A stretch of DNA of 37,251 bases from an uncultured Candidatus Peregrinibacteria bacterium (GTDB lineage Bacteria > Patescibacteriota > Gracilibacteria > UBA1369 > LOWO2-01-FULL-3), in the NCBI GenBank assembly GCA_903847465.1, contig CAINDQ010000146.1, forward strand, positions 1 through 37,251. The letters are read 5' to 3'. The notes under the pieces are model-generated. The model was not told the origin of the DNA, did not search any database, and saw only the letters and a list, made by a program, of their open reading frames with translations. Every line of letters begins with the position of its first letter. Positions within the stretch are counted from its first letter, which is position 1. The translations under genes were made by a program, and so were the position numbers. Positions 1 through 37,251 of the stretch are shown here, in pieces.

Positions 1-1450
1 TCGACCACCTAGCATCGTCATGAATATTCATTCTTACATTTGAGCCTACGGCCCCAAGCACCGAACCATGTAGGTCTTTTTCTGAAGCAGACTCGGTCCA
101 GCTACCATCTCCATGATCTTCGTCTTCTTCATCGCCTGAATCACCTCCGACCAAACGTAGTCCTTGAGCGTGCAAAGCTGCTTTTGCGGTAGAAAACCTA
201 TCGTGCACCACCGGCTTAACCTCCTCCGTATGAATCGGCAACCCCACCATAAATGATCCAATCACAACGATTCCAACCTTCTGCAATTCTTTCACAATTC
301 TTTCCACATCTTCTGGTGTTGCTCCTGCCCTCTTGTTGAACACATCAACCTTGGATTCAATACCCATCCACACAGTCATAAGTCCACCCCTTACCAATTC
401 ACGGAAATCTCCATGCTCTTGTAAATATTTGTGCAGTCCGGCTATATCTCCAAAAACCATAAACCGAATATCTCGGCCGGATTCTTTTATTAACTCACAA
501 AGTTTTACCATTTTATCCATCGGTCTCGTAAAATTTTCATCCAAAATCGTCACATTAAGCCCTGGCATCGTGTCATCAGGTTCACCTCTCGAATCCATAT
601 AACGACAAAGTTCTTCAAAAACTTCTTCAGCCGTTTTCAAAAAATCCAACTTCGCTCCACCCATCATTTTGGCAGTATTGCAAAAATAACATCTGTTCGG
701 ACATCCAACCGAAACTACAAGTGAAGCCGAATCTTTCGGAAGACTGCTAAGTCCCAACTTTTCAACCACAAATCTCCCCAGCGCAGTTTTAGGCTGAACT
801 ATTATATGTGGAGCAGGATGAGAAATTTTTGGGCCATCCGGATCCAAATCTTCAGGAGCAAGCCCAATCGTTTTCAAATAAATTTCAAAATCTCTTATTC
901 CTTCACCTCTATAAGCAGGCATATCATTTTCTTCAAGACCTTTCCTTTCTTCCGGAGTATGCCACAGCACCTCTCCATCTTTAGGCTTAATCATTCCCGC
1001 CAATTTTCCAGCAGCAGCTCCGTAATTTCCAAAAACAACTTGCACCTGTCTATTTTTGCTCCTCGCTCGCACTTTTTCCGCAAATTCCGTAGCCTTCATT
1101 ATCAAAGGCTCAGACCCAATCGAAATTCCCACCACGTCATACCAATTCCCCGCAACCATTTCCAAGACATCCGCTTCCTCCGGAAAATCCAAAACTTCCA
1201 CTTTCGCATCCGGCACATCCACTGCCAGATTTTGCTGCATCACCGCCATTCCAGCATGCACCTGCTCGTCCATCGGATTGAACATATACTTAAAAACCGC
1301 ATCCACTTTTGCACGAACAGCTTCCGGAATCGGCAAACTATCATTTAAAACAGGTCCCTGTGGGGCCTGTGCAAAATTCATCGCAAATGGAGAAGTGCTA
1401 GCGCCGGGTACACCGGTGAGCAAAATTCTCGGATTCTCTCTTTCACTCAT
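1..1450 (-). CDS. Cobalamin-binding-like radical SAM protein, partial (C-terminus beyond left edge)
   Basis: The frame is open from an ATG at 1450 to the left edge, giving at least 483 residues. The N-terminal half (about residues 75-170) reads like a Rossmann-type B12-binding domain of the kind that precedes many radical SAM domains; no DxHxxG motif is visible, which is common in that class. The radical SAM [4Fe-4S] motif CPNRCYFC (C250, C254, C257) is clear and is followed by a TIM-barrel-like region with ILDENF and GIESK segments. Near the edge there is an odd, very acidic stretch (GDSGDEEDEDHGDG). Family knowledge says such enzymes cleave SAM for methylation or rearrangement; the substrate cannot be told. 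A promoter (TTGACT-N18-TATTAT) lies 20-50 nt upstream and there is no Shine-Dalgarno sequence. It is the last gene of a minus-strand group containing another radical SAM protein. Confident of the superfamily, not of the function. Confidence 0.85.
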   Translation of the reverse strand, partial: MSERENPRILLTGVPGASTSPFAMNFAQAPQGPVLNDSLPIPEAVRAKVDAVFKYMFNPMDEQVHAGMAVMQQNLAVDVPDAKVEVLDFPEEADVLEMVAGNWYDVVGISIGSEPLIMKATEFAEKVRARSKNRQVQVVFGNYGAAAGKLAGMIKPKDGEVLWHTPEERKGLEENDMPAYRGEGIRDFEIYLKTIGLAPEDLDPDGPKISHPAPHIIVQPKTALGRFVVEKLGLSSLPKDSASLVVSVGCPNRCYFCNTAKMMGGAKLDFLKTAEEVFEELCRYMDSRGEPDDTMPGLNVTILDENFTRPMDKMVKLCELIKESGRDIRFMVFGDIAGLHKYLQEHGDFRELVRGGLMTVWMGIESKVDVFNKRAGATPEDVERIVKELQKVGIVVIGSFMVGLPIHTEEVKPVVHDRFSTAKAALHAQGLRLVGGDSGDEEDEDHGDGSWTESASEKDLHGSVLGAVGSNVRMNIHDDARWS

Positions 1451-1470
1451 ATACAAAATAATAGGCGGTC

Positions 1471-1500
1471 ATAATACAAGACATCCCCCGTTTTAGTCAA
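1471..1500 (-). promoter_or_regulatory. Sigma70-type promoter of the B12/radical SAM gene
   Basis: On the minus strand TTGACT (1495-1500) and TATTAT (1471-1476) are separated by 18 nt. The predicted start of transcription is near 1464, leaving only about 14 nt of leader before the ATG. No ribosome binding site is visible in that leader. Confidence 0.6.
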
Positions 1501-1508
1501 AACCTTAT

Positions 1509-2063
1509 TTACAAAGCCCTTCCCTTCCGAATAGTCTCATCCAGATTTCTTTGCCACTCCTCGTTGTCTCTAAGTCCAAGCCTTCTCCTTACATCCTTAA
1601 TACGTTCTATCAATTCTGCGTTTTCAGCAATCGAAAGAAACTCCGGACAAGATACTGCTATCGGCATTTTTGCGTCCAAAGTAAAAGGAAACAATCTGCA
1701 GGTCAAAGGCTTCCCTCTCCTACCATCTACCTGCAACTTACAACCACCATCAACATTCAAACAATCACTGATCACAACTTTTTTCTTCGGAATAACTAAT
1801 CCCGTTTCTCCAGTTTCTTCCCATTCCACAGTCCTCATGTCCACTCCAAGTCTAGACAAAGGTGGCACCGCAATTCTCTCCTGCACCCCAAATTCTGCCG
1901 CATTCAAAAGCGTAGTGGTATAAATAGTTCCTGTCGGTTCATGAAATTTAGGCCCACAACAAGGATCTACACATGCACCCTTTTTACAAGCCGCCATCTC
2001 TCCATCTCCCGCGAGAGCATATGTCTCTAAAATAACTTTTTGTTCATCAGGTCTTCCTCTCAT
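1509..2063 (-). CDS. Cysteine-rich protein, YkgJ-like metal/Fe-S cluster domain (tentative)
   Basis: This 184-residue protein has eight cysteines (26, 31, 35, 36, 101, 108, 122, 139). The C-terminal part, with C101, C108, then C122 in a PLTCRLFPF segment and C139, resembles the YkgJ (UPF0153) zinc/iron-chelating family, in which CR-x-FP near the C-terminus is typical. The N-terminal cysteine pairs (C26-x4-C31 and C35-C36) also fit a metal site. No signal peptide or membrane segment is seen, so it should be cytoplasmic. The ATG lies 1 nt after the stop of the upstream radical SAM gene, so the two are almost certainly co-transcribed and translationally coupled. A role in metal or Fe-S chemistry alongside the radical SAM enzyme is inferred from this linkage; the reaction is unknown. 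Confidence 0.6.
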   Translation of the reverse strand: MRGRPDEQKVILETYALAGDGEMAACKKGACVDPCCGPKFHEPTGTIYTTTLLNAAEFGVQERIAVPPLSRLGVDMRTVEWEETGETGLVIPKKKVVISDCLNVDGGCKLQVDGRRGKPLTCRLFPFTLDAKMPIAVSCPEFLSIAENAELIERIKDVRRRLGLRDNEEWQRNLDETIRKGRAL

Positions 2064-2064
2064 T

Positions 2065-3525
2065 TTATCTATCTGTTAACAATTTTTCATACTCTTGAAC
2101 CTCTCTATAAATCCTTCTTATCAATTGTTTATAAGTTCCAGTTTCATTAGCAGACCAATCCATTAAAAGCCTTCCTTCGGGGTAAAATCGGCCATAATCC
2201 CCCTCCACAAAAAGTTTCATATTATCAAGCAACTCCCTGACAATTTTTTTATAAAAAGCCGCTTCTCTTTCATCTTTCGGCATTTCAAAATTTGCACTCC
2301 TCAAAGCTTTCATTATCTTCTCCCAATTATCCTCCATGGCAAAACTATAACTACATCCTTTCCCTAAATTTTCTGCGACAGAATACAAATAAGCAACTAA
2401 ATGTCTCAGGGCTGTGACAGTTTTGAAATTATGACCATCGTCCAAATCATAATAATACGATTCCGGATTGTATATTCTCGGCCCATTCATCATCATTCCA
2501 CCCATCGTAAAGTTTGGAAATGGCATACTCGTATAAACGCGTTTCACTTCAGAAAGAGGTTTTATATTTCCCTCGTTTGGATACAAGTCGGAAGAAATAT
2601 GATACTCGGAAATCATCGCACCATCTGGACTCAAAATTGTTTCATCTTCACAAGCAAATCCCGCCGCTAAAGTACCCGGAACATGCAGCTTCCCAATACC
2701 AACCTCACGCACAGGCTTGATCAGCATTCTTCCGGAATAATTCATTCTATGCTCCTCACTTATCCAATCCAAAATTCCATTTTGCGTTAACCTTTCCCTG
2801 TTTTGACCACTCAAAGATAATTGCATTTTTAATTTCCTAAAATCCCCACCCATCAAAGCTTTAAAGACTTCTTCCCCACCAGGAGGACAACTAGATAAAA
2901 TATTTATCTCCGTATAATCAGGATTATTTTCTAAAAAAGTTACCAATTCCAAAATCCAAGGATAATCACACGGATCCGAAGCGTCATACAAAGTGATTTT
3001 TCCAAAAGTTGGATGAAACTGATTGAGAAAAGCCATCAACGATTCAGGCTCCAAAACTTGCCTATTATTTTTACCATAAGGCTTCGCACTAGCGGCGCAA
3101 AATTTACAATTTCCCCTACAAAAACTCGACAACTGTACAATCTTTAACCCCATCCCAAAAGCATGCAACTCTCTCTCAGGTATCCCTGCCAAAAGAGCCC
3201 TTACGTCCACCTCCTCCACGCCAAATTGCAAAGTATCCAAAAGTCTTTGCTGAATAAGTTGCAAGTCCTCAGGCAATCCTTCTCGCGGAGCGAAGTCTCT
3301 AGCACAATCATCGATCATGTCCCCATATAATTCCTCTCGTACTTCAAGAGCCTCATCCCAACCAGCGGCATCATGAGGATCAGGCACGCCATTTTCCGCT
3401 TCAGACAAGCCCTCTTCGATTCCAGGCACGCCATCCTCCGCTTCAGACAAGCCACCTTCGATTCCAGGCACGCCATCCTCCACTTCCGGCAAGCCACCTT
3501 CTTTTGTTGTTTTTCCAGCCATCAT
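2065..3525 (-). CDS. Radical SAM protein with repetitive acidic N-terminus
   Basis: The protein has 486 residues. The motif CRGNCKFC (C136, C140, C143) is the CxxxCxxC signature that binds the SAM-linked [4Fe-4S] cluster, followed by a barrel-like region (LYDASDP near 175, LSLSGQ near 240). Residues 11-48 hold about three copies of a 14-residue acidic unit of the form GLSEAEDGVPGIEE, which does not belong to the core fold and looks like a disordered tail. Two ATG codons stand in tandem at 3525 and 3522; the first is used here. A near-perfect promoter (TTGACA-N17-TACAAT) sits 20-48 nt upstream, so the leader is about 12 nt with no Shine-Dalgarno sequence. The gene is followed after 1 nt by the YkgJ-like gene. 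I do not recognise a named subfamily and the substrate is unknown. Confidence 0.85.
   Translation of the reverse strand: MMAGKTTKEGGLPEVEDGVPGIEGGLSEAEDGVPGIEEGLSEAENGVPDPHDAAGWDEALEVREELYGDMIDDCARDFAPREGLPEDLQLIQQRLLDTLQFGVEEVDVRALLAGIPERELHAFGMGLKIVQLSSFCRGNCKFCAASAKPYGKNNRQVLEPESLMAFLNQFHPTFGKITLYDASDPCDYPWILELVTFLENNPDYTEINILSSCPPGGEEVFKALMGGDFRKLKMQLSLSGQNRERLTQNGILDWISEEHRMNYSGRMLIKPVREVGIGKLHVPGTLAAGFACEDETILSPDGAMISEYHISSDLYPNEGNIKPLSEVKRVYTSMPFPNFTMGGMMMNGPRIYNPESYYYDLDDGHNFKTVTALRHLVAYLYSVAENLGKGCSYSFAMEDNWEKIMKALRSANFEMPKDEREAAFYKKIVRELLDNMKLFVEGDYGRFYPEGRLLMDWSANETGTYKQLIRRIYREVQEYEKLLTDR
3382..3495 (-). repeat. In-frame tandem repeat, 42-nt unit, about 2.7 copies
   Basis: Near-identical 42-nt units follow one another (3495-3454, 3453-3412, 3411-3382) and encode 14-residue acidic units in the N-terminus of the radical SAM protein. 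Units 1 and 2 differ at only a few positions, so the array is recent or homogenised and could vary in copy number by slippage. Confidence 0.9.
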
Positions 3526-3544
3526 TCAAATATTACAGACGGCT

Positions 3545-3573
3545 ATTGTACAAGACAAAACAGCGTCTGTCAA
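3545..3573 (-). promoter_or_regulatory. Near-consensus promoter of the radical SAM/YkgJ-like pair
   Basis: On the minus strand a perfect -35 TTGACA (3568-3573) and -10 TACAAT (3545-3550) are spaced by 17 nt. The start of transcription should lie near 3538, about 12 nt before the ATG. This is the strongest promoter match in the window. Confidence 0.8.
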
Positions 3574-3603
3574 CCCGCAACGATCGCCTTAACTCCGAGC
3601 TCT

Positions 3604-4104
3604 CTACAGCCAATCATCAACGAACTTATCAAACCAATTTTTCGCCTCATTTTTCGGCCAATCCGTAAATGTTTGGGGCTTCATTTGGTTCGAAGAAGCT
3701 TCCTTTACCGCATGAGGACGCCGAGCCTTATTATCCGCCGCCCATTCATTCAGATGAGCCACTTCCTTTTCAATCAAATTCGGATCGCTAATATAGGCAT
3801 ATACGAATCTAAACATTGGTCCATGATCTCCGCGCAAATTTTCCTCGACAGCATCTTTTGCCACAAGAGCCTTTAAATCCTGTAAAGCTGTTATTGCTCC
3901 AGTATAATCATATGCCCACTGCAAAATCCTCATCATCGGCATACAAGAACCTTCCCCAGAAATAGAGGGCATTCCCGGTTCAGACGGAAAACTGCCGTTG
4001 AAATTCTTCGACGCATTCCTTCCCTTATTCAACTCGGCTATAAAAGCGTCGATGATCTGCGGAGTCACTTTCCTCTCGGGAGATTTTTCTACACGCTCAG
4101 CCAT
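3604..4104 (-). CDS. Hypothetical protein, 166 aa
   Basis: I do not recognise this protein. It is 166 residues, soluble, with no signal peptide or membrane segment, rich in charged and aromatic residues, and ends in a tryptophan-rich tail (FTDW, KNWF, DDWL). It has a single cysteine (in GSCMP) and no obvious catalytic motif; the predicted character is mostly helical. It has its own promoter (TTGACT-N16-TACAAT) and lies upstream of the radical SAM/YkgJ-like pair in the same orientation, which have a separate promoter. A link with the radical SAM proteins is suggested only by position. It is kept as a real gene because the promoter, length and amino-acid composition are those of a coding frame and the opposite frame (3373-3876 plus) is a shadow. 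Confidence 0.75.
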   Translation of the reverse strand: MAERVEKSPERKVTPQIIDAFIAELNKGRNASKNFNGSFPSEPGMPSISGEGSCMPMMRILQWAYDYTGAITALQDLKALVAKDAVEENLRGDHGPMFRFVYAYISDPNLIEKEVAHLNEWAADNKARRPHAVKEASSNQMKPQTFTDWPKNEAKNWFDKFVDDWL

Positions 4105-4132
4105 AGATTGATTGTTAAGTAGTAAGTACTTA

Positions 4133-4160
4133 ATTGTACTACCGCCAAATTACAAGTCAA
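4133..4160 (-). promoter_or_regulatory. Promoter of the 166-aa gene with inverted repeat at the start site
   Basis: Minus-strand TTGACT (4155-4160), a 16-nt spacer and TACAAT (4133-4138). Transcription should start near 4126, inside a perfect 7-bp inverted repeat TTAAGTA-N5-TACTTAA (4115-4133). An operator-like dyad at this place could allow repression, or it could form a 5' mRNA hairpin; the sequence cannot decide. Confidence 0.65.
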
Positions 4161-4233
4161 CGGCTTTCCTCTACGCAAAAGAAGCGTGAGAGGCATTCAC
4201 CCCTTCCACGCTTCATACAGAAGCGAGATTTTA

Positions 4234-4405
4234 ATTATCGTTGGAAACGATAATGCTCTGTTGAGTCGTCGATGTCCACTACTTGACCCCCAGTGTGACC
4301 AAGTGGGTGCTCGCACTCTCCAGGAAAACCCGGAAAGAATGTAAAGCTCCCTTAGGTGTGTTGATAGAGAGAGTAATTGAGACTCTAACTTACACAATAG
4401 AGCAT
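4234..4405. ncRNA. Candidate structured RNA in the 408-nt gene-free region 4105-4512
   Basis: No convincing protein is encoded in 4105-4512. An 11-bp helix (4253-4263 with 4395-4405, one G-U pair) encloses about 130 nt that fold into three arms: a CCACT/AGTGG-type arm around 4275-4306, a 9-bp stem closed by a four-base loop near 4315-4340, and a long arm near 4352-4393 built on AGAGT/ACTCT. A perfect 9-bp hairpin (4234-4254) abuts the closing helix; further hairpins lie on both sides (CGCTTC/GAAGCG near 4209-4225; CCTTT/AAAGG near 4428-4440). No tmRNA, RNase P, SRP or 6S signature was found. Unpaired segments are A-rich on the plus strand, favouring that strand, but a promoter-like pair on the minus strand (4410-4438) would start exactly at the closing helix. 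Strand is therefore left open. Confidence 0.5.
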
Positions 4406-4409
4406 CTAC

Positions 4410-4438
4410 ATGTTAGTATTTCGCCAACCTTTTGTAAA
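4410..4438 (-). promoter_or_regulatory. Possible promoter for the candidate RNA, minus strand
   Basis: TTTACA (4433-4438), 17-nt spacer, TAACAT (4410-4415). The predicted start near 4403 coincides with the 5' strand of the closing helix at 4395-4405. The -10 match is only 4 of 6, so this is a weak call whose main support is its position. Confidence 0.35.
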
Positions 4439-4512
4439 GGGCTTGGGAAAGCCATATGGTGAGTGTCGGCACCACTAGAAATCGCATTATCATTTGGAAT
4501 TTACCACTACCC

Positions 4513-5148
4513 CTAGGTACCCAAGAGCAAAACCATTGCGATCAAATCATGCAAATACGTCATCACGTAGCCAAAAATCGAGAATCCAATCAAATCTCCC
4601 AGAATAAAAGCATCAATCAAAATTATCGCAACAAAATATTTCACGCCATTATGCAGATATTCCGCATATTGCCTATGCCATCTCTGCGGAACGATCAACC
4701 CAATAATCTTCGAACCATCAAGTGGTGGAAACGGAAATAGATTAAAAATTCCCAGATAAATACTGACATGAAAAGTCATCACAAAAAATAAAGTAAGAAA
4801 TTCCGGCATCACGCCTCCTAGATACTTCCATGGCAACGCCACAGCAAACGCCAAAACAAAATTCGACATCGGACCAGCCAGCGCAGTCAACGCATTGTCA
4901 CGAACTGGGTGTTTGAAATTTGCCGGATTCACAGGAACTGGCTTTCCCCAGCCAATAGTTCGCGTCAGCAAAAAAATCACACTACCAATTGGATCAAGGT
5001 GTTTTATTGGATTTAGAGTCATTCGCCCTGCCAGTTTTGCCGTTGGATCACCAAGGTAATACGCCGCAAGCGCATGAGAGGCCTCGTGAATAGTTAGAGT
5101 GAAAACCAATGCCAGAATGAAAGCTAAAAACTGAATCAATTCGCCCAT
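4513..5148 (-). CDS. Site-2-protease-like intramembrane metalloprotease (peptidase M50)
   Basis: The 211-residue protein is almost entirely membrane-embedded, with about five to six hydrophobic segments. The zinc-binding HEASH motif (H21, E22, H25) lies in the first segment, and the third metal ligand region appears as NLFPFPPLDG (D144) in the usual NPxxDG position, so both halves of the active site are intact. This matches the short FlxH-like/YdiL-like M50 group without PDZ domain. Such proteases cleave transmembrane helices of signalling proteins or signal peptides inside the membrane; the substrate here is unknown. The gene is divergent from tRNA-Ser and is followed by the 408-nt gene-free region. 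Family confidence is high. Confidence 0.93.
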   Translation of the reverse strand: MGELIQFLAFILALVFTLTIHEASHALAAYYLGDPTAKLAGRMTLNPIKHLDPIGSVIFLLTRTIGWGKPVPVNPANFKHPVRDNALTALAGPMSNFVLAFAVALPWKYLGGVMPEFLTLFFVMTFHVSIYLGIFNLFPFPPLDGSKIIGLIVPQRWHRQYAEYLHNGVKYFVAIILIDAFILGDLIGFSIFGYVMTYLHDLIAMVLLLGT

Positions 5149-5200
5149 AATCTTTTATTTATTTTGTGCGAAAACAATGCCACAAAAAGACTCTCTCTAC

Positions 5201-5214
5201 AAGTTTCGAAACTT
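5201..5214. promoter_or_regulatory. Perfect 14-bp palindrome between M50 gene and tRNA-Ser
   Basis: AAGTTTCGAAACTT reads the same on both strands and sits in the 102-nt divergent intergenic region (5149-5250). It has the size and symmetry of an operator for a dimeric repressor. No protein partner can be named and no clear promoter could be placed next to it. Confidence 0.35.
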
Positions 5215-5250
5215 TCGTGCTATAAGTATTTTCGCATACGGTTTATATAC

Positions 5251-5338
5251 GGAGAGATCGCATAGTGGTCGAGTGCGCACGCTTGGAAAGCGTGTAGGTG
5301 TCACAGCCTCGGGGGTTCGAATCCCCCTCTCTCCGCCA
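5251..5338 (+). tRNA. tRNA-Ser (anticodon GGA)
   Basis: Acceptor strands GGAGAGA (5251-5257) and TCTCTCC (5328-5334) pair perfectly; the discriminator is G5335 and a CCA end is encoded (5336-5338). The anticodon arm CACGC-TTGGAAA-GCGTG places GGA at the anticodon, reading UCC and UCU serine codons. The T arm is GGGGG-TTCGAAT-CCCCC. A long variable arm between anticodon and T arms marks a class II tRNA, as expected for serine. Confidence 0.96.
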
Positions 5339-5339
5339 T

Positions 5340-5463
5340 TAAGTAGCGAGATTTCCGGTCCGGAGCGCAGGCAAACTCGCACGTTTGCCGGAGCATAGGA
5401 CTTTGCTCAAGGAAAATGCTTCGCGAACAGCGAAAATTTTCCGTAGAGCAAAGAGGAAATCCC
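5340..5463. repeat. Palindromic intergenic element A
   Basis: Just 3' of tRNA-Ser. A 7-bp hairpin (GGCAAAC/GTTTGCC, 5370-5389) is followed by a long stepped hairpin: outer arms of 8 bp (5401-5408 with 5446-5453), a 2x3 internal loop, inner arms of 7 bp (5411-5417 with 5436-5442) and an 18-nt apex that itself holds TTCGC/GCGAA. Flanks are GGA before and AGG after. The same plan with different arm sequences recurs at 20819-20870 (element B). No open reading frame or T-tract is associated, so it is neither a gene nor a standard terminator. Confidence 0.7.
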
Positions 5464-5476
5464 TATTGAACACAAC

Positions 5477-5782
5477 ATGACAAAACTCGACAAATCTTTC
5501 GTAGAATTCATCCTTGAACAAATCCAAGACGCTGGATATATTTCCCATAAATACATGTTTGGCGGATGCGCAGTTTATTGCGACGATAAAGTCGTCGCGC
5601 TCATTTGTGATAATCAGCTTTATATAAAACCAACCATGTCTGGCAGAAAATTCATCAAAAATCCCCGAGAGTTTCCTCCCTATCCAAGCGCAAAAAACTA
5701 CTTTTTGATTGAAGACGAAATCGAGAATAGAGAATGGCTTTGCGAACTAGTCCGAATAACCGCTGAAGAATTGAAAAAATAA
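5477..5782 (+). CDS. TfoX N-terminal domain protein
   Basis: The 101-residue protein matches the TfoX/Sxy N-terminal domain over its whole length: a helical start, the MFGGCAVYCDD motif near residue 27 (family form: MFGGYGIY), a strand ending VALICDNQLYIK, and a C-terminal helix ELVRITAEELKK. The C-terminal domain found in the proteobacterial competence regulator TfoX is absent, as in many short stand-alone homologues of unknown role. A purine-rich AGAGGAAA lies about 20 nt upstream, rather far for a ribosome binding site. It converges with the methyltransferase gene at 5958. Do not take it as evidence of competence; the function of stand-alone domains is not established. Confidence 0.8.
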   Translation: MTKLDKSFVEFILEQIQDAGYISHKYMFGGCAVYCDDKVVALICDNQLYIKPTMSGRKFIKNPREFPPYPSAKNYFLIEDEIENREWLCELVRITAEELKK

Positions 5783-5827
5783 CGAAATTGAAAACATGAG
5801 CCCCTCTCTCCCCATGGTGAATTTGTA

Positions 5828-5868
5828 AAAAAGTAAAATTTCCAAATTTTCTGATTTTTTTACTTTTT
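5828..5868. terminator. AT-rich hairpin between convergent genes, possible two-way terminator
   Basis: Arms AAAAAGTAAAA (5828-5838) and TTTTACTTTTT (5858-5868) pair over 11 bp around a 19-nt loop. The stem is pure A/T except one G-C, so it is weak, but it lies between the converging TfoX-N and methyltransferase genes and runs into T-rich sequence on both strands. The rest of 5783-5957 is low-complexity: T-rich to 5890, then a C-rich stretch to 5957. Confidence 0.4.
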
Positions 5869-5957
5869 GAATTTTTGAATTTTTTACAGTTTCGCGAAAA
5901 GAAGTCCGACCCTCTCGGCCGTCTCAGTCACACCAGCCACCCAGCCCTCAGCCGCCC

Positions 5958-6485
5958 TTAATAAACCAAAATCCTCCCAATCCCTCTCTCTTTATCTCTA
6001 GGAATAATTTTCCTCGGTTTCAAATCCCCAATCGCAAAAACATAAGAAACCACTCTCGTTCCACCTTTGATTCGCTTTTCAAAAAACCCCTGAAGTTTTT
6101 TCAAACTATGAGTCATCATATAACAAACAATCACATCCGCATCTTTTACGTCCTTACTTTTGAAATTCGCTCGAACCATTTTTCCTTTCCACCCAAACAA
6201 CCACTGCTTCATTTTTGCCAATAAAAAAACTCCCGGATCAACTTCATATCCAATCGCATGAGCCCCATAATCCTTTTCCGCATAGTGCAAAAAACGGCCA
6301 TCTCCAGCCCCTAAATCATACAAGATTTCGCCTTTTTTAATTTTGGCATGTTTCAAAACTTCATGCACAGCGACAATTGGTGTCGGCACAAAAGGCGCCA
6401 CCCCGAAAAAAGCGAGGTAACAATTTACGCAAAGATACACCACCACCACGCACATCACCGCTAAAGAAATAATTCCAAAAATCAT
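5958..6485 (-). CDS. Membrane-anchored class I SAM-dependent methyltransferase
   Basis: Residues 1-28 form one hydrophobic transmembrane helix, followed by a cytoplasmic methyltransferase fold. The SAM-binding motif I is DLGAGDGRF (from D57), preceded by the expected strand GEILY. Motif II/III-like segments follow (AIGYEVDPG near 78; DADVIVCYMM near 113), and the protein ends after the YVFAIGD and ILVY strands. At 175 residues it is a compact version of the fold with no added substrate domain. Its target cannot be told; membrane anchoring suggests a lipid or envelope substrate, which is inference. The gene is transcribed toward the TfoX-N gene and away from the envelope gene run that starts at 6565. 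Confidence 0.82.
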   Translation of the reverse strand: MIFGIISLAVMCVVVVYLCVNCYLAFFGVAPFVPTPIVAVHEVLKHAKIKKGEILYDLGAGDGRFLHYAEKDYGAHAIGYEVDPGVFLLAKMKQWLFGWKGKMVRANFKSKDVKDADVIVCYMMTHSLKKLQGFFEKRIKGGTRVVSYVFAIGDLKPRKIIPRDKERGIGRILVY

Positions 6486-6529
6486 AAAACCATTGTATCA
6501 ACAAACTATTTATTTTTCCATCTCCGTGC

Positions 6530-6535
6530 TAATAT
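6530..6535 (+). promoter_or_regulatory. Extended -10 element before the 6565 gene run
   Basis: TGC followed by TAATAT (6530-6535) forms an extended -10 hexamer. No good -35 is present at 17 nt. The leader to the ATG at 6565 would be about 22 nt, without a Shine-Dalgarno sequence. Confidence 0.35.
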
Positions 6536-6564
6536 TCTCCTGTATATCTTAACCCCTCTATCCT

Positions 6565-6810
6565 ATGTTAAAACCAACTGCGTTTGGCGTCACCCTGGGA
6601 TTCTTCGGCTTCATTATCTGCGGAGGCTTTATGGTGGCCTCTATCCTCACTGGATTCGGAAAACCTCTTCTTGATCTTCTCGGCCCTCTACACCCATGGT
6701 ACTCATTTAGTTATATCGGTGCATTGTGGATGGCAGTCTTCCACTTCATCGCTCTATATATTTTGGGCGGATTGTTTGTTGTTGTTTACAACGGGTTAGC
6801 AAAGAAGTAG
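6565..6810 (+). CDS. Small two-helix membrane protein, holin-like
   Basis: The 81-residue protein has two hydrophobic helices (about residues 5-32 and 48-76) joined by a short loop with LHPWYSFS, and ends with VVYNGLAKK. This layout, with the GFGKPLLDLL segment, a Y-S pair before helix two and a terminal YN, resembles the short bacterial proteins annotated as 'bacteriophage holin' that are found on chromosomes away from phages. No endolysin or phage gene is nearby, so a lytic role is unlikely; the holin name reflects family naming only. It lies 39 nt upstream of a lipoprotein gene in the same direction and probably shares its transcript. The first ATG is used because it starts directly before the first helix. 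Confidence 0.7.
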   Translation: MLKPTAFGVTLGFFGFIICGGFMVASILTGFGKPLLDLLGPLHPWYSFSYIGALWMAVFHFIALYILGGLFVVVYNGLAKK

Positions 6811-6849
6811 AAATTGCCTCAACTTTTGTATTTTCTAAAACCAAGCCAT

Positions 6850-7704
6850 ATGAACAAGAAATTTTTTGTGGGAATTCTGCTGTCTTCATTAGTGTTTACG
6901 CTGACAGCATGCTCGATCGTTGTTGCGCCAGTCGTGCCAGAACCAGTTGTTGAAAAACCAATCTCTACCGACTTAATAAAAGTCACTACTCCAACCCCAA
7001 ATTTATCAGTCACAAGTCCGCTTGAAATAAGCGGCGAAGCAAAAGGTCCTTGGTTTTTTGAAGGATCAGCGCCTGTGAAATTATTGGATGCTAATAGCAA
7101 AGTCCTTGCTGAAGGAATCGCTCAGGCCCAAGGAGATTGGATGACTGAAAATTTCGTTCCATTTACCGCCTCACTGACATTCTCGACCCCAACTACAAGC
7201 ACAGGAACCCTTGTTCTTTCCAAAGATAATCCATCGGGCTTACCTGCAAACGATAAATCCGTAAGCATTCCAGTAAAATTTACAACCACCAACGAAACAG
7301 AAGCTTTTGTAGAAACCATGACTGTAAAAGTTTTCTTCAGTAACACCAAACTCGATCCAGAAATGCAGTTTTGCAACAAAACTTATCCGATAAACAGAAT
7401 TATTCCAAAAACAACGGGGGTTGCAAGAGCTGCTGTAGAAGCCTTGCTTAAAGGAATTTCGAAAGCAGAAGAAGACGCTGGATACGTTGACCAAATCAAC
7501 GCCGGCGTAAAAATCCAAAGCCTCTCAATTAAAAACGGAATAGCCTACATCGACTTCAACCAAGCACTTCAAGAAAAAGTTGGCGGATCATGTAAAGTCG
7601 GAGCAATAAGCTCTCAAATCACCGAAACGCTAAAACAATTTTCCACAATAAAAAGCGTCGTCATTTCTATAGACGGCGATTCTGAAACAAGTTTACAACC
7701 ATAG
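6850..7704 (+). CDS. Lipoprotein with Gmad2 and GerMN domains
   Basis: The start is placed at the ATG at 6850, not the earlier in-frame codon at 6814, because it gives a classical signal peptide ending in the lipobox LTAC (Cys21). The mature part begins with a proline-rich linker, then a Gmad2-type Ig-like domain (about 45-140: TSPLEISGEAKG, WFFEGSAPVKL, GDWMTENFVPF), then a GerMN domain (about 155-284: VKVFFSNTKLDP, RIIPKTTGVARAAVEALLKG, IAYIDFNQAL). In endospore formers GerMN occurs in the germination protein GerM; in non-sporulating bacteria these Gmad2-GerMN lipoproteins are of unknown function, probably binding envelope components. It is a membrane-anchored extracytoplasmic protein, between a holin-like and a DedA-PAP2 gene. 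284 residues from this start. Confidence 0.88.
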   Translation: MNKKFFVGILLSSLVFTLTACSIVVAPVVPEPVVEKPISTDLIKVTTPTPNLSVTSPLEISGEAKGPWFFEGSAPVKLLDANSKVLAEGIAQAQGDWMTENFVPFTASLTFSTPTTSTGTLVLSKDNPSGLPANDKSVSIPVKFTTTNETEAFVETMTVKVFFSNTKLDPEMQFCNKTYPINRIIPKTTGVARAAVEALLKGISKAEEDAGYVDQINAGVKIQSLSIKNGIAYIDFNQALQEKVGGSCKVGAISSQITETLKQFSTIKSVVISIDGDSETSLQP

Positions 7705-7709
7705 ATTTC

Positions 7710-8954
7710 ATGGAGCAGTTATTAAATCACTGGGGATATTACCTTTTATTGCTAGCATCATTATTTGAAACAGCGCCTCTTGTCGGCATGTTGATCCCCG
7801 GACAAACCCTCGTTATTGCGGGAGGATTTTTTGTGAAATTAGGAATTCTCCATTTTGCTCCTTTGATTTTTATCGTATCTATAGGCGCAATTCTAGGCGA
7901 CACCATCGGTTATTTAATCGGTCGCAAATATGGCTATCGCTTCATCGCTAAATATGGAAAATATTTTTTCCTCAAAGAAAGCAATTTTGAAAAAGTTCAA
8001 AAACTAATGCACGGCCATACCGGAAAATCATTGATTATTGGCAGATTTAATTCCATCACCCGCGCTATCGCTCCACTCATTGCCGGCTCATCAAAAGTCG
8101 ATGCAAAGAAATTCTTCCTCTACAATATAGTAGGCGGAATTCTCTGGGCATTCGCCTTTGTAATGCTCGGCTATATCTTTGGTCAAAGCTACGAAATAGC
8201 CTCAAAATACGTCGGATCCCTCTTTTTCATCGCCGTTATTTTAAGTGTCATCATTGTTTACATTTATCGCTTCATCAACAAACAACAGCATCTTTTCAAA
8301 AAATATCACCTATACGCACTCTCCATTTGTATCATTTCTTTATATGCATTTTCGGAGATAGCGGACGAAGTTTTTGAAAAAGGATTCATTGTAAATATCG
8401 ACCAATGGGTTAACACAAATGTTCAACTTTTATGGAATCCCCTGCTTAACGCAATCATGATTTTCATCACAAATATTGGAGGCCTGATAAACATCATCAC
8501 TCTCTCCATCGCTTTATTTGCAGGCCTCATGATGGCAAAGAAAAAATACAACGCTGCACTTCTTTTACTCGGCATGGGTGGCGGCATTTTGACCGTAGAA
8601 ATAATAAAATCCATCGGCGAAAGACTTCGTCCGGACAACTCTCTAATCCAAGTTTCCGACTATAGTTTCCCAAGCGGACACACCACTATGTCCACAATTT
8701 TCTTTTCACTTCTTCTCTATTCTTTCAAGGACGATATCAAAAATCCAATCCTGAAAAAACTATTCATCTTTGGCTGTATTGCCCTATTTGTTTTGATAGG
8801 ATTCAGTCGCATTTATCTAAACGTTCATTGGTTCAGCGACGTCATGGCGGGCTTTTCTTTGGGCTTATTCTGGCTCACTTTGCTAATTTTGATCTTTAAA
8901 GTTACAATATTCCTCGCAAAGTTACGTAAAAAAGATCTGCCTAAAAAATCATGA
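7710..8954 (+). CDS. DedA-PAP2 fusion: lipid-carrier translocase plus phosphatase
   Basis: The 414-residue membrane protein joins two families. Residues 1-190 are a DedA (VTT) domain: ETAPLVGMLIPGQ, GAILGDTIGYLIGRKYG and the GRFNSITRAIAPLIAG re-entrant segment are characteristic. Residues 200-400 are a PAP2 phosphatase with all three catalytic motifs: K300-x6-R307-P308, PSGH (321-324) and SR-x5-H-x3-D (S366, H373, D377). DedA proteins have been shown to translocate undecaprenyl phosphate, and PAP2 enzymes of the BacA/PgpB type dephosphorylate undecaprenyl pyrophosphate; a fusion would recycle the carrier in one polypeptide. That joint role is inference; other phospholipids are possible. The stop overlaps the next start as ATGA. 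Confidence 0.92.
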   Translation: MEQLLNHWGYYLLLLASLFETAPLVGMLIPGQTLVIAGGFFVKLGILHFAPLIFIVSIGAILGDTIGYLIGRKYGYRFIAKYGKYFFLKESNFEKVQKLMHGHTGKSLIIGRFNSITRAIAPLIAGSSKVDAKKFFLYNIVGGILWAFAFVMLGYIFGQSYEIASKYVGSLFFIAVILSVIIVYIYRFINKQQHLFKKYHLYALSICIISLYAFSEIADEVFEKGFIVNIDQWVNTNVQLLWNPLLNAIMIFITNIGGLINIITLSIALFAGLMMAKKKYNAALLLLGMGGGILTVEIIKSIGERLRPDNSLIQVSDYSFPSGHTTMSTIFFSLLLYSFKDDIKNPILKKLFIFGCIALFVLIGFSRIYLNVHWFSDVMAGFSLGLFWLTLLILIFKVTIFLAKLRKKDLPKKS

Positions 8955-9523
8955 ATAAAGAAAATAAGGAACTTTTAAATTTCTTCTTTGAACTAGGCCA
9001 GCTCCGCAGAATTAAGCATGAAGGATGGCGCACAATCGGAATCACTCATCCTGAAAGTGTCGCCGACCACAGTCTTCGCGCCGCTCAGATTGGCTTCTTT
9101 CTGGCAAAACTAGAACATTACAAAAACCCTGAAGAAATCTCCACGATGCTGGTTTTTCATGACGTAGCAGAATGCCGCGTGGGAGATATTCACAAAATTG
9201 CCAACAGGTATATCAAGGTAGACGAAAGCCAAGCGGTAAAAGATCAGCTCTCAAAACTGCCTGAATTCAGCAAAGAAATTTATAGATTTTGGGAAGAAAC
9301 AGAAATGCAAAAAACCGTAGCAGGATGCATCGCAAAAGACGCCGACCTGCTCGAACAAGCCATCACCGCTAAAGAATATATTGAAAAAGGACACAAATTC
9401 GCTCAAGATTGGATAAACAATATTGCCAAATTGATAAAAACCAAGTCAGCAAAAAAATTACTAAAAGATCTCGCCAAATCAAATTCGAACGACTGGTGGC
9501 AAGGCATCAAAAAAATATTTTAA
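8951..9523 (+). CDS. HD-domain phosphohydrolase, YfbR/HDDC2-like
   Basis: The 190-residue protein begins with the FFFELGQLRRIKHEGW helix typical of the HDDC2/YfbR group, followed by HPESVADHS (H33, H40), the metal-binding HD pair H70-D71 in VFHDVAE with E74, and a later AKDADLLEQA (D134 region) as the distal metal ligand. This set matches 5'-deoxynucleotidases that hydrolyse deoxyribonucleoside monophosphates. Its ATG overlaps the preceding stop by 4 nt, so it is translated from the same mRNA as the DedA-PAP2 gene; the partners do not share an obvious pathway. The length is close to E. coli YfbR (199 residues). Assignment to the dNMPase activity is by family resemblance. Confidence 0.85.
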   Translation: MNKENKELLNFFFELGQLRRIKHEGWRTIGITHPESVADHSLRAAQIGFFLAKLEHYKNPEEISTMLVFHDVAECRVGDIHKIANRYIKVDESQAVKDQLSKLPEFSKEIYRFWEETEMQKTVAGCIAKDADLLEQAITAKEYIEKGHKFAQDWINNIAKLIKTKSAKKLLKDLAKSNSNDWWQGIKKIF

Positions 9524-9543
9524 TTAATAACTTTTAAAAAATT

Positions 9544-10272
9544 ATGGCTCTCAAAAAAAACAACATAGCGATGGGGCTTATCCTCCTCATCACTCTCTCT
9601 GCAGGCATTATTATCGGCTCCTACATCCCAAAAATTGAAACAGTTTTGGAAAAAAGAGAAGTTGCCGAGAAGGAAGCAAAAATTATGGAACAATTAAAAA
9701 AAGACCGTGTCCTAAATGAAAAAGATTTCTCGATTGGTATGCCAGCTGGATGGGCTGGAATAAATCCAATGCCAGGAACTTCCGCTACAATTGCCTACAT
9801 CAACGAACAAATTACTGACCCAGCTTTGAATAAAATCAACTTCAGAAGTTACTACGCTATTACCTACGACACCCTAAACAAAAGAACTCTGTTAGGATAT
9901 AACGTTTATCTAAAAAACACTCTAGCAAAACTGCTCCCTGGAATAAAAATAACAAAAGAAACCAGCGAAAAAATAAATGGCAAAGATGCTCGCTTCATTG
10001 AAGCGGCAGTCATGCAACGTGGTACAAACTTCAACGTACTTGTTGCTACAATCCTAGGAAACAAAGATGACGTTTGGACTCTTTCTTTCAATATTGGCGC
10101 AGTAAACTGGGAGGCTTACAAAGATATGTTGTATAGCATTGCCAGAACTTTTACTCTAAAAACAGCTGAAGAGATTGCTGCTGCTGAAGCTGCAAAAGCC
10201 GTACCAACAACAGCACCAGGCTCGCCAACCGCACCACCGCCAACTACTACCGCCCCAAATGCGCAAAAGTAA
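9544..10272 (+). CDS. Membrane-anchored hypothetical protein with PsbP-like region
   Basis: One N-terminal transmembrane helix (about residues 9-29) is followed by a short charged coiled segment (VLEKREVAEKEAKIMEQLKK, 35-54) and a globular domain from about 58 to 212. FSIGMPAGWAGINPM and the closing DMLYSIARTFTL resemble PsbP/MOG1-like folds common in bacterial surface lipoproteins. The C-terminal 30 residues are low-complexity Ala/Thr/Pro (TAPGSPTAPPPTTTAPN), likely a wall-spanning or linker tail. The helix has no cleavage site, so an anchored protein with the domain outside is predicted. The end overlaps the smpB start by 14 nt. Function unknown. Confidence 0.75.
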   Translation: MALKKNNIAMGLILLITLSAGIIIGSYIPKIETVLEKREVAEKEAKIMEQLKKDRVLNEKDFSIGMPAGWAGINPMPGTSATIAYINEQITDPALNKINFRSYYAITYDTLNKRTLLGYNVYLKNTLAKLLPGIKITKETSEKINGKDARFIEAAVMQRGTNFNVLVATILGNKDDVWTLSFNIGAVNWEAYKDMLYSIARTFTLKTAEEIAAAEAAKAVPTTAPGSPTAPPPTTTAPNAQK

Positions 10273-10729
10273 TCCAGACACAATTTCTCTTTCCAAAAAC
10301 AAGAAAGCTTTTCACGACTACGAAATTCTGGAAGCCTTTGAAGCAGGGATTGTTTTGACTGGCGAAGAAGTGAAATCGATTCGAGATAGTCAGATGAATC
10401 TCAAGGGCTCATATGTAGAAGTCACAAATGAAACCGCTTTTTTGAATGAAGCGCACGTTTCTCGTTACAAATTCTCTTCAAGCAAAGAATACAATCCAAC
10501 TCGCCGCCGCAAACTCCTCCTCCACAAAAAACAAACTCTCAAAATAGACAGCGCCATTAGCCAAAAAGGAGTCACTGCAATCCCCCTCGAAGTCTATTTG
10601 AAAAAAGGCCTAATCAAAGTTTCTGTCGGAATCTGTCGTGGTAAAAAACTTTACGACAAACGCGACAGCCTCAAAAAGCGCGACCAAAAACGCGACATCG
10701 ACAGCGCCATAAAAGAGCTAAGGGACTAG
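10259..10729 (+). CDS. smpB: SsrA-binding protein SmpB
   Basis: SmpB binds tmRNA and delivers it to stalled ribosomes in trans-translation. The 156-residue product has the family hallmarks: KKAFHDYEILEAFEAGIVLTG near the N-terminus, EEVKSIRDSQMNLKGSYVEV, FLNEAHVSRY, NPTRRRKLLLHKKQ, and a basic tail with KRDSLKKRDQKRDI that reaches into the mRNA channel. The start is set at the ATG at 10259 rather than the longer frame from 10175, because the upstream part is a Gln/His-rich out-of-frame reading of the previous gene and family members start just before SLSKNKKA. It overlaps the previous gene by 14 nt. No tmRNA gene was found in the window. Confidence 0.95.
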   Translation: MRKSNPDTISLSKNKKAFHDYEILEAFEAGIVLTGEEVKSIRDSQMNLKGSYVEVTNETAFLNEAHVSRYKFSSSKEYNPTRRRKLLLHKKQTLKIDSAISQKGVTAIPLEVYLKKGLIKVSVGICRGKKLYDKRDSLKKRDQKRDIDSAIKELRD

Positions 10730-10744
10730 CAAAACATCCTCCCC

Positions 10745-10773
10745 TTTCCTTATTTAGCGTTTTTCTTTATAAT
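10745..10773 (+). promoter_or_regulatory. Promoter before nadE
   Basis: A perfect TATAAT lies at 10768-10773; the -35 region (TTTCCT, 10745-10750) is poor. Transcription would start near 10780, about 20 nt before the nadE ATG, with no Shine-Dalgarno sequence in the leader. Confidence 0.5.
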
Positions 10774-10800
10774 GACCCCCTATCTTGATTTTACAAATAT

Positions 10801-11553
10801 ATGCACAACACTTACACAAAATTGATCGCGGGTATTCAAAAATATTTCAGGCTTGCCGGAATTGATAAAGCCGTCATCGGCGTAAGTGGTGGAGTTGACT
10901 CCGCCCTTTGCTTGAAACTTGTCGTCGACGCCCTTGGTCCAGAAAGAGTCACAGGACTTTTGATGCCGGAAAAAGGCATTTCTTCAGAGGAAAACATCTC
11001 TCATGCCAAAACTTTGTGTGAATTTATGAAGGTCGAGTACCACACCATTTTCATCAACAAATTTCTGACTGACTATGTCACTCTTCCTTGGCAACCAAAT
11101 GAACTTGCTCAGATAAATATGAAGGCTCGTATCAGAATGATTTTGCTTTATAACTTCGCAAACACAAACAACACTCTCGTAATCGGCACTTCAAACAAAA
11201 CGGAATTAGCGCTTGGCTATGGCACAAAATACGGCGATCTCGGCGCGGACATTGAGATTATCGGAGACTTACTTAAAGAAGAAGTTTATGCGCTAGCAGA
11301 ATATGTTGGTCTTCCTGATGAATTTTTGACGAAGGCTCCGTCAGCAGAACTTTATGCCGGCCAGACTGATGAAGAAGAGCTCGGTTTAACTTACAAAGAA
11401 ATCGATCCAGTTCTCAAACATCTCGAGAAAGGATTAGCGAAAGAAGAAATTATCAGTAAAGGAATCAACCCAAATTCTGTCCTCAAAATATTCAGACTGA
11501 TGGAATTAAATAGACACAAGCTTGTTCCTCCATATATAATTCTGCTGAAATAA
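10801..11553 (+). CDS. nadE: NAD+ synthetase, ammonia-dependent type
   Basis: NadE adenylates nicotinic acid adenine dinucleotide and amidates it to NAD+. The 250-residue protein is the short form without a glutaminase domain, so free ammonia is the predicted nitrogen donor. The ATP pyrophosphatase P-loop SGGVDS is at residues 29-34 (VIGVSGGVDSALCLKL), followed by LLMPEKGISSEEN, GTSNKTELALGYGTKYGDLGADI and KAPSAELYAGQTDEEELG, all family signatures. The next gene, 9 nt downstream, is an NMN-type adenylyltransferase, so two late steps of NAD synthesis are in one operon. Confidence 0.95.
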   Translation: MHNTYTKLIAGIQKYFRLAGIDKAVIGVSGGVDSALCLKLVVDALGPERVTGLLMPEKGISSEENISHAKTLCEFMKVEYHTIFINKFLTDYVTLPWQPNELAQINMKARIRMILLYNFANTNNTLVIGTSNKTELALGYGTKYGDLGADIEIIGDLLKEEVYALAEYVGLPDEFLTKAPSAELYAGQTDEEELGLTYKEIDPVLKHLEKGLAKEEIISKGINPNSVLKIFRLMELNRHKLVPPYIILLK

Positions 11554-11562
11554 TTTTGCACT

Positions 11563-12129
11563 ATGCAATCAGCCTTATTTTTAGGAAGATTTCAACCGTT
11601 TCACAAGGGACATTTGAGCGTGATCAAAAAAATTCTCAAAACAAACGAGAGAGTTATTATTGCAATTGGCAGTGCCGAACAAAACTATCTTCCTCAGAAT
11701 CCTTTCACTGCGGCCGAGAGATTTCAAATGATCGAAGAAAGCCTGAAGGAAGCCAAAATCCCTTGCGACAAATATTGCATAATTCCAGTCAGAAATATTT
11801 TCAATTATGCACTTTGGGTCAATCATGTGAACACATACGTTCCTCCATACACGCGCGTTTACACCGGTTCGAAATTAATCAGAGCATGCTACGAAGGAAA
11901 ATATTTTAGACAAACAGAGAAAGTTCCGTACGCTCCGGAGATTATTCGCCTAAAAAGAATTTTACCAATCAGTGCCACAAAAATTCGCACAGCAATTTTG
12001 AAAAATAAACCATGGAAACACTTAGTTCCCAAAGCTGTTGTTCAAAAAATAGAAAAATGGAAAGCTGTTGATAGAATAAAAACAATCAAGGATACTATCG
12101 ACACTACAAAGTTCAACAGCGCTTACTAA
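11563..12129 (+). CDS. Nicotinamide-nucleotide adenylyltransferase, archaeal (NadM) type
   Basis: A nucleotidyltransferase of the HIGH superfamily: GRFQPFHKGH (8-17) holds the adenylate-binding histidines, and ISATKIR (136-142) is the ISxTxxR motif that contacts the ATP phosphates. The start MQSALFLGRFQPFHKGH and the length (188 residues) match the archaeal-type NadM rather than bacterial NadD, whose motif is GGTFDPIHxGH. It transfers AMP from ATP to NMN (possibly also nicotinate mononucleotide). Being directly after nadE, it probably supplies the dinucleotide used by NadE, which would require it to accept nicotinate mononucleotide; this is inference. The last 20 residues are a Lys/Thr-rich tail beyond the usual fold. 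Confidence 0.87.
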   Translation: MQSALFLGRFQPFHKGHLSVIKKILKTNERVIIAIGSAEQNYLPQNPFTAAERFQMIEESLKEAKIPCDKYCIIPVRNIFNYALWVNHVNTYVPPYTRVYTGSKLIRACYEGKYFRQTEKVPYAPEIIRLKRILPISATKIRTAILKNKPWKHLVPKAVVQKIEKWKAVDRIKTIKDTIDTTKFNSAY

Positions 12130-12140
12130 AAAATCTCACC

Positions 12141-13550
12141 ATGATCAATCCACACATATTTCGTGCTTATGATATTCGCGGTATCGCCGATTCCGAAGGA
12201 TCCGACAAACCTGCCGACTTAACAGAAGAATCCGTCTATTTAATTGGAAAAGGTACCGGAACATACTTGAAAGCCAAATACAATACAGCAAACATGGCTG
12301 TAGGACGCGACAATCGCCTAACCGGCGAAAAATTACAAAGAGCTTTTACGAAAGGTGTTTCCGAGGCTGGAATCGACGTTGTCGACGTCGGACTAGCAAT
12401 TTCACCAATGATATATTGGGCCTCTTGCGCTCTTGATTTTGACTCCGCCACAAACATCACGGCTAGTCATAATCCAAAAGAATACAACGGAATTAAAACT
12501 GTTACCAAAAATGCTCACTCAATTTGCGGTGATGAGTTGCAAGAAATTAAAAAAATAATTGAATCAGAAAAATTAGTCACATCAGAAAAACTTGGAACAA
12601 TTTCTCAACAAAACATTCGCCCAGATTATCTCGAAGACTTAAAATCTCGTTTCCAAATTTCTCGAAAATTAAAAATAGTTGTCGACACCGGAAATGGAAC
12701 TGCCGGCATTTTTGCTCCAGAATTTTTACGTTCACTTGGACACGAAGTTGTCGAATTATATACAGAGCTCGACGGCACTTTCCCTAATCACGAAGCCAAT
12801 CCTGAGGAGCTCCACAACATGCAAGATTTGATTAAAAAAGTGCTCGAAGAACACGCTGATTTCGGAATTGGATTCGATGGCGACGGCGATCGTGTTGGTG
12901 TTGTGAATGAAAAAGGGCACATGTATTCTTCCGATTTTATGTTACTGCTTTTGGCAAAAGATTTACTCACTCGCGTAAAAAATCCAAAGATTGTTTTTGA
13001 TATAAAAGTTTCTCAGGCAATCATAAATCGCATGCAAGAACTCGGCGCCGAACCAGTGATGAGTAAGACTGGCCACAGCTTTATTGAGGCCAAAATGAAA
13101 GAATTAAAAGCTCCTTTGGCTGGAGAAGTATCGGGACATTTGTTTTTCGGAGAGAATTATTATGGCTTTGACGACGCGTTATTGGCCGCTGGAAAAATCG
13201 CCCAAATCATTTCGAATTCAGAGACTCCTCTTTCTGAAATGTTCAATGATTTACCAAAAGTTTTCACCACTCCCGAATTCAAAGCTCATTGTCCTGACGA
13301 CAAAAAATTTGAAATAATAAAAAATCTCCAGGATCATTTTACAAAACTTTATCCATGCATCACCATTGATGGCGTCCGTATAAACTTCGACGAAAATTCT
13401 TGGGGAGCCATTCGTGCCTCAAACACAAGCCCAAACTTGACTCTCCGTTTTGAGGCGGATACAAATAATCGCCTGAATGAGATTCAAGCGATTATGGTTT
13501 CTGAATTGAATAAATATCCTGACGTCAGCCTCGACTGGTACAAATCCTAA
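12141..13550 (+). CDS. Phosphomannomutase/phosphoglucomutase
   Basis: A 469-residue alpha-D-phosphohexomutase interconverting hexose 6-phosphate and 1-phosphate. All four sites are visible: the phosphoserine loop TASHNP (S109), the metal loop DGDGDR (D246, D248, D250), the sugar-binding GEVSGH loop (328-333), and the C-terminal phosphate-binding RASNTSPNLTLRFEA. The GEVSGH form is typical of the PMM/PGM subfamily (AlgC/ManB) that supplies mannose-1-P or glucose-1-P for envelope polysaccharides. It is 11 nt downstream of the NMNAT gene, and its stop overlaps by 4 nt the stop of the convergent giant protein gene. Which sugar it prefers cannot be told from the sequence. Confidence 0.92.
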   Translation: MINPHIFRAYDIRGIADSEGSDKPADLTEESVYLIGKGTGTYLKAKYNTANMAVGRDNRLTGEKLQRAFTKGVSEAGIDVVDVGLAISPMIYWASCALDFDSATNITASHNPKEYNGIKTVTKNAHSICGDELQEIKKIIESEKLVTSEKLGTISQQNIRPDYLEDLKSRFQISRKLKIVVDTGNGTAGIFAPEFLRSLGHEVVELYTELDGTFPNHEANPEELHNMQDLIKKVLEEHADFGIGFDGDGDRVGVVNEKGHMYSSDFMLLLLAKDLLTRVKNPKIVFDIKVSQAIINRMQELGAEPVMSKTGHSFIEAKMKELKAPLAGEVSGHLFFGENYYGFDDALLAAGKIAQIISNSETPLSEMFNDLPKVFTTPEFKAHCPDDKKFEIIKNLQDHFTKLYPCITIDGVRINFDENSWGAIRASNTSPNLTLRFEADTNNRLNEIQAIMVSELNKYPDVSLDWYKS

Positions 13551-16500
13551 TTCCCTTCTGCGTTCAACATCGCCGACGTGATTGGTGAATAATACAGATA
13601 GAACGGTTTGCTTGAACGAGAGAGTAGAGATTCTGTTCCTACGTCTGCCGGTCTACCAGAACGCAAATCTCCCATTTTAGGCACCTCTACAACTTCAGTT
13701 GATGAAGTAGCCACTTTCACAGTAATCAACCCCACCGCCGCCTGTATTCCGTCACATTTCGACAAGTCTGGATTTCTCACACACGGCTGATCTCCATAGC
13801 TCTCATTTGAGACAGGCTCTCCGCAAACATCCGCGTTGATATCGTTTGAAAGCATCAATTGTTCATCTACGGTCAAACACTTTCCGCAGGCTAAATCCAC
13901 GACAAGCCCAACCGGACAGTTATCGATATTGACGCCTTCGGAGTCCTTAACAGCAGTGTCAAACACTCCACCTCTATACAATCTAAACGCATTCCAGTCG
14001 TAATACATTGAGCTTAGAATACTATCTACGGCCTCGTAAGCACCATTCAAATGACGCCCTTTATCAACCAGACTCGAAATTCCCATACTGGTCTTTGCGG
14101 AAACAGCTCCCTTCATAAACAACTGCGAACTCTCTTGATGACTTCCGCTATAGAAAGCATTGAGATTTTTTAATTCGGGACTATTATCCTTTAGTTGACT
14201 AAAAACATTGTTAGAGTCCGTAACCATCGGGAAGGGCAACATGGATCCATCCGCCACAATCGCCACGTTAGAAAGAGTCGTTACATCGTCGGCAATGTAT
14301 ACATTTCCACCAACGTTTTTACCGGTATTATCCTTTGCACTCAAAGCCACTATCACGAGTTGGCTTTTCCCGTTAAAAGCCTCGTCTTCATCGTAAACAT
14401 TTTTATTTATCAACACGTTTCCCCCCTCCACCACCAAAATCCTTTTTCCAATATATTCAAACGCTGATTCGGATGGCAATACTCTCGACTCTATTGTTGA
14501 CTCTATTTTTCCAAGCACCACGTCCACTCCATAGAAATAATCTGCCTTCTCTTCTCCTACAAGGATTGCCAGTTTGTAACGACTGCTGGAGCAACCCGTG
14601 CCACCCATAACGCTCATATCCTCTTTAATTATGCATTTTTGTGTGTCATCACCGCTTACAATATCCTGTTTTGTCATTGTTTCCATATCCTTCCCTCCCT
14701 TCACATATTTCGTCACCTGTCGATGAGCGGTATCTCTAACGATATTGGAGACCTGACTTCCTGAAGGAGACAAATTATCGGTAACATCTGCAGAGAACAC
14801 CATCGCTGAATAAATCGTCCCATGAATAATCGCCGCAAAGTTATCCAAAACTCCACGTTCTATTCTAGGAAGTTTGTTTGAATAATACTTGATCTCTTTG
14901 TCCTCAATATTGTAACTAATCGTACTATTCAAAGTTGGCGAATCAATTTTGGTGCAAATGGCCTGTGGAACAGCTGGAGTCCCTGGCAATTGAGGCGTTA
15001 TTTTTAAAGTAGAAGTTGTCCCTACAAACTTCAATGGAACATCGCTTCCATTTACGCCCATGCCTTTACTAACTTTGCAAGGTGATACCGCTGAAGGAAT
15101 AAGATTTGTGGAGTCACAGCTAGGTTGAGCAATTAAATCATTGGTGGCCTCTAACAAAAATCCGAATTTTTTGCCAGCGGTCTCGACATTCTGATCACAA
15201 CTGATATCAGCCTTGCCGCTATACCCAAGCGTCAACTCAACTTTTGGATTTGCTTTATCAAAAAGCTTACTCGAGTTTCTACTAAGTCCTACATTTACGT
15301 TCACGGGGATATCTCTATATCCCGCTATTGCATCTTTTAGATCTGTAGTTTCTAGTTTTGACACCTCCAACCATGGCTTAAATTTAAAATAGGCTGGAGC
15401 ATCATACGGAGTAACGCTTCCGCCAACAGTATCCGCATCCTGCCCTGGCGCCCCAGGAGTAATTACCTCGTACAAAATTCTTTCCAACTTTAAATCGTTT
15501 CGTGCCGCAAACGTTTTCCCAAAAAATTTCTCATTATCAAACACAGAGTTAAATCCCGTCACATCATTTAGAATAGTTTGAATTATAGATACATTTCCAG
15601 CAGTTGTTGGCGCGCAAGACTTAATTTTTTTCTCATCCGTTAATTTGTAATGCCCAGTCTCGCCGCTAACCTTCTCAATCCATTTGTTCGGTTCATTTAA
15701 ATTCGCAGAAGTTATTGAAATCGTCGTCGGTTTAAAGGCAACACCTCCTCCGCTACCAACCTCTGTAAACGGACTTTCGCCAGCAAAAGGCTCCCCTACC
15801 GAAGGACTTGTTTGATCAATCTTCACCGTATCCGTCCACACAAACTCCAAATTAATAGTTTCATTGGTTAGATCTTTTGGATCACCAGCGGCATTCCTTA
15901 AAAATAATTCCATCCCATACCCATCACTACAATCCGCAACAGGAAAATATGGTAAACTTTCTGAATCCACAAAGGTAGGTTCAGGAGAAAACTCTACACA
16001 AAGATCCCCACCCGAAACAAGTTTGCAATAAAGAGGGTCATTTTTGCAAAGTAGATCATTTGTATATTCAGGTAGAACACAACATGCTACGTCATCGATA
16101 GGTGGTAAACACTGAGGGACTTCGCAAACAGGAGAGTCAGTTAGATATCCTTCTCCAGCCTCACAACAATAACATGCTGCATTTGTAGGATCCGCCAACT
16201 GAGCCGCATTACACCCACCACACGCTAAAGGCTCGCAAATCTCTGGCGTTGGCTCAAGACAACAAGGCCAACCAGCCGTATCAATATTACAAAGAGAATC
16301 CTCTGTCGGAATCTCGATTGTTCCGCCTGTAAAATCCAAATAAACTCCAGCCTGCGTCCAGCCATAACCAGAAAGACTCCATCTGTTAGTGCCCGCCTGT
16401 TTAGTTGCTATAACTCCATAGTCTCCAGAGACTCCAGCCCCATTATCGTATTCTCCACTAAAAGAAATGTATCCAAAAGCAGGATTCCAGGCTTCTCCCG

Positions 16501-17656
16501 TAAGCTTTCTAGTGTCGTCAGTAGCCTCGCCCACTTTTACCCCATAATTATATATTCCGCACTCTATTCCCAAATTATTGCCTTGAGTGCTCACGTTATC
16601 TCCATCACAAAACAAAGATATAAATCCAAGATTTGTATTCCAAACATAGCCTTTCAAAGGATTGCTGTTGCCCACTTTTGTGGTAACACAAGCTGACTGC
16701 TCCTTTGCAGGAGCATATCCCGTCCCCTGCCCGATAATAGACAAATCTACTGTCTTCGAAGGAGTTCCTATTTTGTCCCAATCAACGTCCTCGTGCGAAC
16801 TAAAATTTGAAATTCCATGATCTTTTTGAGCCTCTGCAGCTTTGCTGGTTTCCCCCGCGATTCCGCCAATACATGCCCCCGCACCATCTGTCGAAGTTAC
16901 TATAGCTCTACTAATTTCTACTCCATTATCGAGTAAAACCGCTTCTATTGTTTTACTTGCTCCAAGCTTAAAAGAGGTCGTCGCCGTTACCGTTTTTTTA
17001 CCCTCTCCAACCTTAAAATTTACCGGAGAATAAGTTAGAGGAACAACATCGTAATCGTTCGCAACAAATTTAGGAGAATATGAACTTATAGCCGCACTTC
17101 CTTCAAATCTCAATCCATACGATTTTGCCTGCGTTGCCTTGGCTCCATTCGGGAATTGAATTGAAAAAGTCACGTCTTTCCCAGGAATAACCATTGCAGA
17201 AGAAGCTGAAATGGTTGGAGTCAGGACAACTGGGGCTGCTACCGTAATCGTCTGAGATGAAGGCGTATCGAGCATAACCTGAGTAGGATCTGCAGAATAA
17301 CCCGCTATTTGAAGAGTAATTGTATTTGGTCCTGAATAATTAGCAGGAATCGAAAATTGAGCTGATCCACTTGGGTCACCCTCAGGTATATTTATTGGAT
17401 CAGCGGTCAAGGAATAATCAGTAGTGCCTATTACGCCTATATCTGCATCAATATAATCATCCGAATATTGCGGAACCGCGGTTACGGTTACTGTTATTGG
17501 CACGCCTGGAGTAATCGTGTTTGAACTAACGCCTAGTGTCAACCAATGATGTGGCTGAGGTGCACGCGCCATCGCACTTCCGCCCCAAATTGCGCTCGCC
17601 AACACAGCAAAAATCATCATCCTCGCCACGTAAGATAAAACGTTTTTCTTATACAT
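13547..17656 (-). CDS. Giant secreted surface protein with Ig-like, G-x-W and Cys-rich regions
   Basis: The start is set at the ATG at 17656 (an earlier in-frame start codon at 17722 would put 22 residues before the signal peptide). A Sec signal peptide (VARMMIFAVLASAIWGGSAMARA) leads 1369 residues. In order: two or more Ig-like beta domains to about residue 250; three repeats of the form G-x-W-N-x-x-x-G-x-I-S-F near 336, 387 and 430; a Cys-rich stretch (about 456-560) with many CC and CxxC; a long beta-rich middle with single Cys pairs; and a C-terminal region with GGNVLINKNVYDED and a second Cys patch. No LPxTG motif, lipobox or transmembrane tail is present, so attachment is unclear. Similar large proteins with G-x-W repeats occur in Patescibacteria surface layers. 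It lies 87 nt downstream of topA. Confidence 0.82.
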   Translation of the reverse strand: MYKKNVLSYVARMMIFAVLASAIWGGSAMARAPQPHHWLTLGVSSNTITPGVPITVTVTAVPQYSDDYIDADIGVIGTTDYSLTADPINIPEGDPSGSAQFSIPANYSGPNTITLQIAGYSADPTQVMLDTPSSQTITVAAPVVLTPTISASSAMVIPGKDVTFSIQFPNGAKATQAKSYGLRFEGSAAISSYSPKFVANDYDVVPLTYSPVNFKVGEGKKTVTATTSFKLGASKTIEAVLLDNGVEISRAIVTSTDGAGACIGGIAGETSKAAEAQKDHGISNFSSHEDVDWDKIGTPSKTVDLSIIGQGTGYAPAKEQSACVTTKVGNSNPLKGYVWNTNLGFISLFCDGDNVSTQGNNLGIECGIYNYGVKVGEATDDTRKLTGEAWNPAFGYISFSGEYDNGAGVSGDYGVIATKQAGTNRWSLSGYGWTQAGVYLDFTGGTIEIPTEDSLCNIDTAGWPCCLEPTPEICEPLACGGCNAAQLADPTNAACYCCEAGEGYLTDSPVCEVPQCLPPIDDVACCVLPEYTNDLLCKNDPLYCKLVSGGDLCVEFSPEPTFVDSESLPYFPVADCSDGYGMELFLRNAAGDPKDLTNETINLEFVWTDTVKIDQTSPSVGEPFAGESPFTEVGSGGGVAFKPTTISITSANLNEPNKWIEKVSGETGHYKLTDEKKIKSCAPTTAGNVSIIQTILNDVTGFNSVFDNEKFFGKTFAARNDLKLERILYEVITPGAPGQDADTVGGSVTPYDAPAYFKFKPWLEVSKLETTDLKDAIAGYRDIPVNVNVGLSRNSSKLFDKANPKVELTLGYSGKADISCDQNVETAGKKFGFLLEATNDLIAQPSCDSTNLIPSAVSPCKVSKGMGVNGSDVPLKFVGTTSTLKITPQLPGTPAVPQAICTKIDSPTLNSTISYNIEDKEIKYYSNKLPRIERGVLDNFAAIIHGTIYSAMVFSADVTDNLSPSGSQVSNIVRDTAHRQVTKYVKGGKDMETMTKQDIVSGDDTQKCIIKEDMSVMGGTGCSSSRYKLAILVGEEKADYFYGVDVVLGKIESTIESRVLPSESAFEYIGKRILVVEGGNVLINKNVYDEDEAFNGKSQLVIVALSAKDNTGKNVGGNVYIADDVTTLSNVAIVADGSMLPFPMVTDSNNVFSQLKDNSPELKNLNAFYSGSHQESSQLFMKGAVSAKTSMGISSLVDKGRHLNGAYEAVDSILSSMYYDWNAFRLYRGGVFDTAVKDSEGVNIDNCPVGLVVDLACGKCLTVDEQLMLSNDINADVCGEPVSNESYGDQPCVRNPDLSKCDGIQAAVGLITVKVATSSTEVVEVPKMGDLRSGRPADVGTESLLSRSSKPFYLYYSPITSAMLNAEGN

Positions 17657-17743
17657 AGAAAATTCATTAGGAATAAGAGTATTAACTAGCTTTAAATCTA
17701 GCACAAAGTTAGGAAAGAACAAATGTTTTCTCTCCTCAACTTT

Positions 17744-20071
17744 CTACTCCTCTTCTCCCTCTTTTTTTCCGTCTGCACCGACCGTGAATTTTTCGCCACT
17801 TTTATTCTCCACAATTATTCCTTTGCCATCTTTAGTGTTTTCCAGAGGTCTGTCCCATGTTGCAAATTTGCATTTTGGATATTTATTGCAGCCCCAGAAT
17901 ACTCTTCCGCCCTTTCTGGTTCGTCTTTCTACTAATTGGCCACTTCCACATTTTGGACATTTTACGCCAGAAAATACCGTTATGGAAACAATATTTTTGC
18001 AAGTTGGATAATTTCCACACCCTAAGAATGGTCCGTATTTTCCATTTTTTATTTCCATAGCTCCTCCGCATTTTTCGCATTTTTTATCTTTGAATTTCTT
18101 TTTCAATTCCTGAACTTCTTTGGATTCCAATTGTTGTTCGTGAGTTTGTTCACCCTCGTCTTTCCCCATATGCCCACCTTCACCATTCTTCAAAGGCTTT
18201 GCGTTTTTACATGTTGGATAATTACTGCATGACAAAAATTTTCCAAATCTTCCCAATTTAATAATCATTTTTGATCCGCATTTGTCACAAATTTCCGTAC
18301 TCTCTTCGTTCACGATATCTGATTTTTTTAAAGTCTTGTCTTTTTCAATCACATTCTTGTTAAACGGCACGTAGAAGTCACGAATTACAGGCACCCATTT
18401 CCTTTTTCCCTCCTCAATTTCATCTAACTTCGCTTCCATTTCCGCAGTAAATTGATAATCCACAATGTCCTTAAAATTCGCCACCAAAACATCCGTCACC
18501 ACCATTGCCACATCGGTCGGTTTCAAAGCTTTTCCATCTTTTTCAATGTATCCACGAGTCATGATTGTTGAAATTGTTGGCGCATAAGTAGACGGTCTAC
18601 CAATGCCTTCACTCTCCAATTTTTTCACCAATGACGCCTCCGTATATCTTGCTGGTGGTTTTGTAAAATGTTGCTCATCTACCAATTTTTCCAAAGAAAC
18701 TTTTTCGCCTTCAGCAAGCGCTGGCAAGAATTTTTCACCGTCTTGTTTTTCTTCTTCTTCCAAATCTTTTCCTTCCATATATACCTCCATAAATCCTGGA
18801 AATTTTACGGTTTGTCCTGTCGCCACAAATGTCGCAACAGACTCTTTTTCCCTTGCAGCCGTGATTTCAGCGGCCACTCTTTCCAAAATTGCCTCCTTCA
18901 TCTGACAAGCAATTGTTCTTTTCCAAACTAAATCATAAATTCTCGCCTGATCTTTTGTTAAGAATTTTTCAGCTTGATCAGGATGCAAAGTTAAATCGAC
19001 CGGACGAATAGCTTCATGCGCTTCTTGCGCCCCTTTTCTTCCTTTATATTTTCGCGGAGTATCCAACACAAATTCTTTTCCAAAATGTTTTCCAATTACT
19101 TCTTTCGCCACACCCAAAGCAAAATCAGACAAATTCACACTATCAGTTCTCATGTAAGTAATAAGACCTGTTTCGCCACTTCCAGTATCCACACCTTCAT
19201 AAAGTTGCTGAGCAATCATCATCGTTTTCTTCACAGAGAAGCCAAGTTTTCGAGATGCTTCCTGTTGAAGAGTAGAAGTAATGAATGGTGCAGCTGGACT
19301 TTTTACTACCTGTTTTTGTTCAATGTTTGTAATTTCATAATTCGATCCTTCTAGATTTTTCAAAATATCTTTCGCCTGTTTTTCATTTTTAATTTCAACC
19401 TTTTCTTTTTTATAATCACGCAAAGAAGCTTCGAAACTCTTCTGCAATTTGCTTAATTTTTTATCTTCTTTTTCGAATAAACCGGTAATGCTCCAGTATT
19501 CATCAGTTTTGAATGCTTGAATTTCGCGTTCTCTTTCTACTACAAGACGCACCGCCACACTCTGCACACGTCCTGCGGAAAGCCCGTATCTCACCTTCTT
19601 CCATAATAAAGGAGAAAGTTCATAACCCACCAACCTATCCAAAACTCTACGCGCTTGTTGGGCGTCTACAAGATTTTGATCAATATCGCGAGGATGTTGC
19701 AAAGCTTCCTTAATAGCCTTTTCGGTAATCTCATGAAAAGCGATTCTCTTTGCTGGAATTTTCGACTTAGCAACTTTTAAAACCTCCATTAAATGCCATC
19801 CAATAGCCTCTCCTTCGCGGTCCTCATCAGTCGCGATCCAAAGTTTTTTTGCTTTCTTAAGTTCGTCCTGCAGTTGCTTCACCACTTTCTTTTTATCCAC
19901 CGAAATCAGATAGCTGGGTTTGAAATCGTTTTCAATTTCGATACCCATCTTTGATTTAGGCAAATCACAAACGTGCCCCATCGAAGCAAGCACTTTATAA
20001 TCTTTTCCCAAGAATCTCGAAATGGTCTTCGCTTTTGCAGGAGACTCCACTATTACTAAATTTTCAGACAT
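17744..20071 (-). CDS. topA: DNA topoisomerase I
   Basis: The type IA enzyme relaxes negative supercoils. The 775-residue protein has the N-terminal Toprim domain (LVIVESPAKAKTI; acidic triad region TDEDREGE at 81-88), the catalytic tyrosine Y306 in LITYMRTDS, and a complete gate region. The C-terminus carries three four-cysteine zinc ribbons of the CxxCG...CxxYPxC type (about residues 595, 665 and 710), as in longer bacterial TopA, followed by an acidic tail of about 40 residues ending KKEGEEE. A promoter TTGACA-N17-AACAAT lies 40-67 nt upstream, divergent from the HU gene; both regulate DNA topology. Confidence 0.97.
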   Translation of the reverse strand: MSENLVIVESPAKAKTISRFLGKDYKVLASMGHVCDLPKSKMGIEIENDFKPSYLISVDKKKVVKQLQDELKKAKKLWIATDEDREGEAIGWHLMEVLKVAKSKIPAKRIAFHEITEKAIKEALQHPRDIDQNLVDAQQARRVLDRLVGYELSPLLWKKVRYGLSAGRVQSVAVRLVVEREREIQAFKTDEYWSITGLFEKEDKKLSKLQKSFEASLRDYKKEKVEIKNEKQAKDILKNLEGSNYEITNIEQKQVVKSPAAPFITSTLQQEASRKLGFSVKKTMMIAQQLYEGVDTGSGETGLITYMRTDSVNLSDFALGVAKEVIGKHFGKEFVLDTPRKYKGRKGAQEAHEAIRPVDLTLHPDQAEKFLTKDQARIYDLVWKRTIACQMKEAILERVAAEITAAREKESVATFVATGQTVKFPGFMEVYMEGKDLEEEEKQDGEKFLPALAEGEKVSLEKLVDEQHFTKPPARYTEASLVKKLESEGIGRPSTYAPTISTIMTRGYIEKDGKALKPTDVAMVVTDVLVANFKDIVDYQFTAEMEAKLDEIEEGKRKWVPVIRDFYVPFNKNVIEKDKTLKKSDIVNEESTEICDKCGSKMIIKLGRFGKFLSCSNYPTCKNAKPLKNGEGGHMGKDEGEQTHEQQLESKEVQELKKKFKDKKCEKCGGAMEIKNGKYGPFLGCGNYPTCKNIVSITVFSGVKCPKCGSGQLVERRTRKGGRVFWGCNKYPKCKFATWDRPLENTKDGKGIIVENKSGEKFTVGADGKKEGEEE

Positions 20072-20109
20072 AAAAATAATTTAAAAGTTGTATGAATTTT
20101 TACCACACC

Positions 20110-20138
20110 ATTGTTATCGCCTTTTAAGCGCTTGTCAA
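20110..20138 (-). promoter_or_regulatory. Promoter of topA
   Basis: Minus-strand -35 TTGACA (20133-20138) and -10 AACAAT (20110-20115) with a 17-nt spacer. The -35 is part of a 17-nt motif that recurs near the HU promoter. Confidence 0.6.
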
Positions 20139-20291
20139 AAATATTTTTTCTAACATAAAGAAAACGGCTTGTAGATAACGAAACATATTAAAATCGTTTG
20201 CAACAAAATTTGAGAACGGCTTAAACAAGCCAAAAAACAATATTTTTTCCATCAAAAAGGGCTAGTTTTCCCTGTATTAAGCGATTGTCAA
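20122..20291. promoter_or_regulatory. Repeated 17-nt motif in the topA-HU intergenic region (candidate shared operator)
   Basis: TTTTAAGCGCTTGTCAA (20122-20138) and TATTAAGCGATTGTCAA (20275-20291) match at 15 of 17 positions, same orientation, 153 nt apart. The first overlaps the topA -35 and contains the palindrome AAGCGCTT; the second begins an 8-bp inverted repeat AAGCGATT/AATCGCTT that reaches the HU -35. Between them is a GGCTT/AAGCC hairpin (near 20217-20231) and AT-rich sequence. The 362-nt region 20072-20433 has no gene. Confidence 0.5.
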
Positions 20292-20303
20292 GTTTTAAAT
20301 CGC

Positions 20304-20331
20304 TTGATTTCAAAAAACAAAGCCATATAAT
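20304..20331 (+). promoter_or_regulatory. Promoter of the HU gene
   Basis: TTGATT (20304-20309), 16-nt spacer, perfect TATAAT (20326-20331). The start of transcription near 20338 gives an unusually long leader for this window, about 95 nt. Confidence 0.75.
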
Positions 20332-20346
20332 GCACGTAGGCTTTTC

Positions 20347-20367
20347 GAGAAATAGGGGAAATTTCTC
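20347..20367 (+). promoter_or_regulatory. Hairpin in the HU mRNA leader
   Basis: GAGAAAT (20347-20353) pairs with ATTTCTC (20361-20367) around a purine loop AGGGGAA, about 10 nt after the predicted mRNA start. It may stabilise the 5' end of an abundant mRNA or take part in translation control. Confidence 0.4.
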
Positions 20368-20433
20368 ATTCTAATCAGGAAAATTCAAATTTATTATTCT
20401 CTATTTAAATTATTTCCTTAACCCACGTCTATT

Positions 20434-20709
20434 ATGACAAAGCAAGATTTAGTGGCTACAGCAGCACAAGCAGCTGGAGTTACAAAGAAAGCTGCAGGTG
20501 AGGTTCTAGAATCAGTTCTAGGATCAGTTACAAAGAGCCTTAAAAAAGGTGAAAACGTAACAATCACAGGTTTCGGCACATTCCGCATTTCAAAGAGAGC
20601 GGCTCGCACAGGTGTAAACCCAAGAAACCCAAGTCAGAAAATCAAGATCCCAGCAATGAAGCTTCCAGCTTTCAAGGCAGGAAAATCATTGAAGGATGCT
20701 GTTAGATAG
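20434..20709 (+). CDS. HU-family DNA-binding protein
   Basis: A 91-residue nucleoid protein that bends and compacts DNA as a dimer. The family layout is complete: two N-terminal helices (DLVATAAQAAGVTKKAAGEVLESVL), the GFGTF turn after KKGENVTIT, the beta-arm ARTGVNPRNPSQKIKIP with the DNA-intercalating NP motif, and the C-terminal GKSLKDAV helix. It is preceded by a strong promoter and followed by a strong intrinsic terminator, so it is a single-gene transcript, as expected for a highly expressed protein. It is divergent from topA. HU rather than IHF is favoured by the length and a single copy here. Confidence 0.97.
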   Translation: MTKQDLVATAAQAAGVTKKAAGEVLESVLGSVTKSLKKGENVTITGFGTFRISKRAARTGVNPRNPSQKIKIPAMKLPAFKAGKSLKDAVR

Positions 20710-20728
20710 TCTGATACATTCTTTCGAA

Positions 20729-20760
20729 AAGGCCCTTTGATTTATCAAGGGGCTTTTTTT
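20729..20760 (+). terminator. Intrinsic terminator of the HU gene
   Basis: GCCCTTTGA (20732-20740) pairs with TCAAGGGGC (20745-20753) over 9 bp (one G-U) around a TTTA loop, followed by seven T residues (20754-20760). A textbook terminator, 22 nt after the stop codon. Confidence 0.92.
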
Positions 20761-20761
20761 G

Positions 20762-20906
20762 TGAAGCGGAGAGGTAGGCGTTCCGAAGCGAACCCGCCGT
20801 AGGTGGGGAAGCGCAGGACTTTTTTCGCTGAAAGTTGCGACGGTCAGGAGCAAAACTTTCGAGAAAAAAGAGCCGGACCCCGTTGAAGCGGAGAGGTAGG
20901 CGTTCC
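20762..20906. repeat. Palindromic intergenic element B, flanked by 23-bp direct repeats
   Basis: A stepped hairpin with outer arms CTTTTTTC/GAAAAAAG (20819-20826 with 20863-20870), a 3x2 internal loop, inner arms GAAAGTT/AACTTTC (20830-20836 with 20854-20860) and a 17-nt apex. The geometry and the flanks (GGA before, AG after) match element A at 5340-5463 though the arm sequences differ. Identical 23-nt sequences at 20762-20784 and 20884-20906 bracket the hairpin. No coding frame; it lies between the HU terminator and the GtrA gene end. Confidence 0.7.
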
Positions 20907-20920
20907 CCGTTGAGAGTTTT

Positions 20921-21340
20921 CTATTTATTCCCAAACAACACGTACTTCCTCATGAAAAAGTTCCACAAATACACAATCGTAGCCGCCATCACCTTCGAAA
21001 ACATATAATAGATATGCAATCTTTCCGTAAAGAACCAAAGCCCCATTTCCGTTAAGGCAAGTCCAGCAACGCCGATCAAACAATAAATAATAAATTCCAC
21101 CTTCACGTTCTTTATAGATCTTTTTTTGAATGCCCAATTCACGCTGAGCAAATAACTAATAACGAGTCCAAACAAAAAAGCGATTGCCGCTGAATACAAA
21201 TAATATATCTTTGCAAATTCTGTTAGTGAAAATAATATCGTGAAATCCACAATCGTAGTCGTAAATCCAACTACCGCATATCTAAAGAATTCAAAATAAA
21301 ATCCCTCCCCGTCCGTCAATTTTCTAAAAAGTTTTCTCAT
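20921..21340 (-). CDS. GtrA family membrane protein
   Basis: The start is placed at the ATG at 21340 (MRKLFRKL...), because the 19 residues added by the earlier start at 21397 are not membrane-like and would run into the divergent promoter region. The 139-residue protein has four transmembrane helices with GtrA hallmarks: FRYAVVGFTTTIVDFTILF, the YLLSVNWAFKKR turn after helix two, FIIYCLIGVAGLALTE, and WNFFMRKYVLF at the end. GtrA proteins take part in moving polyprenol-linked sugars across the membrane for surface glycan building. It is divergent from a GT-C transferase gene and a GtrA-GT2 fusion, which fits this role. Confidence 0.88.
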   Translation of the reverse strand: MRKLFRKLTDGEGFYFEFFRYAVVGFTTTIVDFTILFSLTEFAKIYYLYSAAIAFLFGLVISYLLSVNWAFKKRSIKNVKVEFIIYCLIGVAGLALTEMGLWFFTERLHIYYMFSKVMAATIVYLWNFFMRKYVLFGNK

Positions 21341-21435
21341 ACAGGCAGAATACGAATATCCATGAACTAAGTCAACACCGCTTCCAAAGACTTGCAAAGA
21401 ATGTTACATTTAGCCAAAATAACCGCCAACAAAAC

Positions 21436-22995
21436 TTGTTTAAAAAAATATTACCGTACAAAAAACTTTTACTAGAGAGCCTCTTTTTTATCGCAATTTT
21501 AGGCTTATTCCTGTTCATAAGTACAAAACTACTCCTCGGCCCTTACAACTTTTCCAGAGCAATAAACATCTATGACGAAGGTGTTCTTCTGACTGGCGCA
21601 AAAAGATTCGCCCAAGGGGAAATTCCATACAAAGATTTTTGGACTATATACACTCCGCTCAATTGTCTTTCATTAGGATGGATTTTTAAAATTTTTGGCC
21701 AAAGCGTCTACATCGAAAGATTATTCAACCTTATAATTTCACTAGCTGGATTATCCGCTATTTACGCCTTGCTCCGAACAAAAACCAAGTTCGTTTATGC
21801 CGGAATAGCTTGTTTGTTTTTTGCTTTCCTTGCCAGTCCAATAAAAATCACTCACCTTTTTATTTTCTCAGCTCTTATTGCAATTTTTTATCTCGTCGAA
21901 AATCGAAACAGCAAATTAACACCAATAATATGCGGCGCAATCTGCGGACTAGGATTTATAAACCGATTTGATTTTGGAGGATTGATGGGCGCCATCTCTG
22001 TAATTTCATTCCTCTTAATATACAAAAGTGATTACAAACAATTCTTTAAACAAATCCTTAGATTCTCTCTTGGATTTTTTGTAATTATTCTGCCTGTAAT
22101 TTTATGGCTTGTTAACGAAGGCGCCTTGAAAGACATGATTGAACAAACAATTCTTTATCCATTCCTCGGCAACTATTCCGCCATGAGAACATTGCCGTTC
22201 CCAGAAATAAGCGCAGGAGCAGGCCGTCTCAAAGACACTATCTATAATTTCTTCAACCTATTCTTTCCAGTATTGATAATTGCTTTTTCATTGCTGAAAT
22301 TATTTATTTCGAAGAAAAAAGAATCCATTCAAACAATCCTTATAATCCTCGTCGTTATTGGCACGATTCCTTATTTGTTCTCGCGAAGCGACGCCCCACA
22401 TTTTAATTTTATAAACATCTTGGCTCTGACTTTATTTTTTTATACAGTTTTTTCCATCAAGAATTTCAAATTCAAACATTTTGCGATTAGCTTATTAATT
22501 CCTCTATTTCTGATCAGTCGCCCACTACTTACTCAAATCCGAGAAACCCAAAATTTCAACAACCTACCATCAAAAGAGTATTCATTTTATTCAGAACCAT
22601 TGGCAAAAACAGCCCAAAACGACACCTTGGAAAAAGTTTACGAATACATAAAAACAAACACCAAGCCAAGCGATCCTATTTACATAGGCCTATATGATCA
22701 CACTAGAATATTCACCAACAATGCTTTGTTATATTTCCTTCTGCCAAACAAAATCGCCACGAAATACCACGAACTGCACCCAGGAATAACGAACACAACG
22801 GAGGTTCAAAAAACAATGATCCAGGAACTTCGCCAAGCAAAATATATTATTTTATGGGATAATTTTTTGTGCGAAAAGAATGAAAGCTGTAAATCGAGCG
22901 AAGCCAAATCGCTAGATGAATATATAAAGAACAATTATTTGGAAATCGCTCAATTCCCTGGATACAAAATATTAAAAAAATCAGCCAACCCTTAA
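21436..22995 (+). CDS. GT-C type membrane glycosyltransferase (ArnT/PMT-like)
   Basis: A 519-residue protein with about ten to eleven transmembrane helices. The first extracellular loop has YDEG (D47, E48) followed by GAKRFAQGEIPYKDFW, the acidic catalytic loop typical of GT-C enzymes that use polyprenyl-phosphate sugars as donors. The C-terminal 130 residues form a soluble domain (FYSEPLAKTAQND to the end) with a pair of Cys in CEKNESC. The start codon is TTG (21436); no ATG or Shine-Dalgarno sequence fits before the first helix, and the next in-frame Met comes too late. It overlaps the next gene as TAATG. Together with GtrA it would glycosylate a surface lipid or protein; the sugar is unknown. 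Confidence 0.82.
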   Translation: MFKKILPYKKLLLESLFFIAILGLFLFISTKLLLGPYNFSRAINIYDEGVLLTGAKRFAQGEIPYKDFWTIYTPLNCLSLGWIFKIFGQSVYIERLFNLIISLAGLSAIYALLRTKTKFVYAGIACLFFAFLASPIKITHLFIFSALIAIFYLVENRNSKLTPIICGAICGLGFINRFDFGGLMGAISVISFLLIYKSDYKQFFKQILRFSLGFFVIILPVILWLVNEGALKDMIEQTILYPFLGNYSAMRTLPFPEISAGAGRLKDTIYNFFNLFFPVLIIAFSLLKLFISKKKESIQTILIILVVIGTIPYLFSRSDAPHFNFINILALTLFFYTVFSIKNFKFKHFAISLLIPLFLISRPLLTQIRETQNFNNLPSKEYSFYSEPLAKTAQNDTLEKVYEYIKTNTKPSDPIYIGLYDHTRIFTNNALLYFLLPNKIATKYHELHPGITNTTEVQKTMIQELRQAKYIILWDNFLCEKNESCKSSEAKSLDEYIKNNYLEIAQFPGYKILKKSANP

Positions 22996-24179
22996 TGCTC
23001 AAGCGCGCCATCACCAAACTCAAATCTTCCGACAAATCCAAGCAATTTATAAAGTATTGTCTTGTTGGAGGAGTGAACACTTTTATAGATATCGGCGCCC
23101 TATATGTCTTTGTTGAATATTTGAAAATTGACGTAATCACGGCCTCTGTATTCTCTTTTATCATTGCTGTGGCAAATAGTTTCTTGATGAATAAATTGTG
23201 GACTTTCAGAAACAAATCCACCAATTATCGCAAACAATTTATAAAATTTTTCATCGTTTCGGTTATCGGGTTAGGCGTGAATACGATTTTCATGTTTACA
23301 TTGGTCAACCTCTTGAGTATCTGGTACATCCTTTCAAAAGTAATAACTTCTTTCGTAGTCCTGACTTGGAATTTCTTGGTGAACAAATTTTGGACCTTTC
23401 GACTTTTCCAACAAAACATAGAAATTCTCAAAAATTTCGAGAAAGATTTATCTATTATCGTTCCAGCTTATAACGAAGAAAAAAGAATAGGAAAAACAAT
23501 ATTGGCAATCTCCGACTATATAACAACCCGAAAAATTAAGGCCGAAATTATCGTGGTTGACGACGGAAGCAAAGATAAGACCGCACAAGTCGTAAACAAT
23601 CTTTCAAAGAAAATCACCAATCTTCGCCTAGTTTCGTATCAACCAAATAGAGGAAAAGGATTTGCTGTTAAAAAAGGAGTTGAAGAAAGTAGAAGTAAAT
23701 TAATCCTTTTTACAGATGCGGATGGCTCCACGCCCATCGAAGAATATGAAAATTTAAAAAATTCGTTAGACAAAACTTCCTCCGATATTGCGATAGGATC
23801 ACGCTATATGGCCGAAAGTAATGTAAAAATAAAACAGCCATTCTCAAGAATTATGATCGGCAGAGTCGGCAACTTCTTGATAAGAATTTTCTTGATAGAA
23901 AATATTCGAGACACTCAATGCGGATTTAAGTTGTTCAAACACACCGCCGCCAAAAACATTTTCCATTTCCAAAAAGTAAAACGCTTTGCCTTCGACATGG
24001 AAGCTTTAACCATCGCCAACCATCTAGGCTATAAAATTGTCGAAATCCCCGTAACATGGAGCGATTCAACCGATTCTAGGCTCCGTCCAGTCAGAGATTC
24101 GATCCGAACACTAAAAGATTTGATTTTCATCAAACTAAACCTCCTTTCAGGGCGTTATCGTCAAGAAAAAACAAAATAA
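22995..24179 (+). CDS. GtrA-GT2 fusion: polyprenyl-phosphate sugar synthase/translocase
   Basis: Residues 15-138 are a GtrA domain with four helices (FIKYCLVGGVNTFIDIG, FLMNKLWTF, WNFLVNKFWTF). Residues 150-394 are a family 2 glycosyltransferase like dolichol-phosphate mannosyl/glucosyl synthases: SIIVPAYNEE, VVDDGSKD (189-193), DADGS (241-245, metal-binding), GSRY, and the acceptor-side DTQCGFKLF and PVTWSDS. In most fusions the GT2 domain comes first; here the order is GtrA-GT2. The enzyme would make a polyprenyl-phosphate sugar and help present it outside, where the GT-C enzyme encoded just upstream (1-nt overlap) could use it. The coupling of the two is inference from gene order. Confidence 0.9.
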   Translation: MLKRAITKLKSSDKSKQFIKYCLVGGVNTFIDIGALYVFVEYLKIDVITASVFSFIIAVANSFLMNKLWTFRNKSTNYRKQFIKFFIVSVIGLGVNTIFMFTLVNLLSIWYILSKVITSFVVLTWNFLVNKFWTFRLFQQNIEILKNFEKDLSIIVPAYNEEKRIGKTILAISDYITTRKIKAEIIVVDDGSKDKTAQVVNNLSKKITNLRLVSYQPNRGKGFAVKKGVEESRSKLILFTDADGSTPIEEYENLKNSLDKTSSDIAIGSRYMAESNVKIKQPFSRIMIGRVGNFLIRIFLIENIRDTQCGFKLFKHTAAKNIFHFQKVKRFAFDMEALTIANHLGYKIVEIPVTWSDSTDSRLRPVRDSIRTLKDLIFIKLNLLSGRYRQEKTK

Positions 24180-24222
24180 AATCTCCGCCCAACTTCTCAA
24201 TCAAGCCTCTTTTTTTATCTTC

Positions 24223-24251
24223 TTGAAAAAAAGCAAGAAAACCTTTAAATT
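24223..24251 (+). promoter_or_regulatory. Possible promoter of pheST
   Basis: TTGAAA (24223-24228), 17-nt spacer, TAAATT (24246-24251). A second -10-like TATAAA lies at 24259-24264. Either would serve the pheS start at 24284 with a leader of 13-26 nt. Confidence 0.4.
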
Positions 24252-24283
24252 AAGCCAGTATAAACAGTGATTTTGTCGCACAA

Positions 24284-25327
24284 ATGGAACAAACCTTAAA
24301 AAATCTAGAAGCTCAAGCCCTGAAGGACCTCGAAAAAGTCACTAGTATGCCCGAACTCGAAACTTTGGAATTGCAATATTTAGGCAGAAAAGACGGCTCA
24401 GTTACAAACATAATGAAAAGCCTGAAAGACCTTCCGGCAAGCCAAAAACCCATCATCGGACCGCTCGCAAACAAAACCAAAACCATTATTGAATATGCTT
24501 TCGAAAACAAAAGAAAATCATTCGAAGAAGCCGATCTGACCAAACAGCTTTCCAAAGAATTTTTTGACACCACAATTCCTTCAAAGATCAGAGAAATTGG
24601 CCATATTCATCCCCTTTCTCAGGTTCAAGAAGAAGTCGAAAGAATCTTCTCCCAGATGGGTTTTTCGATCATGGACGGCCCTGAAGTCGAATCCGAATAT
24701 TACAATTTTGAAAGCTTAAACGTTCCAAAAGATCATCCAGCTCGCGATATGCAGGACACTTTTTTCATTCAAGAAAAAGATGATCCAAAACACGGCCGAA
24801 TGGTTCTCCGCACACAGACTTCTCCAGTTCAGGTCCGCACTATGGAAAAATATGGCGCGCCTCTTCGCGTGATTGTGCCAGGAAGAACGTTTCGTTACGA
24901 AGCAACTGATGCTAGTCACGACACCACTTTTTACCAAGTAGAAGGCTTATTAATAGACAAAGATATTTCTCTCGCTCATTTGAAAGGAATTATGAAAGAA
25001 TTTTTAAGTCGCCTATTCGGCAAAGACGTCGTTGTGAGATTTCGACCGGGATATTTTCCATTCGTAGAACCGGGATTGGAACTCGATTTCTCGTGCCTGC
25101 TATGCGACGGAAAAGGTTGTCGTGTTTGCAAACACTCTGGCTGGGTAGAATTTATGGGCGCAGGAATGGTTCATGAAAACGTTTTGAAAGCCGGAGGAGT
25201 TGATTCGAAAATTTATCAAGGTTGGGCCTTCGGTTTTGGGCTTACTCGTCTCGTTATGATGAAATACAAAATTGACGATATTCGTCTGTTACTTGGTGGA
25301 GATTTAAGATTTAATAAACAATTCTAA
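24284..25327 (+). CDS. pheS: Phenylalanine-tRNA ligase alpha subunit
   Basis: The catalytic subunit of the (alpha-beta)2 enzyme that charges tRNA-Phe. The 347-residue protein has the N-terminal coiled coil (about 1-90) and a class II core: HIHPLSQVQEEVERIFSQMGFSIMDGPEVE (motif 1 region), FRYEATDASHDTTFYQVEGLLID (motif 2), the Phe-binding FVEPGLELDF, and GFGLTRLVMMKYKIDDIR (motif 3). A zinc-knuckle-like set CLLCDGKGCRVCKHSGW is inserted near residues 266-282, a feature seen in some bacterial PheS. The pheT gene starts directly after its stop codon. Confidence 0.97.
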   Translation: MEQTLKNLEAQALKDLEKVTSMPELETLELQYLGRKDGSVTNIMKSLKDLPASQKPIIGPLANKTKTIIEYAFENKRKSFEEADLTKQLSKEFFDTTIPSKIREIGHIHPLSQVQEEVERIFSQMGFSIMDGPEVESEYYNFESLNVPKDHPARDMQDTFFIQEKDDPKHGRMVLRTQTSPVQVRTMEKYGAPLRVIVPGRTFRYEATDASHDTTFYQVEGLLIDKDISLAHLKGIMKEFLSRLFGKDVVVRFRPGYFPFVEPGLELDFSCLLCDGKGCRVCKHSGWVEFMGAGMVHENVLKAGGVDSKIYQGWAFGFGLTRLVMMKYKIDDIRLLLGGDLRFNKQF

Positions 25328-28072
25328 ATGTTAGTTTCCTTAAATTGGTTAAAAGATTTCGTTGATATAAATGTGAATTCTGAAAAGAGTTTCTTCAACA
25401 AGGTTGTCGTAGGGTTTGTTGAGAAAATGGATAAACATCCAAACGCAGACAGATTGAATGTTGCTGAAGTAAATATTGGCAATGAAACAGTACAAATAGT
25501 TTGCGGAGGAGTAAATTTAAAAGAAAAAGTTTATGTGGCGGTCGCCCTCCCAGGCTCAGTCCTTCCTGGAAATTTTGAAATTAAAAAATCTGTTATCCGT
25601 GGAATAGAATCAAATGGAATGATCTGTCATTTGTCAGAATTAGGTTTGGCCGAAGATGACGGAAAACACGAAATCAGCATCATTGCAAAAACTACTCCCG
25701 GCACTCCATTCGTAAAAACACTGAAAGTAAAAGGAATGAGTCCGGAAGAATTACAGGAGTTACTCACTATAAAAACCGCCGAGGTTGAAAAAATAGAAAG
25801 AGAAGACAAGCATCTTCAACACGTAGTAACTGGCAAACTCATTGATTTTGAAAAAATTCCAAACACAAAATTTCACCACAAAGGATCTATCGATATTGGT
25901 GGAAAAATAATTCAACTAGTCTTTGGATCTGTTCATGTTGCTGAAAAAGGCTGGATTTTGCCTATTGCTTTACCAGGCGCTAAATTGCCTGGCGGAGAAA
26001 TCAAGGAAGCCAAAATTCAAGGTGTCCTTTCTCAAGGTATGATTTGTGCTGATGACGAACTCGGTATTCAAAATAGCCCAAGTGGTCTTACTGTTTTCCC
26101 AGAAGGCACTCCTCTTGGCAAACCTATCTCGGAAATTTTAAAATTGGATGACACTATTATTGAATTCGACAATAAATCTTTGACACATCGCCCTGACCTT
26201 TGGGGCCATTATGGAATCGCCAGAGAAATCGCCGCATTAACAGATACAAAACTAAAACCATATGCTCCGAAAGTCGTCATTCCAAAAAACGGAGAATCGG
26301 CAAAAGTAGAAGTAAAAGATTTTGATTTATGCAAAAGATTTTGCTCTTTGGTTATAAACAATATCAAGGTTGAAGAATCCCCTCTTTGGATGAAGAAGCG
26401 CTTAAAAGCGACCGGACATGGTGCGCACAACAATATCGTTGACGTCACGAATTACGTAATGACCGAGCTTGGACAGCCAATGCACGCCTTCGACAAAGAA
26501 TATATAAAGAAAGGTATTGTGGTTCGCAGAGCCCAAAAAGGCGAAAAAATCACTTCCTTGGATGGCAAAGAAAGAATTTTGACCGAAGAAATGGGTGTTG
26601 TCGCTGATCACGAAAGAGCTGTTGCTGTTGCCGGAATAATTGGCGGAGAAAATAGTGAAATAAACGAAAAAACAACTTCGATTATTCTCGAAGCCGCAAC
26701 CTGGAACCCTTCGATTATCAGAAGAACTTCGACAAAATTAGGCATTCGCACAGAAGCCGTTCAAAGGTTTGAGAAATCCCTAGATCCAGCTTGGGGAGAA
26801 TTGGCAATTCTAAAAGCTGCTGAATTAATTCTAAAACTATGTCCGTCCGCAAAAATTGCCGGACCAATGACTGATATAAAAAAATCTACAGATAAGCCGG
26901 TGATTATCGCCTTCGACACAAATAAAGCCCAATCAAAAATTGGCACAGAGATAAGCCAACTCGAAATGAAAAAGATTTTGGAAAAACTCGAATTCAAGGC
27001 AACCGTAAAAAGCAAAGGTGTCCTCACTGTCGAAGTCCCAAGTTTTAGAGCAACTAAAGATGTTCATAACGAAAATGATCTCGTGGAAGAAATTGCCAGA
27101 ATGTATGGCTACGATAATATTCCAGTTCTCCTTCCAACTCTTCCCACAAAACTTCCGATCGAAAACCTTGAGCGTTTCAAAAAACATCGCACTCGTGAAT
27201 TATTCTCATACGCACTTGGTTTTGATGAAATATACAACTACTCATTTTATGGCTTAAAAGAGTTGAAAAATTGTGGCATGCTCGAAACCAACCACATTAA
27301 ATTATTAAATTATTTATCCGAAGAACAAACTCATCTTCGCATTTCCTTAATTCCAAATTTAATAAAAAATCTTCAACTCAACGCTAAATATTTAGACGCT
27401 GTAAAAATTTACGAGATCGGCCGAACATACCAAGAAATAGGTCAGTTCATGCCTCTTGAAGAAAAGAAAATTGGCGGAGCTATTCTTTCCAAAGGAAAAT
27501 CAGACCAACCATTTTACGAAGCAAAAGGAGCAGCTGAGTCCTTCTTCCAAAAATTCAATATCACAGTCGCTGTCGCAAAAGGCATCACGGATCTTCCTTA
27601 TGCTCATCCGATAAAATCCGTTTCCTATCTTGCGACAAACGGCGAAACTTTGGCAAAAGTTTTCATGCTCCACCCTGGAGTCGTAAAAAATCATGACTTA
27701 GAAAAATACTCCATCGCTATGTTTGAAATAAATTTCAGCGAAGCTTTGAAGTTTGAAAAAGTAGAGAAGTTTTGCAAAAAACTCCCTCGCTTCCCAAATA
27801 TAGAAATAGACATCTCTGTCTTAATCGAAAACACCGTTGAGGTAGAAACAATCAAAAAAGCCATCCTCGATTCAGACAAAACCCTCGTAAAATCAGCCGA
27901 ATTATTTGATATTTATGAAGGCTCTAATTTGGAAAAAAACAAAAAAGCGATCGCCTACAAAGTCACTCTCCAGTCTGACGAAAAAACTCTCACCGACGAA
28001 GAAATGGCTCAAGTTCAACAAAAAATCTTCTCAAATTTAGAAAAACTCGGGGGCACAATAAGAGGTAAATAA
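25328..28072 (+). CDS. pheT: Phenylalanine-tRNA ligase beta subunit with duplicated tRNA-binding domain
   Basis: The 914-residue protein is about 110 residues longer than usual (near 800). The canonical N-terminus MLVSLNWLKDFVDI is followed not by the usual helix but by a complete EMAP-type OB domain (about 25-125) with HPNADRL and VALPGSVLPGNFEIKK. Only then comes the normal continuation (SPEELQELL, residues 138-146) and a second OB domain (about 165-265) at the standard place, in which HPNADRL is replaced by IPNTKFH while LPGAKLPGGEIKEAKIQG is kept. The rest is standard: B3/4 editing region (NKSLTHRPDLWGHYGIARE near 282), B5 domain (about 525-600) and the C-terminal FDX-ACB anticodon domain (about 815-914). 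The gene starts right after the pheS stop. Confidence 0.96.
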   Translation: MLVSLNWLKDFVDINVNSEKSFFNKVVVGFVEKMDKHPNADRLNVAEVNIGNETVQIVCGGVNLKEKVYVAVALPGSVLPGNFEIKKSVIRGIESNGMICHLSELGLAEDDGKHEISIIAKTTPGTPFVKTLKVKGMSPEELQELLTIKTAEVEKIEREDKHLQHVVTGKLIDFEKIPNTKFHHKGSIDIGGKIIQLVFGSVHVAEKGWILPIALPGAKLPGGEIKEAKIQGVLSQGMICADDELGIQNSPSGLTVFPEGTPLGKPISEILKLDDTIIEFDNKSLTHRPDLWGHYGIAREIAALTDTKLKPYAPKVVIPKNGESAKVEVKDFDLCKRFCSLVINNIKVEESPLWMKKRLKATGHGAHNNIVDVTNYVMTELGQPMHAFDKEYIKKGIVVRRAQKGEKITSLDGKERILTEEMGVVADHERAVAVAGIIGGENSEINEKTTSIILEAATWNPSIIRRTSTKLGIRTEAVQRFEKSLDPAWGELAILKAAELILKLCPSAKIAGPMTDIKKSTDKPVIIAFDTNKAQSKIGTEISQLEMKKILEKLEFKATVKSKGVLTVEVPSFRATKDVHNENDLVEEIARMYGYDNIPVLLPTLPTKLPIENLERFKKHRTRELFSYALGFDEIYNYSFYGLKELKNCGMLETNHIKLLNYLSEEQTHLRISLIPNLIKNLQLNAKYLDAVKIYEIGRTYQEIGQFMPLEEKKIGGAILSKGKSDQPFYEAKGAAESFFQKFNITVAVAKGITDLPYAHPIKSVSYLATNGETLAKVFMLHPGVVKNHDLEKYSIAMFEINFSEALKFEKVEKFCKKLPRFPNIEIDISVLIENTVEVETIKKAILDSDKTLVKSAELFDIYEGSNLEKNKKAIAYKVTLQSDEKTLTDEEMAQVQQKIFSNLEKLGGTIRGK

Positions 28073-28076
28073 AAAA

Positions 28077-30254
28077 CTACTTTCCCTCATCGGCTCCTTC
28101 GCCACCAATTTTTGGCAATTCTATTTCTCCCAAAATGGCAATTCTGTTGCCAGGAGTTGGAGGCATCAACAACGGTGATCCACTATCCAGATCGTCAATC
28201 AATTTTAATTCAATCCCTAGAGTATCTTTTAACATCGCCTGAACAGATAAAATTTCACCTGCCTCTCGAGATGCTCTTGTCGACTGATAAGCCTCGGAGA
28301 CATCTTCTTCGTCAAAAGACGGGGTATGATATTCAATAACGGTATTTGCTAAGCGGCTTCTACACAAACCAATCGTCTCTCCCGCATCTTCGTCTGCTTT
28401 GCCCTCGACATAAGAATCCGGAATCAAACTTGCTATTACTAATTTCCTCACGTCTTGTGGGGAGAAAGGTAAATTATCCACATTTATTTCGGTAGCTAAA
28501 GCTATGCTTTTTAAATGCCTCTCTAATCTAAGAACTACCTGTTTATAATCCTTGGGAGCCAATTGTTTAAACGGATAAACGTCGCGGAGCTTGCATATTC
28601 TATCTGGTAATTCAACGTAACCGCTTGGCATCCTTACGGATCTTGGTTTCGCATAATGCCTCATTCTCTCCATAAGATCGCGAGGCTCAGTCAACAAGGC
28701 TTCACTAAACTCCTGACCTGTAACACCTAAGTCAACTTTTTTCCATGGGTTTGGCGAGACAGGATCGCCGGGAGTCCCCATTGGGGCAAGAGTATCATTG
28801 TAGGTACGGTCTGGTCGATCAAGCTGCACTTCGAGAGTCCCGTCCACCAAAATTCTACCACGATTTACCCTTGGTACAGCTTCTGGGAATTCTGTTCTCA
28901 AAAATTCTGTATCTGGAATAACCGGACAAGGAGAAACGCGATCAAATTCAAGATTTCTCGCCGCTCTACCAATATTCGCATACAAACGAGGTTGCTCAAC
29001 CGTTCCTCTTAATTTATCCAAAACCCAATTTTCGAATTTGTAATCCTGTTTTAAAATTTTTAGAGTTCTGTCCCATATTTCAAAAGCTATTCCTTTATAC
29101 ACCAAACTGTCAGGATTGTTGTCCCCTTGTATAGAAATTGCTACCCTTTTGCCAAGTTTCAATGCCGGAAGCAATTCAGCTAGTGTGGCCGCACAAGATC
29201 GCGCACTCATCTCTACGACCGAGTTCCTCAAAGCATCCCTTTTTTCCGAATAAGACCTAAGAATTTTGTCTTCTGGGGTTAAAGTTTCCTCTATCTCCGC
29301 CCCCGTCAAACCAGCCTTTTCGCCATCAGTTATCTTGCATTTCATTCTAACAATAAGCCCTTCTTTAATTCTTTTTAAACGAGCATCCCAAACGCTCTGC
29401 GGCTCAGCCAGTCTTTGTTCGGGAGTGGTCAACCCTTCGTCTTTTTGCTTCTTTTGGCCCACATGCTGAAGCAGTCCATTTGGCCCAACAATTTTTTCTT
29501 GATATTCAGGGCTATTCTCTACCGCTCTGAGCTCTCCGAGAAGTTCTTTCGCTTTAATTCCAAAAAGACCTTTGGCTCTTGCCGAATCCACAGACAAAAC
29601 AAATAATGGAATAACATCTAATATCATCAACTCGTTTATTTTTCTTATTCTCTTTAATTGAGCAGAACTTACTTGCCATTCACCATTCCCTGTTTTTTCG
29701 AATCGAGATTCTCTCTGTGTCGAAACACCAACCTCTTCCGAAGCTTTAGGAACTTTGGAAGCCCTAACCCCATGACTAATACCAACCAACCTAGACCTTC
29801 CCTCGGTCAATTCGCAAAGCTTCTCGGCGGCTTCTGTAAAAATTCCCACATCCACCGGTTCCTTATCAACACCTGTCGTCATATATCTTCTAAATAGATC
29901 CACTAACCTTATTCGCACACTGCGACGTGCGTCAAAAATTTCCTGAGTAATATTCGCCTCAAATCTTTCTATCGTAAGAGAGTATATTTCCGAACAGTCT
30001 CCCTCGAAAGCACCACAACTAATACACCCGTTTCTACATCCTTTTCCTATTTCCACCATGTCTATGTAAGTCGTATCAGGCACTAAACTTGCATTAACAG
30101 GCACCCCCGCCGAAGCCTCAGTCTGAGACTCAGCAACAACCTGAGCGCCTCCAGGCCTATTTGAGCCCTCTGCCGGAAACGCAGAATCACCACCAATTTC
30201 AGCTGGTTTTACAACGCCCTGATTCCCAATTTCTGGTCCTTGACCTGAGCCCAC
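28077..30254 (-). CDS. Divergent radical-SAM-like protein, 725 aa
   Basis: The start is a GTG at 30254, the first possible start after an in-frame stop only two codons upstream. Residues 1-60 are disordered and Gly/Glu/Pro-rich. Then CRNGCISC (C73, C77, C80) gives the CxxxCxxC radical SAM signature, with another Cys at 87; the sequence before it (YIDMVEIGKG) fits the first barrel strand. The remaining 600 residues match no family I know and include a long Lys/Arg-rich helical insertion (about 200-330) and ISIQGDNNPDS near 375. It may be an expanded radical SAM enzyme with large insertions. A strong promoter (TTGACG-N18-TATAAT) drives it; the PAS-GAF sensor gene is divergent. It is 4 nt from the convergent pheT stop. 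Confidence 0.7.
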   Translation of the reverse strand: MGSGQGPEIGNQGVVKPAEIGGDSAFPAEGSNRPGGAQVVAESQTEASAGVPVNASLVPDTTYIDMVEIGKGCRNGCISCGAFEGDCSEIYSLTIERFEANITQEIFDARRSVRIRLVDLFRRYMTTGVDKEPVDVGIFTEAAEKLCELTEGRSRLVGISHGVRASKVPKASEEVGVSTQRESRFEKTGNGEWQVSSAQLKRIRKINELMILDVIPLFVLSVDSARAKGLFGIKAKELLGELRAVENSPEYQEKIVGPNGLLQHVGQKKQKDEGLTTPEQRLAEPQSVWDARLKRIKEGLIVRMKCKITDGEKAGLTGAEIEETLTPEDKILRSYSEKRDALRNSVVEMSARSCAATLAELLPALKLGKRVAISIQGDNNPDSLVYKGIAFEIWDRTLKILKQDYKFENWVLDKLRGTVEQPRLYANIGRAARNLEFDRVSPCPVIPDTEFLRTEFPEAVPRVNRGRILVDGTLEVQLDRPDRTYNDTLAPMGTPGDPVSPNPWKKVDLGVTGQEFSEALLTEPRDLMERMRHYAKPRSVRMPSGYVELPDRICKLRDVYPFKQLAPKDYKQVVLRLERHLKSIALATEINVDNLPFSPQDVRKLVIASLIPDSYVEGKADEDAGETIGLCRSRLANTVIEYHTPSFDEEDVSEAYQSTRASREAGEILSVQAMLKDTLGIELKLIDDLDSGSPLLMPPTPGNRIAILGEIELPKIGGEGADEGK

Positions 30255-30289
30255 AGGCTAGATTTGTTAGTTGACTTATAAGGTAGGAG

Positions 30290-30319
30290 ATTATAGAACA
30301 CCCATTCCTTATCCGTCAA
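30290..30319 (-). promoter_or_regulatory. Promoter of the 725-aa radical-SAM-like gene
   Basis: Minus-strand TTGACG (30314-30319), 18-nt spacer, perfect TATAAT (30290-30295). The 90-nt divergent region 30255-30344 also must hold the promoter of the PAS-GAF gene, for which only a poorly spaced TTGACT/TATAGA pair (30271-30297) was seen. Confidence 0.7.
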
Positions 30320-30344
30320 GGCATTCTACAGCCAAAACCCCTCT

Positions 30345-32252
30345 ATGGTTCATACGCACGAAACCCCTCTTTTCTTGACAAAAAATCAGAAAACTTCGAT
30401 GATGAATTGGGCTTTACGTAAAATTATGGGAAATTTGCTGTCCAAAATAGATGCGGAGCTGCTTCAGTTCGTTGGCGAAACGGATTTTGAAATATTGAAA
30501 GATTTGTCCACCGCAGACAAGGAGATGATTATAAAATCAGCTCCAACAATCGCTCTCGCAAATTCTACCGAGCAGTTCTTTTGGCTTGGAGATAAGGATC
30601 ACAACACTATTTACATCAATGATGTTTATCGCAAAATGACCGGCTATACTCTGGAAGAAATGGTCACCGGTAAATACAAAAGCGACCACGCCTTCACTAA
30701 AAAAAGTCAGCAAATCATCGCAAAACATCACAAACTTCGAACCAAAGGTCTTTCCTCTCAGTATGAAGCTGACGTCTTAACCAAAGATGGCAAACTCATT
30801 CCTGTCATAATCCATGGGGTGCCAACAGAAAGTGGTGGCACGATTGGACTTTTCAGTAATTTGCTGGTCATGGACAAGCTAGATCGCCAAGATCAGCTTT
30901 TATTAGACATTATAGGCTACGAAGACTTTAAAGTGATCAAAAAGCACACTAAAAAAGATGACCAAGAACAAATCGTTGAAGTCGCCAACACTATCAGAAT
31001 CGCAAACGCCATGAATCAGGCTTGTTGGCTTGGAAACAATCGTCATGAAACAATTTATTGCAATCACGTCTATCGCGAATTAACCGAATATTCTCTCGAG
31101 GAATGCTTAGGACAACAAAGCGACTTCTGTTTTGACGAAGAAAGTAAAAAAAGCATAGCGGAGCATCACAAACTCAGAACAAAAGGAGTTTCTTCTCAAT
31201 ACGAAGCCTCTTATGTCAGTAAAACAGGTAAAAAAATACCAGTTTTGGTTATTGGCTCCCCTACTAGAACGGGTGGTACCTTTGGGATCCACGTCAATAT
31301 GACGGAAATTAAAGAGTTATCGACCAATAAGCAAATTACTGATCAAATCATCCGTAATTCTTACGAAGCGATTGTTGTTTTGGATAAAAATCAACATATC
31401 AAACTTTGGAACCAAGGAGCCGCCAGAATTTTTGGATACGAAGAAGAGGAGGTTTTGAACAAAAGTATTAACGTGGTAATTCCAAACAATAAAATGGAGG
31501 AAAGCGACGACTTGATAGACATGGTGACAGAAAAAAAATTCATTAGGAATATTGAAACCCAAAGGTTAACAAAAACCAATCAGTTGATAGACGTTTCCAT
31601 TTCGCTCACAAAAGTTATCAGCCAAAATAATAAATTTATCGGATACTTGGTTATTTATCGCGACATTTCTCAGCAGAAAAAAACCAATGTTGAATTGCAA
31701 AAACGTTTCGAAACCATCCAAGACGCCTACAAAGAACTTGGCTTACAAAAGCGCCAAATCGACTACCTTTACGAGATTTCCAACGCTGCCGCGTCCTCTG
31801 CCTCATTATCTTCTCTCTCAAATCTTATCGTCAGCGCCGTCTGTATGCTTACGAAATGTGACGGCACAGTACTCCGCTTGTTCGATCCAAAAAAATCTTC
31901 TCTAGTTCTAGAATCATGCATCGGCGTCAGTCAAAAATGGCTCACCAAAAATCAGATTCCTTTTGAGAATAGTTTGGGTGAAGAGTCCGTCCACACCGGT
32001 CGCCCACTCCTCATCGACAACATCCAATCTTCTCAAAAACACAAAGGGGTAAAGCTTTTAAAACAACACAAATTTACGACCCTGATTCTTCTTCCACTCC
32101 TCCTCCCAGGAAAAATTATTGGCACAATCAGTCTGTATTCCACCGACCCTGCTAAATTCCGATTTATCGAAACCGATTTCTTGGAAAACTTTGCAAAACA
32201 ATGTGCCCTCGCTCTCTACGTAAAAACCTTGACAGAAAGCGCAAAGAAATAA
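30345..32252 (+). CDS. PAS-PAS-PAS-GAF sensor protein without output domain
   Basis: A soluble 635-residue protein. PAS1 (about 65-178) and PAS2 (about 213-325) are close duplicates of each other: both contain a WLG start, TIY-x-N-x-VYR, and a nearly identical HHKLRTKG-x-SSQYEA segment. PAS3 (about 330-445) is a regular PAS with IRNSYEAIVVLDKNQHIKLWN and a YRDISQQKK end. A helical linker (445-475) leads to a GAF domain (476-630). The protein stops there: no histidine kinase, GGDEF, EAL or phosphatase domain follows. It would sense a ligand or redox state and act by protein contact. It is divergent from the radical-SAM-like gene. Confidence 0.88.
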   Translation: MVHTHETPLFLTKNQKTSMMNWALRKIMGNLLSKIDAELLQFVGETDFEILKDLSTADKEMIIKSAPTIALANSTEQFFWLGDKDHNTIYINDVYRKMTGYTLEEMVTGKYKSDHAFTKKSQQIIAKHHKLRTKGLSSQYEADVLTKDGKLIPVIIHGVPTESGGTIGLFSNLLVMDKLDRQDQLLLDIIGYEDFKVIKKHTKKDDQEQIVEVANTIRIANAMNQACWLGNNRHETIYCNHVYRELTEYSLEECLGQQSDFCFDEESKKSIAEHHKLRTKGVSSQYEASYVSKTGKKIPVLVIGSPTRTGGTFGIHVNMTEIKELSTNKQITDQIIRNSYEAIVVLDKNQHIKLWNQGAARIFGYEEEEVLNKSINVVIPNNKMEESDDLIDMVTEKKFIRNIETQRLTKTNQLIDVSISLTKVISQNNKFIGYLVIYRDISQQKKTNVELQKRFETIQDAYKELGLQKRQIDYLYEISNAAASSASLSSLSNLIVSAVCMLTKCDGTVLRLFDPKKSSLVLESCIGVSQKWLTKNQIPFENSLGEESVHTGRPLLIDNIQSSQKHKGVKLLKQHKFTTLILLPLLLPGKIIGTISLYSTDPAKFRFIETDFLENFAKQCALALYVKTLTESAKK

Positions 32253-32272
32253 CGCCAATTTCGCTTCCAGCC

Positions 32273-32301
32273 TTTACCAAATCGCTTTTTTTTAGTATGA
32301 T
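32273..32301 (+). promoter_or_regulatory. Promoter of the PBP1A gene
   Basis: TTTACC (32273-32278), 17-nt spacer, TATGAT (32296-32301). The predicted leader is about 30 nt, with no Shine-Dalgarno sequence. Confidence 0.5.
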
Positions 32302-32337
32302 CAGATTCGCAAATTAACCAAAAAAACCATAAACATC

Positions 32338-35052
32338 ATGTTGTTAAAAAAATTTCTTCCACATAAGGAATCTGGACTGTTTAAAAAAGTACTTAACTGG
32401 GCTGTTATTGGCCTAGTTGGACTTATGCTTTTTAGTTTTATTTTTGGAATTGGAGCGGTTGCCATTTTATCTATAGGCCTCCCTGACGTTTCCAATATCG
32501 AAGCTCTTACCGCCGCCCAATCTACTCAAATTTTCGATCGTGATGGCGGACTTATTTATACGATTCACGGCTCCGAAAATAGAGAGTTTGTCGCCTATGA
32601 TCAAATCTCTACAAGCTTGGTAAACGCTACAGTTTCTATTGAAGATGACAAGTTTTGGCAACATGGAGGCTTCGACATTTTTGCTCTCGGAAAAGCGGCT
32701 TTGCACGAAGTTTTTGGTATCGGCGCACAACGTGGAGGCTCAACGATTACTCAGCAATATATCAAGAATACTTTTCTTTCACCTGAACGAAGTTATTTGA
32801 GAAAAATCAAGGAACTTATTCTTGCTGTCAGACTCGAAAATGCCTATTCAAAACAACAAATTTTGGAACTTTATTTGAACCGAATCCCTTACGGAAACAA
32901 TGCTTTTGGTAGCCAAAAAGCGGCTCAAATTTATTTTGGAAAAACTGCAAAAGATTTGGACTTGGCGGAAAGCGCCATCTTGGCCTCCCTTCCTCAAGCC
33001 CCAAGTTTTTACAATCCTTACGGTGAAAATAAAAGCTCTCATTTACTAAAAGAATTTTCTCAAAACGAAATTTTTTATCGAAAAATTAGCAGCGAAGCGG
33101 ATCTCGAGGCAAGCGAATATGTTCGTGGATTAATAGGCAAACATGTTCAAATTTCCGCAGACAAAGAAATCTATCTGCAAGGCCGTACCGACCTAGTTTT
33201 GAAACGCATGTACGAACTTGGCTACATCACCACAGAACAAAGACAGCAGGCCTTAAACGAACTCCAGTTAACCACTTTCAACGAATACCACGAGTCTATA
33301 AAGGCTCCGCATTTCGTTTTCTATATCAAGCAAATTCTCGAAGACAAATATGGCAAAGATATTGTTGAACGCGGAGGTTTGAAAGTTTACACAACCTTGG
33401 ATCCAAAACTTCAAGAATATTCCGAACAAGTCATTGATGCGCAAGGAGAAAATACTCAAACAAAATATAAAACCAACAACGCCGCCGCAATGACCATCGA
33501 CACAAAAACAGGTCAAATTTTGGCGATGGTTGGTTCCAGAGATTACTTTAACGAAGACATTGATGGAAACGTAAACGTACTCTTCCGTCCACGCCAACCA
33601 GGTTCTTCTTTCAAGCCGATCGTCTACGCAAGAGCTTTTGAAGAAGGCTACGGCCCAGGAAGCGTAGTCTATGACGTCCCAACAAAAATAGGCGCAGATC
33701 GTCCATCCAATTTTGATGGCAAATGGCTAGGTCAAGTCAACCTCAGAACCGCCCTTGGAAAATCCCGAAACATTCCCGCAATAAAAGCTTATTTCTTAGC
33801 AAAAGAACAAGACTCAATTATAGATTTTGCCGTAAAACTTGGCATAACCGTGCTCGATAAAAGCCGCAGTTATGGCTACCCATTGGCTATCGGCGCAGGA
33901 GAAATTCCGCCTGTGGAAATGCTTACCGCTTATGCTACTTTCGCAAACAATGGCCTTCGTCCTGAAATTTCAGGAATCCTGAAAGTGGTTAATTCCAACG
34001 GAGACATTCTCGAAGAATGGAGACAAAAAGAACTTGTATCCGCTTTGGATCCGCAGATTGCTTATTTAATAAACAGCATTCTTTCTGATCAAAACGCTTC
34101 AGTCGGCCCAGCCTTGTATGTTTCAGGAAAAACTAATGCCGCAAAAACAGGAACAAGTACAAAAGAAAACAAGAAGGACGCTCGCGAACAAGGACAATAT
34201 ACGGTTGCTCCGAGTGACTGTTGGACAATTGGATATACGCCAGAAATTGCCACTGTTGTTTGGGCTGGAAATACAGACGGATCGGGTCTTGGCTACACAG
34301 CTGATGGTTACAATATCGCCGCTCCAATTTTCACAAAAATAATGACCAAGGCTTTGGAAAATATTCCAAACATGCCATTCCCTGAACCAGAAGGAATTAA
34401 GCATATTGAAATTAGCAAAGCTTCGGGCCTTCTTCCTGGACCAGACACTCCTCCGGAGATGATTGTCTCAGAAGTTTTCGCTTCGTCAGGCATTCCAACT
34501 CAACAAGAATCACTTTTTTACAAAGTTAAAATTGATAAAGTTTCTGGAAAATTGGCCACAGAATTTACGCCTCCAGACGCAGTAGAAGAGGTCACTTACC
34601 AAAATTATAGCGATATCGCCGACCTTTTTAACTGGAACCAAGAAATAAAAGATTACTTCTCTTCCTTGGACCCAGCCACTCATCCGGAATTACAACAAGG
34701 CACTGTCCGCTTTGGCGCACCTCCTACAGAATATGACGACGTGCACACCGCTCAAACAGCAAATAATTTACCTTCCATTACAATTACAACCCCTTCCTCT
34801 AATTCTTCCGTCCCAAAAGGACCAACTGAAATAGACATAGAGGTAGAAGCTAAAAATGGCATAAAAGTAGTGGAATATTACTTGGACGACAAAGAAGTCT
34901 ACTCTACTTCAACCGAGCCATACACGGGGCGCATCAATATTTCCAAGTTTTTGGAAGACGGCTCAAGCCACCTAATCGTTGCAAAAATCGTCGATTCTAT
35001 GGGATATAGCGCCCAGTCGGCTATCGAGATCAGAGTGGTGGCAGAAGAGTAG
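32338..35052 (+). CDS. Class A penicillin-binding protein (PBP1A-like) with C-terminal Ig-like domain
   Basis: A bifunctional peptidoglycan synthase of 904 residues. After a short cytoplasmic tail and one transmembrane helix (about 20-48) comes the GT51 transglycosylase: EDDKFWQHGG with catalytic E102, GGSTITQQ (133-140), and KIKELILAVRLE. The transpeptidase has all three motifs: S423-x-x-K426 in PGSSFKP, SRN (476-478) and KTGTS (603-607). From about 790 on, a linker leads to a Big-type Ig-like domain (ITITTPSSNSSVPKG to the end) that may bind the wall. It shows that the organism builds its own cross-linked peptidoglycan. A terminator follows at 35085. Confidence 0.95.
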   Translation: MLLKKFLPHKESGLFKKVLNWAVIGLVGLMLFSFIFGIGAVAILSIGLPDVSNIEALTAAQSTQIFDRDGGLIYTIHGSENREFVAYDQISTSLVNATVSIEDDKFWQHGGFDIFALGKAALHEVFGIGAQRGGSTITQQYIKNTFLSPERSYLRKIKELILAVRLENAYSKQQILELYLNRIPYGNNAFGSQKAAQIYFGKTAKDLDLAESAILASLPQAPSFYNPYGENKSSHLLKEFSQNEIFYRKISSEADLEASEYVRGLIGKHVQISADKEIYLQGRTDLVLKRMYELGYITTEQRQQALNELQLTTFNEYHESIKAPHFVFYIKQILEDKYGKDIVERGGLKVYTTLDPKLQEYSEQVIDAQGENTQTKYKTNNAAAMTIDTKTGQILAMVGSRDYFNEDIDGNVNVLFRPRQPGSSFKPIVYARAFEEGYGPGSVVYDVPTKIGADRPSNFDGKWLGQVNLRTALGKSRNIPAIKAYFLAKEQDSIIDFAVKLGITVLDKSRSYGYPLAIGAGEIPPVEMLTAYATFANNGLRPEISGILKVVNSNGDILEEWRQKELVSALDPQIAYLINSILSDQNASVGPALYVSGKTNAAKTGTSTKENKKDAREQGQYTVAPSDCWTIGYTPEIATVVWAGNTDGSGLGYTADGYNIAAPIFTKIMTKALENIPNMPFPEPEGIKHIEISKASGLLPGPDTPPEMIVSEVFASSGIPTQQESLFYKVKIDKVSGKLATEFTPPDAVEEVTYQNYSDIADLFNWNQEIKDYFSSLDPATHPELQQGTVRFGAPPTEYDDVHTAQTANNLPSITITTPSSNSSVPKGPTEIDIEVEAKNGIKVVEYYLDDKEVYSTSTEPYTGRINISKFLEDGSSHLIVAKIVDSMGYSAQSAIEIRVVAEE

Positions 35053-35084
35053 CCACGAGAGGTAGCGGGCTTGTGAAAATCATT

Positions 35085-35112
35085 TTTGGCGTCTTGCTAA
35101 TGACGCCTTTTT
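35085..35112 (+). terminator. Intrinsic terminator after the PBP1A gene
   Basis: GGCGTC (35088-35093) pairs with GACGCC (35102-35107) around an 8-nt loop, followed by five T residues (35108-35112) and preceded by five T. The next gene's promoter-like elements overlap it. Confidence 0.8.
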
Positions 35113-35122
35113 GTGTTAAAAT
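35094..35122 (+). promoter_or_regulatory. Promoter-like pair nested in the terminator
   Basis: TTGCTA (35094-35099, in the terminator loop), 17-nt spacer, TAAAAT (35117-35122). Transcription would start near 35129, after the first ATG (35126) and before the in-frame ATG at 35144. If used, the mRNA is leaderless or starts translation at 35144. Confidence 0.4.
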
Positions 35123-35125
35123 GAT

Positions 35126-36157
35126 ATGAACATAAAAACAAACATGAATTACTCTAACGAAAAACTCGAACAGCTCCGTCACCGCTGGACCACGACGCAA
35201 GGAAAGAAGCTAATCAAGATTATTAAAAATTCTCGATGCTACTTGAGCCCAGCTATTTTTCACGAAAAAATCCACAACCTTCCTGGAATCAACGACGAAG
35301 AGGTTTTGTACGGGATTGATTTGCGCGGAATAAATCTTTCCGGCTTTGATTTCCGTATTCCGATTCAAGATGGAGACGAAGGATTTTCTGAAGAGCTAGC
35401 CATCCTTTCCGGCGTTCATTTTGAAGGCGCAATTTTGAAACATTGCAATTTTTTGGACGGAAAAATTCACGAATGTCTTTTTGAAAATGCAGACATCACT
35501 CATTCCACTTTTCAAAATGCAAGCATAAATGATTGCTCTTTTAGAGAGGCGGATTTGATCGGTGTAAATTTTACCGGCACCAGATTTGCCAATTGCAACT
35601 TCACAGATGCGACAATAAAAGATGTCCTCTTAGGCTCTACTTTGGTCGACCAAAAGACAAATTTCGGGCGCATTCTGAAATCAGAAAAAGACGAAAATTA
35701 TCACTTTGCTTCAATCGAATACAAGCAATTGAAAGAAATGTATAAAAATTCCAGCCTTCACGAAATAGCAGACACATGCCATTACAAAGAGATGGTTTCC
35801 AGAAGAAAAATTACGAAACTTATCCACCCATCAAGATGGGCAAATTATATTTTCGGAGATCTTTTATGTAAATACGGAACATCTTTCGTGAGAGTATTTT
35901 TGTCTGGACTAGTCGTTATTGTTTTTTGCGCACTTCTTTATTTTGAATACGAAAGTTTGCAATACAGAATAGAAGGAGCGATGATTTCTTTTTGGGATTC
36001 TCTTTATTTTAGCGTCGTTACTTTTACCACGCTTGGTTACGGAGATTACCATGTTGTTGGGATGATGCGCTTCGTTGCCGGACTAGAAAGTTTTATTGGT
36101 GCGGCGTTAATGTCTCTATTTACAGTAGTAATTGCACGAAGAATTATTCGTGATTAA
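35126..36157 (+). CDS. Pentapeptide-repeat protein fused to a two-helix potassium channel
   Basis: The 343-residue protein has a cytoplasmic N-terminal half with pentapeptide-like repeats (about 63-170; units of the A(D/N)Lxx form such as DLRGINLSGFDF, FEGAILKHCNF, FENADITHSTFQNASI, READLIGVNFTG), expected to form a right-handed beta-helix. After a helical linker come two transmembrane helices (about 255-274 and 315-338) around a pore loop whose filter TTLGYGD (301-307) is the K+ channel signature. The channel would be a tetramer. A tethered beta-helix could sense a ligand or partner; no known gating domain (RCK/TrkA) is present. The first ATG is used; the ATG at 35144 is also possible. A fusion of this type is known from other bacteria but uncommon. 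Confidence 0.9.
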   Translation: MNIKTNMNYSNEKLEQLRHRWTTTQGKKLIKIIKNSRCYLSPAIFHEKIHNLPGINDEEVLYGIDLRGINLSGFDFRIPIQDGDEGFSEELAILSGVHFEGAILKHCNFLDGKIHECLFENADITHSTFQNASINDCSFREADLIGVNFTGTRFANCNFTDATIKDVLLGSTLVDQKTNFGRILKSEKDENYHFASIEYKQLKEMYKNSSLHEIADTCHYKEMVSRRKITKLIHPSRWANYIFGDLLCKYGTSFVRVFLSGLVVIVFCALLYFEYESLQYRIEGAMISFWDSLYFSVVTFTTLGYGDYHVVGMMRFVAGLESFIGAALMSLFTVVIARRIIRD

Positions 36158-36166
36158 TCTAAGTAC

Positions 36167-36175
36167 TGGTATAAT
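36167..36175 (+). promoter_or_regulatory. Extended -10 promoter of the O-methyltransferase gene
   Basis: TGG directly before TATAAT (36170-36175) makes an extended -10. The predicted start of transcription (36181-36182) coincides with the ATG at 36182, which predicts a leaderless mRNA. Confidence 0.55.
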
Positions 36176-36181
36176 CTGCTC

Positions 36182-36742
36182 ATGAAAAAAGTTGTAGCAG
36201 GTTTATTGAAAGATCTTCGGGAAACTATTGATGTTTATTGGAACGTTGGGCCAGAGGTCGGACAATTTTTGAATTTACTGACAAAAGAATTTGGTTGCAA
36301 AACTGTTTTAGAAATTGGGACTTCAAATGGTTACTCGGGCATTTGGATAGCTGAAGCCTTGGCCAAAAACAAGGGTCGTCTTTTCACGATTGAATCGAAT
36401 AAAAAAAAGCGTTTTGGGTTGGCCACTGAAAATTTCGATAAAGCAAAACTGCAAAAAAACATTACTCAAATTCTCGGACATGCTCCTGAAGCAATTCCCA
36501 AAACTCCAAAATTTTTTGATTTAATTTTGCTCGACGCAACAAAATACGAACACATCGATTATTTAAAAGCCGTTATTCCTCGAACAAAAAAAGGGTCAAT
36601 AATAATTGCCGATAACATAGTCTCTCATCGCCAAGAACTTCAAGATTTTTTAACAAAAGCTTTGTCGCTAAAAAACTTCAAATGCTTTGAATATAATATT
36701 GGAAAGGGTCTTCTCTTGATGATTAGGATAAATAACTCTTAA
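36182..36742 (+). CDS. O-methyltransferase family 3-like protein
   Basis: A 186-residue class I SAM-dependent methyltransferase. Motif I is VLEIGTSNGYSGIWIAEAL (from V42), motif II FTIESNKKK (acidic E at the strand end), and FDLILLDATKYEHIDYLKAVIP corresponds to the metal-binding D of the catechol-O-methyltransferase-like family, followed by GSIIIADNIVSH. This layout is typical of cation-dependent O-methyltransferases. The substrate is unknown. The gene has an extended -10 element directly at its start and no leader. Its 3' end overlaps by 20 nt the convergent RdgB/HAM1 gene. Confidence 0.87.
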   Translation: MKKVVAGLLKDLRETIDVYWNVGPEVGQFLNLLTKEFGCKTVLEIGTSNGYSGIWIAEALAKNKGRLFTIESNKKKRFGLATENFDKAKLQKNITQILGHAPEAIPKTPKFFDLILLDATKYEHIDYLKAVIPRTKKGSIIIADNIVSHRQELQDFLTKALSLKNFKCFEYNIGKGLLLMIRINNS

Positions 36743-37251
36743 CCTTGCCTATTGCCTTCCCTCTATGACTGATTTTATTCTTCTCCTCGGAGGAGATTTC
36801 GGCATACGCTTTATCCATTCCGTCAGGAATAAAACACGAACTCAGTGGCAAGCCTGATAAAATCGGGGCAAGTAATTTTTCGCTTATTCTGCCCAATGTT
36901 TCGCCCTCAAAATATTCCAAAACTCCATTTTTTTCATCAATCAGGCACGCACTGCAAACAAATTTTGCGCCCCTGTTTTCCGGCAAAACATCCTTCATTC
37001 TTTCCAGAAAATATTCAATCCACTCCTTGTCGGAAGCATTTTCTCCAGCACCCCATCTTCTCGTTTTAACCCCAAGCTCGCCCATTAGTGCGTCCACCAT
37101 AATTCCTGAATCCTCGGCCAAAGTAAGCATCCCTGTTTTATCGTAAAAATACTTTGCTTTCTTATAAGCATTCTCTGAAAAAGTTTCTCCATCCTCGACA
37201 AAATCATCCGAAGAGATATTCAGATCTCCCAGAAAAACTAGTTCAAAATCA
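36723..37251 (-). CDS. rdgB: XTP/dITP pyrophosphatase (RdgB/HAM1), N-terminus beyond right edge
   Basis: The frame is open to the right edge, beyond the internal Met at 37130. It removes non-canonical purine triphosphates (XTP, dITP) from the nucleotide pool. Visible parts, from the edge inward: VFLGDLNISSDDFVEDGETFSENAYKKAKYFY, which is the family core 'vEdGxTFxxNAxxKA', then AEDSGIMVDAL (the DDSGL active-site segment with E in place of the first D), a variable insert, and the closing SCFIPDGMDKAYAEISSEEKNKISHRGKA, matching 'fyPxGxxkTfAEmxxxeKnxiSHRgkA'. The first residues (SxNxxK motif) lie off the edge. About 175 residues are present of the usual 195. Confidence 0.9.
   Translation of the reverse strand, partial: DFELVFLGDLNISSDDFVEDGETFSENAYKKAKYFYDKTGMLTLAEDSGIMVDALMGELGVKTRRWGAGENASDKEWIEYFLERMKDVLPENRGAKFVCSACLIDEKNGVLEYFEGETLGRISEKLLAPILSGLPLSSCFIPDGMDKAYAEISSEEKNKISHRGKAIGKVKSYLS

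Follow-up and report, generated by a model that had tools for sequence, protein, structure and literature searches.

A divergent, single-copy 6S RNA gene below the Rfam cut-off in a small-genome bacterium

The structured stretch at approximately 4406 to 4251 on the minus strand of the window (the whole 37,251-nt stretch of DNA analyzed here) is almost certainly a single-copy 6S RNA gene with a predicted sigma-70-type promoter, and its membership in the family suggests the standard 6S action. Judged by its sequence, it is a divergent representative of an already known family, 6S RNA (SsrS). The gene lies in a 408-nt gap (4105-4512) between the minus-strand ORFs 3604-4104 and 4513-5148 in which, as an earlier note had recognized, there is no credible gene. 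That note proposed a stand-alone noncoding RNA starting at a minus-strand promoter and matching no known class. The first part of the proposal is probably right, but the second is not, as the RNA is identified as 6S RNA by Rfam family RF00013, by its relatives, by a clade covariance model (R1), and by that model's recovery of E. coli ssrS.

When the 461-nt region was searched with permissive filters, RF00013 matched 4251-4406 on the minus strand over its full length (model positions 1-187 of 187) with 39.7 bits and E = 1e-6, which contradicts the absence of a 6S signature reported from inspection by eye. The score falls below the gathering threshold of 46.4 bits, which is a database setting rather than a biological feature, and the 6S RNA is therefore invisible when the window is scanned with default Rfam settings, which report only a tRNA-Ser. 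That the gene was overlooked by eye, and narrowly by the Rfam cut-off, can be explained by its being a divergent 6S copy in a small-genome bacterium. The corresponding RNA of a congener (G001), 77% identical in a BLAST search with the window RNA, scores only 31.7 bits against RF00013. Among 41 related genomes, RF00013 found matches in 23 and scores above the cut-off in nine (best 69.8 bits), using filters that missed the window copy. Furthermore, the sites found by RF00013 in relatives, e.g., in G002, G003, G013, G015, G016, and G024, were also recovered by BLAST when the window RNA was the query.

The clade model R1 was built from 23 relatives found by RF00013, with the RNAs of the window and the congener left out. 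Its sole match in the 37-kb window is at 4248-4409 on the minus strand (107.3 bits, E = 6.3e-24), and one 6S locus was found in the whole genome, i.e., the gene is single copy. Because its 23 members were chosen by RF00013, R1 is not fully independent of Rfam, although the window RNA itself is absent from it. A reciprocal test was performed by running R1 without filters on a 1.2-kb segment of the E. coli K-12 genome that contains ssrS. The ssrS region ranked first (481-670, 27.9 bits, E = 8.2e-7; runner-up 4.0 bits), and the ends of the match are nearly equal to the annotated ones (484-666). The recovery of E. coli ssrS by R1 indicates that the window RNA is homologous to an experimentally known 6S RNA. 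The two RNAs are alike in length (∼155-185 nt), in having a closing stem, a central bulge, and an apical stem, in their end-to-end match to the family model, in having their own promoter (here a predicted one), in being single copy, and in the reciprocal model match. Unlike E. coli ssrS, the window RNA is divergent, scores below the curated cut-off, and has a shorter apical arm.

An unknown class of structured RNA, or a 6S-like RNA with another target (e.g., core polymerase, like Ms1), would be compatible with an RF00013 score below the cut-off and with a 6S function that is derived here from the family. Such a reading is nevertheless very unlikely in light of the end-to-end 6S alignment, the relatives that score above the cut-off, and the reciprocal recovery of E. 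coli ssrS. Among the other Rfam families searched against the 461-nt region with permissive filters, Ms1-like ones included, nothing was better than E = 8.9 (a thermometer model). Ms1 RNA of Actinobacteria is described as structurally related to 6S RNA (PMC9130861). Ms1 binds core polymerase, whereas the window RNA matched 6S alone at a meaningful E-value.

The 6S RNA gene carries promoter-like and terminator-like sequences on its own strand, both of which are conserved as sequence signals between the window and the congener. The promoter-like pair at 4438-4410 (minus strand), already pointed out in the earlier note, consists of a −35 box TTTACA (4433-4438) and, 17 nt away, a −10 box TAACAT (4410-4415), and its position predicts a start near 4404. 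In the congener, the corresponding position is occupied by TTTACA-17-TAAAAT, and TTTAC with a TATAAT-like partner is found upstream of 6S in most family members. Downstream of the gene, a terminator-like hairpin followed by UUUU (4177-4214, minus strand; −19.6 kcal/mol, z = −3.6) has its counterpart in a hairpin with U6 at the equivalent place in the congener. The RNA had also been proposed as a leader before the radical SAM group, and it does lie upstream of the minus-strand ORFs 3604-4104 (166 aa) and 2065-3525 (weakly radical-SAM-like). A cis-acting leader of these genes, riboswitch-like or other, is however highly improbable. Homologues of neither gene were found beside the RNA in other loci (∼1.5 kb on each side), such that the downstream genes vary among relatives while the RNA persists. 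In addition, the terminator-like hairpin separates the RNA from these genes, and the 6S match spans the full model. Near-identical repeated units, GATTCCAGGCACGCCATCCTCCGCTTCAGACAAGCCACC, were observed at 3400-3500 in the window, at the N-terminal end of ORF 2065-3525.

The minus-strand sequence of the 6S RNA (4251-4406) has a folding energy of −52.3 kcal/mol (z = −3.41), which is more stable than expected by chance; one of 200 shuffled sequences folded equally well. The plus strand over 4234-4405, the span originally described, reached only z = −1.86, and seven of 200 shuffles were as good. Single-sequence folding by itself would not have settled the question. The 11-bp long-range helix between 4253-4263 and 4395-4405 is present, with all 11 pairs (one G-U) on the plus strand and 10 of 11 (one A-C mismatch) on the minus, or coding, strand, where 4395-4405 forms the 5′ strand and 4253-4263 the 3′ strand of the closing stem according to the alignment consensus, folding, and covariation. 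Further hairpins occur outside this helix, as had been stated. The three arms that the helix was thought to enclose were not recovered; the conserved structure is a rod with no three-arm junction, composed of a closing stem, a large central bulge whose 3′ side carries a small 3-bp hairpin, and an apical stem. This is the canonical shape described for 6S RNA (PMC8414754).

Covariation was measured on a structure-free MAFFT alignment (A2) of 25 sequences. Pairing is possible in 91.9% of the cells; the figure drops to 78.6% when partners are shuffled and to 42-53% when they are slid by one to three columns, the slide control being biased in favor of the consensus structure since that structure was drawn from the same alignment. 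Double-changed cells number 121, against 39.5 in the shuffles. Double-sided changes were observed at 20 of the 32 consensus pairs and in all six consensus helices, and in the closing stem, for which a covariation check had been suggested, they affect five of the eight conserved pairs. The features that mark a 6S RNA, i.e., the closing stem, the large central bulge, and the apical stem, are preserved through compensatory changes. Chance folding of intergenic sequence, which a single-sequence z of about −3.4 might still accommodate, has a negligible probability, being already contradicted by the comparative evidence from covariation, from the E-value of 6e-24 under R1 (window excluded), and from the conservation of the RNA in 50 of 60 relatives.

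Directly upstream of the 6S RNA gene is a gene for a peptidase of the M50 family (site-2-protease-like; 4513-5148, minus strand; Pfam PF02163, E = 2.3e-14), which adjoins 6S in most family members, vs. zapA/fau at E. coli ssrS. In 22 loci, window included, the M50 stop lies 103-106 nt before the start of the 6S model, and the spacer (4410-4512 on the minus strand of the window) is therefore of near-constant length. Two blocks are conserved in it. The first, ATGTAGTGGTG, is located at the M50 stop, and coding constraint on the end of the M50 gene can explain part of it; the second, TTGTGGTG, follows ∼32 nt later. A palindrome, TGGCTT-N4-AAGCC (4440-4454, minus strand), stands directly before the −35 box and is near-invariant in the 22 loci; its family-wide form, which touches the −35 box, is TGGCTT-N4/5-AAGCC. 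In each of eight genomes, the exact palindrome-TTTAC pattern has a single occurrence, located at 6S in every case. No conserved RNA fold worth naming was found in the spacer, which is likely a putative protein-binding control region. More tentatively, the ∼104-nt spacer might be a DNA control region dedicated to coupling 6S output with a particular regulator or with the M50 gene, a suggestion that could well prove wrong. Control of 6S through such a region is undescribed in the open-access literature searched. Past the M50 gene, a tRNA gene pointing away lies ∼0.8-1 kb from 6S in the window (tRNA-Ser, 5251-5338, plus strand) and in three of the relatives scanned (L017, L026, and L041).

The most likely function of this RNA, by analogy with its family, is the standard one of 6S RNA, which combines promoter mimicry, sequestration of the holoenzyme, and release by pRNA synthesis (summarized in PMC8414754). 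For the window RNA, we infer polymerase binding, sequestration, pRNA synthesis, and the conditions of expression from family membership. Transcription from the sigma-70-type promoter on the minus strand would yield an RNA of ∼155 nt, or a precursor reaching the hairpin at 4177, which would fold into the rod with its large central bulge. The rod would imitate a melted promoter and hold RNA polymerase with the main sigma factor, and housekeeping transcription would be reduced under slow growth or stress. During recovery, the polymerase would copy the central bulge into a short pRNA, predicted on the plus strand from ∼4363, and its synthesis would rearrange the 6S RNA and free the enzyme. The predicted pRNA template is ACUCUCUCUAUC, at 4363-4376 on the minus strand, which lies on the bulge's 5′ side and is near-constant across the family. 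It is assigned by the RF00013 alignment and by its conservation, with a putative start site in the alignment column that we take to be the E. coli pRNA start.

R1 found matches in 50 of 60 relative genomes, with one match each in 49 of the 50. In G009, a weak second match (G009:C107:178-336, minus strand; 28.9 bits, E = 4.8e-4) was observed beside the strong one, possibly a second 6S copy, contamination, or chance. Across the phylum, at least 101 of 286 good-quality genomes have a match, a lower bound given the strict filters and a model built from a single order. In the open-access literature searched, no study of 6S in CPR/Patescibacteria was found, and the only joint match concerns SRP. The gene described here adds a divergent 6S RNA for bacteria with very small genomes (probably Patescibacteria). 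The Rfam cut-off conceals 6S genes in this group, since it is passed in only 9 of 41 relatives, whereas the clade model finds the RNA in 50 of 60.
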